From positions 1,383,501 to 1,447,500 of the forward strand of contig NZ_JAGIOR010000001.1 of NCBI RefSeq assembly GCF_017876795.1: a stretch of 64,000 nt of DNA. Reading direction: 5' to 3'. Of the stretch, positions 1 to 64,000 are shown piece by piece. The translations under genes and the position numbers were made by a program. The notes beneath the pieces are model-generated. The model worked only from the letters and a program-made list of their open reading frames with translations, did not search any database and was not told the origin of the DNA. Each line of letters begins with the position of its first letter. Position 1 is the stretch's first letter. Source of the stretch: Rhizobium leguminosarum. Its GTDB lineage: Bacteria; Pseudomonadota; Alphaproteobacteria; Rhizobiales; Rhizobiaceae.

Positions 1-789
1 ATTGAGCGCCATCCTGTCGGCGGGGGGCGGCAGCACGTTCCGACAGCCGGTCTCGCGCCGGATAGGCGAAAGAATATCGCAGGTGTCGACCGATATGTCC
101 GAGACGTTGAAGACCTCGCCGGAGATGCGGGTGCTTTCCGTCTCCAGCATCAGCCGTACCGCACGCCCGAGGTCGCGGCCATGAACTTCCGTTCCCACAC
201 GCGAAACAACTGGCCGGCCGGCGAGGTAATCGGCGATAAGCCCGTCCCATTTGTTGGGCGAGAGATCGCCGTATATGCCTGTCGCCCTCAGGCTCACGCC
301 GGCAAAACCCGGCGTGGAGAGGTGGGCAAGCGCGCGTTCGGCATCGAGCTTGACCTGGCCGTAGAGCGTTTCGGGCTTGGCCAGCATCGTTTCCGCCAGC
401 TCGGTTCCCTCGGGATGTTCGCCATAGGTGGCGCGGCTTGACAGGAAGACGCAGCGGCGTGTGCCGGCGCGTTTGGCGGCTTCGAAAAGCCGCACGGTGC
501 CGTCGAGGTTCAGCCTGTGAAAACTCTTCGGATCGTCGCCCTCGCCGCCGCGATATTTTCCCGGAACATGGCTGAAGGCGGCGTGGACGAAGAAATAGGC
601 ATCGTCGAAGACGTCGATCTGATCCTTGTCGGGATCGAGCGAAAGCGCTGCGAACTCGACCGGGCGAGAGAAGAAGCGGGGCAGCGGCGCACGGCGCCCG
701 CCGACGATGACCTGGTATCCGGCAGCCAGCAGCTCCTCGACGACATACCGGCCGACGAGACCCGTTCCGCCAGATACCAGTACCTTCAT
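1..789 (-). CDS. sqdC: SqdC-like NAD-dependent epimerase/reductase of sulfolipid synthesis (3' end beyond window)
   Basis: The protein starts at 789 (MKVLVSGGTGLVGRYVVEEL) with a Rossmann GxxGxxG motif near residue 7. It continues as an extended short-chain dehydrogenase/epimerase with a Tyr-containing AYGEHPEG/YGQVK region typical of the catalytic Tyr-x3-Lys pair. The C-terminus runs off the left edge. Its ATG overlaps the TGA of sqdD (ATGA), so the two are translationally coupled. In Rhodobacter and Sinorhizobium the third gene of sqdBDC encodes such a reductase-like protein, needed for normal sulfoquinovosyl diacylglycerol synthesis; its exact reaction is unclear. The symbol rests mainly on context, because the family alone would only say sugar-nucleotide epimerase. 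Confidence 0.72.
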   Translation of the reverse strand, partial: MKVLVSGGTGLVGRYVVEELLAAGYQVIVGGRRAPLPRFFSRPVEFAALSLDPDKDQIDVFDDAYFFVHAAFSHVPGKYRGGEGDDPKSFHRLNLDGTVRLFEAAKRAGTRRCVFLSSRATYGEHPEGTELAETMLAKPETLYGQVKLDAERALAHLSTPGFAGVSLRATGIYGDLSPNKWDGLIADYLAGRPVVSRVGTEVHGRDLGRAVRLMLETESTRISGEVFNVSDISVDTCDILSPIRRETGCRNVLPPPADRMALN

Positions 790-1634
790 GCTGCCCCTTC
801 CGGATTGTCCAGCGCCGTGATCTCGGGCACATCGCCGTCATCGTGGAAACGGTGCCACAAATCGATCAAGGGTTGTAGTTGCGCTGCCTTGGGATGATCC
901 TTTTCCCACGGTTTTTCATATTGGTAATGCAGGATCGAAATGCTCTTCCAGTCCCAAAGCTCCGGCATGGTGAACCATACATATTGCAGCATGTTGAAAT
1001 AAACCGGCAGGCCGTGCCAATCCGGGAAGAACGTCTCGAGAAACGTCTGATCGGTGCGCCGCCAGAAAACGTCCACCCTGTCGAGGCTTTCGAGCATGTG
1101 TCGGAATGTGTCATGCGACGGCGTGGCGACGAAGACGCCGGAATTCATGCGGCGGAAGTCGGCGAGGTTTTCATAGACATTAGGGGCGGCGGAGAATTCG
1201 GGATAGAGGAAGAGCCTGTCGACGTTCTTCAGCACCAGGGCATCGGCGTCGATAAAGACGCAGCGCTCATATTCGACGAGCTGCCACAGCCTGAGCTTGC
1301 AGAAATTGTCGAGCGGCGAATGGAAGCCCGGCTTGCGGCCCTTGGTAAAGGGGGCTGCCGAATGGAGCCGCCCACGCGCATGGCGTTCGTTGAAGGCGGA
1401 TGACAGCGGCAGGTGCTCGACCTCGATCAGGTGGCAGTCGAGCGCTTTCAGGGGGGCGAGGGCGGCTGCATCGACGCCGCGGGTGTGGAGGACGACGATG
1501 TCGGCGGTGGTGTCGGTGCGACGGAGAGAATTCGCCAGGGCGGTGGCGCCCGTGGCGTAATCGGCATTGGTGACGAGGGTGACGTAGGCGAAACGGGCGG
1601 GTTTTCCGCTGGCGCTCGTCATGTCGCCGCTCAT
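786..1634 (-). CDS. sqdD: SqdD glycosyltransferase (GT8, glycogenin-like), sulfolipid synthesis
   Basis: This 282-residue protein belongs to glycosyltransferase family 8. A nucleotide-binding beginning (FAYVTLVTNADYATGA) is followed by the metal-binding DxD element in FIDADALVLKN, with no signal peptide. In the sqdBDC operon this glycogenin-like enzyme is believed to move sulfoquinovose from UDP-sulfoquinovose to an acceptor that ends as diacylglycerol at the inner membrane. The chosen start, ATG at 1634, overlaps the TGA of sqdB (ATGA). An open frame continues far upstream inside sqdB but is only a shadow. An internal ATG at 1622 is a second possible start. Confidence 0.82.
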   Translation of the reverse strand: MSGDMTSASGKPARFAYVTLVTNADYATGATALANSLRRTDTTADIVVLHTRGVDAAALAPLKALDCHLIEVEHLPLSSAFNERHARGRLHSAAPFTKGRKPGFHSPLDNFCKLRLWQLVEYERCVFIDADALVLKNVDRLFLYPEFSAAPNVYENLADFRRMNSGVFVATPSHDTFRHMLESLDRVDVFWRRTDQTFLETFFPDWHGLPVYFNMLQYVWFTMPELWDWKSISILHYQYEKPWEKDHPKAAQLQPLIDLWHRFHDDGDVPEITALDNPEGAA

Positions 1635-2851
1635 GACACCGACTTCAGCCGCTTGCCTTCCGGATCGTGATTGATCGTTGCGGCGATGTCCTTGGTCCAG
1701 GCGGAGACGGCCGGCACGCGCGAGCGGTCGACGCGATAGGCGAATTTTTTCGCCACGTCGACGATCTCGCCGAGCAGGCCTGTTTCCAGCGTGATCGGTT
1801 CGAGGCCGAGATTGCGGAATTTCTCGTTCCGGACGATCAGCTCGTTCTCGGCGGCTTCCTTGCGTGGGTTCGGCAGCCAGGCAATCTTGGCGCCGCTTAT
1901 CCCTGCGATCATCTCTGCGAGGTCGCGCACCCGGTGGGTTTCCGTCATCTGGTTGAAGATCTCGACGCGTGCGCCGCGAGCCGGCGGGTTCTCGAGCGCC
2001 AGCTCGATGCAGCGCACCGAATCCTGGATGTGGATGAAGGCGCGAGTCTGGCCGCCGGTGCCGTGCACCGTCAGCGGGTAGCCGATCGCCGCCTGGATCA
2101 GGAAGCGGTTCAGCACCGTGCCGTAATCGCCGTCGTAGTCGAAACGGTTGATGAGCTGCGCGTGCCGCCGTGTCTGCTCGGTATGCGTGCCCCAGACGAT
2201 GCCCTGGTGCAGGTCGGTGATCCTCAACCCGTCGTTCTTGGCGTAGAACTGGAAGAGAAGCTGATCCAGGCACTTGGTCATGTGGTAGATCGAGCCGGGA
2301 TTGGAGGGATAGAGGATCTCCTGGCTCACCGTCTCGCCGCCTGGAGTTTCGATGCCGACCGGCAGGTAGCCCTCTGGGATGGCAGCGCCGACCGTCGAAT
2401 AGCCGTAGACGCCCATGGTGCCGAGATGGATGAGATGGGCGTCGAGATTGAGCTCGGTCAGCGCGTTCAAAAGGTTGTGCGTGGCGCTGACATTGTTGTT
2501 GACCGTGTAGTTCTTGTGTCGGTCGCTCTTCATCGAATAGGGTGCGGCCCGCTGCTCGGCGAAATGGATCACGGCATCCGGGCGGTGTTCGGAAAGCCAG
2601 TTCTTCAGCAGTTCGTAGTCCTTGGCGAGATCGATCAGATTGAAGTGGATGCGGCGTCCGGTTTCGGCATGCCAGATGCGGGTGCGCTCCTGGATCGAAT
2701 CCATCGGTGTCAGCGACTGAACGCCAAGCTCCGTGTCAATCCAGCGTCGTGAGAGATTGTCGAGGATATGAATGTCATGCCCGGCATCGGAGAGATGCAG
2801 TGACGTTGGCCAACCAATGAAACCGTCTCCGCCCATAACCGCAATCTTCAT
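1631..2851 (-). CDS. sqdB: UDP-sulfoquinovose synthase
   Basis: SqdB makes UDP-sulfoquinovose from UDP-glucose and sulfite with bound NAD, the committed step to the sulfolipid SQDG. The protein is about 406 residues. It begins MKIAVMGGDGFIGWPT with the Rossmann GxxGxxG, and has the family's characteristic FAEQRAAPYSMK segment and a Tyr-x3-Lys type active site region (YHMTKCLDQ). ATG 2851 is preferred because AGGAG lies 8 bases upstream; the frame also opens at a GTG at 2854. It is the first gene of sqdB-sqdD-sqdC, all joined by ATGA overlaps. Sulfolipid can replace phospholipids when phosphate is short; regulation was not tested, but see the repeated promoter element upstream. Confidence 0.9.
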   Translation of the reverse strand: MKIAVMGGDGFIGWPTSLHLSDAGHDIHILDNLSRRWIDTELGVQSLTPMDSIQERTRIWHAETGRRIHFNLIDLAKDYELLKNWLSEHRPDAVIHFAEQRAAPYSMKSDRHKNYTVNNNVSATHNLLNALTELNLDAHLIHLGTMGVYGYSTVGAAIPEGYLPVGIETPGGETVSQEILYPSNPGSIYHMTKCLDQLLFQFYAKNDGLRITDLHQGIVWGTHTEQTRRHAQLINRFDYDGDYGTVLNRFLIQAAIGYPLTVHGTGGQTRAFIHIQDSVRCIELALENPPARGARVEIFNQMTETHRVRDLAEMIAGISGAKIAWLPNPRKEAAENELIVRNEKFRNLGLEPITLETGLLGEIVDVAKKFAYRVDRSRVPAVSAWTKDIAATINHDPEGKRLKSVS

Positions 2852-2907
2852 CACATCGTCTCCTGATCAGTCGCTCAATATCGGGAATAGTTAGGAATTA
2901 TGACAAT

Positions 2908-2944
2908 CATTCAATGCTTGCCGGTCGGGCATTCAATGCTTGCC
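2908..2944. repeat. 15-bp direct repeat, 22-bp period, in the sqdB/ybgC divergent promoter
   Basis: CATTCAATGCTTGCC occurs at 2908-2922 and again, identical, at 2930-2944. The period of 22 bp is about two helical turns, as expected for paired activator or repressor sites on one DNA face. The second copy runs into a hairpin (GCTTGCC ... GGCAAGC, 2938-2955). It lies between the divergent starts of sqdB and ybgC. No regulator is identified. Confidence 0.55.
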
Positions 2945-2992
2945 TGTGGGCAAGCGTTGCGCCAAAGAGGGCACCTCAGTTTGGAGAAAATT

Positions 2993-3448
2993 ATGACGGA
3001 GCGCCCTTTTTCCATTTCGGGAGAGCTGACCGAGGCCGGGCACCGCCTCGTCCAGCGGGTCTATTATGAAGACACGGACTTCTCCGGCCTGGTCTATCAC
3101 GCCCGCTACCTGCATTTCCTGGAGCGCGGCCGCACCGATTATCTGCGTTGCCTCGGCGTCGAGCAGCGGGAACTCGTCAGCGCCGACGAGGAGGGCTTGG
3201 TCTTCGTCGTCCACCGCATGGAGATCGACTTCAAGAGCCCGGCGCGCATGGACGACGTGCTGACGATCCTGACGCACACCGAAAAAGCCGGCGGCGCCAA
3301 GATGGTGCTCAATCAGCAGATCCGATCGGGCGAGACGCTGCTGATCGCCGCCAAGGTGATCATCGCCGTCATCAACGCCAGAGGGAGGCCGAGGCGGCTG
3401 CCGGAAACGCTGGCGGCGAAATTCCTGGAAGGCAGCATGCCGCTATAG
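2993..3448 (+). CDS. ybgC: Acyl-CoA thioesterase YbgC (Tol-Pal cluster)
   Basis: This is a 151-residue hotdog-fold thioesterase. The motif VYYEDTDFSGLVYHARYLHFLERGR carries the catalytic Asp of the 4-hydroxybenzoyl-CoA thioesterase-like family. In other bacteria YbgC hydrolyses short-chain or hydroxyacyl-CoA and interacts with phospholipid metabolism at the inner membrane. ATG 2993 is chosen because GGAG lies 6 bases upstream and the product then has the family length; the frame is open another 31 codons upstream without homology. It precedes tolQ by 375 bp, so it is probably transcribed apart from tolQRAB although it belongs to the conserved cluster. Confidence 0.9.
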   Translation: MTERPFSISGELTEAGHRLVQRVYYEDTDFSGLVYHARYLHFLERGRTDYLRCLGVEQRELVSADEEGLVFVVHRMEIDFKSPARMDDVLTILTHTEKAGGAKMVLNQQIRSGETLLIAAKVIIAVINARGRPRRLPETLAAKFLEGSMPL

Positions 3449-3823
3449 CCGCGAATCGCCCGGAATTCAGGCTTGTCAAAACTTGAACTTTATGTGAAGG
3501 AATTCCTGCGCCGCAGGATGAGCGCTCTTTCGGCAGCCGGATCTTGCTCCGGTCAAGTAATCCATGGAATGAAATCGTCCAAACGCAGGCTTACTGTCAC
3601 AGTTCGGCACTAACGATCTATTAACCATAATAGTGTCTTACTGGGAAAGTCGGAGTTTGTGCGGTGCACGCCTTCCTTTGACCAAATTTCACGGCAAGAA
3701 GGCGGAAGATGAGCTTGGAAGCTTGACCAGGGCTTTGGGCGGCGGCCACCGGACACTTCTTGCGAGATCAATTTGTGCCGCCCGGTCCAGCACCGGGCGT
3801 TTGGATTCGGGGATTTTGGATCA
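3449..3823. promoter_or_regulatory. Intergenic region before tolQ with a CtrA-like box
   Basis: These 375 bp hold no convincing gene. At 3610-3625 lies CTAA-N7-TTAAC, one mismatch from the CtrA full site TTAA-N7-TTAAC of alphaproteobacteria. A short GC hairpin (ccggtccagcaccgg) sits near 3782-3796. Together these suggest a tolQRAB promoter region. The transcription start is not resolved. Confidence 0.4.
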
Positions 3824-4543
3824 ATGGAACAAGTAGGATTGGCAGCAGCAACGACGGACGTCAGCCTCTGGTCGCTTTTCATGCAGGCCGGCATCGTCGT
3901 CAAGCTGGTTATGCTCGGACTTATCGCGGCCTCGGTGTGGACCTGGGCGATCGTCATCGACAAATACCTGGCCTATGGCCGCGCACGGCGCCAGTTCGAC
4001 AAGTTCGAGCAGGTGTTCTGGTCGGGCCAGTCGCTGGAAGAACTCTACCGCTCGCTGTCGGAACGCAACAATACGGGACTGGCAGCGATCTTCGTGGCCG
4101 CCATGCGCGAGTGGAAAAAATCCTTCGAACGCGGCGCTCGTTCGCCGATCGGCCTGCAGATGCGTATCGACCGGGCGATGGACGTGACGCTGTCACGCGA
4201 ATCGGAATTTCTCGGCGCCCGTCTCGGATCGCTGGCAACGATCGGTTCGGCCGGTCCGTTCATCGGTCTCTTCGGCACGGTCGTCGGCATCATGACCTCG
4301 TTCCAGGCGATCGCCGGTTCGAAGTCGACCAACCTTGCGGTCGTCGCGCCCGGTATCGCCGAAGCGCTACTTGCTACCGCGATCGGCCTCGTCGCCGCTA
4401 TTCCGGCGGTTATCGCCTATAACAAGTTCTCTGCCGATGCCGGCAAGCTGTCGGGCCGCATGGAAGGTTTCGCGGATGAATTCTCCGCCATACTTTCGCG
4501 CCAGATCGACGAGAAGCTGCAGCCGCGCGCTGCAGCTCAGTAA
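3824..4543 (+). CDS. tolQ: Tol-Pal system inner-membrane proton channel subunit TolQ
   Basis: TolQ is the 239-residue MotA/TolQ/ExbB family protein that forms the proton-conducting motor with TolR and energises TolA. Three membrane spans are visible: near residues 20-42, and two around 135-200 (GSLATIGSAGPFIGLFGTVVG and a later ALLATAIGLVAAIPAVIAYN). These helices are the family signature. ATG 3824 gives the normal length; an upstream extension of 17 codons has no homology. It is the first gene of tolQ-tolR-tolA-tolA-like-tolB. The Tol machine constricts the outer membrane at division. Confidence 0.95.
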   Translation: MEQVGLAAATTDVSLWSLFMQAGIVVKLVMLGLIAASVWTWAIVIDKYLAYGRARRQFDKFEQVFWSGQSLEELYRSLSERNNTGLAAIFVAAMREWKKSFERGARSPIGLQMRIDRAMDVTLSRESEFLGARLGSLATIGSAGPFIGLFGTVVGIMTSFQAIAGSKSTNLAVVAPGIAEALLATAIGLVAAIPAVIAYNKFSADAGKLSGRMEGFADEFSAILSRQIDEKLQPRAAAQ

Positions 4544-4561
4544 CCAACGGAGTATACTGAC

Positions 4562-5017
4562 ATGGGTATGGCTGTTGGAGGCAATGGCGGCGGGGGCGGC
4601 GGACGCCGCCGTCGCGGCGGTCGGAACAGGGCCGTGATCTCCGAAATCAACGTGACGCCGCTCGTCGACGTCATGCTGGTGCTTTTGATCATCTTCATGG
4701 TCGCGGCACCGATGATGACCGTCGGCGTGCCGATCGACCTGCCGGAAACCCAGGCCAAGGCGCTGAATTCCGAGACGCAGCCGATCACCATCTCCGTCAA
4801 GAACGACGGCGAAGTGTTCCTGCAGGAAACGCCGATCCCGGCCGCCGAGATCGCCGCCAAGCTCGAGGCGATCGCCACCACCGGCTATAACGAACGTATC
4901 TTCGTGCGCGGCGACGCGACAGCGCCTTACGGCGTCATCGCTGACGTCATGGCCCGTATCCAGGGCGCAGGCTTCAAGAATATCGGCCTCGTGACGCAGC
5001 AGAAGAAGGACCAATAG
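4562..5017 (+). CDS. tolR: Tol-Pal system protein TolR
   Basis: TolR has 151 residues: a short Gly/Arg-rich cytoplasmic N-terminus, then a single membrane helix whose motif INVTPLVDVMLVLLIIFMVA holds the conserved Asp that carries protons. A periplasmic ExbD/TolR domain follows. It works as a dimer within the TolQ ring. GGAG lies 9 bases before the ATG, and the gene follows tolQ by 18 bp. The Gly-Gly-Arg-rich start (about residues 6-21) is longer than in enterobacteria. Confidence 0.95.
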   Translation: MGMAVGGNGGGGGGRRRRGGRNRAVISEINVTPLVDVMLVLLIIFMVAAPMMTVGVPIDLPETQAKALNSETQPITISVKNDGEVFLQETPIPAAEIAAKLEAIATTGYNERIFVRGDATAPYGVIADVMARIQGAGFKNIGLVTQQKKDQ

Positions 5018-5025
5018 CGTTCAAG

Positions 5026-6165
5026 ATGAAGACCAGCGTCGTCACATCTGCTGTTCTGCACTGTCTGGTGCTTACCTGGGCGATGGTGTCGCTCAGCGCG
5101 CCGGAATCCTTCAAGGTGGAGGATTTCGAGGCGATGCCGGTCGATCTGGTGCCGGTGGAATCCATTACCCAGATGCAGCAAGGCGACAAGAAGGCTCCGA
5201 AGAAGGAGACTTCCGCACCCGTGCCGACGACGCGGCCGCCGATCGCGCAGCCGGCCGAGAACGCCGGCGACAACAATGTCGATCTGAAGACGCCGCCGGT
5301 TCCGAACGCCAAGCCCAGCAATACTGAGGCTGCCGCGGCGAATTCGAGCGACAAGCCGATGCCGAAGATCGATCCTAAGCCGAATGACGTCAAGGAGATC
5401 GTCAAGGAGGAAACGGAGGTCGAGCAGCCGAAGGAGGTCGCTTCCATTCCACCGCCGAAGCCTGTCGAAGTGACGCCGCCGAAGCCCGAGGAAAAACCGC
5501 CGGAAGAACAGGCAAAGCCGGAGGAGCCGCCGAAGCCCGATGCCGAGGCGCTGCCGGACAATGTGCCGACGCCTGTCGCCAAGCCGCAGGTGAAGCCGCC
5601 GGAACCGCAGAAGCCCGTCGAAAAGCCGCCGGAAAAGACTGCGGACCAGCCTAAGACCGCCGACACACCGACCGACAAGAAGAAAGCCGACAAGAAGCAG
5701 GAAACGGCGAAGGCTGCTTCTTCGATGAAGAGCGACTTCAATGCCGACGATATTTCGGCCTTGCTGAACAAGACCGATCCTTCCGCCGGCGGCGCCAAAC
5801 GCTCGACGCAGGAGGCATCGCTAGGTGCAAAGAAGAGCAATGGCGGCTCGAAACTCAGCCAAAGCGAAGAAGATGCAATGCGCGGCTTGATCGAGGGGAA
5901 CTGGCTGGTCACTCCGGGGATGGAAGGCCTTTCCGGCATGGTCATCAAGGTGCACATGAAGCTCGACAAGGATGGCAATATTATTGGCCAGCCGGAAGTC
6001 GAGTCATCGGGCGGCAGCAGCAGCGATTCCACACGCCGTGCGTTGGAAAGCGGCGCTTATAGAGCTGTTATGAAATCCGCGCCCTTCACGACGCTTCCGA
6101 AGGACAAGTATGACGCGTGGAACGAGTTCGATCTCAACTTCGATCCAAGCAGCATGGGAATCTAG
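5026..6165 (+). CDS. tolA: Tol-Pal system protein TolA
   Basis: This 379-residue protein has one N-terminal membrane helix (about residues 5-25). A long Pro/Lys/Glu-rich periplasmic stalk follows (about 50-275, with PPKP/KPEE repeats). The C-terminal TolA/TonB-like domain (about 280-379) includes KVHMKLDKDGNIIG and SAPFTTLPKDKYDAW. TolA couples the TolQR motor to TolB and Pal across the periplasm. The gap from tolR is 8 bp. The stalk is less alanine-rich than in E. coli and more proline-rich, as in other rhizobia. Codons match the surrounding genes. Confidence 0.93.
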   Translation: MKTSVVTSAVLHCLVLTWAMVSLSAPESFKVEDFEAMPVDLVPVESITQMQQGDKKAPKKETSAPVPTTRPPIAQPAENAGDNNVDLKTPPVPNAKPSNTEAAAANSSDKPMPKIDPKPNDVKEIVKEETEVEQPKEVASIPPPKPVEVTPPKPEEKPPEEQAKPEEPPKPDAEALPDNVPTPVAKPQVKPPEPQKPVEKPPEKTADQPKTADTPTDKKKADKKQETAKAASSMKSDFNADDISALLNKTDPSAGGAKRSTQEASLGAKKSNGGSKLSQSEEDAMRGLIEGNWLVTPGMEGLSGMVIKVHMKLDKDGNIIGQPEVESSGGSSSDSTRRALESGAYRAVMKSAPFTTLPKDKYDAWNEFDLNFDPSSMGI

Positions 6166-6570
6166 ATGCTGATGGATCTGTCCCATGGCAAGACGGCTGC
6201 CGCCACGCTCAGCGCCATTCTGGCCTGTGCGCTTGATGCGTCAGCACAATCGACTAGCATGGCGACTTCCGACAAACTGACCTCAAGGTTGCACCAGGCG
6301 GTCGCCTCCCACTTCAACGCTCCTCCAGAGCTGTGGGGACCCGGCAAAGTCGTAATCGAGATCCACCTAAGGCTTGACCACACGGGCGCAATCGTCGGTT
6401 CGCCCGAGGTGACGGCTGCAGGCGGCAGCGAAGCCGCTCGAAAAAGCCTCTCGGCTGCGGCTCTTCGCGCGGTGCTGCGTTCGTCCCCGTTCCCCATGCT
6501 TCCGAAAGATAAATACGAATCCCGGAAGGAAGTCGTCCTGCGCTTCGAAACCGGCGATCCGACTCCTTAG
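6166..6570 (+). CDS. Exported stand-alone TolA C-terminal-like domain protein
   Basis: This gene starts on the base after the tolA stop (TAG then ATG) and encodes 134 residues. A hydrophobic N-terminus ending ALDASAQ looks like a cleavable signal peptide. The rest matches the C-terminal domain of TolA next door: [20 protein letters not shown] against VIKVHMKLDKDGNIIGQPEV, and [10 protein letters not shown] against PFTTLPKDKY. It lacks the membrane anchor and stalk, so it would be free in the periplasm. It is probably a tandem partial duplication of tolA. Its function is unknown; competition with TolA for TolB, Pal or colicin-like ligands is conceivable. A second ATG at 6172 is an alternative start. 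Confidence 0.8.
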
Positions 6571-6590
6571 ATGCTGAAAGGCTGTTTGGT

Positions 6591-7901
6591 ATGACAAAGT
6601 GTTCCTTTTTTCGCGCCATTTTGGTCGCTGCCGGTCTGATGACCGCTGCCATCTTCGCGACGCCGGCCAATGCGCTAGTTACTCTCGACATCCGAAAGGG
6701 CAATGTCCAGCCGATGCCGATTGCGGTGACGGACTTCCTGCAGGGCGATATGGGCGCACAAGTTTCGCAGGTGATCGCCGCGGATCTGCAGCGTTCCGGC
6801 CTGTTTGCCCCGATCAGCAAGGCGGCCTTCATTGAAAAGATCTCCAACCCGGACGCTTCGCCGCGTTTCGAAGACTGGAAGGTCATCAACGCGCAGGCGC
6901 TGGTCACCGGGCGGGTTACCCAGGAAGCGGATGGCCGTCTTCGCGCCGAGTTCCGGCTCTGGGACCCGTTCGCCGGACAGCAGATGACCGGCCAGCAGTT
7001 CTATACGCAGCCGGAAAACTGGCGTGGCGTCGCGCATATCATTGCCGATGCGATCTACAAGCAGATTACCGGGGAAGAGGGCTATTTCGACACTCGTGTC
7101 GTCTTTGTCTCCGAATCCGGCACCAAGCAGCAGCGCAAGCGCCAGCTGGCGATCATGGATCAGGACGGCTTCAACGTGCGGATGCTGACGGATGGCAGCG
7201 ATCTCGTGCTGACGCCGCGCTTCTCGCCGAGCCGGCAGGAAGTCACCTACATGTCCTTTGCCAACCAGCAGCCGCGCGTCTATCTGCTGCAGCTCGAAAC
7301 CGGGCAGCGCGAGGTCGTCGGCAATTTCCCCGGCATGACCTTCTCGCCGCGCTTTTCGCCGGATGGCCAGAAGGTGATCATGAGCCTGCAGCAGGACGCC
7401 AATTCCAACATCTATACAATGGACCTGCGCTCGCGCACGACAACGCGCCTGACCTCGACGGCTGCGATCGACACCTCGCCCTCCTATTCGCCTGACGGAG
7501 CGCGCGTCAGCTTCGAAAGCGACCGCGGCGGAAAGCCGCAGATCTACGTGATGAATGCCGATGGCTCGGGCCAGACCCGTATTTCCTTCGGCGACGGCTC
7601 CTATTCGACGCCGGTCTGGTCGCCGCGCGGCGATCTCATCGCCTTCACCAAACAGGCCGGCGGCAAGTTCTCGATCGGCGTGATGAAACCGGATGGGTCG
7701 GGCGAGCGCATCCTGACGACCGGCTTCCACAATGAGGGCCCGACCTGGGCGCCGAACGGCCGCGTGCTGATGTTCTTCCGCCAGGCGGCAGGCGCAGGTG
7801 GTCCGCAGCTCTATTCGATCGATCTGACCGGTTACAACGAGCAGCTTGTGAAGACGCCGAGCTACGGTTCCGATCCGGCCTGGTCGCCGCTTATGGAGTA
7901 G
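6591..7901 (+). CDS. tolB: Tol-Pal system periplasmic beta-propeller TolB
   Basis: TolB has 436 residues with a signal peptide ending ATPANA (about residue 29). An N-terminal alpha/beta domain is followed by a six-bladed WD40-like propeller with repeated [28 protein letters not shown] blades. It binds Pal and peptidoglycan-associated partners and receives TolA. AAGG lies 8 bases before the ATG. It closes the tolQRA-tolA-like-tolB run; pal follows after 152 bp with its own likely promoter. Confidence 0.95.
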
Positions 7902-7986
7902 GCAATGCGTTGCTGCCTTCATGTCGCCCCAAAATCATGGAAATCGGCGACCAAGGGACAAATCAGTAATTCGTTAACCATAATTT

Positions 7987-8002
7987 TTGAGGGGCGGTTA
8001 AC
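7987..8002 (+). promoter_or_regulatory. CtrA-like box upstream of pal
   Basis: TTGA-N7-TTAAC at 7987-8002 is one mismatch from the CtrA full site. A further TTAACCATAAT at 7974-7984 is identical to an 11-base stretch before tolQ (3621-3631). The site is about 50 bp before the pal ATG. Binding is an inference from motif only. Confidence 0.35.
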
Positions 8003-8053
8003 CGAGTGCGGTTACTGTCCGGAAACCCTGATGAACCCGCAAGGAGACCGGCC

Positions 8054-8587
8054 ATGAGCCGAATTCATACCCCGGCAATGAGCCGCATGCAGAATTTCGC
8101 CCGCAACCCCGTCATGATCGCGCTTGTCGCCGGTCTCGCGCTTGCGAGCTGCGCCAAGAAGCCGCCGAACAGCGCCGGCGATCTCGGCCTCGGCACCGGT
8201 GCGGGTGGCGCTGCAACACCGGGCTCGGCCCAGGACTTCACCGTCAATGTCGGCGACCGCATTTTCTTCGACACCGACTCCTCGTCGATCCGCGCCGATG
8301 CTTCGCAGACGCTCGACCGTCAGGCCCAGTGGCTCGGCCGCTACCCGAACTACCAGATCACCGTCGAAGGCCATGCCGACGAACGCGGTACACGCGAATA
8401 CAACCTCGCGCTCGGCGCCCGCCGTGCGGCTGCCGCCAAGGATTATCTCGCTTCGCGCGGCGTCCCGGCGCAGCGCCTGAAGACGATTTCCTACGGTAAG
8501 GAACGTCCGGTTGCCGTCTGCGACGATATTTCCTGCTGGTCGCAGAACCGCCGCGCGGTCACGGTTCTCGGCGGCGCCGGCATGTAA
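8054..8587 (+). CDS. pal: Peptidoglycan-associated lipoprotein Pal
   Basis: Pal has 177 residues and is an outer-membrane lipoprotein. After a signal sequence the lipobox LASC places the lipidated Cys near residue 33. A linker then leads to an OmpA-type peptidoglycan-binding domain (about 70-175) with the typical VEGHADERGTREYNLALGARRA element that binds diaminopimelate. ATG 8054 is chosen because AAGGAG lies 7 bases upstream; the open frame starts earlier at a GTG. It works with TolB and the TolQRA motor in outer-membrane invagination at division. A strong hairpin terminator follows. Confidence 0.95.
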   Translation: MSRIHTPAMSRMQNFARNPVMIALVAGLALASCAKKPPNSAGDLGLGTGAGGAATPGSAQDFTVNVGDRIFFDTDSSSIRADASQTLDRQAQWLGRYPNYQITVEGHADERGTREYNLALGARRAAAAKDYLASRGVPAQRLKTISYGKERPVAVCDDISCWSQNRRAVTVLGGAGM

Positions 8588-8612
8588 TTGCCGACTTGGT
8601 TCGCTTTCGGAA

Positions 8613-8644
8613 GGCGGTCCCATCAGGGGCCGCCTTTTCTTTTT
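8613..8644 (+). terminator. Rho-independent terminator after pal
   Basis: A 9-bp stem (8613-8621 with 8626-8634, one mismatch) and an ATCA loop are followed by a T-rich run to 8644. It lies 25 bp past the pal stop and separates pal from ybgF. Confidence 0.8.
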
Positions 8645-8746
8645 GACCACACTTTGGCCAGACTCCGTTGCTTTTTGACAGCAATTGGAAAAATCTCCTG
8701 TTCGTGTCATCGAGGCGCGAAGAATCACTGAGACAGGACGATACAT

Positions 8747-9730
8747 ATGAAGAAACTTGTCGTGGCAGGCATGCTGTGCCTCGCGGCCGTGACCGGGAGC
8801 GAGCGGACGGCCTATTCGGCCTCGTTCTTCGGGCTGCATCTTGGCGGACGATCCGCGGAAAACCAACCGGCACCGCCGGTCATCAAGGTGCAGAGCGGCG
8901 ATGCCGAGGTCCGCGTGCAGCAGCTCGAAGAGCAACTGCGGCAGCTGAACGGCCGGATCGAGGAGATGAGCTTCCAGCTGCTGCAGATGCAGGAGACGAT
9001 CCGCAAGCAGCAGGAAGACAATGAATTCCGCTTCCAGCAGTTGGAAAAGACGGGCGCCGGCAGCGGTGCCGCCAAGGCTCCCGTCAAGAAGAGCGAAACC
9101 GATGCCGGTCCGGCGGCTTCCGGCGGCGATGACATCGCCAAGGTGATCCAGGCACCGCAGGGAGCCGAAATGGCTCCCTCCACCGACGTGCCTAGCAATA
9201 GCGGCCTCGGCCAACCGCCGAAGGAACTCGGCTCGATCGATTTCGATCAGAAGGGCAATGCGATCGGCGGAACTGTCGATGAAAATGCGGGGATCGGCTC
9301 CGGCCCGGTTCCCAATGCCGCCACTCCGCAGCAGACCGCATCGCTCGGTGGTGAAGCGGACCAGTACAAGTCGGCCTATGGTCACGTCTTGTCCGGCGAT
9401 TACAGCACGGCCGAACAGGAATTCACGCAGTACATCACCCGTTACCCGAGCAGTGCGCGGGCGGCGGACGCCAATTTCTGGCTTGGCGAGGCGCTCTATT
9501 CGCAGGGCAAGTACAATGAGGCGGCGAAGACTTTCCTCAATGCGCATCAGAAATACGGCACATCGGAAAAGGCGCCTGAGATGCTGTTGAAGCTCGGCAT
9601 GTCGCTAGCTGCTCTAGACAATACCGAAACGGCCTGTGCGACGCTGCGCGAAGTCTCGAAGCGTTATCCCAAGGCTTCGCGTGCCGTCATAAGCAAGGTT
9701 GCGAGCGAACAGAAGCGTCTCGCCTGCTAA
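8747..9730 (+). CDS. ybgF: Tol-Pal system protein YbgF (CpoB)
   Basis: The 327-residue periplasmic protein begins with a signal peptide ending near residue 25 (TAYSA). A Gln/Glu-rich coiled coil (about 45-105, LEEQLRQLNGRIEEMSFQLL) and a low-complexity linker come next. The C-terminal TPR domain (about 210-325) contains SGDYSTAEQEFTQYI and ANFWLGEALYSQGKYNEAA. In E. coli CpoB links Tol activity to peptidoglycan synthesis by PBP1B. It follows the pal terminator and is separated from tilS by 11 bp, so the two are likely co-transcribed. Confidence 0.92.
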   Translation: MKKLVVAGMLCLAAVTGSERTAYSASFFGLHLGGRSAENQPAPPVIKVQSGDAEVRVQQLEEQLRQLNGRIEEMSFQLLQMQETIRKQQEDNEFRFQQLEKTGAGSGAAKAPVKKSETDAGPAASGGDDIAKVIQAPQGAEMAPSTDVPSNSGLGQPPKELGSIDFDQKGNAIGGTVDENAGIGSGPVPNAATPQQTASLGGEADQYKSAYGHVLSGDYSTAEQEFTQYITRYPSSARAADANFWLGEALYSQGKYNEAAKTFLNAHQKYGTSEKAPEMLLKLGMSLAALDNTETACATLREVSKRYPKASRAVISKVASEQKRLAC

Positions 9731-9741
9731 GGTCTTCCGGC

Positions 9742-11223
9742 ATGTCTCCGGAAGCCCGATCGCCGCAAGAGGCGATCCTCCAGTTTCTCACCTCGCTTCA
9801 AAGCCCTGCACGCATTCTCGTCGCGATATCGGGCGGCAGCGATTCCACCGGCCTGCTTCTCCTCCTCGATGAAGCCGTGAAGGCCGCGCCTCATCTCAAA
9901 ATTTCCCTATGCGCTGCGACCGTCGACCATGCGTTGCGCGCCGGCTCCGCAGACGAGGCGCATGCAGTCGCAGCCCTCTGCACCTCGCGCGGCATTCCAC
10001 ACACTATCCCGACCTGGCAGGGCGACAAGCCGAAAACCGGCATCATGGCCGCGGCCCGCGAGGCGCGTTACGGCCTTCTGGCCGAAGCGGCGGAAGCGCT
10101 TGGCGCCGATCTCATCGTCACCGCCCATACACTCGACGACCAGCGCGAAACACTTGCCATGCGCGGCATGCGAACGGAGCAGGTTTCGACCGGCATTGCC
10201 GATGCGGTGCTCTTCAACCGGCATTTCTGGGTCCTGCGGCCGCTTCTCTTTTCCAGCCGGGCGGATATCCGCACTTTCCTCAGCGAGCGGGGCGTGCCGT
10301 GGATCGACGATCCGAGCAATGAGGATGTGAAGTACGAGCGCGTGCGGATCCGGCGGCGCCTTTCGACCGATGCAGGTCCTGAGAAAAATATCCCCAGGGC
10401 CTGGGAAGATCGACTGGCGCTTTCGGCCAAGGCCGCAGACTGGCTGGATCGTCACTTCAGGCTTCACGGCGGCCTGCTGGGGCAGGTGATGCCGGACGGG
10501 TTGCGGCAGGATCGGGCAGTCCTCGACTATGCGCTCGGCCGTCTGACAGCCGTTTTCGGCGGGCAGCCGTTTGCGCCGGGGAGGGCGCATATGGAGCGCC
10601 TTCTCTCATTTGCCAGCGGCAGCCAGCCGGGACGGATGACCGCCGGCAGGGTGGTGTTCGATCTCAGGCGTGACGGGCTTTATCTCACGCGCGAGAGCCG
10701 GGGGATCTTGCCGCTGGTGTTGCGGCCAGGAGAGGCGGGGGTTTGGGATGGGAGGTTCGAGGCAATAAACGGGTCTGGAACGACAGTAAAGATCGAGGGG
10801 CAGGCCGCCGCGCGCTCCTCCCTCATTCCTGTCCTCGGGCCTGACCCGAGGGATGTCACAGGAATCCAGCCACCGCGCGTCGGCGCGGTGAATGACCTTA
10901 CAACGCATGAAGAGTCTCCCGCGCCCAAGGACTTGGGCGCACTGGATTCCTGTGACGAGCACAGGAATGAGGGAGGATGGGGCGCGGGCCTGCCCAAGGC
11001 CGCGTGGAAGCGCGCCATCGCCTCGGCGCCGGTGTTATCCGCCGACGGAACCATTCTATCGCAGGAATCTGCGCCGACGATCGACCTAACGCCTTATTTC
11101 GCACCCTTCGACCGCTTTTTGACACGATTTGATTTCATCTTTGCTGACAGGCTTTCGGCGGTTTTCGCAACGGCGCCCTATCCGAGACCGCCTTTAAGAA
11201 GTATTGACGGAAAAACCATCTGA
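9742..11223 (+). CDS. tilS: tRNA(Ile)-lysidine synthetase TilS, with an inserted 54-codon palindromic repeat
   Basis: TilS converts the CAU anticodon of tRNA-Ile2 to lysidine so that it reads AUA. The N-terminal PP-loop ATPase motif is clear (LVAISGGSDSTGLLLLL, about residues 30-45). It is 493 residues long, whereas without codons 359-412 it would be 439, nearer the usual length. Those 54 codons are exactly a 162-bp palindromic repeat (10816-10977) read in frame, inserted in the C-terminal region where sequence conservation is weak. The gene stays open through the repeat, so the enzyme probably tolerates the extra peptide. AAGG precedes ATG 9742. Confidence 0.92.
   Translation: MSPEARSPQEAILQFLTSLQSPARILVAISGGSDSTGLLLLLDEAVKAAPHLKISLCAATVDHALRAGSADEAHAVAALCTSRGIPHTIPTWQGDKPKTGIMAAAREARYGLLAEAAEALGADLIVTAHTLDDQRETLAMRGMRTEQVSTGIADAVLFNRHFWVLRPLLFSSRADIRTFLSERGVPWIDDPSNEDVKYERVRIRRRLSTDAGPEKNIPRAWEDRLALSAKAADWLDRHFRLHGGLLGQVMPDGLRQDRAVLDYALGRLTAVFGGQPFAPGRAHMERLLSFASGSQPGRMTAGRVVFDLRRDGLYLTRESRGILPLVLRPGEAGVWDGRFEAINGSGTTVKIEGQAAARSSLIPVLGPDPRDVTGIQPPRVGAVNDLTTHEESPAPKDLGALDSCDEHRNEGGWGAGLPKAAWKRAIASAPVLSADGTILSQESAPTIDLTPYFAPFDRFLTRFDFIFADRLSAVFATAPYPRPPLRSIDGKTI
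10816..10977. repeat. 162-bp mosaic palindromic element inside tilS
   Basis: The outer inverted repeats are perfect over 17 bp (10816-10832 and 10961-10977). A second nested pair of 15 bp is perfect (10855-10869 and 10942-10956). Three hairpins lie inside: 10833-10851 (7-bp stem), 10871-10890 (8-bp stem, GTCG loop) and 10921-10940 (9-bp stem). The layout is that of bacterial mosaic or interspersed palindromic repeats common in rhizobia. The length is a multiple of three, begins on a codon boundary and contains no stop in the tilS frame. A shorter, degraded relative lies at 14999-15058. Confidence 0.88.
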
Positions 11224-11320
11224 CCTGGGGGATCGCCTTGGCAATCGCACGGCGCAACCCTATGTTAGATACGAATAAGACGGTCGCCATGAGGCGGCTG
11301 TTCCAGTGCTGGGGAGTTCA

Positions 11321-13249
<1,929 letters not shown>

Positions 13250-13270
13250 GCGGCTAGCACCATCTTGAAC

Positions 13271-13308
13271 AAGGCCGGATTTCCCAAACGGGAGACCCGG
13301 CCTTTTCC
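13271..13308 (+). terminator. Terminator after ftsH
   Basis: An imperfect long stem (AAGGCCGG ... CCGGCCTT) with an AAAC-containing loop ends in TTTT. It begins 21 bp past the ftsH stop. Confidence 0.65.
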
Positions 13309-13491
13309 ATTGGTAACGGGATATAATCATTTTTCTTGCTAATTTACGTGCTGATAGCCTCATTTTGTGGCATTCCGCTGAATTGAGGCAAGCATGAATC
13401 ACGCTCCTGGATGAACGACATTCCATGGAAGCCGGATTCGCTTGGAACGGTGCGCTGCCTTGAATGGCGCGCGGAAAGCGCAGGAGTGCAG

Positions 13492-14844
13492 ATGAAAAGA
13501 CGCTATTTCGGTACGGACGGCATTCGTGGCCAATCCAACGTCTTCCCGATGACGCCAGATCTCGCTATGCGGGTCGGCATTGCCGCCGGCACGATCTTCC
13601 GCCGCGGCAACCATCGCCACCGTGTCGTCATCGGCAAGGATACGCGTCTTTCCGGTTATATGCTTGAGAACGCCATGGTCGCGGGCTTCACGGCTGCCGG
13701 GCTGGATGCCTTTATTCTCGGCCCGATTCCGACGCCGGCCGTCGCCATGCTGACGCGCTCGCTGCGCTGCGATATCGGTGTGATGATTTCGGCTTCGCAC
13801 AATCCTTACGAGGATAACGGCATCAAACTCTTCGGTCCCGATGGCTACAAGCTTTCCGACGACCTCGAAACCGAGATCGAGGACCTGCTTGAAAAGGACC
13901 TGAACGCGCAGCTCGCCAAATCCGACGATATCGGCCGCGCCAAGCGCGTTGACGGCGTGCATGACCGCTATATCGAACATGCCAAGCGCACGCTGCCGCG
14001 CGATGTGACGCTGCAGGGCCTTCGGATCGCGATCGATTGCGCCAATGGTGCTGCCTACAAAGTGGCACCCGCCGTGCTCTGGGAGCTCGGTGCCGAGGTC
14101 GTCACCATCGGCAACGAGCCGAACGGCACCAATATCAATCTCAATTGCGGCTCCACCAGCCCCGTCGCGCTTCAGAAGAAGGTCGACGAGGTGCGCGCCG
14201 ATATCGGCATCGCTCTCGACGGCGACGCGGACCGCGTGATCATCGTTGACGAAAACGGCTCGATCGTCGATGGCGACCAGCTGATGGCCGTCATCGCCGA
14301 GAGCTGGGCCGAAAACCAGCAGCTGCGCGGCAACGGCATCGTCGCCACCGTGATGTCCAATCTCGGCCTCGAACGCTTCCTCGACGAGCGCGGCATGGCG
14401 CTTGCCCGCACGCGGGTCGGCGATCGCTATGTCGTCGAGCATATGCGCCAACACAATTACAATGTCGGCGGCGAGCAGTCGGGCCACATCGTGCTTTCGG
14501 ATTACGGCACGACAGGCGATGGTCTCGTCGCAGCGCTGCAGATCCTGGCCGCGGTCAAGCGCACCGGCCGGACCGTCAGCGAGGTCTGCCGCCGCTTCGA
14601 GCCGGTGCCGCAGCTCCTGCGCAATGTCCGCATCAGCGGCGGCAAGCCGCTGGAGGATATCCAGGTGCAGAAGGCGATCGCCGATGCCGAAGCCGAGCTC
14701 GCCAAGAACGGCCGCCTGGTCATCCGCCCCTCGGGCACCGAGCCGCTGATCCGCGTCATGGCCGAGGGCGACGACCGCGCGCAGATCGAGCGCATCGTCA
14801 ACGAGCTGATCGGCACGATCTCGAACGTTCGAACCGCCGCCTGA
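13492..14844 (+). CDS. glmM: Phosphoglucosamine mutase
   Basis: GlmM (450 residues) interconverts glucosamine-6-phosphate and glucosamine-1-phosphate, feeding UDP-GlcNAc for peptidoglycan and lipopolysaccharide. It begins [13 protein letters not shown]. The phosphoserine loop is [15 protein letters not shown] (active Ser near residue 102), the metal loop is LDGDADRVI and the phosphate-binding site [12 protein letters not shown] is near the end. ATG 13492 is preferred because AGGAG lies about 5 bases upstream and the family begins here; an open upstream extension of 27 codons is not conserved. It follows ftsH after a terminator and so is probably transcribed on its own. Confidence 0.97.
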
Positions 14845-15223
14845 GTCGTTGATGCTCGGAGAATGGGCGGCTCCTCTCTCCGCCCTCAGGATCAGGCTGA
14901 TCGGTGTGCCGTGCGGCTGATGGGCTGATCGACGTGCTTTGCTCGTGAAGCTTCGTTCGACGCTGCGCTCCATGGCAGAAAATCTAGCGCAAGTATCAAC
15001 CCTCTCTCCCTATTTCTGTGACGAGCGCAGGTGAGGGAGGGTGAGGCGAGCGTGCCCACCAACTTGCGGCAATCCATGTTTCCTCTACCGGAAGCTTCAA
15101 GATCTACGGTAAATAATCGTGGTTAAGTAGCTTTTAACGTTTCCCATTCATTATCCATCCGAAGCGTATCAGTTTGGCAGCGACTTGAGCCTGCCGACGC
15201 AACGGGATTTTGGAGTGGGATCC
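14845..15223. other. Intergenic region glmM to outer-membrane protein gene: degraded repeat and CtrA-type box
   Basis: No convincing gene is seen in these 379 bp. A GC-rich stretch at 14890-14935 repeats GCTGATCG/GGGCTGATCG short motifs. At 14999-15058 a sequence resembles the right half of the palindromic element inside tilS (TCTGTGACGAGCGCAGG then GAGGGAGGGTGAGGC). At 15123-15138 there is a perfect CtrA-type site, described separately. Confidence 0.6.
15123..15138 (+). promoter_or_regulatory. Perfect CtrA-type full site TTAA-N7-TTAAC
   Basis: TTAAGTAGCTTTTAAC matches the alphaproteobacterial CtrA consensus TTAA-N7-TTAAC exactly. It lies about 86 bp before the ATG of the outer-membrane protein gene, a plausible promoter-proximal position. 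Binding is inferred, not shown. Confidence 0.5.
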
Positions 15224-16063
15224 ATGAAAAGAAGCTTGTCCGGCATCTTCGCCGCATTGTTGATCGCGACAAACGCCTATTCCGCCGACCTCGCCCCTGC
15301 CGAGCCGATCCCGGAGCAGCCGCCCGAAGTGACGGTCAGTGAAGCGACCGGCTGGTACCTGCGTGGCGATGTCGGTTATGCCTTCACCGATCTGCGCGGC
15401 GCCCGCTATTTCCAGGGCAGCAACGCCAACGAAGTCGATTTCGACAGTGCCGATCTGGACGACGCATGGACGGTCGGCGGCGGTGTCGGTTATCAGATCA
15501 ACAGCTATCTGCGCACCGATCTGACCTTCGATTATCTGACGCAGGCTGATTTCGAGGGTTCGACGGTCGGGCAGTGCGGCTTCCCCTTGGTGGATTGCAC
15601 TTCGAGCGACCGCTCCTCGCTGACTGCCTACACGCTGCTCGCCAACGCCTATGTTGATCTCGGCACCTATGGTTACGTCACGCCTTACGTCGGCGCCGGT
15701 ATCGGCGGTTCCTACGTGAAGTGGAAGAACCTGCGCAACGTCGCCTGCGCCGATGACGGCAGCTTCTGCGACGACCAGGTCACCCATGGCGGCAAAGGCA
15801 ATTGGCGCTTTACTTACGCCCTCATGGCCGGCGCTTCGATCGACGTCACCTGCAACGTCAAGGCCGATGTCGGCTACCGCTACCTGCATATCGACGGCGG
15901 CAACATGTTCGGCTATGCCGATAACGGCGGCCCCGGCCGCGACAAGGGTCTCAGCGTCCACGAAGCCCGCGTCGGCGCCCGTTATCTCTTCAGTGGCTGC
16001 GCTCAACCCGTCGCCTATGAACCGCCGCCGGAAATTCCGCTGCAGCAGCCAGTCTACAAGTAA
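15224..16063 (+). CDS. Outer-membrane beta-barrel protein (opacity/Omp25-like)
   Basis: This 279-residue protein has a signal peptide (MKRSLSGIFAALLIATNAYS, cleavage near ADLA). A Pro/Glu-rich spacer leads to an eight-strand type beta barrel with alternating aromatic strands (GWYLRGDVGYAFTD, LRTDLTFDYLTQADF, VGYRYLHIDGG, ARVGARYLF). Two internal Cys pairs lie in loops (about residues 120-127 and 173-180). This matches the outer-membrane opacity family common in rhizobia, whose members shape the envelope; no specific ligand can be named. ATG 15224 has GGAG upstream. A CtrA-type box precedes it and a terminator follows. Confidence 0.8.
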   Translation: MKRSLSGIFAALLIATNAYSADLAPAEPIPEQPPEVTVSEATGWYLRGDVGYAFTDLRGARYFQGSNANEVDFDSADLDDAWTVGGGVGYQINSYLRTDLTFDYLTQADFEGSTVGQCGFPLVDCTSSDRSSLTAYTLLANAYVDLGTYGYVTPYVGAGIGGSYVKWKNLRNVACADDGSFCDDQVTHGGKGNWRFTYALMAGASIDVTCNVKADVGYRYLHIDGGNMFGYADNGGPGRDKGLSVHEARVGARYLFSGCAQPVAYEPPPEIPLQQPVYK

Positions 16064-16083
16064 ACCCAATCTTCTTATCTCAG

Positions 16084-16112
16084 AAAGCCGCTCCTAATCC
16101 GGGCGGCTTTTT
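16084..16112 (+). terminator. Terminator after outer-membrane protein gene
   Basis: An 8-bp stem AAAGCCGC/GCGGCTTT with an 11-base loop ends in a run of five T. It starts about 20 bp past the stop codon. Confidence 0.75.
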
Positions 16113-16194
16113 GCTGCGTCAAGCGCGCCTGCGTCAAAATATCTTCTCTCTGCGACACTTCGATCTTGACTATGACGCCTCCGATCCATACACA

Positions 16195-16249
16195 CGGCGG
16201 CGGGACACCCTTCCCCAACGAAGGGCTTTCTATCTGAGAGGATAGCATC
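16195..16249 (+). ncRNA. serC RNA leader motif
   Basis: Directly before serC there are two small hairpins: CCCTTC/GAAGGG (16208-16225) and CTATC/GATAG (16230-16245). The second ends 4 bases from the ATG and holds the only Shine-Dalgarno-like bases (GAGAGGA). The layout fits the serC motif described upstream of serC in Rhizobiales, as I recall it. It probably controls translation initiation by hiding the ribosome site. The ligand, if any, is unknown to me. Confidence 0.7.
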
Positions 16250-17428
16250 ATGGCGAAGACCGCAAAGCCGGACATCCGTCCGCACAATACTCATTTTTCT
16301 TCTGGCCCCTGCTCGAAGCGCCCCGGTTGGTCGCTCGAGGCTCTTTCCGACGCGGCTCTTGGCCGTTCGCATCGCGCGAAGGTCGGCAAGGCCAAGCTCA
16401 AGCAGGCGATCGACCTTACCCGTGAAATTCTCGACGTGCCGGCGGATTATCGCATCGGCATCGTTCCGGCTTCCGATACTGGCGCCGTCGAAATGGCGCT
16501 CTGGTCGCTGCTCGGCGAACGCGGCGTCGACATGCTCGCCTGGGAAAGCTTCGGCGCCGGCTGGGTTACCGATGTCGTCAAGCAGCTGAAGCTCAAGGAT
16601 GTGCGCAAGCTCGAAGCCGGCTACGGCGAGCTTCCGGATCTCTCCGCCGTCGATTTCGACCGTGACGTGGTCTTCACCTGGAACGGCACCACCTCGGGCG
16701 TGCGCGTGCCGAACGCCGATTTCATCCCTGCCGATCGCAAGGGCCTGACGATCTGCGATGCGACTTCGGCCGCTTTCGCGCAGGAACTCGATTTCGCCAA
16801 GCTCGATGTCGTCACCTTCTCCTGGCAGAAGGTTCTGGGCGGCGAGGGTGCCCATGGCGTCATTATCCTTTCGCCGCGCGCCGTCGAGCGTCTGGTCACC
16901 TACACGCCGGCATGGCCGCTGCCAAAGATCTTCCGCATGACCTCTGGCGGCAAGCTCACAGAAGGCATCTTCCAGGGCGAGACGATCAACACGCCGTCGA
17001 TGCTCTGCGTCGAGGACTATATCGACGCGCTTGTCTGGGCCAAGGGCCTCGGCGGCCTCAAGGCACTGATTGCGCGCGCCGATGCCAATGCCAAAGTCAT
17101 TCATGACTTCGTCGCCGCCAACGATTGGATCGCCAATCTCGCCGTCAAGGCGGAAACGGCCTCCAACACCTCGGTCTGCCTGAAGATCATCGACAAGGAT
17201 ATCGCGGCCCTTGACGACGATGGTCAGGCGAATTTCGCCAAGGGCCTGGTCGGCCTGCTCGAAAAGGAAGGCGTCGCCTATGACGTCGGCCATTACCGCG
17301 ACGCGCCGTCCGGCCTGCGTATTTGGGCCGGCGCCACCATCGAGGCATCCGACATGCAGAAGCTGATGCCCTGGCTTTCCTGGGCCTTCGAAACGCAGAA
17401 GGCGCAGCTCGGCCAGGCTGCCACCTGA
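16250..17428 (+). CDS. serC: Phosphoserine aminotransferase
   Basis: SerC (392 residues) transfers an amino group from glutamate to 3-phosphohydroxypyruvate in serine synthesis and also acts in pyridoxal phosphate synthesis. It is the longer alphaproteobacterial form, with [12 protein letters not shown] at the start and the PLP-binding Lys in [14 protein letters not shown] (about residue 194). It lies 83 bp before serA and is almost certainly in one operon with it. The two-hairpin leader ending 4 bases before the ATG suggests translational control. Confidence 0.95.
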
Positions 17429-17441
17429 CGTGATCGCATCC

Positions 17442-17463
17442 GGCTCCGCCCCAGGGCGGAGCC
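17442..17463 (+). other. GC-rich hairpin between serC and serA
   Basis: GGCTCCGCC and GGCGGAGCC form a perfect 9-bp stem with a 4-base loop. No T run follows, so it is not a normal terminator. It may set the serC:serA mRNA ratio by protecting the upstream 3' end. Confidence 0.45.
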
Positions 17464-17511
17464 CAGCATTCTAATTTCATCCATCGCTGAACACTTTTGA
17501 AGGAGGCCATA

Positions 17512-19107
17512 ATGGCACCTCGCGTTCTCGTATCCGACGAATTGTCGGAAACCGCCGTCCAGATCTTCCGCGACCGCGGCGTCGAAGTCGATTTCGAACC
17601 GCAGCTCGGCAAAGACAAGGACCGTCTGCTCGAAGTCATCGGCAAGTATGATGGTCTGGCCATCCGCTCCGCCACCAAGGTGACGGAAAAGATCATCCAG
17701 GGGGCAACGAACCTCAAGGTCGTCGGCCGCGCCGGCATAGGCGTCGACAATGTTGATATCCCCGCCGCTTCGCGCCGCGGCATCATCGTCATGAACACGC
17801 CCTTCGGCAACTCGATCACGACGGCCGAACACGCGATCGCGCTGATGTTCGCCGTCGCTCGCCAGCTTCCTGCAGCCGATACCTCGACGCAGGCCGGCAA
17901 ATGGGAGAAGTCGAAATTCATGGGTGTCGAGATCACCGGCAAGACGCTTGGCGTCATCGGCGCCGGCAATATCGGCTCGATCGTCTGCGCCCGTGCCATC
18001 GGTCTCAAGATGCATGTCGTCGCCTATGACCCGTTCCTCTCCAAGGAGCGCGCCGAGGAAATGGGCGTCACAAAGGTCGAACTGGAAGAGCTCTTCGCCC
18101 GAGCCGACTTCATCACGCTGCATGTACCGATGACCGACAAGACGCGCGGCATCCTCAACAAGGAAGCGCTGGCAAAGACCAAGCCGGGGGTGCGCATCAT
18201 CAACTGCGCCCGTGGTGGTCTGGTCGACGAAGCAGCTCTTGCCGAAGCGATCAAGTCCGGCCATGTCGCCGGTGCCGCCTTCGACGTCTTCGAGGTCGAG
18301 CCCGCCAAGGAAAGCCCGCTCTTCGGCCTGCCGAATGTTGTCTGCACGCCGCATCTCGGCGCCTCGACGACCGAGGCGCAGGAAAACGTCGCCCTGCAGG
18401 TGGCCGAACAGATGGCGGATTACCTCGTCAAGGGTGCGGTCTCAAACGCCATAAACATGCCGTCGATCACCGCTGAGGAAGCGCCGATCCTGAAGCCCTT
18501 CATCCGCCTTGCCGATGTCCTCGGCGCCTTTGTCGGCCAGGTCACCGAGGAGCCGATCAAGGAAATCGAGATCCTCTACGACGGCGTCACCGCCAACATG
18601 AACACGCGGGCGCTGACGAGTGCGGTGCTTGCCGGTCTCATTCGCCCGCAGGTCGCCGACGTCAACATGGTTTCGGCGCCGATCATGGTCAAGGAAAAGG
18701 GCGTCGTACTGTCCGAGGTCAAGCGCGACAAGACAGGTGTGTTCGACGGTTATATCAAGCTGACGGTGACGACCGAAAGCATGACGCGCTCGGTCGCCGG
18801 CACGGTGTTTTCGGATGGCAAGCCGCGCTTCATCCAGATCAAGGGCATCAACCTCGATGCCGATGTCGGCTCGCATATGATCTACATCACCAATACCGAC
18901 GTTCCCGGCATGATCGGCTTCATCGGCATGACGCTTGGTACTGCCGGCGTCAACATCGCCAACTTCCAGCTCGGCCGCGACAAGCAGGGCGGGGACGCCA
19001 TCGCGTTGCTCTATGTCGATGGCGAGGTGGACGACGGCGTTCTCGGGGAGCTGACGGCCCACCAGGCCATCCGCCAGGCAAAGCTGCTCACCTTCAATAT
19101 CGACTGA
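17512..19107 (+). CDS. serA: D-3-phosphoglycerate dehydrogenase
   Basis: SerA (531 residues) oxidises 3-phosphoglycerate with NAD in the first step of serine synthesis. The catalytic part has the Rossmann motif GVIGAGNIGSIVCARAIG (about 145-165) and the conserved Arg in INCARGGLVDEAAL, Glu in DVFEVEP and His in CTPHLGAS. An intervening domain and a C-terminal ACT domain (about 455-530, MIYITNTDVPGMIGFIG) make it the long type. ATG 17512 has AGGAGG 5 bases upstream; a TTG further up is not needed. It is paired with serC. Confidence 0.97.
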   Translation: MAPRVLVSDELSETAVQIFRDRGVEVDFEPQLGKDKDRLLEVIGKYDGLAIRSATKVTEKIIQGATNLKVVGRAGIGVDNVDIPAASRRGIIVMNTPFGNSITTAEHAIALMFAVARQLPAADTSTQAGKWEKSKFMGVEITGKTLGVIGAGNIGSIVCARAIGLKMHVVAYDPFLSKERAEEMGVTKVELEELFARADFITLHVPMTDKTRGILNKEALAKTKPGVRIINCARGGLVDEAALAEAIKSGHVAGAAFDVFEVEPAKESPLFGLPNVVCTPHLGASTTEAQENVALQVAEQMADYLVKGAVSNAINMPSITAEEAPILKPFIRLADVLGAFVGQVTEEPIKEIEILYDGVTANMNTRALTSAVLAGLIRPQVADVNMVSAPIMVKEKGVVLSEVKRDKTGVFDGYIKLTVTTESMTRSVAGTVFSDGKPRFIQIKGINLDADVGSHMIYITNTDVPGMIGFIGMTLGTAGVNIANFQLGRDKQGGDAIALLYVDGEVDDGVLGELTAHQAIRQAKLLTFNID

Positions 19108-19133
19108 GTTTCGCCTTCCCAAGGCAAGACAGG

Positions 19134-19167
19134 AAAAACCCGGCGCGGGAAACGGCGCCGGGTTTTT
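19134..19167 (+). terminator. Terminator after serA
   Basis: A strong stem AAAAACCCGGCGC paired with GGCGCCGGGTTTTT closes a short loop. The A/T ends make it usable from either side, so it may also end the minus-strand gene at 19191. Confidence 0.85.
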
Positions 19168-19190
19168 GCCGTGTCGGAAAAGAATGAAAC

Positions 19191-19457
19191 TTAATGGTGC
19201 TGGCGTTTCCGACGGGCGATCTTGCCGAAACGGGCGACATGGTCTTCAGCCTTCGTGCGGTTAAGGAAGGCGAGCCGGCTGCCGTCCAGGCCCTGGAAGA
19301 ATTCGTCCCAGGAAATTTCTTCCTGCGATTCCGAGGAAAAATCAACGCGGACGGTTTCGCTGTCCGGTGCGTTGTTAATACGGGCGGGATGGCCGCCGCG
19401 CGACTCGATCCAATGTCTGATCCTGCTGTAATCGGTCGTCGTGCCGAACCTGCCCAT
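19191..19457 (-). CDS. Small conserved hypothetical protein
   Basis: I do not recognise the family. The product is 88 residues starting MGRFGTTTDYSRIRHWIESR. The ATG has GAGGAGGG 4 bases upstream, stronger evidence than for the open extension of 24 codons before it. There is no signal peptide or membrane segment. The N-terminal half looks like a small folded domain (RIRHWIESRGGHPARI), the middle is acidic (SSESQEEISWDEFFQGLDG) and the tail is basic (KIARRKRQHH). It converges on serA and shares the bidirectional terminator. I believe similar proteins occur in other rhizobia but cannot search. Confidence 0.75.
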   Translation of the reverse strand: MGRFGTTTDYSRIRHWIESRGGHPARINNAPDSETVRVDFSSESQEEISWDEFFQGLDGSRLAFLNRTKAEDHVARFGKIARRKRQHH

Positions 19458-19681
19458 GAAACCCTCCTCAGCAATTCGATTGCAACATCGATCAACGCAC
19501 GATCGGCGGAATTGTTCCGTATCATTCAAATAGTTTTATCGCAGGCCGAGACCGCGATAGTGAACCTCGCCTTTGCATATCCTGTAGGCGGAAGCTCAAA
19601 GTTTAAGCCGAGTATGATTCTGATTTTATTTAACTTTTCTCAGTATACCGCTGGCATCGGCATCAACCGCGTGCGAATTCC

Positions 19682-21766
19682 ATGGGCCCCTTGCAGAAGA
19701 CCGAGCAGATCGAAGCACTGAACGACGATTTCCGATCATTGTTTGCAACGCATCCATCGCCGATGTGGGTTTATGATCCGATATCGCTGCTTTTTCTCAG
19801 CGTCAACGAGGCGGCGGCAGAACTTTACGGCTATGGCCCAGACGAGTACCGGCACATGACGGTGCTCGATATCCGCCCCCAGCATGAGCGGGAGCGGATG
19901 ATCGACGCCGTCAACGGCCGTACCGACATGGAAAAGGCAGAGCGTTGGGTTCATCTCAAGGCGAGCGGCGAGACCTTTGACGTGCTGACCTATGGCCGCG
20001 AAGTGCGTTTCGAGGGCCGAGCCGCGATCTTGGCGATCGTGCAGGACCGCACCGAGGTCAACGCCGCCAGACGTCAGGTCAGCGATACGCGCTCGCTTCT
20101 CGACAGCATTGTCGACAACTTGCCGGTCGGCGTCTTTGTCAAGGACATGGAAGCGGACGGGCTTTACCTTCTCTTCAACGAGGCGTGTGGTGAAATCGTC
20201 GGCATGAGGGCGCAGGAGGTGGTCGGCCGAACCGACCGGGCGCTGTTTCCCGCCCGCCAGACGGATGCCTTCCGCGAGCAGGACCGCCGGGCCTTCGAAG
20301 CCGATAAGACGATCAGCTTCGAGGAGACGATGCTGCGCGCCGATGGCGCGCCACGCCTCTTGCGCACCGTCAAGCGCGTCTTGCCGACGCAGGAGGGCCG
20401 TGCACCGCGCTATCTGCTCGGCATCTCGCAGGACGTGACGGAGGAGCGCGCCATCGAGGCAAAGCTTGCTCATCTTGCCATGCATGATTCCCTGACCGGC
20501 CTGCCGAACCGGGCAGCCTTTTCCAATCATATCAGCCAGCGCGCGGTCGAAGCGACCGCCGACAGCCCGATCGCGCTGCTCTATATTGACGTCGATCATT
20601 TCAAGCTTATCAACGACAGCAAGGGACATGCCGCCGGCGACGCGCTGCTTTGCCAAGTGTCGGAGCGGCTGCTGCGGCTGGCTGAGAAGTGCGATCTCGT
20701 CGCCCGTCTCGGCGGCGATGAATTCGCCATCGTTCTGGAGCTCGGCGAACCGGAGCGGGCCGGGCGTTTCGCGGAGCGGCTGTTGCAGACGCTTGCCGGC
20801 GCCTTCGATCTCGATGGCGCCCGGGAGCATGTCACCTGCAGCGTCGGCATCGCCCTGGCGCCCGCTCATGCCGGCGATGCAGACGTCCTGATGCGGCACG
20901 CGGATCTGGCGCTCTATGCCGCTAAGGAGAGCGGGCGCTCGACCTATCGTTTCTACGAGACTGAGATGCGGCTTGCCGCCGAGGGCCGGCATGTGATGAC
21001 CGCCGAGCTGTGGGAGGCGCTGGAGAAGCGCCAGTTCCAGCTGCACTACCAGCCGATCGTGCAACTCGACAATGACGATATCGCCGGCTTCGAGGCGCTG
21101 ATCCGCTGGCGCCACCCCAAGCGCGGGTTGGTTGCGCCGATGGAATTCATTCCGCTCGCCGAGGAGACCGGCCTCATCGTGCCGATCGGCGACTGGGTGA
21201 TCCGGGAAGCCTGCCGCGCGGCAGCCGGCTGGCCCGCCCATTTGAGGATCGCCGTCAATCTCTCCGTCAGCCAGTTTCGGCATGCCAGCCTGCTTTCGAC
21301 AGTGGTCGCGGCGCTCAACGAAACGGGCCTCGATGCCGACCGGCTTGAAATCGAAATCACCGAGTCCGTGTTCCTGGCCGATGCCGATCAAAGTCTGCCG
21401 CTGCTGCGTGCACTGAAAGAGCTTGGCGTCCGCATCGCCATCGACGATTTCGGCACCGGTTATTCGTCGCTGAGCTATCTCAGGTCGTTTCCCTTCGACA
21501 AGATCAAGCTCGACCGCAGCTTCGTTTCGGGTATCGAGACGGATGCCGGCAATCTCGCCATCGTCCGCGCCGTCGTCGGTATCGGTTCCGGCTTCAACGC
21601 CACTACGCTGGCCGAAGGGATCGAGACGGAAGAGCAGTTGCAGAAACTGCGCGCCGAAGGTTTCAGTGAGGTGCAAGGTTATCTGCTTGGCCGGCCGATG
21701 CCGCAGCACGAGGCGGAGGTGCTGATCCACGGCCGCGCGCTGAAGGCCGTTTCGTCACGTTCGTAA
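19682..21766 (+). CDS. PAS-PAS-GGDEF-EAL cyclic-di-GMP signalling protein
   Basis: This 694-residue cytoplasmic protein has no membrane helix. Two PAS domains (about 15-115 and 135-250) precede a GGDEF diguanylate cyclase domain with an intact RLGGDEF motif (about 342-348) and an EAL phosphodiesterase domain. The EAL part keeps FEALIRW (about 470), EIEITES, IDDFGTGYSSL, KLDRSF, AEGIET and QGYLLGRP, so both activities may be present. The PAS domains would sense a small molecule, redox state or light, but no cofactor residue can be named. The first start codon is ATG 19682. It is monocistronic by spacing. Confidence 0.93.
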   Translation: MGPLQKTEQIEALNDDFRSLFATHPSPMWVYDPISLLFLSVNEAAAELYGYGPDEYRHMTVLDIRPQHERERMIDAVNGRTDMEKAERWVHLKASGETFDVLTYGREVRFEGRAAILAIVQDRTEVNAARRQVSDTRSLLDSIVDNLPVGVFVKDMEADGLYLLFNEACGEIVGMRAQEVVGRTDRALFPARQTDAFREQDRRAFEADKTISFEETMLRADGAPRLLRTVKRVLPTQEGRAPRYLLGISQDVTEERAIEAKLAHLAMHDSLTGLPNRAAFSNHISQRAVEATADSPIALLYIDVDHFKLINDSKGHAAGDALLCQVSERLLRLAEKCDLVARLGGDEFAIVLELGEPERAGRFAERLLQTLAGAFDLDGAREHVTCSVGIALAPAHAGDADVLMRHADLALYAAKESGRSTYRFYETEMRLAAEGRHVMTAELWEALEKRQFQLHYQPIVQLDNDDIAGFEALIRWRHPKRGLVAPMEFIPLAEETGLIVPIGDWVIREACRAAAGWPAHLRIAVNLSVSQFRHASLLSTVVAALNETGLDADRLEIEITESVFLADADQSLPLLRALKELGVRIAIDDFGTGYSSLSYLRSFPFDKIKLDRSFVSGIETDAGNLAIVRAVVGIGSGFNATTLAEGIETEEQLQKLRAEGFSEVQGYLLGRPMPQHEAEVLIHGRALKAVSSRS

Positions 21767-21843
21767 GATTTCCAAGCAGGCTTCGATGACACCGCGACAT
21801 TGCGACTCTCGCCGCGCCCGACAGGGCGGGTTCAGCGTCTGTG

Positions 21844-21912
21844 TGAATAGTTAAGTGATGACTTGACAATTTAGTGGCACGACACAATACTCAAGTCCAT
21901 GCTTAACTATTC
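21844..21912. promoter_or_regulatory. Promoter and inverted repeat at the ArsR-type regulator
   Basis: GAATAGTTAAG (21844-21854) is repeated inverted as CTTAACTATTC within the first codons of the regulator (about 21902-21912). Between them lies TTGACA (about 21862) and, 17 bases later, AATACT (about 21885-21890). A start 6-8 bases after this -10 would be almost at the ATG, so the mRNA may be leaderless. The two half-sites would bracket RNA polymerase and suit autorepression. Confidence 0.5.
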
Positions 21913-22249
21913 GGACATTGACGATATTCTGAAAGCCCTCGTCGAGCCGACGCGGCGGCAGATCGTCGAGCGGCTGAGCCGCGGCCCGGCCAGCGTCAGC
22001 GAGCTGGCGCACCCCTTCGACATGTCGCTTGCGGCGATCGTCCAGCATTTACAGGTGCTGGAGGAAAGCGGCCTCATCCGCAGCGAGAAGATCGGGCGGG
22101 TTCGCACCTGCCGCATCGAGCCATCCGGCCTCGATAGGATCGCCGGCTGGGTGGCCGAGCGCAGAAGCCTGATGGAGCGGCGGTTCGATCGCCTGGGCGA
22201 GATGCTTTCACCGCCGGCCGTAAATAACCAACAAGAGGAGAAAGAGTGA
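21899..22249 (+). CDS. ArsR-family winged-helix regulator
   Basis: The 116-residue protein is a winged helix (about 5-90) with LVEPTRRQIVERLSRGPASVSEL and the recognition helix in MSLAAIVQHLQVLEESGLI. It lacks the ELCVCDL metal-binding motif of metal-sensing ArsR proteins, so it is probably of the SdpR-like group often paired with an AHSA1/SRPBCC protein, as here. No Shine-Dalgarno sequence is visible. The stop TGA overlaps the ATG of the next gene, so the two are coupled. An inverted repeat spanning its promoter suggests self-control. Confidence 0.9.
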   Translation: MLNYSDIDDILKALVEPTRRQIVERLSRGPASVSELAHPFDMSLAAIVQHLQVLEESGLIRSEKIGRVRTCRIEPSGLDRIAGWVAERRSLMERRFDRLGEMLSPPAVNNQQEEKE

Positions 22250-22740
22250 TGACCGAGCAGTCCGCGCAGTCGACGGCCGCCCAGCCAGCCGTTTCCCACG
22301 CCACCTTCGCCGTCGAGCGTGCCTATCCCGTTCCGCCTGAGCGCGTCTTCTTCGCCTTTGCTGATCTTGACAGCAAGCGGCGCTGGTTCGCCGAAGGCGA
22401 AGGCTGGGAGGTGCTGGAATTTACCTCGGATTTCAGCGTCGGCGGCGCCGAATTTTCGCGCTTCCGCTTCGGTGATGGGCCGGAGATCACCAACGACACG
22501 CAATACCAGAATATCGTGCCGAACGAGCGCATCGTCATCTGCTACCGGATGGCAGTGGGCGGCGTGCCGATCTCGGTCTCGCTGGCGACCATCGAATTCA
22601 GTCCCTCCGGCAAGGGCACAGTCATGACCTATACGGAGCAAGGCGTCTATTTCGACGATGCCTCGGCGGGCGCCAACCGCGAGATCGGCTGCCGCGAGTT
22701 GATGGAGGCCCTAGCAAGGGAGCTTGATGTGGCCACCTGA
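22249..22740 (+). CDS. SRPBCC (AHSA1-like) domain protein
   Basis: The product is 163 residues of the START/Bet v1-like AHSA1 fold, which forms a hydrophobic cavity. It begins after a short polar tail with HATFAVERAYPVPPERVFFAFADLDSKRRWF and has the typical mid-region RFRFGDGPEITNDTQYQNIVPNERIVICYRM. Such proteins coupled to ArsR regulators are widespread but their ligand is mostly unknown. ATG 22249 has AGGAG 8 bases upstream within the regulator's end, and overlaps its stop codon. The frame also opens at GTG 22246. Confidence 0.88.
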   Translation: MTEQSAQSTAAQPAVSHATFAVERAYPVPPERVFFAFADLDSKRRWFAEGEGWEVLEFTSDFSVGGAEFSRFRFGDGPEITNDTQYQNIVPNERIVICYRMAVGGVPISVSLATIEFSPSGKGTVMTYTEQGVYFDDASAGANREIGCRELMEALARELDVAT

Positions 22741-22834
22741 GAAGCAGGTATGCCGCCGGACCATCAAGCATTCGTCATTTTCAAAAAGGCGGGCGAAGCC
22801 GCATAATTGTCGTGGGCTGGAAAGGAGAATGTCT

Positions 22835-22936
22835 ATGAAACGCTATTCATTCTCGATAATCGGACTGGCGCTCTTGACCGCCATCATCGCCAATCCGGGC
22901 ATCGCATTCGCCTGCAACAAGCTGATCGGCACCTGA
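22835..22936 (+). CDS. Tiny exported peptide, 33 residues
   Basis: I do not recognise this gene. MKRYSFSIIGLALLTAIIAN is a classic signal sequence: two basic residues, a hydrophobic core, then PGIAFAC and only NKLIGT. AAAGGAG (22821-22827) is 7 bases before ATG 22835, a strong ribosome site; an ATG at 22829 is too close. Cleavage after IAFA would leave a seven-residue CNKLIGT. A Cys at that place invites a lipoprotein reading, but AFAC is a poor lipobox. A hairpin with a TTCG loop follows 15 bp after the stop. Confidence 0.6.
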   Translation: MKRYSFSIIGLALLTAIIANPGIAFACNKLIGT

Positions 22937-22951
22937 GCCGCACCCCCGCTC

Positions 22952-22975
22952 CAAGGCGTGGCTTCGGCTACGCCT
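22952..22975 (+). terminator. TTCG-capped hairpin after the tiny peptide gene
   Basis: AAGGCGTGGC and GCTACGCCTT form a 10-bp stem (one G-U type mismatch) with a stable TTCG tetraloop. Only a short T stretch (GCTTTG) follows, so it may be a weak terminator or an mRNA 3' end protector. It also sits in the leader of mnmA. Confidence 0.5.
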
Positions 22976-23155
22976 TGCTTTGCCCTGGGGATGCCAAATC
23001 ATCGGCTGTCCGAGGCCGCCTCTTGCGTCCCGATACAATCCTTTCTATATCGGTTCCTCATCGAGAAGTGGCGGCCGATCCCGCCTGATATCGGCAAATC
23101 CGCCGCAATTGCAGCGCAAGGGCGGATTTGGCCCAAGCAGAATTTGGCACCACCT

Positions 23156-24355
23156 TTGAACACACTGGATTTTGACAAGCAGCCGGAAGAGACCCGTGTC
23201 GTCGTCGCCATGTCGGGCGGTGTCGATTCATCCGTCGTCGCCGGCCTTCTCAAACAGCAGGGTTACGACGTACTCGGCATCACGCTGCAGCTTTACGATC
23301 ATGGCGCCGCCGTTCACCGCGCCGGTTCCTGCTGCGCCGGCCAGGATATCGACGATGCGCGCCGGGTCTGCGAAACGCTCGGCATTCCGCATTACGTGCT
23401 CGATTACGAAAAGCGCTTTCGCGAGACGGTGATCAATCCCTTCGCCGAAAGCTATGTCGCCGGCGAAACGCCGATCCCTTGCGTCTCCTGCAACCAGACC
23501 GTCAAGTTCGCCGATCTTCTGGCGACCGCCAAGGAGCTCGGCGCCGATGCGCTGGCGACCGGCCACTATATTCGCTCGCGGCCGAACCCGTCGCCGGAGA
23601 ATCCCGGCCGACGCGCGCTTTACCGCCCGGCCGATGCCGACCGCGACCAGAGCTATTTCCTGTTCGCCACGACGCAGGAGCAAATCGACTATCTCCGCTT
23701 TCCCTTGGGCGGCCTGCCGAAGGCCGAGACCCGCAGGCTCGCTGAAGAGATGGGCCTCGTCGTCGCCAAGAAGGCCGACAGCCAGGACATCTGCTTCGTG
23801 CCGCAGGGCAAATATTCCGACATCATCACCAAGCTGAAGCCGAATGCGGCGCTTGCCGGCGAGATCGTCCATCTCGATGGCCGGGTGCTCGGAACCCATG
23901 AGGGCATCCTGCACTTCACCATCGGCCAGCGCCGCGGCATCGGCATCGCCACCGGCGAGCCGCTCTACGTCGTCTTCCTCGACGCCCGCTCGCGCCGCGT
24001 CATCGTCGGGCCGAAGGAGGCGTTGGAAACGCACCGCGTCTACCTGCGCGACGTCAATTGGCTGGGCGACGAGACGCTTGCGCAAGCCGCCTCCGGTAAA
24101 GGCTTCGCCTGCTACGCCAAGGTTCGCTCGACACGGGCGCCGGCACCCGCCGTGCTGCATATCAATGCGAACGGCACCTATGTCGACCTCACGGTCGGTG
24201 AGGCGGGTATCGCCCCCGGCCAGGCCTGCGCGCTTTATTCCGCACCCGGCGACAACGCCCGCGTTTTCGGCGGCGGTTTCATCGAGCGCTCGGAACGCGA
24301 ACCTTCGGCGGAAGCTTCGCTGAAGGCCCTTTTGGCCAGCCCCGTCGCCGCCTGA
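23156..24355 (+). CDS. mnmA: tRNA-specific 2-thiouridylase MnmA
   Basis: MnmA (399 residues from the chosen start) installs the sulfur of 2-thiouridine at U34 of tRNA-Lys, -Glu and -Gln. The PP-loop [19 protein letters not shown] sits near residues 15-35. The two catalytic Cys are in [11 protein letters not shown] and [12 protein letters not shown]. The start is probably TTG 23156 (giving [14 protein letters not shown]), which fits remembered rhizobial homologues. The open frame extends 66 codons upstream through a hairpin and lacks homology. No good Shine-Dalgarno is visible. A hairpin plus TTTTT after the stop (24374-24396) probably ends the transcript. Confidence 0.93.
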
Positions 24356-24373
24356 AACCGATAGGGAACAACA

Positions 24374-24396
24374 GGTGGTAAAGCCCACCGTTTTTC
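24374..24396 (+). terminator. Probable terminator after mnmA
   Basis: GGTGG and CCACC close a six-base loop and are followed by GTTTTT. The stem is short, so efficiency is uncertain. Confidence 0.55.
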
Positions 24397-24408
24397 TCGA
24401 TCATGCGC

Positions 24409-24438
24409 TTGACACAAAGCCGAAGCGCACCTTATAAG
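24409..24438 (+). promoter_or_regulatory. Sigma-70 promoter of the tRNA-Met gene
   Basis: TTGACA at 24409-24414 and TATAAG at 24433-24438 are separated by 18 bases, a near-consensus housekeeping promoter. It lies about 55 bp before the tRNA. Confidence 0.7.
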
Positions 24439-24491
24439 CCGCTCATCCCACGAGCCCGCTGCGCTTCGCGAGCAGGTATCGTTTGACCAGT

Positions 24492-24568
24492 GGCGGAGTA
24501 GCTCAGTAGGTCAGAGCAGAGGAATCATAATCCTTGTGTCGGGGGTTCAAATCCCTCCTCCGCTACCA
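24492..24568 (+). tRNA. tRNA-Met (CAT anticodon), elongator type
   Basis: The acceptor stem GGCGGAG pairs with CTCCGCT. The D-arm carries AGCTCAGTAGGTCAGAGC, the anticodon loop is ATCATAA (CAT) and the T-arm is GGGGGTTCAAATCCCTC. CCA is encoded. The sequence resembles the elongator tRNA-Met of rhizobia rather than initiator tRNA or the lysidine-modified tRNA-Ile2, whose acceptor and anticodon stems differ. One acceptor base pair is G-T. Confidence 0.93.
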
Positions 24569-24734
24569 GTCAAATCTCCAATAATATCAATAGTCGACGA
24601 TATCTTGCTTCGGTTTTGGGCGTTTTCCTGTCTCGCCCAATGGGCGGGATAAAGTCCATGGTCGGGTTTGATCGCCAAATGGTTTCACCCGTATGCGAGC
24701 ACAGCGCGGGAAACCCGCGCCGTCCAGGCATCAG

Positions 24735-25568
24735 TCAAACGATGAAATGAAAATTGTCGTATCGCGCACCATAATAATCCGGACCGCTCGTTTCTGTAAT
24801 GACGGGCTCGGTGTCGAGCACGAGATAGTCGATTTTGCCCCAGGCGCTGAGATCGATCACTTGCGGTGCGTCCATGCTGTCGGCGGTCACGTTAACCGTG
24901 GTCGAGAACACGATATTGCCATTGAGATGACCTTCGATCGTCAGAACGTTGTCATAGTCCGACGTGCCGTTTGCGACGCTGAATTGTTCGATCTGGAAGG
25001 TTCCGCCATCGGCGGACAGAATGGGTGTCCAGAATACGCCGCCCGACAGAACATGGTTGCCGTCGGCTTCTTTCTGAACTGTGGCGTCGTCACCATCTCG
25101 CCAGGCGCCCCAATCGAAGCCTTTATAGCCGGTCGGGAAGTCGTATTTGCCGACATCCTCAAAATTGACGAATACGTCGCCGCGTTCCGGCAAGTCGACA
25201 GCGATATTGAGCAAGCCGAAGTCCGTGGCGCCTTTGCCGTCGGAAATCTTGAAATTGAACTGGTCGACGAGTTGATCCCCTGGGCCGAGCGCTGATACCA
25301 CCGGGTTGGAATGATCGAGCGCATACGTGTAACCACCGTCGGAATAGACAGTCAGCGTGCCGTATTTCCCCTCGATCGTCGTGCTCGTGGCGGGCCCGTT
25401 CGGATCGGCGGGTTGGGGAATTCGTTGTCCATTGACGAAATTCAGGCGCACCCGATCTCCATCGACATCGGTGGAACTGGTATTTTCGAGGATGTCGCCA
25501 CTGATCGGATCGTTGATATCGAAAACAGGCAAGTATACGTCAACTGCGACCGGCTTGTGGTTTGCCAT
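24735..25568 (-). CDS. VCBS/cadherin-like extracellular protein, probably exported by a type I system
   Basis: The 277-residue acidic protein has no Sec signal peptide. The N-terminal half is a VCBS-type repeat: DINDPISGDILENTSSTDVDGD, then KYGTLTVYSDGGYTYALDHS and DQFNFKISDGKGATDFGLLNI. The second half (about 135-277) is a beta-rich domain with many Asp/Gly and aromatic residues and no recognised motif. Such proteins in rhizobia (Rap adhesins, surface proteins) leave through a type I secretion system and bind Ca2+ or polysaccharide. GGGAGG lies just before the ATG. It follows the tRNA-Met and stands alone; a secretion partner is not nearby. Confidence 0.7.
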   Translation of the reverse strand: MANHKPVAVDVYLPVFDINDPISGDILENTSSTDVDGDRVRLNFVNGQRIPQPADPNGPATSTTIEGKYGTLTVYSDGGYTYALDHSNPVVSALGPGDQLVDQFNFKISDGKGATDFGLLNIAVDLPERGDVFVNFEDVGKYDFPTGYKGFDWGAWRDGDDATVQKEADGNHVLSGGVFWTPILSADGGTFQIEQFSVANGTSDYDNVLTIEGHLNGNIVFSTTVNVTADSMDAPQVIDLSAWGKIDYLVLDTEPVITETSGPDYYGARYDNFHFIV

Positions 25569-25917
25569 TTCTACCTCCCGTGTGATGTTGTGTTCGACTA
25601 TGCAACCCTATCGGGTGGCTGGCAATGTAAATTGCCGGAGCATGGGATTAATTCGTCTACTCCAGCCGCAAAATCGACTGGCTGCAGTTCCCGGCACCAA
25701 ATAAAGAAGGCGGCGTTGATGTCGGTCCTGGTCGTAATTCAAGCGTTGGTGCTGCTGCGGTCTCGTCGGCTGTGGCAGAAGCATTCCTGGCAGGTAATAA
25801 TGACTGGCCAACGATGACGTCGTCATGACGATATACCGAATGAGTTGCTGCGCGTACGAAGCACAACCTTGGAACGAGGGAATATCCGGGAGGACCGACG
25901 GTTCTGCGATCGTCTCA
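25569..25917. other. Non-coding, probably decayed stretch downstream of the ABC-ATPase remnant
   Basis: No gene can be supported here. The plus strand keeps an open run without a start (about 25650-25830, reading IDWLQFPAPNKEGG onward), ending at a TGA. It has codon-like composition but no match I can name. The region separates the VCBS gene from the ABC-ATPase remnant and looks like degraded sequence. Confidence 0.4.
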
Positions 25918-26100
25918 TTAGTGCAGCCCGCCGACCACGAGCAATGTCTCGACAGCGTCATGAGCGCTGAAGAGACTTTCCGATGTCCCCGACCAGGCCA
26001 GTCTGCCTCGCTCGAGAATGACGACCTGATCGGCGAAATCGAGCGCGCTCTGGATATGTTCAAAATGCAGACTTCAACGGCTCGCGCACCAGTCTCAAAT
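25918..26100 (-). pseudogene. C-terminal remnant of an ABC-transporter ATPase (LivF-like)
   Basis: Reading on the minus strand, codons 26073-25921 give SLHFEHIQSALDFADQVVIL then ERGRLAWSGT and end VETLLVVGGLH with TAA. ALDFADQVVILERGRLAWSGT is typical of the segment after the Walker B and H-loop in branched-chain amino acid type ATPases. Upstream the frame breaks (TGA at the join, another frame reading LVREPLK), and the pobA stop comes only a few bases further. The rest of the ATPase is missing, so this is a deletion scar rather than a gene. Confidence 0.72.
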
Positions 26101-26107
26101 CTTCATA

Positions 26108-27355
<1,248 letters not shown>

Positions 27356-27366
27356 CTAAAAATTGT

Positions 27367-27383
27367 ACTAATCGAACATTAGT
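27367..27383. promoter_or_regulatory. Palindromic operator in the pobA/pobR divergent region
   Basis: ACTAAT-N5-ATTAGT is a perfect 6-bp inverted repeat sitting directly before the ribosome site of the regulator gene. It lies between the two divergent starts. It is a likely PobR or autoregulation site; the pairing is inferred from position only. Confidence 0.5.
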
Positions 27384-27396
27384 GCAGGAGAGCCCG

Positions 27397-28287
27397 ATGA
27401 GCAGACATGTCCCTACCTACGAGCTCTACGGTGAGAATACTGGGCGAGAGCCAGATTTTTGGTTGCATTGCGAAACAATTCGCTCCCGCAGCAGCTTGCA
27501 TCAATGGGAAATACGCCCGCACCGTCACGAGAGTTTCTTTCAGATATTGTACATCCAAGCGGGTTCGGGCGATGCGATCTTCGGCGAGGAGAGGCATGCC
27601 ATCCGGCCGCCGGCAATCATCACCGTGCCGCCCGGGGTCAATCACGGCTTTCGGTTTTCGCACGATATCGACGGTTTCGTCATCACCCTATTGAGATCCC
27701 ATCTCAGTCATCCGCCCGGCGAGCGGAGCCAGCTCGGCGAATGGCTGGCAATGCCGCATCTGACGGCGCTCGATCCCGATAATGCCGAGGCTGTCTATGT
27801 CATGCAGACGTTGCGCCGGCTGGGCGACGAATTCGAAAACCGCCGCAGCGGCCGCAACGAGACGCTAGGCGCCTACGTGGCTCTGGTGCTGCGGCTGACG
27901 GCGAGGATTTCACAGAAGGGAAACAGTGACGAACTTGCGTCGAATGAGAACGAGCGGCGGATGGAAATGTTGAGCGAGTTGGTCCAGCAGCATTTCCGAT
28001 CGCACAAACCCGCTTCCTTCTACGCTAGGGAGCTTGGGGTTTCGCCAACGCATCTAACCCGTATCGTCCGGTCGATGACCGGCAGCACGCCGCACGAGCT
28101 GATCGCCGGCAAACTTGTCGAAGAGGCGAAGCGTCAGCTTGTCTTTACGATGGGCAGCGTTCAGGAAATCGGATTTCGGCTCGGCTTTGCCGATCCCGCC
28201 TATTTCTCGCGTTTCTTCCTCAAATACATGGGAGAAACGCCGCGGGTCTGGCGCGTGAAGGAAAAGGCTCGGCTGGAACAGGCGTAG
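27397..28287 (+). CDS. pobR: AraC-family activator, probable PobR
   Basis: This 296-residue regulator has an N-terminal cupin-like sensor (about 20-160; WEIRPHRHESFFQILYIQAGSG, HAIRPPAIITVPPGVNHGF). The C-terminal AraC double helix-turn-helix lies at about 190-290 (FYARELGVSPTHLTRIVRSMTG and the signature GFADPAYFSRFFLKYMGETPRVWR). Divergent placement from pobA, 116 bp apart, makes it the likely 4-hydroxybenzoate-responsive activator. ATG 27397 has CAGGAG 6 bases upstream; 30 upstream codons in frame are non-homologous. It is fused to nothing and has normal length. Confidence 0.88.
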   Translation: MSRHVPTYELYGENTGREPDFWLHCETIRSRSSLHQWEIRPHRHESFFQILYIQAGSGDAIFGEERHAIRPPAIITVPPGVNHGFRFSHDIDGFVITLLRSHLSHPPGERSQLGEWLAMPHLTALDPDNAEAVYVMQTLRRLGDEFENRRSGRNETLGAYVALVLRLTARISQKGNSDELASNENERRMEMLSELVQQHFRSHKPASFYARELGVSPTHLTRIVRSMTGSTPHELIAGKLVEEAKRQLVFTMGSVQEIGFRLGFADPAYFSRFFLKYMGETPRVWRVKEKARLEQA

Positions 28288-28328
28288 GGTTTTGGCATTC
28301 GGCTACGCACTTGCAGCCCTCGGATCCG

Positions 28329-28736
28329 TCACGTCGCCGGCCACGTCCAGTTCTGTACTTCTGGCATGTCCTCGCCATACTCCCTGACGTAGGCGTGATG
28401 CTCTGCAAGCTTGCCTTGGAAGGTGGCGAGGGCTTCTTCCGCCTTTTCCTTCAGGCCCGGCACACGTTCGATCGCTTCGATGGCGAGGTGGAAGCGGTCG
28501 AGTTCGTTGAGGACGGTCATATCGAAGGGTGTCGTTGTCGTGCCCTCTTCGATGAAGCCGCGGACGTGGATATTGCGGTGGTTGGTGCGTTTGTACGTCA
28601 GCCGGTGAATGAGATAGGGATAGGCGTGATAGGCGAAGATGACAGGCTTGTCTGACGTGAAGATCGCGTCGAAGGCCTCGTCGGTCAGGCCGTGCGGGTG
28701 CTGATCCTTTGATTGCAGCGCCAGCAGATCGACGAC
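28329..28736 (-). pseudogene. C-terminal stump of phosphoketolase (Xfp)
   Basis: The minus-strand frame gives about 135 residues ending in WTWPAT, including [58 protein letters not shown] and [11 protein letters not shown]. These are the unmistakable C-terminal blocks of xylulose-5-phosphate/fructose-6-phosphate phosphoketolase. About four fifths of the enzyme (some 650 residues, including the thiamine diphosphate site) is absent. It lies 16 bp after the ackA stop. The remaining frame is intact and would need an internal start, so a product is unlikely. Confidence 0.85.
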
Positions 28737-28752
28737 GTGTCGTTGATCTGAA

Positions 28753-29931
28753 TCAGCCGCCGCCAAGAATGGACAGCGCCTCATCGGCGATGACCTGCTC
28801 CTCATCGGTGGCGATGACATGGGCGGCGATGCGGCTTTCCCTCGCGCTGATCGTGAACGCGTTGGCGGCATTGGCGTTTTCGTCGATCGCAAGACCGAGC
28901 CAGGAGAGCCGCCTCGCCACGCCGGCGCGGATCTCCGGCTGATGCTCGCCGATGCCGGCGGTGAAGACGACTGCGTCGAGGCCGCCAAGCGTTGCCGCCA
29001 TGCGGCCGATTTCGCCGGCGATGCGCAGCGTGAAGAGGTCGATCGCCTGGCGCGCCTCCAGCCGTGGGTCTTTTAGAAGGTCGCGGGTATCGGCGCTGAT
29101 GCCGGAGACGCCGAGCAGACCGGCGCGGTGATAGAGCAGGTCTTCGATTTCCTCGAAGGATTGGCGCCTTTCCCCTGCCAGATGCAGAATGACGCCGGGA
29201 TCGAGCCAGCCTGGGCGTGTCGCCATCGGAATGCCGTCGAGCGTCGAAAAGCCCATGCTGCAATCGCGGCTGACGCCTTGATCCAGCGCACAGAGGCTGG
29301 CGCCGCTGCCGAGATGAGCAACCACCACCTTTGCCGCGCGTGGCGCCTTGCGGACAAGCTCGCCGGCGACGAATTTATAGGAAAGCCCATGGAAACCGTA
29401 ACGCTTGACGCCCTCCTCATGCAGTGCACGGGGAATGGCGAAGCGGCGAACGAGATCGTCCTGCGTCGCATGGAAGGCGGTGTCGAAGGAGGCCATCTGG
29501 GCGAGATGCGGTTTCAAATGCCGCAGCGCGCGGATGAAACGCAGCGCCTGCGGCTGATGCAGGGGCGCAAGCGGCGTCAGCGCATCGACGGCATGGATTG
29601 CGGCATCGTCGAGGGCGATCGCCCTGGTGAAACGGTCACCGCCATGGACAACACGGTGGCCGGCGGCGCGCGTGGCGGTCATTTCGAAATGATCGGCGAG
29701 GAGCTTGAAGGTCTCATCGATGACGTCGTGCAGGTCTTCCGTCACCTCGGCCTTCAACGGCATGTCGAATGTCTGCGACCCCCGGCTCAGGCCGAGCGAG
29801 AGCGGTTCGGCGCGGAAATCGATCACACCCTTGCCGAGGCGCCGTGCTTTGGCGCCATCCATGGCAAAGATACCGATCTTGACGGTCGAGGAGCCGGCGT
29901 TGAAGGTCAGGAGCAGGTCGGTCGATGACAT
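28753..29931 (-). CDS. ackA: Acetate kinase
   Basis: AckA (392 residues) interconverts acetyl phosphate plus ADP and acetate plus ATP. Motifs are [12 protein letters not shown] at the start, [39 protein letters not shown] and the C-terminal FTAGIGEH. In rhizobia ackA commonly accompanies phosphoketolase, which produces acetyl phosphate. Here only a stump of that partner remains just downstream. Whether the kinase still has a local acetyl phosphate source is not visible. The ATG at 29931 has only a weak ribosome site. Confidence 0.95.
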
Positions 29932-30219
29932 GATCTTCGGAAGACTCCGCGCGGACGTGAGATTGCCGAACTTAGTGTCGGGAGCCGCGGACGGAAAGGC
30001 ATCCGTTCGCCCCGTTGCGCCTTTTTGTCTCCGCGCATCCTATCACCTTGTTCGGCGGGGATTGTGACGCCGCATGTTCATGGATGCGCCGGCCGGGCGT
30101 CGGTGACGGTCTATCGTCCGATGTCAGCGGCTCTCGGGCCAGACAAGCGTCATGAGACCTTCACGCGGCGGAATTATTAACAAAAGGCAAATTTGCAAAA
30201 CGGAATAAGGAACTATGCC

Positions 30220-31821
30220 ATGGCCGATATTGCCCCCAGCCAGGTTCATAGCGACGCCTCCCACCCGCTCCACAGTTCGAATTCGGCCGGCAAATGGTTC
30301 TTGCCGGTGTTCGGGCTGGTTCTGGTCTGCGGCCTTGGATACGTCGCCTATGCACTCGCCCGCGATCTGACAACCGCAGCTGCGGTTCCCTGGATTCTCT
30401 TGGGCCTTGCGCTGCTGATCGCGCTCGGTTTCGAATTCGTCAACGGTTTCCACGATACGGCCAATGCCGTCGCCACCGTCATCTACACGCGTTCCATGCC
30501 AGCGGAATTCGCCGTCATCTGGTCCGGCTTCTTCAACTTCCTCGGCGTACTGACCTCGAGCGGCGCCGTCGCCTTCGGAATTCTGGCGCTGCTGCCGGTG
30601 GAACTGATCCTGCAGGTCGGGTCCGGCTCCGGCCTTGCCATGGTGTTTGCGTTGCTGATCGGCGCGATCGTCTGGAATCTCGGCACCTGGTATCTCGGCC
30701 TGCCGTCGTCGAGTTCGCATACGCTTGTGGGATCGATCATCGGTGTCGGCCTTGCCAATCAGTTCCTGGCGCCGGCAGGCACCGCGACGAGCGGTGTCGA
30801 CTGGTCGCAGGCGACCAATATCGGCCTGTCGCTGCTGATCTCGCCGCTGATCGGCTTCGGTCTTTCCGCGGTGCTTCTGCTGGTCATGAAACTTCTGGTG
30901 CGCAACAAGGAGCTCTATGCCGAACCGAGGGGCAACCAGCCGCCGCCGCTCTGGATCCGCGCGATCCTGATCTTCACCTGCACCGGCGTCAGCTTCGCCC
31001 ATGGCTCCAACGACGGCCAGAAGGGCATGGGCCTCATCATGCTCATCCTGATCGGCCTCGTGCCGACAGCCTTCGCACTGAACCGCACGCCCGATGTCAA
31101 CTATCTCGAAGCCTACAAATCGGCATCGATCCAGGTGGAAACCGCGCTCGGCAAATATGTGAAGCTTGGTGTGACCATCACTGACTACAAGGCAGAGGTC
31201 AGCAACGCCGTCAAAAACAAGACCTGGACGGATGCGACGACGCCGGCTCTGCAGCAATATATTCATCAGACGAGCGCCGAAGTCGCTGGTTTCCCGACGC
31301 TCGAAGCAGTGCCGACCAATCTCGTCGGCAACGTCCGCAACGACATCTACCTGATCGGCGAGGCGCTGAAGCTGATCGACAAGCAGAAGCTGCTGCCGAT
31401 GGATGCCGGTGACCTCAGCGCAGTGACGAACTATCACAAGGCGGTCGACAACGCGACGAAGTTCATCCCGCTCTGGGTGAAGGTGGCGGTCGCGATCGCG
31501 CTTGGCCTCGGCACGATGGTGGGCTGGAAGCGCATCGTCGTCACAGTCGGTGAAAAGATCGGCAAGACGCATCTGACTTACGGCCAGGGCGCCGCAGCCG
31601 AGGTCGTCGCGATGATCACCATCGCCTCGGCCGACCATCTCGGCCTGCCGGTCTCGACCACGCATGTGCTGTCGTCAGGCGTCGCCGGCACCATGGCGGC
31701 GAACGGTTCCGGCCTGCAATGGTCGACCGTGCGCAATATGCTGATGGCCTGGGTGCTGACGCTGCCGGCCTCGATTGCAATCGCCTTCGTGCTTTTCGTG
31801 ATCCTGCGCCAGGTGTTTTAG
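30220..31821 (+). CDS. Inorganic phosphate transporter, Pit/PHO4 family
   Basis: The 533-residue membrane protein has about 12 helices and the duplicated PHO4 signature: GFEFVNGFHDTANAVATVIYTRSM (about residues 72-95) and HLGLPVSTTHVLSSGVAGTMA near the C-terminus. It moves phosphate, usually as a metal-phosphate complex, with protons. A long soluble insertion (about 290-400, from NYLEAYKSASI to the YHKAVDNATKF region) interrupts the membrane part, as in other alphaproteobacterial members. ATG 30220 has AAGG upstream; TTG 30193 is less likely. No PhoB box was seen upstream. Confidence 0.92.
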   Translation: MADIAPSQVHSDASHPLHSSNSAGKWFLPVFGLVLVCGLGYVAYALARDLTTAAAVPWILLGLALLIALGFEFVNGFHDTANAVATVIYTRSMPAEFAVIWSGFFNFLGVLTSSGAVAFGILALLPVELILQVGSGSGLAMVFALLIGAIVWNLGTWYLGLPSSSSHTLVGSIIGVGLANQFLAPAGTATSGVDWSQATNIGLSLLISPLIGFGLSAVLLLVMKLLVRNKELYAEPRGNQPPPLWIRAILIFTCTGVSFAHGSNDGQKGMGLIMLILIGLVPTAFALNRTPDVNYLEAYKSASIQVETALGKYVKLGVTITDYKAEVSNAVKNKTWTDATTPALQQYIHQTSAEVAGFPTLEAVPTNLVGNVRNDIYLIGEALKLIDKQKLLPMDAGDLSAVTNYHKAVDNATKFIPLWVKVAVAIALGLGTMVGWKRIVVTVGEKIGKTHLTYGQGAAAEVVAMITIASADHLGLPVSTTHVLSSGVAGTMAANGSGLQWSTVRNMLMAWVLTLPASIAIAFVLFVILRQVF

Positions 31822-31827
31822 AGCAAA

Positions 31828-31887
31828 TTCCAGGAAAAGTGCGAAGCGGTTTTCCCAGGCAAAGCGCGAAGCGGTTTTGCCGGGAAT
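31828..31887. repeat. Two tandem copies of a short GCGAAGCGGTTTT motif
   Basis: AAAAGTGCGAAGCGGTTTTCC and AAAGCGCGAAGCGGTTTTGCC follow each other with a period of about 25 bp between the Pit gene and the GGDEF-EAL gene. The same core is scattered through rhizobial intergenic DNA as I recall it. No function is known to me. Confidence 0.6.
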
Positions 31888-31912
31888 TGCGTCAAAAAGG
31901 TAGGGCATTGCG

Positions 31913-33484
31913 TCAGGCGGTTGAGGCCAGACTGGTATTGCGATCACTGATGAAGTTGCCCGTCTCGGCGGCGGGCATCGCCTTGCCGAAAAGATAGCCC
32001 TGGCCGATGTCGCAGCCGAGTTGCAGCAGGAAGGCGAACTGGCCGTGCTCCTCTACGCCTTCCGCGGTCGTCTTGATGTTGAGGCTCCTGCCGAGTCCGA
32101 GCATGGCGCGGACGATTTTTTCCTGACGTTCGTCGTCGCGATAGGTAGCGATGAAGCTTTTGTCGATCTTGATCTTGTCGAAACGATAGCGGGCGAGCTG
32201 GGCGAGGCTCGAATAGCCCGTGCCGAAATCGTCGAGTGCGATCTGGATACCGGCCGCGTGCAGTTCGTCGAGGATGACGGCGGCGATGGCGGGATCCTGG
32301 ATCAGCGCGTTCTCGGTGATCTCCACTTCCAGGCGCTGCGGCGGCAGCCGGCTTGCCGAAAGGACCTTGAGAATGCGCGACGTCAGCAACCTGTCTTCCA
32401 TCTGTACCGGCGAGACGTTGAAGGACAACATCATATGGTCCGGCCAGGTGAGTGCGTCGCTGCAGGCCTGGGCGAGAAGATCCTCGAACAATGCGGTGAT
32501 CATCCCGTTTTCCTCGGCGATATCGATGAAGACCGGCGGCGGAATGTTGACGCCATCCTCACCGATCCAGCGCGCCAGCGCCTCGAAGCCGCAGAGCTGA
32601 CCGGTCTTCAGGTTGATCAGCGGCTGATAGAAGGGTTTGATCGCCTTATTTGCGATTGCAGCGCGCAGCCTAGTTTCCAGCGCAGCGCGTTCCGTTACCT
32701 TGTCCCGCATGGCCGGTTCGAAAACGAAATAATGGTTCGGGCCGCGTGATTTCGCCTCGTACATGGCGAGGTCGGCACGATGTGCGGCATCTTCCAGCGG
32801 TTCGGCTCCCTCGGCCCAACGGTCATAGCCGACGCTGGCGCCGACTTCGACGGCAAAGCCGTCGATATGGATCGGCCGGGTGACGGCCTGGATCAGCAGT
32901 CTGGCAAAACGCTCCTCGCGCTGCGTAGTCAGGGCAAAGGCCACAATGATGAATTCGTCGCCGCCGAAGCGATAGACGCAATCGGCATTGCCGAGCGTGC
33001 AGATCCGTCTGGCAACCTCGATCAGCAGGATATCGCCGCCCTTGTGGCCGACAAGATCGTTGACTTTCTTGAAGCCGTCGAGGTCGACGGAGAAGAGCGT
33101 GACGTTGCGGTCCCATTCCTCGATCTGGTCCTCATCGTCCTTGATTGGCCGTGAGAGGATCTTGCGTTCGAAGGCGTAGCGGTTCGGCAGCTTGGTCAGG
33201 TGGTCGTGGGTGGCGGTCCAATCGGCCTTCGCCTGGGCGACGGCGCGCAGTTCCGTTTCCTTGCGCAGGTCGGCGATGCGCAGCACCGAATAGATGAAGC
33301 TCATTGCGCCGGCGATGCCGAGCGCCAGAACGAGTTTGTCGGCGCCATATTCGCCGAAACCGGTCATGAAGAAGACAAGGCTGTCGTCGAGCTGCAAGAG
33401 CGCGCCGAGGAGCCAGAGAGTTATCCCAAGCCCGACGATCGACACGCATTGCCTTCCGGCCCTGCTCTGGAAAAACACCGGCAT
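31913..33484 (-). CDS. Membrane-anchored GGDEF-EAL cyclic-di-GMP protein
   Basis: The 523-residue protein has two N-terminal membrane helices (about 12-32 and 48-66) with a very short loop between, and so no extracytoplasmic sensor domain. A GGDEF domain follows with FGGDEF near residue 174. The EAL domain keeps FEALARW (about 301), EVEITEN, LDDFGTGYSSL, KIDKSF, AEGVEE and GQGYLFGKA. Both active sites look intact. It converges with the Pit gene and is the second such protein in the window. ATG 33484 is the first start. Confidence 0.92.
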   Translation of the reverse strand: MPVFFQSRAGRQCVSIVGLGITLWLLGALLQLDDSLVFFMTGFGEYGADKLVLALGIAGAMSFIYSVLRIADLRKETELRAVAQAKADWTATHDHLTKLPNRYAFERKILSRPIKDDEDQIEEWDRNVTLFSVDLDGFKKVNDLVGHKGGDILLIEVARRICTLGNADCVYRFGGDEFIIVAFALTTQREERFARLLIQAVTRPIHIDGFAVEVGASVGYDRWAEGAEPLEDAAHRADLAMYEAKSRGPNHYFVFEPAMRDKVTERAALETRLRAAIANKAIKPFYQPLINLKTGQLCGFEALARWIGEDGVNIPPPVFIDIAEENGMITALFEDLLAQACSDALTWPDHMMLSFNVSPVQMEDRLLTSRILKVLSASRLPPQRLEVEITENALIQDPAIAAVILDELHAAGIQIALDDFGTGYSSLAQLARYRFDKIKIDKSFIATYRDDERQEKIVRAMLGLGRSLNIKTTAEGVEEHGQFAFLLQLGCDIGQGYLFGKAMPAAETGNFISDRNTSLASTA

Positions 33485-33681
33485 ATGGTCTTCTCCGACT
33501 CCACCCGCGCCGAAGTAATCACGAAAGTCTGAAATGTTCGTTGAAACCAGAAGGCGAATTATCAGAGCGGCAGCCTATGGCTGTGCCGTGGAGGGACTGA
33601 GGGCGCTTTCGCGGAACCGGGTAAAACGCTGAGCGCGATCCTCGTCGTGATTGCAGACCGGCAGGCGCGGGAAAGAACGAA

Positions 33682-33708
33682 GGCGAGCGTGCCGTGGCAC
33701 CGCTCGCC
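33682..33708 (-). terminator. Terminator after the 38-residue membrane protein gene
   Basis: GGCGAGCG and CGCTCGCC pair around a second inner stem (TGCC/GGCA). On the minus strand it follows the stop by about 10 bases and precedes a T-rich TTCGTTCTTTC. Confidence 0.55.
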
Positions 33709-33719
33709 CTTTTCGTGCT

Positions 33720-33836
33720 TCAGGCGGTAACGATCAGCAGCGGTACGCTGACGATGAGACCGACCAGAACCGCAATTGTGGCGACACGCACCAAACGCAG
33801 GCGCCGCGTGCGCTCCCCACTCCAGTCATATGTCAT
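33720..33836 (-). CDS. Small single-span membrane protein, 38 residues
   Basis: I do not recognise the family. Reading from ATG 33836, the product is MTYDWSGERTRRLRLVRVAT followed by IAVLVGLIVSVPLLIVTA. A short polar segment rich in Arg comes first, then one hydrophobic helix to the end, giving an N-in membrane topology by the positive-inside rule. AAGGAG lies 9 bases before the ATG, and a hairpin terminator follows the TGA, so this looks like a complete small transcription unit. It lies between a GGDEF-EAL gene and a histidine phosphatase gene. Confidence 0.68.
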   Translation of the reverse strand: MTYDWSGERTRRLRLVRVATIAVLVGLIVSVPLLIVTA

Positions 33837-33926
33837 TTCTTCCATCTCCTTGGGACAAGGAAGTAGTCCCGGCGAAACCGGGTTCAATAGAGATGACGCG
33901 ATTTGCTTGCGTAAGGCTGGATAAGA

Positions 33927-34490
33927 TCAGAGATCACTAATACTGAAGCGTAGCGACCAGCGCCGCCCATTGCTGGTCATGCGAACGATTGCGAGCGGCT
34001 CGACGTCCATCAGCCAGAAGGAGGAGAGCGGCGTCCGAAGCACATGCGCGACCGCCGCCCGGATAACCGCAGCGTGGCTGACCGCGATCACATGGCCGCC
34101 GAGCAGGGATTGCTCATCCATCCAGCTGGCAACGCGTGTGCGCAGGTCGACAAAGCTCTCGCCGCCGTGCGGTGCGGTTTCTGGATCGCTCATCCAGGCC
34201 ATGAGGCTTTCCGGCTCCTCTGCTTCTATCGCGGCGATCGGCCTGCCGGCCCAGCGACCGTGGTCGCAGTCGCGAAGCGCCGGGTCAGTCAGGGCATCGA
34301 GACGAAGCGCTAGCGCCGTCTGGCGGGCGCGCAACGCGGGGCTTGCAGCAATGCGGTCGGCGCGGGGTGGCGCAACCATCCCGGCCGCTTCCTCCACCGT
34401 CTTGTCTTCCAGCGGTTCGTCGAGCGGGAACAGGGCTTTGCGGCTCGCCATCGTCGCGCCGTGACAGATCCAGGTGAGGCGTGTGTTCAT
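33927..34490 (-). CDS. Histidine phosphatase family protein with an altered RHG motif, next to cobalt transport genes
   Basis: The 187-residue protein has the phosphoglycerate mutase-like fold: the N-terminal motif reads WICHGATMAS where RHGxT is usual. It also has ASPALRARQTALAL, the acidic DCDHGRW and the second His in VSHAAVIRAAVAHVL. The nucleophile His is kept but the Arg before it is Cys. ATG 34490 gives normal length. It is divergent from a B12 riboswitch and cbtBA, so a cobalamin-linked role (CobC-like) is possible but unproven. Confidence 0.8.
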   Translation of the reverse strand: MNTRLTWICHGATMASRKALFPLDEPLEDKTVEEAAGMVAPPRADRIAASPALRARQTALALRLDALTDPALRDCDHGRWAGRPIAAIEAEEPESLMAWMSDPETAPHGGESFVDLRTRVASWMDEQSLLGGHVIAVSHAAVIRAAVAHVLRTPLSSFWLMDVEPLAIVRMTSNGRRWSLRFSISDL

Positions 34491-34551
34491 GGTCGTTCTG
34501 ATCTCCGAGGAGGGAGTGGGAGGCGGCCCTTTGCCGGCTTGTGAAGTTTCG

Positions 34552-34581
34552 TTGACAGTCTCTTCGGCGTGCAGATATAAC
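34552..34581 (+). promoter_or_regulatory. Sigma-70 promoter of the cbtBA transcript
   Basis: TTGACA at 34552-34557 and TATAAC at 34576-34581 are 18 bases apart. The predicted start lies at the beginning of the riboswitch. Confidence 0.6.
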
Positions 34582-34585
34582 CGTG

Positions 34586-34690
34586 CTGTTGCGGGTTTGG
34601 AAGCCGGTGTAAATCCGGCACGGTCGCGCCGCTGTGACCAGCGTGTCGAAGGTTCTTCGCGCTGGAAGTCAGACCCTGCCGCACAAGCAC
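34586..34690 (+). ncRNA. Cobalamin (AdoCbl) riboswitch
   Basis: The core reads GAAGCCGGTGTAAATCCGGC (34600-34619), then ACGGTCGCGCCGCTGTGA, then later GGAAGTCAGACCCTGCCGC (34663-34681). These are the conserved blocks of the B12 riboswitch, including the B12 box. It would shut expression of the downstream cobalt transporter when adenosylcobalamin is plentiful. The ribosome site GGAGG of cbtB is only 26 bases further, which suggests translational control; no terminator hairpin was seen. Confidence 0.93.
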
Positions 34691-34725
34691 TCTTTCGACT
34701 GAACGCGTCATTCCCGGAGGAATAC

Positions 34726-34935
34726 ATGTCTGACACCACTTTTGCGCCCGTCGCGGCACCGGCGCCGATCCCTGTAGGAGAGATCCTGCCATGGGCGATC
34801 TTCGGCGGCCTGCTGATGCTCATCGCCATCTATTTCGTCGGCACCGAGGAAGGCGCGATGGCGCTGTTCAACGGCATGTATGTGCACGAATTCGTGCATG
34901 ACGGCCGTCATCTCCTCGGCTTTCCCTGCCACTAA
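34726..34935 (+). CDS. cbtB: Cobalt transporter subunit CbtB
   Basis: CbtB is 69 residues with one membrane helix (PWAIFGGLLMLIAIYFVG, about residues 22-42). The His-rich C-terminal signature YVHEFVHDGRHLLGFPCH probably captures cobalt. It acts with CbtA in the inner membrane to supply cobalt for B12 synthesis. ATG 34726 has GGAGG 5 bases upstream. It is the first gene after the cobalamin riboswitch and 13 bp ahead of cbtA. Confidence 0.94.
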   Translation: MSDTTFAPVAAPAPIPVGEILPWAIFGGLLMLIAIYFVGTEEGAMALFNGMYVHEFVHDGRHLLGFPCH

Positions 34936-34948
34936 GGGGGATCCTGAC

Positions 34949-35695
34949 ATGGTTGGAAATCTTCTGCTTCGCGGCATGCTCGCGGGGCTGATTGCTGGCA
35001 TTCTGGTTTTCGCTTTCGCTCATATCTTCGGCGAACCGCTGGTCGATGCGGCGATCGCCTTCGAGGAGGCGAGCGCCCAGGCTGCCGGCGAAGCTGCCGA
35101 ACCTGAAATCGTCAGCCGGACCACGCAGGCCGGTCTTGGCCTTTTCACCGGCGTCATGGCCTACAGTATTGCCGTCGGCGGGCTTTTCGCGCTTGCCTTC
35201 GCTTTCGTGCATGGCCGCGTCAGCAGCCTTTCGGCGCGCGGCACCTCGGCGGTCATCGCCATTGCCGCCTTCGTGGCGATCGTGCTTGTTCCCGGCATCA
35301 AGTATCCGGCTAATCCGCCGGCGGTCGGTAATCCTGACACGATCGGCGTCAGGACCGAGCTGTTCTTCCTGATGATCGTCGTCTCGCTCGCTGCCCTGAT
35401 TGCCGCGGTGGCGCTGTCGCGCCGTCTTTCCGAACGTTTCGGTCTCTGGAACGGCGCGATCATCGCCGGCATCGGTTATCTCGTCTTCATCGGCCTGGTG
35501 CTTTATCTGCTGCCGCCGATCAACGAGGTGCCGGAGAACTTCTCGGCGATGGTACTCTGGCGTTTCCGCACGACCTCGCTCGGCATGCATGTGATCCTCT
35601 GGGCAACGCTCGGTCTTGCCTTTGGAGCGCTGGCGGAAAAGCGGGTTGCCGCGAAGGGCGGGCAACGGGGCCGGCCGGCAACGGCCTTTCACTGA
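34949..35695 (+). CDS. cbtA: Cobalt transporter subunit CbtA
   Basis: CbtA is a 248-residue membrane protein with about six helices (for example LLLRGMLAGLIAGILVFAFA, TGVMAYSIAVGGLFALAFAF, IIAGIGYLVFIGLVLYLLPP). The conserved loop PGIKYPANPPAVGNPDTI is a family hallmark. With CbtB it forms a B12-regulated cobalt uptake system. ATG 34949 has GGGGGATCC upstream. A hairpin terminator follows the stop. Confidence 0.94.
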   Translation: MVGNLLLRGMLAGLIAGILVFAFAHIFGEPLVDAAIAFEEASAQAAGEAAEPEIVSRTTQAGLGLFTGVMAYSIAVGGLFALAFAFVHGRVSSLSARGTSAVIAIAAFVAIVLVPGIKYPANPPAVGNPDTIGVRTELFFLMIVVSLAALIAAVALSRRLSERFGLWNGAIIAGIGYLVFIGLVLYLLPPINEVPENFSAMVLWRFRTTSLGMHVILWATLGLAFGALAEKRVAAKGGQRGRPATAFH

Positions 35696-35702
35696 ACACA
35701 TC

Positions 35703-35735
35703 AAGGGCGCCGTTTTGCCGGCGCCCTTAGGTTTT
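35703..35735 (+). terminator. Terminator after cbtA
   Basis: A perfect 10-bp stem AAGGGCGCCG/CGGCGCCCTT with a TTTTGC loop is followed by AGGTTTT. It begins 8 bp past the cbtA stop and may let some transcription continue into the next gene. Confidence 0.75.
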
Positions 35736-35744
35736 CGGGCGACT

Positions 35745-36377
35745 ATGAAAAGCAGCAGAGCCATATCACTCCTGTCGACGGCCTTTGCCGCCGCGGCTTT
35801 CTTTTACGTGCCTGCTGAAAACGCTCTTGCTCATAGCCGCAGCGCCAGCGGCAGCCATGCCGGCCTCGATATCCCTGAAATCGCGCATGGCGAGATGGCG
35901 GTGATTTCGGACTATCGCGGCCGAATTATCGGCCTGGCGTCCCGCGCAGTCGACACGAACGAGCCATTCCGGCGCGTTCTGAACTATGCCGAAATCCAGT
36001 ATTCCTATTGTCTCTGGGGGCGGATGCCGGGCACCGTGAGCGACGAGCAGAGCCCGTTCAATGAATGCGCTCATGCCTATCTGGCGGCGACCAAGGCGGT
36101 ATTGCTTTCGATGCGCGAGATGCCGCGGGAGGCCGTTGCGGCTGGTGAAATCATTTCAGCTGTCGATGCCGACATGGTGCGGCGTAGCCTGGCGCTCATC
36201 ACCTGCCGGTTCAGCGGCGAGGCCTTCAACACCGCCGATGTCGTCAAGCCACGCTGGAGCAAAGTGCCATTTCATGCCGCCAGCATGGCGTCGCTGACGG
36301 GACTCGCCGCTCTGTTCGCCCTTCTGGTGTTTGCGCTTGGCCGCTTTCTGCGACCGAAGGCTCAATCGTCGGAATAG
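35745..36377 (+). CDS. Exported protein of unknown function with C-terminal membrane anchor
   Basis: I do not recognise the family. The 210-residue product has a signal peptide (AFAAAAFFYVPAENALAHS). The periplasmic domain holds four Cys (YSYCLWG, FNECAHAY and ALITCRFS are visible) and a helical CAHAYLAATKAVLLSMREM segment. Near the end there is one membrane helix (LTGLAALFALLVFALGRFL) with a basic tail. It lies just past the cbtA terminator in the same direction, so a link to cobalt handling is only positional. Its last 16 bp overlap the 3' end of the opposing oxidoreductase gene. Confidence 0.7.
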   Translation: MKSSRAISLLSTAFAAAAFFYVPAENALAHSRSASGSHAGLDIPEIAHGEMAVISDYRGRIIGLASRAVDTNEPFRRVLNYAEIQYSYCLWGRMPGTVSDEQSPFNECAHAYLAATKAVLLSMREMPREAVAAGEIISAVDADMVRRSLALITCRFSGEAFNTADVVKPRWSKVPFHAASMASLTGLAALFALLVFALGRFLRPKAQSSE

Positions 36378-37027
36378 CGCTGCTCGCGCCACGGATCGCC
36401 ATACATATGGTAGCCGTTCTTTTCCCAGAAGCCGGCCTCGTCACCCGGCATCAGTTCGATTCGGCGCAGCCATTTGGCGCTTTTCCAGAAATAAAGATGC
36501 GGCACGACGAGGCGCATCGGGCCGCCGTGGTCCGGCGTCAGCGGCAGGCCTTCCCATGATGTCACAAGGATCGCGTCCTCGGCGGCGAAATCGGTAAGCG
36601 GCAGGTTGGTGGTATAGCCGTCATAACTCGTCAGCATGACGTAACCGGCTTCTGGCTTCGGCATGGCGAGATCGAGCAGATCGCGCGTGGAAACACCCTG
36701 CCATTTGTTATCGTAGCGCGACCAGGTGGTCACGCAGTGGATATCGCTGACCTTGGTGCTCTGCTCAATCGCCTGGAAGTCGGCCCAGGTGAGTGTGAGC
36801 GTCGTTTCGACGAGGCCGCGCACTTGGAGACGCCAGGTATCGGTGGAGATGACGGGCTGCTGGCCGAGATCGAGCACCGGCCAGTTTTTGACGAGATGCT
36901 GGCCGGGTGGCAGGCGCTCGGCTTCAGGGCGGCTGATGCGGCCCGTCAGGAACTTGCCCTCTGCCGCCCAGCGACGCTTGGAGCTGGTGAGCTTGCTGTC
37001 TGCGGGCGTCTTGTCGTCGCTCGTGAT
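36362..37027 (-). CDS. Sulfite-oxidase-like molybdopterin oxidoreductase without a normal start codon
   Basis: The product is a soluble SUOX-fold oxidoreductase of the YuiH type, about 221 residues, using molybdenum cofactor. LQVRGLVETTLTLTWADFQ, SDIHCVTTWSRYDNKWQGV (with the Mo-ligating Cys in HCVTTW) and HGGPMRLVVPHLYFWKSAKW are diagnostic. The family start should be near 37027, where the codon is ATC preceded by AAGGAA. No ATG, GTG or TTG exists in frame nearby; the next ATG is at 37243, inside the divergent kinase gene. The substrate is unknown. Confidence 0.85.
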   Translation of the reverse strand: MTSDDKTPADSKLTSSKRRWAAEGKFLTGRISRPEAERLPPGQHLVKNWPVLDLGQQPVISTDTWRLQVRGLVETTLTLTWADFQAIEQSTKVSDIHCVTTWSRYDNKWQGVSTRDLLDLAMPKPEAGYVMLTSYDGYTTNLPLTDFAAEDAILVTSWEGLPLTPDHGGPMRLVVPHLYFWKSAKWLRRIELMPGDEAGFWEKNGYHMYGDPWREQRYSDD

Positions 37028-37070
37028 GGGGTTCCTTGCGATGCGGCAATAGGATATCGGCCCTTGCCGG

Positions 37071-39008
37071 GTGTCAAGTTTCGACGGCCCTTGGAAATCA
37101 CTGTCGGTGTTATTAGACTTGACCGGTCGGGTATGCCTTGCTGGGGAGTGGAGGCGGAAAGGGGAGGAGCCGGATCTGTCTTCGAGATATCGTGCGATAG
37201 CGGCGTTGTTGGTCGTGCCGCTGATCATCTTCGCCTTCTTCACCTATGGAAGCGCGATTGCGACGCGCGCCTATATGGGAGAGGCCTCGGCGCAGGCGGG
37301 AACGGCGCTGCGCCTTGCCGTCTCGGCGCTCAGCGGTCACCTTAACCGCTACGAGGCGCTGCCGGCGCTGATCGCCGATCACGACGACATCAAGGAACTG
37401 GTGAGCGCCCCTGAAGATGCAGCACTGCGCGATGCGGCCAATCTCTATCTCAAGGAGATCAACGGGCTGCTGAAATCCTCCGACATTTATGTGGTCAAGC
37501 CGGATGGAGAGACGATCGCGGCCAGCAATTACGATGAACCTGGAAGCTTCGTCGGGCAGAATTTCAGCTACCGGCCCTATTTCCAGGACGCGATCGAAGG
37601 CCGGCAGGCGCGGTTCTATGCGCTCGGCACCACCTCGCTGAAGCGCGGCTATTATTTCGCCGCGCCGGTCCGGACCGGCGCGGATATTGGCGGCGTCATC
37701 GTCTTCAAGGTCGATATCGACTTGATCGAATCCTCCTGGGGCGGCGGCGAATACAAGATCTTCGTCTCCGATCCGGAGGGTATCATCTTCATGTCCGGCA
37801 GCCCGGAATGGCTCTACGCCGCAATCCTCCCGCTGACGGCCGACCGCATCGCCCGCACGGAAGCGTCGCGGCGTTATGCCAATGCCAGGCTGACGGCGCT
37901 GCCGGTGACGCGTCAGCGCTTCGAGCCGCACGAGCTGATGACGCTGGCCGGCGAGCGCGGCTCGAGCGAATATCTGGTGCTCTCGCACTACATGCCGGCG
38001 GAGGACTGGACGGTGAACGTGCTGATGGAGACGAGTTCCATTCGCACCCAGGCGCGCACCGCGCTTGCTGCGGTCTTTCTCGTCCTCTGCATTGCCGGGC
38101 TCGCGGTCGCGGTTCTGCGGCAGCGGAGGGCGCGGCTTGCCGAGCGCATGCAGTTGCAGGCCGAAGCTCGCAACGAGCTGGAGCGGCGCGTCGAGGAGCG
38201 GACGGCCGATCTTGCCCGCGTCAACAGCCGCATCGAAGAAGAGATATCAGAACGGCGACTGACCGAGCAGCAGCTCCGTCAGACACAGGCCGACCTTATC
38301 CAGGCCGGGAAGCTCGCCGGCCTCGGGCAGATGTCGGCTGCCCTGTCGCACGAGTTCAACCAGCCGCTCGCCGCCGCCAAGACCTATACGGACAGCGCCT
38401 CCGTTCTCATCGATCGCGGCCGGACGGAGGAGGCGCGGGACAATATCCGGCGGATCGGCGGGCTGATCGACCGCATGGCCGCAATCAGCCGGCACCTGCG
38501 CAATTTTGCGCGCAAACCGAACGAGAAACTCGGCTCGGTTTCTCTCGACGAGGCGATGCATGACACGCTCGAGATCATCGCTTGGCGGCTGAAGGCGGCC
38601 GATGCCGAGCTCCGGCTTGATCTGGGAAGCCGGCCGCCGATCGTGCGCGCCGGTTCGGTGCGGCTGCAGCAGGTGCTGGTGAATGTGATTTCCAACGCGG
38701 CCGATGCGGTGGAAGGACTGGATGACAGACGCATCGAGGTTTCGGCCTTCGAGGCCGCCGGCAAAGTGGTGCTGACAGTGCGGGATCATGGGCCGGGAGT
38801 GCCGGCGGCCATCGCCGAGCGTATTTTCGATCCCTTCTTCACGACGAAGGGCGTTGGCAAAGGGCTCGGTCTCGGGCTTTCGATCTCCTACAACATCGTC
38901 AAGGATTTCGGCGGCAGCCTTGCTGCTGCCAATCATCCCGAAGGAGGCGCGGTGTTCCGCATCGAGCTGCAATCGGCGGCGAGGCTGATGCCGGAGGCGG
39001 CGGAATGA
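37071..39008 (+). CDS. DctB-like sensor histidine kinase
   Basis: The 645-residue protein has a membrane helix near residues 42-65 and a double-PAS-like periplasmic sensor (about 70-325; DIYVVKPDGETIAASNYDEPGSFVGQNFSYRPYF). A second helix follows at about 326-346, then a coiled coil. The kinase core has the H-box LSHEFNQPLAAAKTYTDSA and the N, G1 and G2 boxes (NVISNAADAVEG, DHGPGVP, GKGLGLGLSIS). This is the DctB type for C4-dicarboxylates and related acids. GTG 37071 is the longest start; a CTG at 37180, 7 bases after GGAGGAG, would remove 36 unsupported residues. The stop overlaps the regulator's start. Confidence 0.85.
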   Translation: MSSFDGPWKSLSVLLDLTGRVCLAGEWRRKGEEPDLSSRYRAIAALLVVPLIIFAFFTYGSAIATRAYMGEASAQAGTALRLAVSALSGHLNRYEALPALIADHDDIKELVSAPEDAALRDAANLYLKEINGLLKSSDIYVVKPDGETIAASNYDEPGSFVGQNFSYRPYFQDAIEGRQARFYALGTTSLKRGYYFAAPVRTGADIGGVIVFKVDIDLIESSWGGGEYKIFVSDPEGIIFMSGSPEWLYAAILPLTADRIARTEASRRYANARLTALPVTRQRFEPHELMTLAGERGSSEYLVLSHYMPAEDWTVNVLMETSSIRTQARTALAAVFLVLCIAGLAVAVLRQRRARLAERMQLQAEARNELERRVEERTADLARVNSRIEEEISERRLTEQQLRQTQADLIQAGKLAGLGQMSAALSHEFNQPLAAAKTYTDSASVLIDRGRTEEARDNIRRIGGLIDRMAAISRHLRNFARKPNEKLGSVSLDEAMHDTLEIIAWRLKAADAELRLDLGSRPPIVRAGSVRLQQVLVNVISNAADAVEGLDDRRIEVSAFEAAGKVVLTVRDHGPGVPAAIAERIFDPFFTTKGVGKGLGLGLSISYNIVKDFGGSLAAANHPEGGAVFRIELQSAARLMPEAAE

Positions 39009-40339
39009 ACGATGCGAAGATCCTGCTGGTCGACGACGAGGAGGAACTGCGCCGCTCGACGGCGCAGGCGCTGGAGCTTTCGGGCTTTAGTGTCGAGACT
39101 TTTTCGAACGGCGATCATGTGCTGGAGCTGATCGGCTACAGCTTTCCCGGCGTCGTCGTCAGCGACATCCGCATGCCGGGCATGGACGGCATGACGCTGA
39201 TGCAGAAGATCCGTGAGCTCGACCCGGAGGTGCCGGTCATTCTCGTCACCGGCCACGGCGACGTTCAGCTTGCGGTGAAGGCGATGCGCGAAGGCGCCTA
39301 GGATTTCATCGAGAAGCCATTCACGCCGGAGATGCTGGCCGGCGTCATCCGCCGGGCGATGGAGCGGCGCGGCCTCGTGCTCGAAAACCGGCTGCTGAAG
39401 GCGGTCGCCGGTAAGCACGACGATATCGAGGCGCGGCTGCCGGGGCGCACGCAGGTGATGGTGGATTTGCGCTACCGCATCCGGGCGATCGGGGCAAGCG
39501 ATGCCGATACGCTGATTGTCGGGGAAACCGGCACCGGCAAGGAAGTGGTGGCGCGGGCGCTGCAGGATATCAGCGCCCGGGCGAGCCGGCCGTTCATCGC
39601 GATCAATTGCGCCGCGTTGCCGGCAAACCTGATCGAGAGCGAGCTTTTCGGCCATGAGATTGGGGCCTTTCCGGGGGCGGTGAGGCCGCGCTTCGGGAAG
39701 TTCGAACATGGGCGCGGCGGCACCATCCTGCTTGACGAGATCGGCTCCATGCCCTTCGACCTGCAGGCGAAGTTCCTGCGGGTGCTGCAGGAGCGGGTGA
39801 TCTCCAGGTTGGGATCGAATGAGACGGTGGCGCTCGATGTGCGCTTCATTGCCACGAGCAAGGTCGATCTGGAGGCGGAGGTGGCGGCGGGACGCTTCCG
39901 CGCCGACCTCCTCTATCGGCTAAACGTTGCGACGGTGCATGTGCCGTCGCTGTCGCAGCGGCGGGCGGATGTTCCGCTGCTCTTTCTGCAGTTGGTGCGG
40001 GAAGCGGCCGCCCGCTACGGCCGCGACGAGGTGGCGGTGCCGCCCGAGGTGATCTCCGACATTACCCAGCGCGACTGGCCGGGCAATGTGCGCGAACTCA
40101 GGAATGCCGCCGACCGTCTGGTTCTCGGTCTCGACGATGGCGGGCCACAGGCCGGGGAGGCGACCGGGCTTGCGGAGCGCGTCGCCGAATTCGAACGGGG
40201 CGTCATTGCCAGTGCACTGGTGGCGCATGGCGGTAGCCTCAAGCCGGTCTATGAGACACTCGGCATTTCCCGGAAGACCCTCTACGAAAAGATGCAGAAA
40301 TACGGCCTCGACAAGCGGATGCTGACCACCGAAGGCTAA
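39005..40339 (+). pseudogene. DctD-like NtrC-family response regulator split by an amber codon
   Basis: Codons 39005-39298 encode a receiver domain (ILLVDDEEELRRS, phosphoacceptor Asp in VVVSDIRMPGMDG, Lys later in DFIEKPF). At 39299-39301 a TAG replaces the Tyr codon of the family motif GAYDFIEKPF. The same frame then runs on to 40339 with the AAA domain (Walker A GETGTGKE, LLDEIGSMPFDLQ, RFRADLLYRLN) and a C-terminal Fis-type helix-turn-helix (TLGISRKTLYEKMQKYGL). The sigma-54 loop reads GAFPGA rather than GAFTGA. An ATG at 39332 could restart a receiver-less protein. Either the gene is broken by one base or the base is wrong. Confidence 0.88.
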
Positions 40340-40555
40340 TTCTCGGCGGTCGCCTGTGTTCTCGATGGGTGGAAATCCACCCCATCGCGCAAGCCGTTTG
40401 TTTCCAAATCGACCCATGCTGCATTGCACTGCCGCGAAATCGTCTTTTGAAAGTAGCTGCAATGATTGCAGGTCGGTTTTTCCCGGCGGCAAATAGGTCA
40501 TGCCCGGCACGGAGGATGTGTCGACGGGCTTGCTTGTTTCATCAGGGAGGAAACG
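40340..40555. promoter_or_regulatory. Region between the split regulator and tctC
   Basis: It contains a hairpin GATGGGTGG/CCACCCCATC (40362-40386, one bulge) that may end the regulator transcript. It also holds a palindrome CTGCAAT-G-ATTGCAG (about 40457-40471) that is a candidate operator for tctCBA. No convincing sigma-54 -24/-12 promoter was found. Confidence 0.4.
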
Positions 40556-41539
40556 ATGAAAATTCTGAAGGCCATGCTCGGCCTGACCGCGGCTGCCGCG
40601 GTCTCTCTTCTCGCCAGCGCCGCTACGGCGCTGACCTATCCCGAGCGCACCATCACCATGGTCGTGCCCTTTGCGGCCGGCGGCCCGACGGACACCGTCG
40701 CGCGCCTCGTCGCCGAATCCATGTCGAAGGATCTTGGCCAGCAGATCGTCGTCGAAAATGTCGGCGGCGCGGGCGGCACGCTCGGCGCCGGCCGGGTGGC
40801 GAGTGCCGATCCCGACGGTTACACCATCCTGCTGCACCATATCGGCATGGCGACCAGCGCCACGCTCTACCGCAAGCTCGCCTATGACACGCTCGGCGCC
40901 TTCGACTATGTCGGCCTCGTCACCGAGGTGCCGATGACGATCGTTGCACGCAAAGACATGGAGCCTACCGACCTCAAGGGGCTGATCGATTATATCAAGG
41001 CCAACAAGGACAAAGTGACGGTCGCCAATGCCGGCATCGGTGCGGCCTCGCATCTCTGCGGCATGATGTTCATGAGCGCCATCCAGACGCCGCTGACCAC
41101 CGTTCCCTACAAGGGTACCGGCCCTGCCATGACCGATCTGCTCGGCGGCCAGGTCGACGTCATGTGCGACCAGACGACCAACACGACCAAGCAGATCCAG
41201 GGCGGCACGATCAAGGCCTATGCCGTGACTTCGCCGAAGCGCCTCGACGTGATGAAGGACATTCCGACGGCAGTCGAAGCCGGCCTTCCGGGTTTTGAAG
41301 TCGGTATCTGGCACGGCATCTACACGCCGAAGGGCACGCCGGCTGAGATCAACGACCGTCTGTCGAAGTCGCTACAGGTCGCGTTGAAGGACCCGAATGT
41401 CGCCGCGCGCTTTGCCGAACTCGGCACGGCGCCATCCTCAGATGCTGATGCGACGCCGGCGGCGCTGAAGGCCAAGCTAGAAAGCGAGATCGCCCGCTGG
41501 AAGCCGGTGATCGAGGCCGCCGGCGAATATGCGGACTGA
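40556..41539 (+). CDS. tctC: Tripartite tricarboxylate transporter substrate-binding protein TctC
   Basis: The 327-residue periplasmic protein has a signal peptide (MKILKAMLGLTAAAAVSLLA, cleaved near ATALT). The TctC/Bug fold shows YPERTITMVVPFAAGGPTDT, GGAGGTLGAGRVASADPDGYT and TTVPYKGTGPAMTDLLGGQVD. It captures a carboxylate, citrate-like in the type member, for the TctAB membrane unit. GGGAGG is 5 bases before ATG 40556. It lies next to a DctB/DctD-like pair that may have controlled it. Confidence 0.92.
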   Translation: MKILKAMLGLTAAAAVSLLASAATALTYPERTITMVVPFAAGGPTDTVARLVAESMSKDLGQQIVVENVGGAGGTLGAGRVASADPDGYTILLHHIGMATSATLYRKLAYDTLGAFDYVGLVTEVPMTIVARKDMEPTDLKGLIDYIKANKDKVTVANAGIGAASHLCGMMFMSAIQTPLTTVPYKGTGPAMTDLLGGQVDVMCDQTTNTTKQIQGGTIKAYAVTSPKRLDVMKDIPTAVEAGLPGFEVGIWHGIYTPKGTPAEINDRLSKSLQVALKDPNVAARFAELGTAPSSDADATPAALKAKLESEIARWKPVIEAAGEYAD

Positions 41540-41564
41540 GACTTGTCCTCGTCCAGGACATGCC

Positions 41565-41670
41565 GGATGAGCCCCTCACTCTAACCCGACCGGGGTCGAG
41601 CCACTGGTCTCGACCCGTCCTTCGGACTCTCGCAGGCGGGGAGAAGGTGGCGGCAGGCGGATGAGGGGCA
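41565..41670. repeat. Palindromic rhizobial mosaic repeat (RIME-like) between tctC and tctB
   Basis: Outer arms GCCCCTCA (41571-41578) and TGAGGGGC (41662-41669) are inverted. Inside is a perfect stem GGGTCGAG/CTCGACCC (41593-41600 with 41609-41616), followed by CCTTCGGACTCTCGCAGGCGGGGAGAAGG. The pattern fits the intergenic mosaic elements of Rhizobium. It separates tctC from tctB in what should be one transcript and may lower tctBA expression. Confidence 0.72.
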
Positions 41671-41714
41671 ATCGCTGCCGTAACGACGCTCCATCTCCAA
41701 CTCCAGGAGACATC

Positions 41715-42176
41715 ATGAAATCCATCAGTTTCGATACCACCAATGCGATCTGCGGCGCGCTTTTCGTCGCGACCGGCGCCTTCTTCGCCCTTCAGTCGCT
41801 GGGGCTCGACCTCGGCACAGCGGTGCGCATGGGGCCGGGTTATTTTCCGCTGGTGCTTGCCTGTGTGCTCGTGCTTCTCGGCGCGATCATCTTCATTCAG
41901 GCGCTGCGCGTCGAAGGGGAGCCGATCGGTGCCTTTGCCTGGCGCGGCATGCTCTTCATCCTGCCGGCGCCTGTCTTCTTCGGGCTGACGGTGCGCGGGC
42001 TCGGATTTGCGCCGGCGCTGTTCGTCACCGCATTCATCGCCTGCTTCGCGTCGCAAAAGATGAATGTGTTCTTCGCAATCATTCTTTCGCTGCTGCTGAC
42101 TGTCTTTTCGGTGGCGGTCTTCAGCTATGGGCTCGGGCTGCCGTTCGAGCGCTTCGGGCCCTGGGTCCGGTTCTAG
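41715..42176 (+). CDS. tctB: Tripartite tricarboxylate transporter small membrane subunit TctB
   Basis: TctB is 153 residues with four membrane helices (for example AICGALFVATGAFFALQSLG, YFPLVLACVLVLLGAIIFI, MNVFFAIILSLLLTVFSVAV) and the family's MGPGYFP motif. It pairs with TctA. CCAGGAG lies about 6 bases before ATG 41715. It is 176 bp after tctC because of the inserted repeat, and 9 bp before tctA. Confidence 0.9.
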   Translation: MKSISFDTTNAICGALFVATGAFFALQSLGLDLGTAVRMGPGYFPLVLACVLVLLGAIIFIQALRVEGEPIGAFAWRGMLFILPAPVFFGLTVRGLGFAPALFVTAFIACFASQKMNVFFAIILSLLLTVFSVAVFSYGLGLPFERFGPWVRF

Positions 42177-42185
42177 GAGGCGATG

Positions 42186-43691
42186 ATGGATCTTTTCAGC
42201 AATCTCGCGCTCGGTTTTGCGACGGCCGGCACTCCGGAAAACCTGCTCTTCTGCCTGATCGGCGTGCTGCTTGGCACGCTGATCGGCGTGCTGCCCGGTA
42301 TCGGCGCCACGGCGACGATCGCCATGCTCTTGCCGATCACCTTCCAGCTCGAACCGGTCTCCTCGCTGATCATGCTCGCCGGCATCTATTACGGCGCGCA
42401 GTACGGCGGTTCGACGACGGCGATCCTCATCAACATGCCGGGCGAGTCCTCCTCGGCCGTCACCGCGATCGATGGCTACCAGATGGCGCGCAAGGGCAGG
42501 GCGGGGGCAGCGCTTGCGATCGCGGCGTTCGGTTCGTTCTTTGCCGGAACGGTCTCGACCTTCCTCGTTGCAATCTTCGCGCCGCCGCTCACCGCCATTG
42601 CGCTGCAATTCGGGTCAGCGGAATATTTCTCGCTGATGGTCGTCGGCCTCGTTTCGTCGATTGCGCTCGCGCACGGCTCCGTGGTCAAGGCGCTGGCGAT
42701 GGTGGTGCTCGGGCTGCTGCTCGGCCTCGTCGGCACCGACATCTATACCGGCACGCCGCGCTTCACGCTCGGCATCCGTGAATATGCGGACGGGCTGAAC
42801 TTTGTGGCGCTGGCCGTCGGTGTCTTCGGGGTGGCAGAAATCCTGCGCAACCTGGAGGGCGAGTCGACACGCACCGTGCTGATGGCCAAGGTGTCCGGCC
42901 TTTTGCCGTCGCGCCAGGAATTCAAGGAGATGATCGCGCCGATTATTCGCGGCACCGTGATCGGCTCGGCGCTCGGCATCCTGCCGGGCGGCGGCGCGAT
43001 CCTAGCCTCCTTCGCCTCCTATACGGTGGAAAAGCGAATGTCGAAGACGCCGGAGGAGTTCGGCAAGGGGGCGGTTGCCGGTGTCGCCGGACCGGAATCG
43101 GCCAACAATGCTGGAGCGCAGACCTCATTCATTCCGCTGTTGACGCTCGGCATTCCCGCCAATCCGGTCATGGCGCTGATGATCGGCGCGATGATCATTC
43201 AGGGCATCGTGCCGGGGCCGAATGTCGCCACCGAGCAGCCGGCGCTGTTCTGGGGCATCATCGCCTCGATGTGGATCGGCAATCTGATGCTGGTCATCCT
43301 CAACCTGCCGCTGATCGGGCTCTGGGTGAAGCTCCTGACCGTGCCCTACTACGTGCTTTTCCCCGTCATCATGGCCTTCTGCTCGATCGGGGTCTACAGC
43401 GTCAACGCCAACGTCTATGACCTCTACGCCGTCGCCTTCTTCGGGCTCATCGGTTATGTGCTGGCAAAGCTTCGTTGTGAGCCGGCGCCGCTCCTGCTCG
43501 GCTTCGTGCTCGGACCGCTGCTCGAGGAGAATTTGCGGCGTGCGATGATCCTGTCGCGCGGCGATCCAACGACCTTCGTCACACGGCCGATCAGCGCCAC
43601 TCTTTTGGCCATCGCGCTTGCCGTGCTGATCATCGTCTTCCTGCCAAGCGTCAAGAAGAAGCGCGAAGAGGTGTTCGTCGAAGAGACTTGA
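42186..43691 (+). CDS. tctA: Tripartite tricarboxylate transporter large permease TctA
   Basis: TctA (501 residues) is the 12-helix transport subunit. Two GxxPGxGA-type motifs, [17 protein letters not shown] near the start and [16 protein letters not shown] in the middle, together with [20 protein letters not shown], are family marks. AGGAGG ends 5 bases before ATG 42186; an ATG at 42183 is too close to it. The operon probably moves a di- or tricarboxylate with sodium or protons; the substrate cannot be named. Confidence 0.94.
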
Positions 43692-43737
43692 TGATTGAAT
43701 TTGCGAACCGTTTGATAAACAAGGGATGATCTGACGC

Positions 43738-43760
43738 GGGCGCCGGTTGGGCGCCCGTTT
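43738..43760 (+). terminator. Probable terminator after tctA
   Basis: GGGCGCC and GGGCGCCC close a short GGTT loop and are followed by GTTT. It lies between tctA and the M20 gene; the T run is short. Confidence 0.55.
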
Positions 43761-43782
43761 CGCATGAAGGGATTTCCAGGCC

Positions 43783-44952
43783 ATGAGCATTCCCGCGCGG
43801 ATCAGAGACGATCTGCCATTCCTCACCGCCCTGCGCCGCGATCTGCATGCCCATCCCGAACTCGGTTTCGAGGAGGAGCGCACCGCCGCCATCGTCGCGA
43901 GACTTCTCGAGGAGGCTGGCATCATCGTGCATCGCGGGCTGGCCGGTACCGGTGTGGTCGGCACGTTGCAGGTCGGCAACGGCACGCACCGGATCGGGCT
44001 CAGGGCCGACATGGATGCGCTCGCCATGCCTGAGATGGCGGAGCGGCCCCATAAATCGACGGTACCTGGCAAGATGCATGCCTGCGGCCATGACGGTCAT
44101 ACGGCGATGCTCCTCGGTGCCGCGCGGCATCTTGCGGCGACGCGAAGTTTCTCTGGCACGGTGCATTTCATCTTCCAGCCGGCCGAAGAAGGGCGAGGCG
44201 GGGCAAGGCGCATGGTCGAGAAGGGGCTGTTCAAACTTTTCCCCTGCGACGCCGTCTTCGGGCTGCACAATCTGCCTGGGCTTGCGCTCGATGAGATCGC
44301 CGTGGTCGAAGGACCGCAACTTGCTTCTTCGGACAGCTGGCGCATTACTTTTCGCGGCATCGGCACGCACGGCGCCAAGCCGCATCTCGGCCGCGATCCG
44401 ATCACGGCCACCGGCACCTTCCTGTCATCGCTGCAGACCATCGTCGGACGGGTGGTCGATCCGCTGCAGCCGGCCGTCGTCAGCGCGTGTTTCCTGCAGG
44501 CCGGTGACCCGAAGGCGCTGAATGTCATTCCCGATATCGTGGAGATAGGCGGGACGGCGCGGGCCTATTCGCCCGAGGTGCGCGACCAGTTGGAGAACGA
44601 GATCGGTCGGTTGGCACATGGCACTGCGGCTATGTATGCAGTTGCCGTCGACTACGTATTCGAGCGGCGGATTCCGCCTGTTATCAACGATGCGAATGCA
44701 ACCGCGCGGGCGCTCGCCGCGGCCGGCTCGGTGTTCGGCGGGAAGGTGCGGACAAGCTTTCCGCCGTCGACGGCAGGTGATGACTTCGCCTTCTTCGCAC
44801 AGAATGCGCCCGGCTGTTACGTCTGGCTCGGCAACGGTCCGGCGGTGGATGGGGCGCTGCATCACAACACCGCCTATGATTTCAACGATGGGGCGCTTGG
44901 ATATGGGGCGGCTTACTGGGTGGCGTTAGTGGAGCGGGAGTTGAGGATTTAA
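43783..44952 (+). CDS. M20 family amidohydrolase (hippurate hydrolase-like)
   Basis: The 389-residue cytoplasmic metallopeptidase has the metal-binding CGHDGHTAMLLGAARHL, FQPAEEGRGGARRMVEKGLF and HNLPG motifs of the M20D group (HipO, indole-acetyl-amino acid hydrolases). A lid domain lies at about 180-290. It would split an N-acyl amino acid or a similar amide. The downstream gene is convergent. ATG 43783 is a normal start. Substrates cannot be told from sequence. Confidence 0.92.
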   Translation: MSIPARIRDDLPFLTALRRDLHAHPELGFEEERTAAIVARLLEEAGIIVHRGLAGTGVVGTLQVGNGTHRIGLRADMDALAMPEMAERPHKSTVPGKMHACGHDGHTAMLLGAARHLAATRSFSGTVHFIFQPAEEGRGGARRMVEKGLFKLFPCDAVFGLHNLPGLALDEIAVVEGPQLASSDSWRITFRGIGTHGAKPHLGRDPITATGTFLSSLQTIVGRVVDPLQPAVVSACFLQAGDPKALNVIPDIVEIGGTARAYSPEVRDQLENEIGRLAHGTAAMYAVAVDYVFERRIPPVINDANATARALAAAGSVFGGKVRTSFPPSTAGDDFAFFAQNAPGCYVWLGNGPAVDGALHHNTAYDFNDGALGYGAAYWVALVERELRI

Positions 44953-44992
44953 AGCCGCGCTTGCGGCCGCACGGCACTCCCTTCAATCGGCC

Positions 44993-46780
44993 CTACAAAA
45001 CCTCCAGCACCGGACTTTCCAGCACCTCGCCCTTCACCACATCGGCAATTCCCCGGTCCGTCTGGTGCGGGCCGACATTGCAGGCGAGTGTAGCGCCGAA
45101 GCAGGCCTTGAAGACCCGATAGGGCGGCTTCCAGTCGACGATCTTTTCCATGGCTTTGCGGATGCCGGCGAAAGCCGAAGCGGTGTCCTTCAGCGATGCG
45201 CCGGTCACCAGGCCGGAGAGCGACAGCGGCAGGAGCGCCTCGATCTTTCCGTCTTTGGCGACCGCCATGCCGCCGCCGGCTGAGATGACGGCGTTGGCGG
45301 CAAGCGCCATGTCGCGCGCATTGCCGCCGAAGACGGTAAGGTTGTGGCTATCGTGCGAGACGGTGGTGCAAAAGGCGCCGCGCCATTCGCCCCAGCCGGT
45401 GAGGAAGCCGATGCGCGGGGTGCCGTCGGCCCTGCCGTGGCGATGGGCGACCGCGATCATGGCGCTGCCGGCCGGTGGCACGACGAATCCATCCCTGACC
45501 TCTGTCTCCGCCTCCCCCCATTGCGTGAAGCGCGGGCGGTCGATGGTGGCGACGCGGACGCGCTCGCCTCTGGATGGAATGCGGAAATCATTCTCGCCGA
45601 GTTGCGGAAGTTTCACCGAATTTTCCAGCGGCGTCGTATCGAGCTGCTGGATATCAACCTGCATGTCGCCGTTGCGGGCGACGACACGGCCGCCCGAGAT
45701 GACCAGCCGGGCCTGAAATTGCTCGAGGTCCTCGAAGAGTACGATGTCGGCGCGGCGGCCGGGGGCGATGAGGCCGAGATCGGATCGCTTCAGCCGCTGT
45801 GCGGCGTTGAAGGTTGCGGCACGGATTGCCCACTCCGGCTTCATTCCGTAGCGCACCAGCCGGCGGGCGACGTCGTCGAGGCCGCCGCTTTCGTAAAGTT
45901 CATCGGGAAAGACGTCGTCGGTGCAGAGTGTCACGGTCGGGGGCAGGTGACCGAGACCATTCAGCACCTCGACGAATTCCTGCAGCAGATGGTCGTGCGA
46001 CCCGCGCAGCTCGATCGTCAGGCCGGCGGCAAGCTTGGCCGCGAGATCGGCGCCGGAGGTGAGTTCGTGGTCGGAAGTGATGCCCGATGCCATGAAGGCG
46101 TTGAGGTCCGCGCCTTCGAGGCCACGGGCATGGCCGCAGACGAGCTTGCCGGAGGCAAGGCCGGCATTGACGATGGCCACCATGCGCGGATCGCCGTCGA
46201 TGACGCCACGCATATTCATCACCTCGGCAACGCCGCCGACGGTGGAGGAGCGCAGCATCTCGGCGATGACGGTAGCATCGAAATCGGCGCCGGCAAATTC
46301 CAGGCCGGGCGCTGACGGCACGCAGGAGGGGGCAAGCAGGATCATGCGCAGCGGCAGGCAGCGGGCCGCCTCGATCGCCCAGCGCACGCCGTCAAGGCCA
46401 TGGACGTTGGCGAATTCATGCGGATCCCAAACGACCGTGGTGACGCCTCGCGCGAGCACGGCGCTCGCATATTCGGCGGGTGTCACCATCGAACTCTCGA
46501 CATGCATGTGGGTGTCGATCAGACCGGGCGTCAGGATGCCGCCCGCCGCGTCGATGATCTCGACCGCATCCGTGCGGCTTGCCGGCGTGTGGACGCTCGC
46601 AATCAGCGCGCCGACGAGGCCGATATCGGCGTCCCTGATCAGGCCGGTCACCGCGTCGAGCAGCCGGCCGCCGGTGATCAGCATGTCGAAGGGGGCATTG
46701 CCACGCGCGGCGGCGACGGCGCGGGCGCGCAAGGCGGGATCGTTGAGATCGCCGGGTTCCTGGCGAGGGATGGCGTTCAT
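44993..46780 (-). CDS. ade: Adenine deaminase
   Basis: Ade (595 residues) turns adenine into hypoxanthine and ammonia. The amidohydrolase metal motif is DTHMHVESSMVTPAEY, followed by WDPHEFANVHG, SSTVGGVAEVMNM, CGHARGLEG, SDHE and CTDDVFPD. The C-terminal part (VSHDSHNLTVFGGNARDM, AISAGGGMAVAKDG-like) is the Ade signature. Its ATG overlaps the TGA of the nucleoside hydrolase gene. It is the last gene of a seven-gene operon with an ABC transporter, so it probably deaminates adenine released from imported nucleosides. Confidence 0.95.
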   Translation of the reverse strand: MNAIPRQEPGDLNDPALRARAVAAARGNAPFDMLITGGRLLDAVTGLIRDADIGLVGALIASVHTPASRTDAVEIIDAAGGILTPGLIDTHMHVESSMVTPAEYASAVLARGVTTVVWDPHEFANVHGLDGVRWAIEAARCLPLRMILLAPSCVPSAPGLEFAGADFDATVIAEMLRSSTVGGVAEVMNMRGVIDGDPRMVAIVNAGLASGKLVCGHARGLEGADLNAFMASGITSDHELTSGADLAAKLAAGLTIELRGSHDHLLQEFVEVLNGLGHLPPTVTLCTDDVFPDELYESGGLDDVARRLVRYGMKPEWAIRAATFNAAQRLKRSDLGLIAPGRRADIVLFEDLEQFQARLVISGGRVVARNGDMQVDIQQLDTTPLENSVKLPQLGENDFRIPSRGERVRVATIDRPRFTQWGEAETEVRDGFVVPPAGSAMIAVAHRHGRADGTPRIGFLTGWGEWRGAFCTTVSHDSHNLTVFGGNARDMALAANAVISAGGGMAVAKDGKIEALLPLSLSGLVTGASLKDTASAFAGIRKAMEKIVDWKPPYRVFKACFGATLACNVGPHQTDRGIADVVKGEVLESPVLEVL

Positions 46781-47697
46781 TTGCGGGCCTCGTTGACCAG
46801 GGCTGCAAGAATGATGACACGCGCCCTATCGGCATCGATGTCGGCGGCAAATTGGGCATTGAAGGCTGCATGCGTAGCGCGGGTCTCGACGACGGTGCGG
46901 CCACGGGTCAGGGCGCCCTGCAGCTCGACGTCGATACGGGCGGGCCGGAAACTGACGACATCCGGAGCGACGAAGGCGACGGCGGCTGTGGGATCGTAGA
47001 TCGCCATGCCCGGGCGGCCGCGGCTGGTGCCGATGCGGATATAGCCCGCAAATATGTCCGCAATCAGCTCCGCATTGGTGCCGCCGGCATTGCGCACCGG
47101 TTCGGCATCCTCGGGCCTTGCCAGCACCTTCCGGCAGAGGTCGAGATCGACCATGCGCAGCGGCAGGCCATGGGCGATGACGATCGACAGTGCCTCGGGA
47201 TCAGCGAGCGCGTTGAACTCGGCGGACGCCGTATGGTTGCCTGAGGTGACGCCGCCGCCCATCCACACGAGTTCGCTGATGCGGGCGGCAAGATCGGGGC
47301 GGGCGAGCGCCACGGCGGCGATATTGGTGAGCGGGCCGAGTGCCAGGATACGGTGCTGGCCCTGGCCTTCCAGCCAGCGGCAAAGCGCTGCGAAGGCATC
47401 GCTTTCGGCAAGGGCGGGCGCCTGCGGCAGGCCCCTGCCGATGGTCCGTATGCCGGTTTCGCCGAGGATCGCCTGAGCGGTTTCGAGCTTGCCGAGAACG
47501 GGCATGGCGCGACCGGTGTGGATGGGGAATTTCCAGCCGAAGGCACTGGCAGCGCCGGCGGCATTCGTTTTCACCTGCGGCAGTGGCGTATTGCCGAAAA
47601 CCAGCGATACGCCGTCGATGTCTAATTCCGATTGACCCACCACCAGAATGGCGGCGATGTCGTCGAAGCCCATGTCGGTGTCGATCCAGACGCCCAT
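46777..47697 (-). CDS. Inosine/uridine-preferring type nucleoside hydrolase
   Basis: The 306-residue enzyme begins MGVWIDTDMGFDDIAAILV; the Asp cluster binds the catalytic calcium. It carries ALGPLTNIAAVALARP and VWMGGG, typical of the IU-NH fold, and a late conserved Asp in YDPTAAVAFV. It splits the N-glycosidic bond of ribonucleosides to base and ribose. ATG 47697 gives normal length; a long upstream frame is a shadow of the ATPase gene. It overlaps ade by ATGA, coupling base release to deamination. Confidence 0.9.
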   Translation of the reverse strand: MGVWIDTDMGFDDIAAILVVGQSELDIDGVSLVFGNTPLPQVKTNAAGAASAFGWKFPIHTGRAMPVLGKLETAQAILGETGIRTIGRGLPQAPALAESDAFAALCRWLEGQGQHRILALGPLTNIAAVALARPDLAARISELVWMGGGVTSGNHTASAEFNALADPEALSIVIAHGLPLRMVDLDLCRKVLARPEDAEPVRNAGGTNAELIADIFAGYIRIGTSRGRPGMAIYDPTAAVAFVAPDVVSFRPARIDVELQGALTRGRTVVETRATHAAFNAQFAADIDADRARVIILAALVNEARK

Positions 47698-47701
47698 GAT
47701 T

Positions 47702-48727
47702 TCACCCAAACCGCTTGAGGCTGGCCGCGCCGGCAACCGGCAGGTCGAAGGCGAGCGCACTTCCGATCTCATGCGGCTGCAGACCGGCATCAATCTCGGC
47801 CTTGATCGGGCCGAGCGCGGTATCGAGGAGATATTCGCGTGTGTTGCCTGCGAAAGACGTGCCGCGCACGGTGCCCTGAAAAGTGCCGGAGCCAAGGATC
47901 ACCTTGCGCGGACGCCAGGCGAGGCCCGCCGCAGCTTGCGGTGCGGGGCCGGAAAGGGCGATCGGGCCGTTCGTCGTCACAAGCTTTCCGTCCTTCAGCG
48001 CGAAGACATTCTCGAAGCCGACGAAATCGGCGACGAAGGCGGAGGCCGGATTGTTGTAGATCTCTTCCGGCGTGCCGATTTGTTCAATGCCCCCGTTCAA
48101 CATCACGACGATGCGGTCGGCAAGCGCCAAGGCCTCCACCTGGTCGTGGGTGACGAAGATCATGGTGACGCCGGTCTCCTTCTGCACCCGCTGCAATTCG
48201 GCGCGCATCTCGAGGCGAAGGCGGGCGTCGAGATTGGAAAGCGGCTCGTCGAGCAGCAGAACTTTCGGCTCCATCACCATCGAGCGAGCGAGGGCCACCC
48301 GCTGCTGCTGGCCGCCGGAGAGTTCGGCGGGCTTGCGGCCGGCGAAAGCCGACAGGCCGACCGATTTCAGGCCGGAGCCGACGCGGGCGTCGAGATCGGC
48401 ACCCGAAATCCCCTTGAGGCGCAAGCCGAAGGCGACGTTCTCATAAACCGTCAGATGCGGGAAAAGCGCGTAGGACTGGAAGACGAGCCCGACGGCGCGC
48501 TTGTTGGCGGAGACGCGGGTGATATCGGCTCCATCGAGGCTGATACGGCCGGAGGCGGGCGTCAGCAGGCCGGCGATGGCCCGCATGGTCGTCGTCTTGC
48601 CGCAGCCTGAGGGGCCGAGAAGCGCAACGAGCTCACCCTTGCCGATCGAAAGGTCGAGATTGCCGACCGCAACCGTGTCGCCATAGGCAAGCGTCAGCTT
48701 GTCGAGTTGAAGATAGGCATCAGACAT
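47702..48727 (-). CDS. ABC transporter ATPase (PotA-like)
   Basis: The 341-residue ATPase has Walker A GPSGCGKTTTMRAIAG, Q-loop VFQSYALFPHL, signature ELSGGQQQRVALARS, Walker B VLLLDEPLSNLDA and H-loop FVTHDQVEALAL. A C-terminal TOBE-like domain lies at about 270-341. It belongs to the spermidine/putrescine and iron type of importers. ATG 48727 lies 8 bp inside the permease gene. Here it sits with nucleoside hydrolase and adenine deaminase, which points to nucleosides or bases instead of polyamines. Confidence 0.93.
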   Translation of the reverse strand: MSDAYLQLDKLTLAYGDTVAVGNLDLSIGKGELVALLGPSGCGKTTTMRAIAGLLTPASGRISLDGADITRVSANKRAVGLVFQSYALFPHLTVYENVAFGLRLKGISGADLDARVGSGLKSVGLSAFAGRKPAELSGGQQQRVALARSMVMEPKVLLLDEPLSNLDARLRLEMRAELQRVQKETGVTMIFVTHDQVEALALADRIVVMLNGGIEQIGTPEEIYNNPASAFVADFVGFENVFALKDGKLVTTNGPIALSGPAPQAAAGLAWRPRKVILGSGTFQGTVRGTSFAGNTREYLLDTALGPIKAEIDAGLQPHEIGSALAFDLPVAGAASLKRFG

Positions 48728-49499
48728 AGCGCGAGAATCCCAGGAAACGTTCGGCGAGGAAGACGATGCCCATCGAGAGAAAGGCAAGGAGGGCGGAAAG
48801 CGCCGCGATGGACGGGTCGTAGGTGGTTTCCATGTAACCCAGCATGTCGATCGGCAACGTGCGGACGCCGGGACCGGAGAGGAAGAGCGAGACGGGCACC
48901 TGGTTGAAGCTGGTGACGAAGCCGAGGATGAAGGCGGCGAGGATGCCGCCGCGAATATTCGGCATTACTACGCGGAAAAAGGCGCCGAGTCTGGAGGAGC
49001 CCAGCAGGACGGCGGCCTCTTCGATGTCCGAGCGCAGATTGTCGAGGCTTGCCGAGACGACGCGCACGGCATAGGGCAGTACGAGGGCCGTATGGGCGAA
49101 GAAGAGTGCCAGTGTGATATCGAAACCGAAAGGCACGACGAGATAACGCAGCAGCGCCAGGCCGACGATGATGCCCGGCACGATGATCGGCAGCGAGACG
49201 ATGGTGCGGATGGTCTCCGCTGCGGGCAGCCGGTAGCGGGAAAGGGCGTAGGCGGCGGGAATGCCGAGGACGAGGGCTGCTAGCGTTCCGAAGACGGCGA
49301 GGAACATCGACATGGCGAAGCTGTCGCGGAAACTCTCGATGGTGAACACCTTCACGACCCAACGCAGCGACAGGCCTTGTGGGGGAAAGGCCAGCGTGTC
49401 GCCCGCCGACAACGAAGCGGCAATGATGATTAGGAACGGACCGATCAGGAAGACCAGCAGCAGGAAAAGCACGATCGGCGAAAACAGGCGCAAGGTCAT
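48720..49499 (-). CDS. ABC transporter permease (PotC-like)
   Basis: This 259-residue protein has six membrane helices. The cytoplasmic EAA loop reads EEAAVLLGSSRLGAFFRVVMPNIRGG. It begins MTLRLFSPIVLFLLLVFLIG, and its ATG overlaps the TGA of the upstream permease (ATGA). It forms the channel with its partner. The terminal LGFSRYV is encoded just inside the start of the ATPase gene. Confidence 0.92.
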   Translation of the reverse strand: MTLRLFSPIVLFLLLVFLIGPFLIIIAASLSAGDTLAFPPQGLSLRWVVKVFTIESFRDSFAMSMFLAVFGTLAALVLGIPAAYALSRYRLPAAETIRTIVSLPIIVPGIIVGLALLRYLVVPFGFDITLALFFAHTALVLPYAVRVVSASLDNLRSDIEEAAVLLGSSRLGAFFRVVMPNIRGGILAAFILGFVTSFNQVPVSLFLSGPGVRTLPIDMLGYMETTYDPSIAALSALLAFLSMGIVFLAERFLGFSRYV

Positions 49500-50323
49500 C
49501 GGCGGTTCCTCGCCGTCGCGAGACGTTTCAGCAGGATGTTGGCCGCAAAGCTCATGATGATCAGAATGAAAGCGATGACGCTTGCCGAGACGAAATCATT
49601 GGCGACGGAAACCTGCTGATAGAGCAGCGTTTCCAGCATCAGCACCTTGGAGCCGCCAAGCACGGCAGGGGTGATGTAGGCGGTCAGCGATCCGGTGAAG
49701 ACAAGTGTGCCGCCGACGACGAGGCCTTCCCTGGTCAGCGGCAGGACCACCTTCGAGAAGACCTGGAACCAGTTGGCGCCAAGCACGCGGGCGGCGGGAA
49801 TCGCATCCTTCGGCATGTTTTCGAGCGCACTGATTAAGGAAAGGATCATCAGCGGCAGAAAGAGCTGTAGGAGGCCGATGAAGACCGCGGTCTCGGTGAA
49901 CAGCAGCCGCAGCGGCTCGGCGCTGAGGCCCAGGCTCGTTATCGCCTGGTTGACGATGCCGGTGCGGCCGAGAATGACGATCCAGGCATAGGTGCGCGCC
50001 ACCGGAGAGATCATCAGCGGCAGGGTGACTAGGCCGATCATGCGGCCCTTGCCATTCGGTGGCAGGTTGACGATGGCGAAGGCTGCGGCATAACCGATGA
50101 CCGCCGAGACAGCGGTGACTTCGAGGCCGAGCCGGAAACTGCGGAGGAAAACGGTGCGGTTCAGCGTCTCGGAGAAGAAACCGGCATAGGCCGACAGCGA
50201 CCAGCCGCCCTCGGCATGGTAGCCCTCCGACAGCAGGATCGCGACAGGCAGCAGGAAGACCAGGGTCGCAAAGACGGCTGCCGGCAGTGCAAGCACCAGG
50301 GCTTCTGCGCGGTTCTGGAACAT
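49496..50323 (-). CDS. ABC transporter permease (PotB-like)
   Basis: This 275-residue protein has six membrane helices and the EAA-type loop with PAARVLGANWFQVFSKVVLPLTREG. It begins MFQNRAEALVLALPAAVFAT. It is the first permease of the operon, 67 bp after the substrate-binding protein gene and overlapping the second permease by 4 bp. Confidence 0.92.
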   Translation of the reverse strand: MFQNRAEALVLALPAAVFATLVFLLPVAILLSEGYHAEGGWSLSAYAGFFSETLNRTVFLRSFRLGLEVTAVSAVIGYAAAFAIVNLPPNGKGRMIGLVTLPLMISPVARTYAWIVILGRTGIVNQAITSLGLSAEPLRLLFTETAVFIGLLQLFLPLMILSLISALENMPKDAIPAARVLGANWFQVFSKVVLPLTREGLVVGGTLVFTGSLTAYITPAVLGGSKVLMLETLLYQQVSVANDFVSASVIAFILIIMSFAANILLKRLATARNRR

Positions 50324-50390
50324 GAGGCGCCTTTCGAGCGGACGGAGGATGGTCCCGGCAGAGGCGCCGGGACCGGTTCGCAGGCAGGCC

Positions 50391-51413
50391 TTATTGCCCG
50401 ACCTTTTCGTTCCATGTCTTCAGCCAGCCAGCGCGGTTGTCGAGAGCGACGGCGGAGGGGATCAGCTTGAGGCTCTTGGCGGTTTCCTCGCCATAGGTGA
50501 GGTTGTTGGCTGCTGCCTCGGGAAGCTTGACCTCGCGGTTGGCAGGGCTGTCGATCAGCTTTTCGGCGAGCTTGGTCTGGATGTCGGTCGAGAGCCAGAA
50601 GTCCATGAACTGCAAAGCGAGATCCTGGTTCTTCGAACCCTTGGTCAGCACCAGTACGTTCATGCCACCGGTCTGGCCCTCCTTGGGCGTCGCCCAGGCC
50701 ACCGGCACGTCGAGCTTGGTGAAGCCGGCCCAGGAGAAACGGCCGATCGGCGCTGCCCAGATCTCCTCTTGCTGCATCAGCTGCACCAGTTGCGAGGATT
50801 TTTCATAGAAGGTGACGATCTCGTCCTTCTTTTCGCCCAGCGCCTCGATCGGTCCCTTCAGATCGGGCGTATCCTTTCCAAGCGCCAAGCCCAGCATGTA
50901 GAGGGCCGGCGGGCCCTGATTGGTGGTCACGTTCGGAAAGGCGACGTGGCCGACATATTCCGGCTTCAGGAGATCGGCCCAGGAATCGATCTTCATCTTG
51001 TCGGACCGATAGGCGATCGAGGTGGCATAGAAAGTATAGCCGACGCTCATGCCGTCGCCGTTCGGATTCTTGGCAATGTCGTAGAGCTTGGCGAAGCTGG
51101 CGAGCTTGGCGGTATCGATCTTGTCGATCAGGCCGGCGCGCGAGGCGGCCAGCGCATCGGCCATGGAAACGGCGGCGAGATCTATGACGGGATTGGCTTT
51201 GTTGGCTTCCAGCTTGGCCAGGCGCTCGACGCTGTTGCCGGTTTCGACCACCAGCTTGCAGCCGCATTTGGCTTCGAAGGGATCGTAGACCAGCGTCTTG
51301 AAATCGTCCTGTGCAAAGGCATAGACGGAAATGGTCAGCGTGCGGTCCGCTGCGGCCGCTCCGAGCGGAGACAGGGCGGCGAGTGCTGCCGTGGCAATGA
51401 GAGCTTTTTTCAT
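50391..51413 (-). CDS. ABC transporter periplasmic substrate-binding protein (PotD/iron type)
   Basis: The 340-residue protein has a signal peptide (ALIATAALAALSPLGAAAADR). The family 1-like binding fold shows LTISVYAFAQDDFKTLVYDPFEAKCGCKLVVETGNS, VAFPNVTTNQGPPALYMLGLALG and ANREVKLP. A CGC pair may form a disulfide. It belongs to the spermidine/putrescine-like cluster. Given its operon, the ligand may be a purine nucleoside, but this is inference. It starts 1 bp after the LacI-type regulator stop, with GGAG in the regulator's last codons. Confidence 0.92.
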   Translation of the reverse strand: MKKALIATAALAALSPLGAAAADRTLTISVYAFAQDDFKTLVYDPFEAKCGCKLVVETGNSVERLAKLEANKANPVIDLAAVSMADALAASRAGLIDKIDTAKLASFAKLYDIAKNPNGDGMSVGYTFYATSIAYRSDKMKIDSWADLLKPEYVGHVAFPNVTTNQGPPALYMLGLALGKDTPDLKGPIEALGEKKDEIVTFYEKSSQLVQLMQQEEIWAAPIGRFSWAGFTKLDVPVAWATPKEGQTGGMNVLVLTKGSKNQDLALQFMDFWLSTDIQTKLAEKLIDSPANREVKLPEAAANNLTYGEETAKSLKLIPSAVALDNRAGWLKTWNEKVGQ

Positions 51414-51414
51414 T

Positions 51415-52458
51415 TTACGTGTTCTCCATCTCTGAGGTTTTTGGTCCCGGGTGCGCAGGCCCGGATGATTGGCGGACGATCAGCTGCATGGCGACGCGAT
51501 CGATCTCGGCGGTAACCAGCATGCCTTGCCGGATGCTGCTCGTTCTTATGGTATCCACCAGCGCTGACACGGCAATGCCGGCAATAGCGTCCATGTCCAT
51601 TCGAATAGTCGTCAGCGACGGCGTGACGACCGGCGACCAAATGAGGTCGTCGAAGCCGGTGACGCTGACATCGGCCGGAATGCTGACGCCGGCCTGCTGC
51701 AGCTCCGTCAGTGCGCGCAGCGCCTGCAGGTCGGAGAGGGCTGCGAAGGCCGTGAACCCCTGCCTGACTTTTTCGGCGAGACCGAGCGGGCAGCCGCTGC
51801 CGCCATCCTGCTCCAGTCTCTCTATCCACAGTGTTTCCGAATGCATGCCCGGGCGCATGCCGGAGCGGATGCCGTCGGCGCGGTCATTCTGGACGGTGGA
51901 TTCCTGATTATTGCCGATGATGAGGATGCGGCGATGGCCGAGGCTGGCGAGATGGCCGGCGATTTCGCACCCGCCCTGCCAGTGGTCGGCGGCAACCGTA
52001 TTACCTGGCGTCGAAGCGGTGTCGATAACGGCGACCGGACAGGCGGCGGCGGAAATGCGAGTGGCGCGGCGGGGAATGATGACCATGCCGTCGACGCCGC
52101 GCTCGACCAGCCGATTGATCGCCTCGGTCTGCGCGGTGACATCGCCGCGGGAATCGGCGATCAGCACGCCGTAACCGGCGGCGGATGCGGCGAATTCGAT
52201 CGCCTGGGCAATCTTTGGGAACAGCGGATTTGCGATATCGGGGAGCACCAGGCCGAGAACGCCGCTGCGGCCGGTCCGCAACGCTCGCCCGGCCTGGCTC
52301 GGAACATAACCGAGTTCGGCCGCATGCTCGCGGATCCTTTCAACCAATTGGCCGGATACCCGACCCTTGCCGGATAACGCATTGGAAACCGTGGCGACGG
52401 AAACGCCGAGCGACGTCGCTATCCTGCTGAGGTTCGGTCCCGAACGCGATGAAGCCAT
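51415..52458 (-). CDS. LacI-family transcriptional regulator, first gene of the nucleoside operon
   Basis: The 347-residue repressor has an N-terminal helix-turn-helix and hinge (LSRIATSLGVSVATVSNALSG and GYVPSQAGRALRTGRSG). The effector domain is of the periplasmic-binding type with SVTGFDDLIWSPVVTPSLTTIRMD. It starts MASSRSGPN at ATG 52458 with a weak ribosome site. A palindromic operator lies 14 bp upstream, so it represses itself and the transporter and enzyme genes behind it. The effector is likely a nucleoside or base, by context. Confidence 0.92.
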   Translation of the reverse strand: MASSRSGPNLSRIATSLGVSVATVSNALSGKGRVSGQLVERIREHAAELGYVPSQAGRALRTGRSGVLGLVLPDIANPLFPKIAQAIEFAASAAGYGVLIADSRGDVTAQTEAINRLVERGVDGMVIIPRRATRISAAACPVAVIDTASTPGNTVAADHWQGGCEIAGHLASLGHRRILIIGNNQESTVQNDRADGIRSGMRPGMHSETLWIERLEQDGGSGCPLGLAEKVRQGFTAFAALSDLQALRALTELQQAGVSIPADVSVTGFDDLIWSPVVTPSLTTIRMDMDAIAGIAVSALVDTIRTSSIRQGMLVTAEIDRVAMQLIVRQSSGPAHPGPKTSEMENT

Positions 52459-52471
52459 GATCGACGGCGCT

Positions 52472-52493
52472 CTTGATTAATCGTTTAATCAAG
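52472..52493. promoter_or_regulatory. LacI-type operator before the nucleoside operon
   Basis: CTTGATTAA-TCGT-TTAATCAAG is a perfect 9-bp inverted repeat around a CG-containing centre, the typical form of LacI-family sites. It is 14 bp before the regulator's ATG, where it would block transcription. Confidence 0.75.
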
Positions 52494-52575
52494 CTTTACA
52501 TCAGCTGTTTTCGCTTGTCGATTCCCAATTCAACTTATGTGAGTTATCCGGATACAAAATTCGGTCAACATGAAA

Positions 52576-52604
52576 AAAGCCCCGCGAGACGATCGCGGGG
52601 CTTT
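52576..52604 (-). terminator. Terminator after the RND outer-membrane component gene
   Basis: A 12-bp stem AAAGCCCCGCGA/TCGCGGGGCTTT with a GACGA loop has six T on the minus strand. It lies about 28 bp past the efflux gene stop. The plus-strand side ends TTTG, so it may act weakly the other way. Confidence 0.88.
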
Positions 52605-52631
52605 GTATGTCAAACGGCACAAGGCGGCCGA

Positions 52632-54071
52632 TCAGGTCTTGGCGGGCTTCACCACGACAGTGGTGTTGGCTACGGTCGTCTTGCCGCCGGGGGCAAAGCC
52701 GCCGCCGACCGCGACGTTCAGCGAGACATAGTCCTTGGCCATCTGCTGGACGGCTGCGGCAAGGCTTGCTTGGGCAAGCGAAACCTGGCGCTGGGCGTCG
52801 AGAACGTCGAGCAGCGACGAAGCGCCGTCCTTGTAGGATGCTGTCGACAGTTCGAGTGTCTCCTGCGTGGTCTTTACCTGAGCCTGGAGTGCCGAGACCG
52901 TGCGGGCGTCACGCCGGACGGCCGAAAGCGCGTTCTCGACCTGTTCGATCGCGGTCAACACGGTCGATTTCCAGTTGAGGTAGGCCGTAGCAGCATCCGA
53001 CTGTGCCGACTTGACGTTGGCGCGCAGGCGGCCACCATCGAGGATCGGCAGGTTGAGGGTCGGGCCGAAGGACCAGGGCGTCAGGCCGCCATGGACGCCG
53101 CGCTGATTGATATAGGCTGGCGAAATCGAGCCGCTGAGCGAGATGCTTGGATAAAGCTGCGCCTGGGCAACACCGATATTGGCCGTTGCGGCAGCGAGGT
53201 CACGTTCCGCTACGCGGATATCAGGCCGGTTGCGGATCAGATCGGCCGGGATGCCGGAGGTGATACTGCCGTGGAACACCGGCTGACCGGCGCCCCTCAG
53301 CAGTTCATCGACGAGAGCCGAAGCAGGCAGGCCGAGCAACGTGGCGATGTGATGGGCGGAAATGCGGATATTGGTTTCGAGGCCGGGAATTTCGGCGAGC
53401 GTCGACTGTACCAAGCCTTCGGCCTGGACGACGTCGAGACGCGAGGCGGCACCAGCTTCAAGCTGGAATTTGGTCAGTTCGTAGGTCTCCTGGCGAGACT
53501 TCAGGTTGGCCTTGGAAAGCGCCAGGCGCTGCTGGAAAAAGCGGACGTCGATATAACTCGAGACCATGTCCTGCACGAGAGTGAGCTTGGCAACGTCCGC
53601 GGATGCGTAAGCGGAATCGAGCGAAGCGAGAGCGCCTTCCGTGCTGCGCTTGTAGAGGCCGAAGATGTCGAGCAGCCAGCTCAGCTGTGCATCGCCGCCG
53701 CTGGTGTTGCGTGTGTCAAACTGCGTGCGCAGCTCACCCCTCTGGCCGCTGACCGTGTGCGAGGCGCCGACCGTCAGGTTTGGCAAGCCGCCGGCTCCTG
53801 CTACGGTAACGTTGGCGGAAGCCGCATTGATGCGTTCGATCGCCTGCTGGATTGACAGGTTCTGGTCGAGGCCGCTCTGGACATAGCCGTCCAGCTTGCG
53901 GTCGTTGAAGGCATTCCACCAGGCCACGGTGGTTCCGTCGCCATCGCTCTTGGTGTTGCCCTCTCCGAATTTGGCGGGCAGTGGCATCTCAGGAGGAACA
54001 TGATCCGGGCCAACAACGCAGCCCGACAACAATAACAATAATGCCGGTGTGGCAAAACGAAGAGATACCAT
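52632..54071 (-). CDS. RND efflux outer-membrane lipoprotein (NodT/OprM family)
   Basis: The 479-residue protein has a lipoprotein signal with lipobox LLSGC (Cys about 18). It then shows the duplicated TolC-like structure: WWNAFNDRKLDGYVQSGLDQNLSIQQA, FQLEAGAASRLDVVQAEGLV and the second repeat STASYKDGASSLLDVLDAQRQVSLAQ. It forms the outer-membrane tunnel of the pump whose other parts lie upstream. The gap from the RND gene is 150 bp, so it may also have its own promoter. AGGATG precedes the ATG. Confidence 0.93.
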   Translation of the reverse strand: MVSLRFATPALLLLLSGCVVGPDHVPPEMPLPAKFGEGNTKSDGDGTTVAWWNAFNDRKLDGYVQSGLDQNLSIQQAIERINAASANVTVAGAGGLPNLTVGASHTVSGQRGELRTQFDTRNTSGGDAQLSWLLDIFGLYKRSTEGALASLDSAYASADVAKLTLVQDMVSSYIDVRFFQQRLALSKANLKSRQETYELTKFQLEAGAASRLDVVQAEGLVQSTLAEIPGLETNIRISAHHIATLLGLPASALVDELLRGAGQPVFHGSITSGIPADLIRNRPDIRVAERDLAAATANIGVAQAQLYPSISLSGSISPAYINQRGVHGGLTPWSFGPTLNLPILDGGRLRANVKSAQSDAATAYLNWKSTVLTAIEQVENALSAVRRDARTVSALQAQVKTTQETLELSTASYKDGASSLLDVLDAQRQVSLAQASLAAAVQQMAKDYVSLNVAVGGGFAPGGKTTVANTTVVVKPAKT

Positions 54072-54221
54072 TCATTTCATCCTGTACTCGAGCAAGTCAA
54101 TTCTTGTCCGAAGCTTCATGCTTCACTAACGGCCGCTGCGCCTCGCCCTACCAAAAACACCATGCCGAAGCAGTCGGCCGCAATGTAGCAACGAGAACAG
54201 CATTATCACAGTGCATTTATA

Positions 54222-57200
54222 TCACACTCCTGCCGCATTTTTGCGGCGTGTGGCAAAGATGCGTCGAATGACGACGAAGAAGGACGGTACGAAGAAGATT
54301 CCGAGCATCGTTGCCGCCAGCATGCCGCCGAGAACGCCGATACCGATGGCGTTTTGTGCCGCCGAACCCGCGCCCGTCGCGATCGCCAGCGGCACGACGC
54401 CGAGAATGAAGGCAAGCGAGGTCATGATGATCGGCCGCAGGCGCAATCTCGCCGCTTCCAGCGTCGCTTCGTAGAGGCCCATGCCGCTTTCCATGCGGTC
54501 CTTGGCGAATTCGACGATCAGGATCGCGTTTTTTGCCGCCAGCCCGATGGTTGTGAGCAGGCCGACCTTGAAATAGACGTCGTTCGCCTGACCGAACAAG
54601 GTTGCTGCCGTCAGCGCCCCGAGAATACCGACAGGCACCGCCATGATCACCGAGAAGGGGATCGACCAGCTTTCGTAGAGCGCCGCCAGGCAGAGAAAGA
54701 CGACGAGAACGGAGATCGCATAGAGCATCGGCGCCTGCGAACCGGAAAGGCGCTCCTGATAGGAGATGCCCTGCCAGGCGACGGTATAACCGCCGCCGAG
54801 CTGTTCGGTCAGCGCTTCCATCTCGTTCATCGCATCGCCCGAGGAAACCCCGGGTGCGGAAGCTCCGTCGAGCGGAATGGCGCTAACGGCGTTGAAACGG
54901 GCAAGCGAGGGCGCACCTTTCACCCACTCCGTCCGGGTAAAGGCGGAGAAGGGCACCATTTCGCCGTCATTGTTGCGGGCGTACCAGTGGTCGAGATCGC
55001 TCGGCTGCATGCGGAAGGGCGCATCGCCCTCAACGTAGACGGGCTTGATCTCGCCGTTCAGAGTAAAATCGTTGACATCGCGGCCGGTAAAGATGATCGA
55101 CAGCATCGAATTAACCGAGGCGATGTCGACGCCCATCGCACCGATCTTTTCCTGATCGAGCACGATTCGCATCTGCGGCTCGACTTCCTTGTTGCTGCTG
55201 CGCAGCGCCACGACCTTGCCCGAGGTGTTGCCCATCTGGATCAGCCGCTTGGAGGCGGCCGTCAGGGCGTCATTGCCGTGGCCGCCGGTATCGACGAGAT
55301 ACATGGAGAAGCCGCTCGATACGCCAAGGCCCTGGATCGCCGGCGGCAGAAGCGCGAAGACCTGTGCCTCGCGGATCTTGAAAAAACTGCCAAGCGCACG
55401 GTTGACGACCGATTGGGCGCTCTGCGCCGGATCGGTACGCTGCGAGAAATCCTTGAGCTTGGTGAAGACGATGGCGCTGTTCTGGCCGGAGCCGTTGAAG
55501 CCGAAGCCGAGCGCGCCGAACACGGATTCGACCGCATCCTTCTCTTTTTCACGATAGTACTTCTCGACCTTCTCGACGACTGCCTGGGTCTGCTGGGTGG
55601 TCGAGCCCGGCGGCGTGGTGACGATGGTCAGCAGTACGCCCTGGTCTTCCTGCGGCAAGAACGAGCTCGGCAGGCGCGTGAAGAGATAGGCGCAGCCGGC
55701 GCCGACGAGCAGGAAGACCAGCATAACGCGGATCGGCCGTTTTAGGAGATAGCCGATGGCGCTGACATAGCCGTTGGTCGAGCGCGTGAAGTTGCGGTTG
55801 AACCAATCGCCGACGCGGTGCTTCCTGTGTTCGCCGACCGGCTTCAGCATCGTGGCGCAAAGGGCGGGCGTCAGCACGAGGGCGACAAGCGCCGACAGAA
55901 GCATGGCCGAGACGATTGTGATCGAGAACTGGCGATAGATGATCCCGGTCGAACCGCCGAAGAAGGCCATCGGAATGAAGACGGCGGTGAGGACGAGCGC
56001 GATGCCGACAATGGCGCCGGTGATTTCGCCCATCGACTTTTCCGTCGCCTCGAGCGGCGAAAGCTTCTCTTCAGACATGATGCGTTCGACGTTTTCGACG
56101 ACGACGATGGCGTCGTCGACGAGAAGGCCGATCGCCAGCACCATGGCGAACATCGTCAACGTATTGATCGAGTAGCCGGTGACCGCCAGCACCCCGAAGG
56201 TGCCGAGCAGCACCACGGGAACGGCAATCGTCGGGATCAGCGTCGCCCGCAGGTTCTGCAGGAAGATGAGAAGGACGACGAAAACGAGCACGATCGCCTC
56301 GATCAGCGTGTGCACCACCTTTTCGATCGACAGCTCGACAAAGGGTGTCGTGTCGTAGGGATAGGTGATTTCCACACCTGCCGGCAGGCCGCGGCCGATG
56401 ACATCGAGCGCTGAGCGCACGCGGGCGGCGGTATCGATGGCGTTGGCGCCGATCGCCAGGTTGACGGCAAAACCGGTCGAGGGCTGGCCGTTGTAACGCG
56501 AATTGCCGCCGTAGCTTTCCTGGCCGATCTCGATGCGCGAGACGTCGCTCAAGCGCACCGTTGCGCCATCCTTTTCGACCTTCAGGATAATGTGCTCAAA
56601 ATCGGCGACGGTGGTCAGCTGGCTTTGCGCGGTGATGGTGACGTTGATCTGCTGGCCGGGGATCGCTGGCTGGGCGCCGAGCGAACCGACGGAGACCTGG
56701 GTGTTCTGCGCCTGGATGGCCGCGGTGACGTCGCTCGGCGTCAACTGGTATTTCAACAGCTTGAAGGGATCGAGCCAGACGCGCATGGCGTATCCCGAGC
56801 CGAAGACGTTGATGCTGCCGACGCCTTCCAGGCGCTGGATCTGGTCCTCGATCGAGGTCGACACGATGTTGCCGAGGTCGACCGAATTGCGCTTGCCGTC
56901 GGTGGAAACGAGCGAGCCGACGAGAAGAATGCTCGAGGTCGAGCGGGTGACGCTGATGCCGGCATCGATGACGTCGCTCGGAAGCTGCGACTGAACCAGC
57001 TGCAGCTTGTTCTGCACCTGTACCTGGGCGATATCGGGGTCGGCGCTCGTCCCGAAGGTCAGCTGGATGCTGGCCGAACCTGTCGACGAGGTCGAGGTCA
57101 TATAGGTGAGATCGTCGAGGCCGGTCATGCCGTCCTCGACGATCGTCGTCACCGATTTCTCGACGGTCTCAGCACTCGCGCCCCGATAGGTGGCATTGAT

Positions 57201-57332
57201 GCGGACCGTCGTCGGCGCGATGTCGGGATATTGCGAGATCGATAGGGTGGAGATTGCCAGCAAGCCGGCGAGCATGATGGTGATCGCAATGACCCAGGCA
57301 AAAATCGGACGTCGGATGAAAAACTTGGCCAT
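54222..57332 (-). CDS. RND multidrug efflux inner-membrane transporter (AcrB/HAE1 family)
   Basis: The 1036-residue transporter has the HAE1 layout. A first helix ([20 protein letters not shown]) and a large periplasmic domain come first. The membrane block holds [18 protein letters not shown], with the two Asp of the proton relay. A second half repeats the pattern ([25 protein letters not shown]). It is similar in set-up to AmeB of Agrobacterium and BepE/G of Brucella, as remembered. It exports drugs, bile-type detergents or plant phenolics; the substrate is unknown. AGGAAC lies before the ATG, 48 bp after the adaptor gene. Confidence 0.96.
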   Translation of the reverse strand: [1036 protein letters not shown]

Positions 57333-57380
57333 CGGTTGTTCCTGTGCGGCTGAGACGGTGACGATGCGGGCTCGAAGCGC

Positions 57381-58592
57381 TTACTTCGCTGCGGGCTTCT
57401 GCGTATCACCGGCCGCGGGCTGCTCGGCAGCCACGACCACGCCGTTGTCGGTGATCTTCATCGGGACCGGCTTTACCGGCATGTCTGACGTGATTGATTG
57501 CAGGCCGCTGACGATCAGCTGATCGCCGTCCTTCATCCCTTCGGTCACGAGCCAGGAATTGTTGGACGGCGAGCTGTTCTCGAAAGCGCGGGTTTCGACC
57601 TTGCCATCGGCGGAAACGAACTGCGCCGTCAGGCGGCCGTTGGCGTCACGGCTCGTCGCCAGCTGCGGCAGCGCATAACCGTCCTCGGCGCCGAGTTCGA
57701 CGGTTGCCCGGACATACATGCCGGGCAGCACGATACGGTCGGGATTGGGAAAGAGCACGCGGATGATGAAGGTGCCGGTGGTCTCACTGACCACCTGCTT
57801 CGACATGTCGAGCTTGCCCTGCTGATTGTATTCCTTGCCGTCTTCGAGGATCAGGTGGAAGACGACATTGGCTGCGCCCTTGATGTCGCCGGCGGCCATC
57901 GCATCGCGCAGCTTCAGCAGGTTGGTGCTCGATTCCGTCAGCGAGATATAGATCGGATCAAGTTGGCGGATCGTCGTCAGCGCCGTCGTCTGATTGGCTG
58001 AAACGACGTTGCCGACATTATAGGCCGTCTGGTCGCTAATGCCGTCGAAGGGCGCGATGATCCTGGTGTGGTCGAGATCGATCTGCGCGGCGGACAGTGC
58101 TGCCTTCGCCGACTCGACTTCGGCCCTGGCCTGGAGCAGCGTCGTCTTGGCCGTTTCAAATTCGATCTGAGTGGCGCCACTGCCGACGAGGCGCTGGTAG
58201 CGGTCGAGATTGCTTTCAGCGCTCGGCACACTCGCTTCGGCTTTGGAGATTGCTGCCTTGGCCTGCTCGACGGCAGCGATATAGGGCGCATCCTCGATCT
58301 GGTAGAGAAGGTCGCCCTTCTTGATCTCGCCGCCTTCCTTGAAGGCGATCTCGCGGATGAGGCCGCTCACCTGCGGCCGGATATCGGCCGTCTGGAAGGT
58401 CTCGGCGCGGCCGGGAAGGATCGTGGTAATCGGGAAACTACCCTTTTTCAGCGTGATCACGCCGACGGGCGAGGCCTGTTGGGCCGCGCCTGCGGATGCA
58501 TTGCCGGCGGGCTTGCTGGCGTTATCGCTGCAGGCTGCGAGCAACGCGCCGAGCGCCAGCGCCGAGGAGATGAGGAGGGCACGCCGTATCAT
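57381..58592 (-). CDS. RND efflux periplasmic adaptor lipoprotein
   Basis: The 403-residue membrane fusion protein has a lipobox LLAAC (Cys about 21). A barrel-sandwich (lipoyl-like) domain contains RPQVSGLIREIAFKEGGEIKKGDLLYQIE, an alpha hairpin of coiled-coil type follows (about 100-170), then ARTIIAPFDG-like HTRIIAPFDGISDQTAYNVG. It joins the RND transporter to the outer-membrane protein. It is the first structural gene of the pump and lies 157 bp after tetR, with palindromes between. Confidence 0.95.
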   Translation of the reverse strand: MIRRALLISSALALGALLAACSDNASKPAGNASAGAAQQASPVGVITLKKGSFPITTILPGRAETFQTADIRPQVSGLIREIAFKEGGEIKKGDLLYQIEDAPYIAAVEQAKAAISKAEASVPSAESNLDRYQRLVGSGATQIEFETAKTTLLQARAEVESAKAALSAAQIDLDHTRIIAPFDGISDQTAYNVGNVVSANQTTALTTIRQLDPIYISLTESSTNLLKLRDAMAAGDIKGAANVVFHLILEDGKEYNQQGKLDMSKQVVSETTGTFIIRVLFPNPDRIVLPGMYVRATVELGAEDGYALPQLATSRDANGRLTAQFVSADGKVETRAFENSSPSNNSWLVTEGMKDGDQLIVSGLQSITSDMPVKPVPMKITDNGVVVAAEQPAAGDTQKPAAK

Positions 58593-58717
58593 TCTGAATT
58601 CCCTGTGCGGTGGCAGTTGCCGTTCAATCCACGGGCTCGGCTCAGCCGAGCGCAGGCTTATCTAAGCATCAGGACTGGTTTGGCCTCAAATGCCATCATC
58701 CGAATTTAAGAAAACGT

Positions 58718-58750
58718 TTACGAAGTGACGTAAGTCAGCAATCGTCACTT
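58718..58750. promoter_or_regulatory. Overlapping palindromes before the pump operon (TetR operator candidates)
   Basis: TTACG-N6-CGTAA spans 58718-58733. A larger AAGTGACG-N12-CGTCACTT pairs 58723-58730 with 58743-58750. The second arm overlaps the stop codon of the TetR gene. Both lie between the TetR gene and the adaptor gene, where a repressor would act on the pump transcript. Confidence 0.6.
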
Positions 58751-59351
58751 AGCAAGCGTTATTTTGCAGTGCGGCATCGACGAAGCCCACGATGTGCTCG
58801 GCCCGGTGCACAAGTGTTTCCTTGTCGTCGCGGGCGATCAGGATAGGGTGCAGCACGCAGGCGAGCACGTCTGCGACGGTGCGTGCCGCGCTCTCGGGAT
58901 CGCGGCAATGATAACGTCCCTGCGCCATTCCCTCGCGGATGATCTCACCGAGCCTTTCTTCAATACGGGCGCGATAACGGTTGCCGGCCTCGAGTTTGGC
59001 TTCGATTGTCGAAAGCACCATTTCGAAGATGTAAGGGTTCTTCTGGATGTCCTGCAGATGGCCTTCGAGGAGGCGAAGGACGAAGCGAAGCAGTTGCTCC
59101 TTCGGCGGCAGGTCCTGGTCGAAGGCGGCGAAACGCTCGGTCGCATTGTCGAGATGGCGCCCGGCGATCGCATCGATCAGCGCGACCTTGGACCGGAAAT
59201 GCTTGAAGACATTGGCCGGCGACATGTGGAGCGCGCCGGCGATGTCGGCAATCGCCACCGCGACATAGCCGCGCTCGCGAAAGAGCATCTCCGCCATGGA
59301 GAGAATGTCTTCCCGCGTTTCCTCGGCCTTGCGTCTCGGCCTTCTTGCCAT
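58749..59351 (-). CDS. TetR-family regulator of the RND pump
   Basis: The 200-residue regulator has the TetR helix-turn-helix at about 12-60 (ETREDILSMAEMLFRERGYVAVAIADIAGALHMSPANVFKHFRSK). A C-terminal helical ligand domain follows, ending VGFVDAALQNNAC. It lies directly upstream of the pump genes in the same direction, unlike the divergent acrR type. GGGGGA precedes the ATG. Candidate operators lie at its 3' end. Confidence 0.93.
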   Translation of the reverse strand: MARRPRRKAEETREDILSMAEMLFRERGYVAVAIADIAGALHMSPANVFKHFRSKVALIDAIAGRHLDNATERFAAFDQDLPPKEQLLRFVLRLLEGHLQDIQKNPYIFEMVLSTIEAKLEAGNRYRARIEERLGEIIREGMAQGRYHCRDPESAARTVADVLACVLHPILIARDDKETLVHRAEHIVGFVDAALQNNAC

Positions 59352-59457
59352 CCGTCCCCCGCCGGGCGAGCCCGATCCTTCTTTCGGCTGATGTTAGCGC
59401 GATTGCACGAAATGCAGCAAGCCGATGATCGGCCGGCGGCTTTTGTGCGCCGCCATC

Positions 59458-60483
59458 TCAGAGGAAGTAAGGGGCGAGGTTCTTTCGGACACGAGCAAGC
59501 GGCGTCTCGCCACTATCGTCGGGAACGAACCGCTGGCCGGTGATCGCCTCATACGCCTTGATATAGACCTCGGAGGTCTGCTCGATCAGTTCGTTGGGGA
59601 TTTCCGGAATGTCGTCCTTATAAGGGTCGCAGCGCTCCGCCACCCAGGCGCGGACGAAATCCTTGTCGAAACTTTCCGGACGTTTTCCGGCGGCGAAGCT
59701 TGCCGGATAGCTTTCGGCAAGCCAGTAGCGGCTGCTGTCGGGCGTGTGGATCTCGTCGGCGAGGATGATATTGCCGTCGCCATCGGTGCCGAATTCATAT
59801 TTGGTGTCGACCAGAACTAGGCCGCGTTTCGCGGCCATCTCCTGGCCGCGGGCGAAGAGCGCATGCGCGTATCTCGACAATGTCTGCCACTGCTCCTTGG
59901 TCAGAAGGCCGCGCGTGACGATTTCGTCAGGCCTCAGCGGCTCGTCATGGCCGCCATCGAATTCCTTGCTGGTCGGGGTGATGACGGGTTCGGGCAGGAT
60001 CTGGTTGTCGCGCATGCCGTCTGGCAGGCGCATGCCGTACATCTCGCGCTCACCCTTCTTATAGAGTGTCAGGATCGACGTGCCGGTGGTGCCGGCGAGA
60101 TAACCGCGCACGACGATTTCGACCGGCAGGATGTCGAGCCGCGTGCCGATGACGACATTCGCATCGGGATAGTCGAGGACATGGTTCGGGCAGATGTCCT
60201 TTGTCGCCTCGAACCAGTAGCGCGCCGTCTGCGTCAGCACCTGGCCCTTATAGGGAATGCAGGTGAGGATGCGGTCGAAAGCGCTCAGCCGGTCGGTGCT
60301 GATGATAATCCGGCGTCCGTCCGGAAGATCGTAATTCTCTCGCACCTTGCCGCGATAATAGTTCGGCAGTTCCGGGAAATGGGCTTCGGAGAGGATTCGC
60401 ACGGCGCTCGACTGTCCTTGTGATTGGGTGAAGGCTTCCTGTCGTTTCATTGCCGGGAAGTCAAGGTGCGCCAAGTATCGCAT
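59458..60483 (-). CDS. purC: SAICAR synthase (phosphoribosylaminoimidazole-succinocarboxamide synthase)
   Basis: PurC joins CAIR and aspartate with ATP in purine synthesis. This is the longer form, about 341 residues, with [49 protein letters not shown] and [17 protein letters not shown] 60483 overlaps the TGA of the transporter gene (TGATG), suggesting coupling; ATG 60450 (MKRQEAF) is a second possibility. Rhizobia usually keep another, shorter purC by the purL genes, so this may be a second copy (inference). No purine riboswitch was seen. Confidence 0.92.
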
Positions 60484-62213
60484 CACAGCCAGAACAGAGC
60501 CAGGAGAAACAAAGCGAGGCCGTAACTTGTAACGGCAAGCGGCCAGCCGGCGCGCAGGAAGTCACTGAAGCGGTAGCCGCCAATGCCCATTGCCAACGTA
60601 TTGTTATGATGGCCGAAGGGCGTCAGAAAATCGAGCGAGGCGCCGGCCGCGACCGCGATCAGATAGGCGTGCGGCGCATGCTGGCCGGCTCTTGCAAATT
60701 CCAGGGCGATCGGGGTCAGAACGATTGCGACCGTCGCGTTGTTGACGAAGGGTGTCAGCGCCATGGCGAGGAAGAGGATGAGAGCGACGCCGAAGAGCGG
60801 ATGGGTGATCGGCACGACGACGCTGAGCCAGCCGGCAATGGTTTCGGCCGCCCCGGTGGTTGCCACCGCCTGACCGATCGGGATCATCGCCGCCAGCATG
60901 ATAATGATCGGCCAATTGAGATCGGCCATCGCCTGGCGGATGTTCAGATGATTGAGCAAAGCGAGCACGAGCACGACGCCGGCAAAGGAAACATCGGGAC
61001 GCAAGCCGGCCGCCGAGGCGGCGATGCCGCAGGCAAAGAGCGCGAAGGGCCGCAAGGAGAGCGAGGCCGGTTCGCTCGAAGCAGCCGAGGCGAGCGGCAG
61101 GCACTCGCTTTCTTCAAGCGCTTCGGCGATCGCCATGCGCGGCCCCTCTAACGTCAATATATCGCCAATCGACAGCTGCAGGTCGAGGAATCGGCCCTCT
61201 ATGCGCGGCGCGCGCATAGAAAGAGCGGTGACCGCAACGCCGCGACTGTGAAAGATTTCGAGCGAGCGGATCCGCGATCCGACCAGCGTGCTTTCCGGCA
61301 TGACGACGGCTTCGACACGGGTAAAATCCGGCTGCAGGCCATGCGGATGGGCATCGGCCATCAGCGCCTGCGCGGCGGCAAGGCCGACAAAGACCGTATC
61401 GCCGCCTTCGGCAAGCAGCACGTCGCCGGCTTCGATCACCGACTGGTCGAGCGGTCCGAAGACGAAATTGTCGCCGCGGATTAGCGCATGGGGCTTTATG
61501 CCGAAACGCTGGGGACAATCGGAAAGGCGCACGCCGATCAGCGGTGAAACGTCGGGGATGCGACGCTCGACGACGATGCGGCGCGTGGCCGGAGAGACCG
61601 TCGCCGGCGCGTCATCGAGATCTGGAAACAGCCGCTGCACGCGAAAAGAGATGAGTAGAATGCCGGCGATTGCGACCGGCAGGCCGACATAGGCGAAATC
61701 GAAAAAGTGAAAGCTCGCGCCGGTCGCTTTAGTGAGCGCATCGCTGACGAGCAGGTTGGCCGGCGTGCCGATCAGCGAAACGAGACCGCCGAGCAGGGCT
61801 GCGAATGAGACCGGCATGACGAGCTGGCGGTGGGGGATCGCCAGAGCCGTGCCGAGCCGCAGTGCCACCGGCAGGGTGATCGCAAAGGCACCGATATTGT
61901 TCATGAAGATGGAGATGAAGCCGGTAAGCAATGAAGTGCCTGATATGACCTGAAAACCCGAGGGCCCTGCGGCAGCGAGACTGTCGAAGAGCTTGGCGCG
62001 CGCCAGCACCTGAACGATCAGCAGGATCTCGACGACGGTGACGACGACGGGACTGGCGAAGCCCGTGAAGATCTGGTCGGCGGGATAAAGGCCGAGCGCA
62101 TGGCCAGCAAGCAGACCGGCGATCGAGACCACCTCGATGCGGAAGCGTTCGAGTGAGAAGAGAACGAGCATCGCCAGCAGAAGGATCAGCAGGGATGCTT
62201 GCTCGAACGTCAT
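60483..62213 (-). CDS. DASS/SLC13-type anion transporter with central RCK_C domains
   Basis: The 576-residue membrane protein has the SLC13 fold, with hallmark turns [15 protein letters not shown] and a later [19 protein letters not shown] plus the hairpin [10 protein letters not shown]. Between the two membrane halves sit two TrkA-C (RCK_C) domains at about 210-370 ([39 protein letters not shown]), as in sulfate- and citrate-type members. It may carry sulfate, dicarboxylate or other anions; the sequence does not say which. It precedes purC with overlapping codons. Confidence 0.88.
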
Positions 62214-62315
62214 GCGTGGATCCGGTGTTTCATCGACCAGGCAGACTGTAATCGTTCCTCATGCGCTGTACAGAGGTGCCTTCAGGCGAAGATTGGACAA
62301 TTCCTATATCGCGCA

Positions 62316-63002
62316 TCAAGCCAGTGGGGCCTGCCACCGGCCGGCTGCGTTCCGCTCCAGAATGGGCGTTGCGAAAACGCCGACTGTGCGCTCGATCCAT
62401 TGCGGCGCGATGGCCGCAAGGCTTTCGCGCCAGCGCTCCGATTGCAGCATCGCCGCACCGATGGCGGCGGGTTCGATGCCGCAGGCCGTCAACAGGTGAA
62501 GGCCGGCGGTGATCGAGGCGCCGCTGGAAATGACGTCATCAATCAGAGCGACGCGCCGTCCGGTCAGCAGCGGCAGCATGCGGGGATCGATATAGAGGCG
62601 CTTCTGCTGTGTCGGCGTGGTGATCGAGGACAGGGCGACGGAGAGCTCGTCGCGGTACCAGAATTTGCGCGAGGTGCCGAGCGGAACGTACCGGTTATGA
62701 CCAAGCTTCTGCGCCACGGCGGCAGCAAGCGTCAGGCCAAGTGTCGGCAGGCCGGCGACGACATCGATGCACATCGGCCTGATCCTTTCGGCGAGGCTTT
62801 CGGCGAGCGCATCGAGCACGGCGAAGCTCGCCTGGTTGACGATCAGCGAGGCGAGGGCATGTTCGCCATCCGCCAGCACGCGGATCGGCAGGCGAAGCTG
62901 GCGGCCGTCTTCCAGCGCGGCGACATAGAAGGAGGTGAACTCGCCGGCGGCGGCAAAGGTGCCGGGCGGGTGAAACTCCTGCCAGAAATCGTGCGGCGCC
63001 AT
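62316..63002 (-). CDS. Orphan phosphoribosyltransferase-like protein
   Basis: The protein is about 228 residues of type I PRTase fold. The PRPP loop is VALIDDVISSGASITAGL; LPTLGLTLAAAVAQKLGHNRYVPLG lies before it. It is related to adenine/xanthine or orotate PRTases, but the base-specific hood is not diagnostic. ATG 63002 (MAPHDFWQEF) is chosen. A TTG at 63020 overlapping the TGA of the pseudouridine synthase is an alternative. Being close to a purC gene, it may act in purine salvage (inference). Confidence 0.8.
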   Translation of the reverse strand: MAPHDFWQEFHPPGTFAAAGEFTSFYVAALEDGRQLRLPIRVLADGEHALASLIVNQASFAVLDALAESLAERIRPMCIDVVAGLPTLGLTLAAAVAQKLGHNRYVPLGTSRKFWYRDELSVALSSITTPTQQKRLYIDPRMLPLLTGRRVALIDDVISSGASITAGLHLLTACGIEPAAIGAAMLQSERWRESLAAIAPQWIERTVGVFATPILERNAAGRWQAPLA

Positions 63003-63016
63003 GCCAGCCCCATCAG

Positions 63017-63823
63017 TCAATTGCGTCTTGTCCTCTCAACCCCGGTTTTCCGGCGCAACGCTTGTAACTCCGCCTCGGTCAGCGCACGCACGGCACCTTT
63101 GGGTAGCTCGCCCAGTTCAAGCCCGCCGATTGCGACGCGCACGAGGCGCCGGCATTCGGTTCCGAGCGCTTCCAGCATGCGGCGGATCTGGCGGTTGCGG
63201 CCTTCGTCGAGTTCGACCTCGATCCATGAATTCCTGTCGCCCTGGCGCAAGCGCCGCGCGGCGGTCGCCGTCAGCAATTCGCCGTCGTGACGGATGCCCG
63301 ATGTCATGGCGGCGATGCCCTCGTCGTCCATGATACCGTCGATCTGGACATGATAGGTCTTCGTCACATGCGTGATCGGATCGAGCAGGATCTGGGCGAA
63401 TTCCGTGTCGTTGGTGAAAAGCAGCAGGCCCTCGCTCGCCTTGTCGAGCCGGCCGACCGGGGAAAGATGCGGGATGTCGAATTCCCTGAGGCAATCATAG
63501 ACCGTCGGCCTGCCTTCGGGATCGTCGCGGGTGGTGACGAGACCGCGAGGCTTGTTGAGCATCAGATAGATTTTCGCTTCGGCGGCGATGACGAGGCCGT
63601 CGACGCTGATCTTGGCCGTAGCAAGGTCGACCCAGGCGGAGGTATCGCTGATGGTCCGGCCGTCGACGGCAACGCGACTTTCGGCGATCAGCCGTTCGGC
63701 CTGCGTTCGGGAGCAATAACCAAGCTTGGAAAGAGCACGGGGGAGGGTGACCCGTTTGGCCGCGGCGTCGGCGGCGGGCTTTGTCCGCTCGCGCGTCTTA
63801 TATGATGGACGCCGTTCCCTCAT
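63017..63823 (-). CDS. Pseudouridine synthase, RsuA/RluB/E/F family
   Basis: The 268-residue enzyme begins with a basic tail and an S4 RNA-binding domain (about 25-80; LPRALSKLGYCSRTQAERLI). The catalytic domain follows, with LNKPRGLVTTRDDPEGRPTV, the active-site Asp in VGRLDKASEGLLLFTND, and EGRNRQIRRMLEALG. It isomerises a uridine in ribosomal RNA, probably 23S (RluB-like) or 16S. It overlaps or abuts the phosphoribosyltransferase gene. Confidence 0.93.
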   Translation of the reverse strand: MRERRPSYKTRERTKPAADAAAKRVTLPRALSKLGYCSRTQAERLIAESRVAVDGRTISDTSAWVDLATAKISVDGLVIAAEAKIYLMLNKPRGLVTTRDDPEGRPTVYDCLREFDIPHLSPVGRLDKASEGLLLFTNDTEFAQILLDPITHVTKTYHVQIDGIMDDEGIAAMTSGIRHDGELLTATAARRLRQGDRNSWIEVELDEGRNRQIRRMLEALGTECRRLVRVAIGGLELGELPKGAVRALTEAELQALRRKTGVERTRRN

Positions 63824-64000
63824 CTGCGGTCCTTATGCTGCCTTCATGCCTTCTCTTGGCATGAACGACGCAAGGATGCCAGCAAGGCAAAGAAAAACCG
63901 AGGGAGAAGAGACGCCGTCAAAGAACATCAGCGCTTTGGTGAAAAGCGCCGGCCGGCATGGTGGGGTTGCGCTGGCTCAGCGGCAGGCCATGAAGCCGGC
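63824..64000. other. Window end: intergenic and possible start of a plus-strand gene
   Basis: From ATG 63846 a plus-strand frame (MPSLGMNDARMPARQRKTEG...) stays open to the edge, but its residues do not resemble a family and no good ribosome site is present. A short inverted repeat ATGCCTTCTCTTGGCAT lies at 63846-63862. I cannot support a gene here. Confidence 0.3.

What the first reader, a model, noticed from the sequence alone, without database searches (positions are those of the whole stretch)
10816..10977. A 162-bp palindromic repeat is inserted in frame, codon-aligned, inside tilS
The element has perfect 17-bp outer and 15-bp nested inverted repeats plus three inner hairpins. It spans exactly codons 359-412, carries no stop, and makes TilS 493 instead of about 439 residues. 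Protein-coding palindromic insertions are known in Rickettsia (RPE), but such elements are mostly intergenic in rhizobia. The mRNA would fold into a cross-like structure inside an essential gene, and the peptide would be an added loop in a tRNA-modifying enzyme.
Basis: partly seen in the sequence, partly recalled or inferred. Interest (0 to 1): 0.78.

Follow-up and report, generated by a model that had tools for sequence, protein, structure and literature searches.

The report
Flippable palindromic insert inside tilS gene
In nitrogen-fixing Rhizobium bacteria a short mirror-symmetric DNA repeat sits inside the gene for a tRNA-modifying enzyme and is translated as an extra loop, and related species carry it in opposite orientations that spell two unrelated peptides, so it offers a natural test of how junk-like DNA becomes protein.

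Summary
Window 10816-10977 is a translated palindromic element in tilS (codons 359-412; folding z -12.5), one of a dispersed, mainly intergenic rhizobial repeat family (103 of 148 genus genomes).

The new result comes from relatives. In the R. leguminosarum/etli group tilS carries the element at one site in opposite orientations, almost always in one of the only two frames (of six) that the consensus leaves open. Of 81 tilS genes compared, 17 are forward, 20 reverse in frame b, 1 reverse in frame a, 1 a remnant, 42 without. A shared central 'tag' (19 hits in 148 genomes, 18 in tilS: 6 forward, 12 reverse; the window's own tag is too diverged to be hit) says that at least many forward and reverse alleles descend from one copy, probably inverted in place with a 1-nt shift. 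Another pair of genomes shows a plain inversion (112 of 114 identical only when flipped), but both are drafts. Short-tract recombination then shuffled alleles among species. The peptide evolves nearly neutrally (dN/dS 0.74-0.84) and is predicted disordered. I read it as a tolerated selfish insert, RPE-like in working, with in-gene inversion as the new feature.

The parts
9742..11223 (+). tilS, tRNA(Ile)-lysidine synthase, 493 codons, host gene of the element
10816..10977 (+). translated palindromic element, forward orientation, frame a, codons 359-412
   Evidence: homologous copies
10816..10832 (+). left outer arm, 17 nt
   Evidence: 17 outermost pairs of the fold
10833..10854 (+). optional hairpin module, present in either arm, both or neither among relatives
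   Evidence: fold; presence and absence in alleles, read by eye
10855..10869 (+). left nested arm, 15 nt
   Evidence: the repeat finder I2
10870..10890 (+). inner hairpin 1 (GC-rich)
   Evidence: fold; one pair with compensatory change in 6 of 22 non-tilS copies
10891..10920 (+). central spacer ('tag'), the variable part by which copies can be told apart
   Evidence: alignment of 58 cores; tag scans
10921..10940 (+). inner hairpin 2
   Evidence: fold
10942..10956 (+). right nested arm, 15 nt
   Evidence: the repeat finder I2
10961..10977 (+). right outer arm, 17 nt
   Evidence: 17 outermost pairs of the fold

Best explanation
A copy of a dispersed, non-autonomous palindromic repeat of rhizobia entered an unconstrained loop near the end of TilS long ago and stayed because its open frame adds a harmless disordered peptide. 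The element's consensus is stop-free in only two of six frames (one per strand), and almost only those two are seen in tilS. After insertion the same copy was turned round in place. Because its arms are long inverted repeats, replication template switching or recombination between the arms can flip the core; the main forward-to-reverse change also needs a 1-nt shift, which moves the reverse strand into its open frame. Deletions and gains of an optional hairpin changed its length, and homologous recombination over roughly 250-300 bp exchanged forward and reverse versions among species. Shown: the insertion, the two orientations and frames, the tag shared by many alleles of both orientations, linkage nearly confined to the cassette, near-neutral coding evolution, and a predicted loop. 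Inferred: the molecular route of inversion, the order of events, and that TilS activity is unharmed.
For: Repeat family: 103 of 148 genus genomes; 1200 places in 186 plasmid records. Orientation: 17 F, 20 R-b, 1 R-a, 1 remnant, 42 without, of 81 tilS (borderline rows assigned by eye). Frames: consensus open only in F1 and R2; start phase the same in 10 of 10 full Fa alleles and, differently, in 12 of 12 Rb alleles measured, 6 of the 18 Rb rows being dropped because the script did not find both arm motifs. Tag: 19 hits in 148 genomes, 18 at or directly beside the tilS match, 6 F and 12 R; a second pattern gave 8 hits, all in tilS, 6 F and 2 R. Spacers of 16 of the 18 Rb rows resemble the Fa medoid more than 31 non-tilS spacers do, p 0.0008. 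Flip: L230 and L232, 112 of 114 identical when inverted, 87 of 117 as read, the 1871-bp region 88% identical. Recombination: F/R needs 12 changes on trees of either flank (37 rows); F/R linkage strongest within about 54 nt left and 60 nt right. Neutrality: insert dN/dS 0.74 and 0.84 against 0.19-0.34 for the rest of TilS and 0.96-1.05 for open non-tilS copies read in the same frames. Loop: residues 362-405 pLDDT below 50.
Against: The tag links only part of the alleles: the window's own genome gives no hit, 18 tilS genes do, and the patterns were made from tilS alleles. Several Fa and Rb spacers score no better than some non-tilS ones (L068, L069, L071 among the Rb). One copy between ubiE and ubiB in G028 is about 98% identical to an Rb tilS element, so copying between loci occurs and re-insertion from a shared donor is possible. 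Fa and Rb flanks differ over about 50 nt, so a bare inversion is not enough. Weak F/R association also appears in some windows further out (p 0.03 at 8641-9040 and 9441-9640; p 0.04 at 150-180 nt right). Both plain-inversion cases (L232; L056) are draft assemblies and could be assembly flips. The trees are quick ones without bootstrap.
Confidence: 0.68

Rival explanations
1. Two or more independent insertions of the repeat into the same permissive tilS loop, in opposite orientations, with only the open frames kept by selection; no inversion.
For: Forward and reverse alleles differ in adjacent flank and in start phase; a copy about 98% identical to an Rb element exists outside tilS; a more distant tilS group also has the element in the same loop, with different flank and spacer; the tag links only a part of the alleles.
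Against: The same tag in both orientations in 18 tilS genes against 1 hit elsewhere in 148 genomes; insertion points agree to 1 nt (by eye; phases); the Rb spacer of L059 differs from the Fa medoid at one base.
Confidence: 0.22
2. The segment is a functional, selected part of rhizobial TilS or a regulatory mRNA structure, maintained for its product.
For: The frame is open in every element-bearing tilS read here; the fold is very stable; the insert persists across many species.
Against: Insert dN/dS 0.74-0.84, near that of non-tilS copies; unrelated peptides and large deletions occupy the same place; predicted disorder.
Confidence: 0.06
3. The orientation differences are assembly errors at inverted repeats.
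For: Arms of about 31 nt can flip a core in short-k assemblies; L232 (genome of about 110 contigs) and L056 (a whole-genome-shotgun contig) come from drafts.
Against: An exact flip of an Fa allele would be closed by a stop in 7 of 10 cases and would keep phase a, whereas all 12 Rb alleles measured have the other phase and linked flanks; Rb occurs in the complete record NC_008380.1 and F in R. etli CFN 42.
Confidence: 0.03

Closest known systems
Rickettsia palindromic elements (RPE; Ogata et al. 2000, as reviewed in PMC2229807, passages read) and the Wolbachia counterpart (a title in that reference list)
   Same: 105-146 bp palindromes, intergenic and in frame inside conserved genes, translated; the one tested enzyme named there (Gmk) stays active
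   Different: Other lineage (free-living rhizobia); here nearly one host gene; both orientations and both open frames at one site; no sequence relation was tested
RIME (Rhizobium-specific intergenic mosaic elements) and Sinorhizobium A/B/C and Sm repeats (mentioned in PMC2573895 and PMC2245857, passages)
   Same: Rhizobial, dispersed, structured, intergenic; the present family may be one of these or a relative (67 Sinorhizobium plasmid records match)
   Different: Described as intergenic; the original paper is not held, so identity could not be tested
Enterobacterial RU-1/RU-2/RU-3 and Neisseria Correia MITEs fused to ORFs (PMC2759123, start of abstract; PMC2229807, passages)
   Same: Small inverted-repeat elements with open frames found inside genes
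   Different: No same-site orientation switch appears in the passages seen; no target duplication was established here
Intragenic invertons (recalled; related inverton papers seen only in the listing)
   Same: DNA between inverted repeats flips inside a gene and recodes it
   Different: Here change is seen between species, most exact flips would truncate an enzyme recalled as essential in other bacteria, and no invertase is implied
Coding palindromes in Nematomorpha mitochondrial genes (PMC6649704, start of abstract)
   Same: Inverted repeats inside coding genes
   Different: Mitochondrial, perfect repeats; not a dispersed family as far as the lines seen tell

Membership tests
RPE-type coding palindrome (by way of working) | About 100-160 nt palindrome in several dispersed copies | tested here: met
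RPE-type coding palindrome (by way of working) | Inserted in frame in a conserved gene whose relatives lack it | tested here: met
   38 of 81 tilS carry it, 1 remnant, 42 do not
RPE-type coding palindrome (by way of working) | In many different host genes | tested here: not met
   Peptide searches at E up to 10: forward, 46 proteins = 40 TilS, 4 di-heme oxidoreductases (at a doubtful N-terminus), 1 hypothetical and 1 unnamed protein; reverse, 24 of 24 TilS by name or PF01171. Limited to proteins of about 270-860 aa sharing words with the query
RPE-type coding palindrome (by way of working) | Sequence homology to a Rickettsia RPE | not tested
   no RPE sequence was compared
RIME | Sequence identity to RIME1/RIME2 | not testable with these tools
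   defining paper not held; the 3.3-kb loci around a chvG-type gene (PF13756, marker recalled) in four genomes hold only matches of 15 nt or less, which does not decide it
MITE | Terminal inverted repeats | tested here: met
MITE | Target-site duplication and a parent transposase | not tested
   no empty allele close enough to read a duplication; no transposase search was made
Inverton with a dedicated invertase | Switching within a clonal population by a nearby recombinase | not testable with these tools
   no reads available; no recombinase recognised by eye among the ORFs of 7500-14500, which is no search

The most novel reading that the evidence does not exclude
An in-gene, recombinase-free flip: one palindromic repeat copy embedded in tilS has been inverted more than once in place, each time recoding some 20-45 residues of the enzyme into an unrelated peptide while keeping the gene open. 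The tilS loop would then be a standing, cross-species cassette in which selfish palindromic DNA is repeatedly re-read as new protein sequence.
Probability: 0.45. Interest if true: 0.78.

Novelty: new variant of a known kind. Interest (0 to 1): 0.66.

Why it matters
Coding palindromes were known to me from Rickettsia and Wolbachia, where copies in many genes leave the history of any one insertion hard to follow. Here one gene, in dozens of sequenced soil bacteria, holds the forward form, the reverse form, trimmed forms and the empty form. That makes three questions directly testable: whether inverted repeats flip inside genes without an invertase, how much foreign peptide an enzyme tolerates, and how non-coding repeats become protein. 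It also warns that TilS alignments and annotation in Rhizobium can contain some 30-60 residues of repeat-derived sequence.

Tried and rejected
Chance hairpin: rejected (z -12.5). Known RNA family: Rfam gave only a sub-threshold match, 21 bits against a cut-off of 77.3. Segment conserved as a TilS domain: rejected. Clean vertical history of orientation: rejected (12 changes on either flank tree; on the ftsH-side tree the full Fa rows are no more clustered than shuffles, 249 of 500 as low, the Rb rows somewhat, 9 of 500). Phase-variation switch: disfavoured, because exact in-place flips are open in 3 of 10 Fa and 0 of 12 Rb alleles; not tested in populations. Other in-gene copies in the own genome: the 10 ORFs that the script flagged as overlapping copies (among the seven longest at each of 16 places) went to Pfam; 9 have no family, and in the tenth the ribose-5-phosphate isomerase match starts at residue 415, far from the copy; taken as non-coding, not proven. 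Compensatory change: 3 of 47 predicted pairs have any in 22 non-tilS copies, so covariation is weak support; most pairs do not vary. In one search the automatic label of P0089 is wrong (it is reverse), so its pairs were disregarded; the P0011/P0079 pair (99.4% identical before WDGR, opposite orientation) stands. Nine paper searches for such elements in rhizobia, Rickettsia or tilS listed no paper that describes this element in rhizobial genes, judged from listings and the passages cited; one search asked about intragenic inversion. Subscription papers are mostly not held. The fold search covers mainly residues 3-319 and says nothing of the insert.

Full report
What is there. The window's tilS (9742-11223, 493 codons; PP-loop family) contains a 162-nt palindromic segment, 10816-10977, codons 359-412. 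It has 17-bp outer arms, an optional hairpin, 15-bp nested arms, two GC-rich inner hairpins and a central spacer. The fold is far more stable than shuffles (RNA z -12.5, DNA z -13.4). Rfam has no family for it above threshold. Copies recur in the own genome: 12 exact hits of the 13-mer CTGGATTCCTGTG (2 of them in this element) and none of its reversed control, and four more copies at E below 1e-27, a fifth at 2.9e-20, with many shorter pieces.

The family. A 140-nt consensus matches 103 of 148 genus genomes at E up to 1e-4; at most 5 candidates per genome were scored, so copy numbers are lower bounds. In plasmid records there are 1200 places in 186 records, 113 of them Rhizobium and 67 Sinorhizobium. 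The 60 records listed show no annotated feature under the best place (54) or have no annotation at all (6); 126 records are not listed and the gene table is incomplete. So the family is mainly intergenic as far as tested.

Host proteins. Searching with the forward peptide gave 46 proteins at E up to 10: 40 TilS, 4 di-heme oxidoreductases, one hypothetical protein and one unnamed protein, P0121, that reads like a run of four copies. In the oxidoreductases the peptide precedes what looks like a signal sequence, so a misplaced start is likely (my inference). The reverse peptide gave 24 proteins, all TilS by name or PF01171. Both searches see only proteins of about 270-860 aa.

Relatives. A scan of named genomes kept the best 80 tilS loci out of 235 confirmed. 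With the window that is 81 genes. By DNA and protein comparison (borderline rows judged by eye) 17 carry the element forward (7 of them trimmed or decayed), 20 reverse in frame b (some trimmed or decayed), 1 reverse in frame a (L056), 1 a remnant (L079) and 42 none. Of the 38 that carry it, 37 run open to the usual DGK C-terminus and L091 to a different one; the 33 other unusual ends are all in genes without the element. Forward alleles read like SSLIPVLVTGIQPPRVGAVND..APKDLGALDSCDEHRNEG; reverse alleles like SPSFLCLSQESSAPKSLGAKD..RGGWIPVTSTGMRE. Several are the same genomes as the named ones (equal contig lengths), so they are not independent. Of these 69 could be read (L239 failed); automatic scoring called 27 forward, 17 reverse and 25 neither, the last group including trimmed and decayed forms and L232, which is reverse on inspection. 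A more distant group of tilS genes (L226, L228-L232, L238, L240, L241, L245) has the element or what looks like its remains in the same loop. The tilS of the remaining genomes were not read.

Frames. The consensus is free of stops in only two of six frames, F1 and R2. These are the frames used in tilS by forward and reverse-b alleles. Among 23 non-tilS copies 16 are open in F1, 14 in R2, 10 in R1, 5 in R0 and 1 in F2. Each of 10 full forward alleles starts in one phase and each of 12 reverse-b alleles measured in another (6 of 18 were dropped because the script did not find both arm motifs). An exact in-place flip would stay open in 3 of 10 and 0 of 12; a flip with the 1-nt shift that matches the other class is open in 9 of 10 and 11 of 12; the opposite shift in none. 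So the genes seem to show what passes a stop-codon filter.

One copy, two orientations. The arms are nearly uniform across copies but the central spacer differs from place to place (10 Fa, 16 of 18 Rb, 1 R-a and 31 non-tilS cores). The spacer seen in many forward and reverse tilS alleles, searched with 3 mismatches in 148 genomes, gave 19 hits in 18 genomes: 18 lie in or directly beside the tilS match and 1 between ubiE and ubiB in G028 (ubiE and ubiB named from their translated sequence, by recall). By strand, 6 of the 18 are forward and 12 reverse. A pattern of the forward spacer gave 8 hits, all in tilS, 6 forward and 2 reverse. The window's own spacer is too diverged to be hit, though its core lies nearest to other forward tilS cores. 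Reverse-b spacers score closer to the forward medoid than 31 non-tilS spacers do (p 0.0008; 0.0004 without the ubiE-ubiB copy), although some, such as L068, L069 and L071, do not stand out. I conclude that at least the main forward and reverse-b lineages come from one copy, turned round. The ubiE-ubiB copy shows that copying between loci also happens.

A plain flip. L230 and L232, from two related genomes, are 88% identical over 1871 bp and share arms and adjoining flanks, but the 114-nt element matches at 112 of 114 only after inversion, and at 87 of 117 as read. The frame is kept. Both are drafts (about 40 and 110 contigs); arms of about 31 nt could mislead an assembler, so I treat this as strong but unproven. 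L056 is a similar case with a more diverged core, nearest to neither class.

Shuffling among species. On a quick tree of the downstream flank (ftsH side), forward and reverse states are scattered; with 37 rows, 17 forward and 20 reverse, 12 changes are needed on the downstream and on the upstream tree. Sequence differences that go with orientation are strongest within about 54 nt to the left and 60 nt to the right of the cassette; a few other windows reach p 0.03-0.05 (300 shuffles each). TilS proteins P0011 and P0079 are 99.4% identical before the WDGRF motif and yet carry opposite orientations. This is what recombination of a short cassette would give.

Mechanism. Shown: insertion, two orientations, frame filter, a tag common to many alleles of both orientations, cassette exchange, near-neutrality. 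Inferred: that the flip came from template switching or recombination between the arms rather than from a recombinase; that TilS works normally; and the direction of change. The extended complementarity of flanking bases in some reverse alleles (read by eye) would fit quasi-palindrome correction, but was not tested.

Known systems. It works like the Rickettsia palindromic elements (passages of PMC2229807), which also sit in frame in genes with little effect on a tested enzyme. It differs in lineage, in having nearly one host gene, and in occupying one site in both orientations. It may belong to the intergenic RIME class; that could not be tested. Nine paper searches listed no description of it in rhizobial genes.

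Noticed in passing
window 15012-15040: A short match to one arm of the same element (87%, E 0.0125), just beyond the 477-aa ORF at 13411-14844 (glmM by recall); perhaps a remnant copy.
   Followed up: no
L149 401-537: A copy between ubiE and ubiB (named by recall) in genome G028, about 98% identical over 136 nt to the reverse tilS element of L058, pointing to recent copying between loci.
   Followed up: partly
P0122, P0124, P0125, P0126 (N-termini): Di-heme oxidoreductases (PF06537) annotated with the forward element peptide at the extreme N-terminus, before a likely signal sequence; probably start-codon misannotation.
   Followed up: partly
P0121: A 416-aa predicted protein that reads like four copies of the element in a row, in the reverse core, frame-a reading.
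   Followed up: no
window 10641-10840: The 200 bp of tilS just before the insert is the most variable stretch of the locus across the species group, so the loop may be a recombination hot spot in itself.
   Followed up: partly
L058, L061 flanks of the element: The palindrome extends outward into the flanks (matching CATACG on both sides) in some reverse alleles, as template-switch correction of quasi-palindromes would produce (seen by eye).
   Followed up: no
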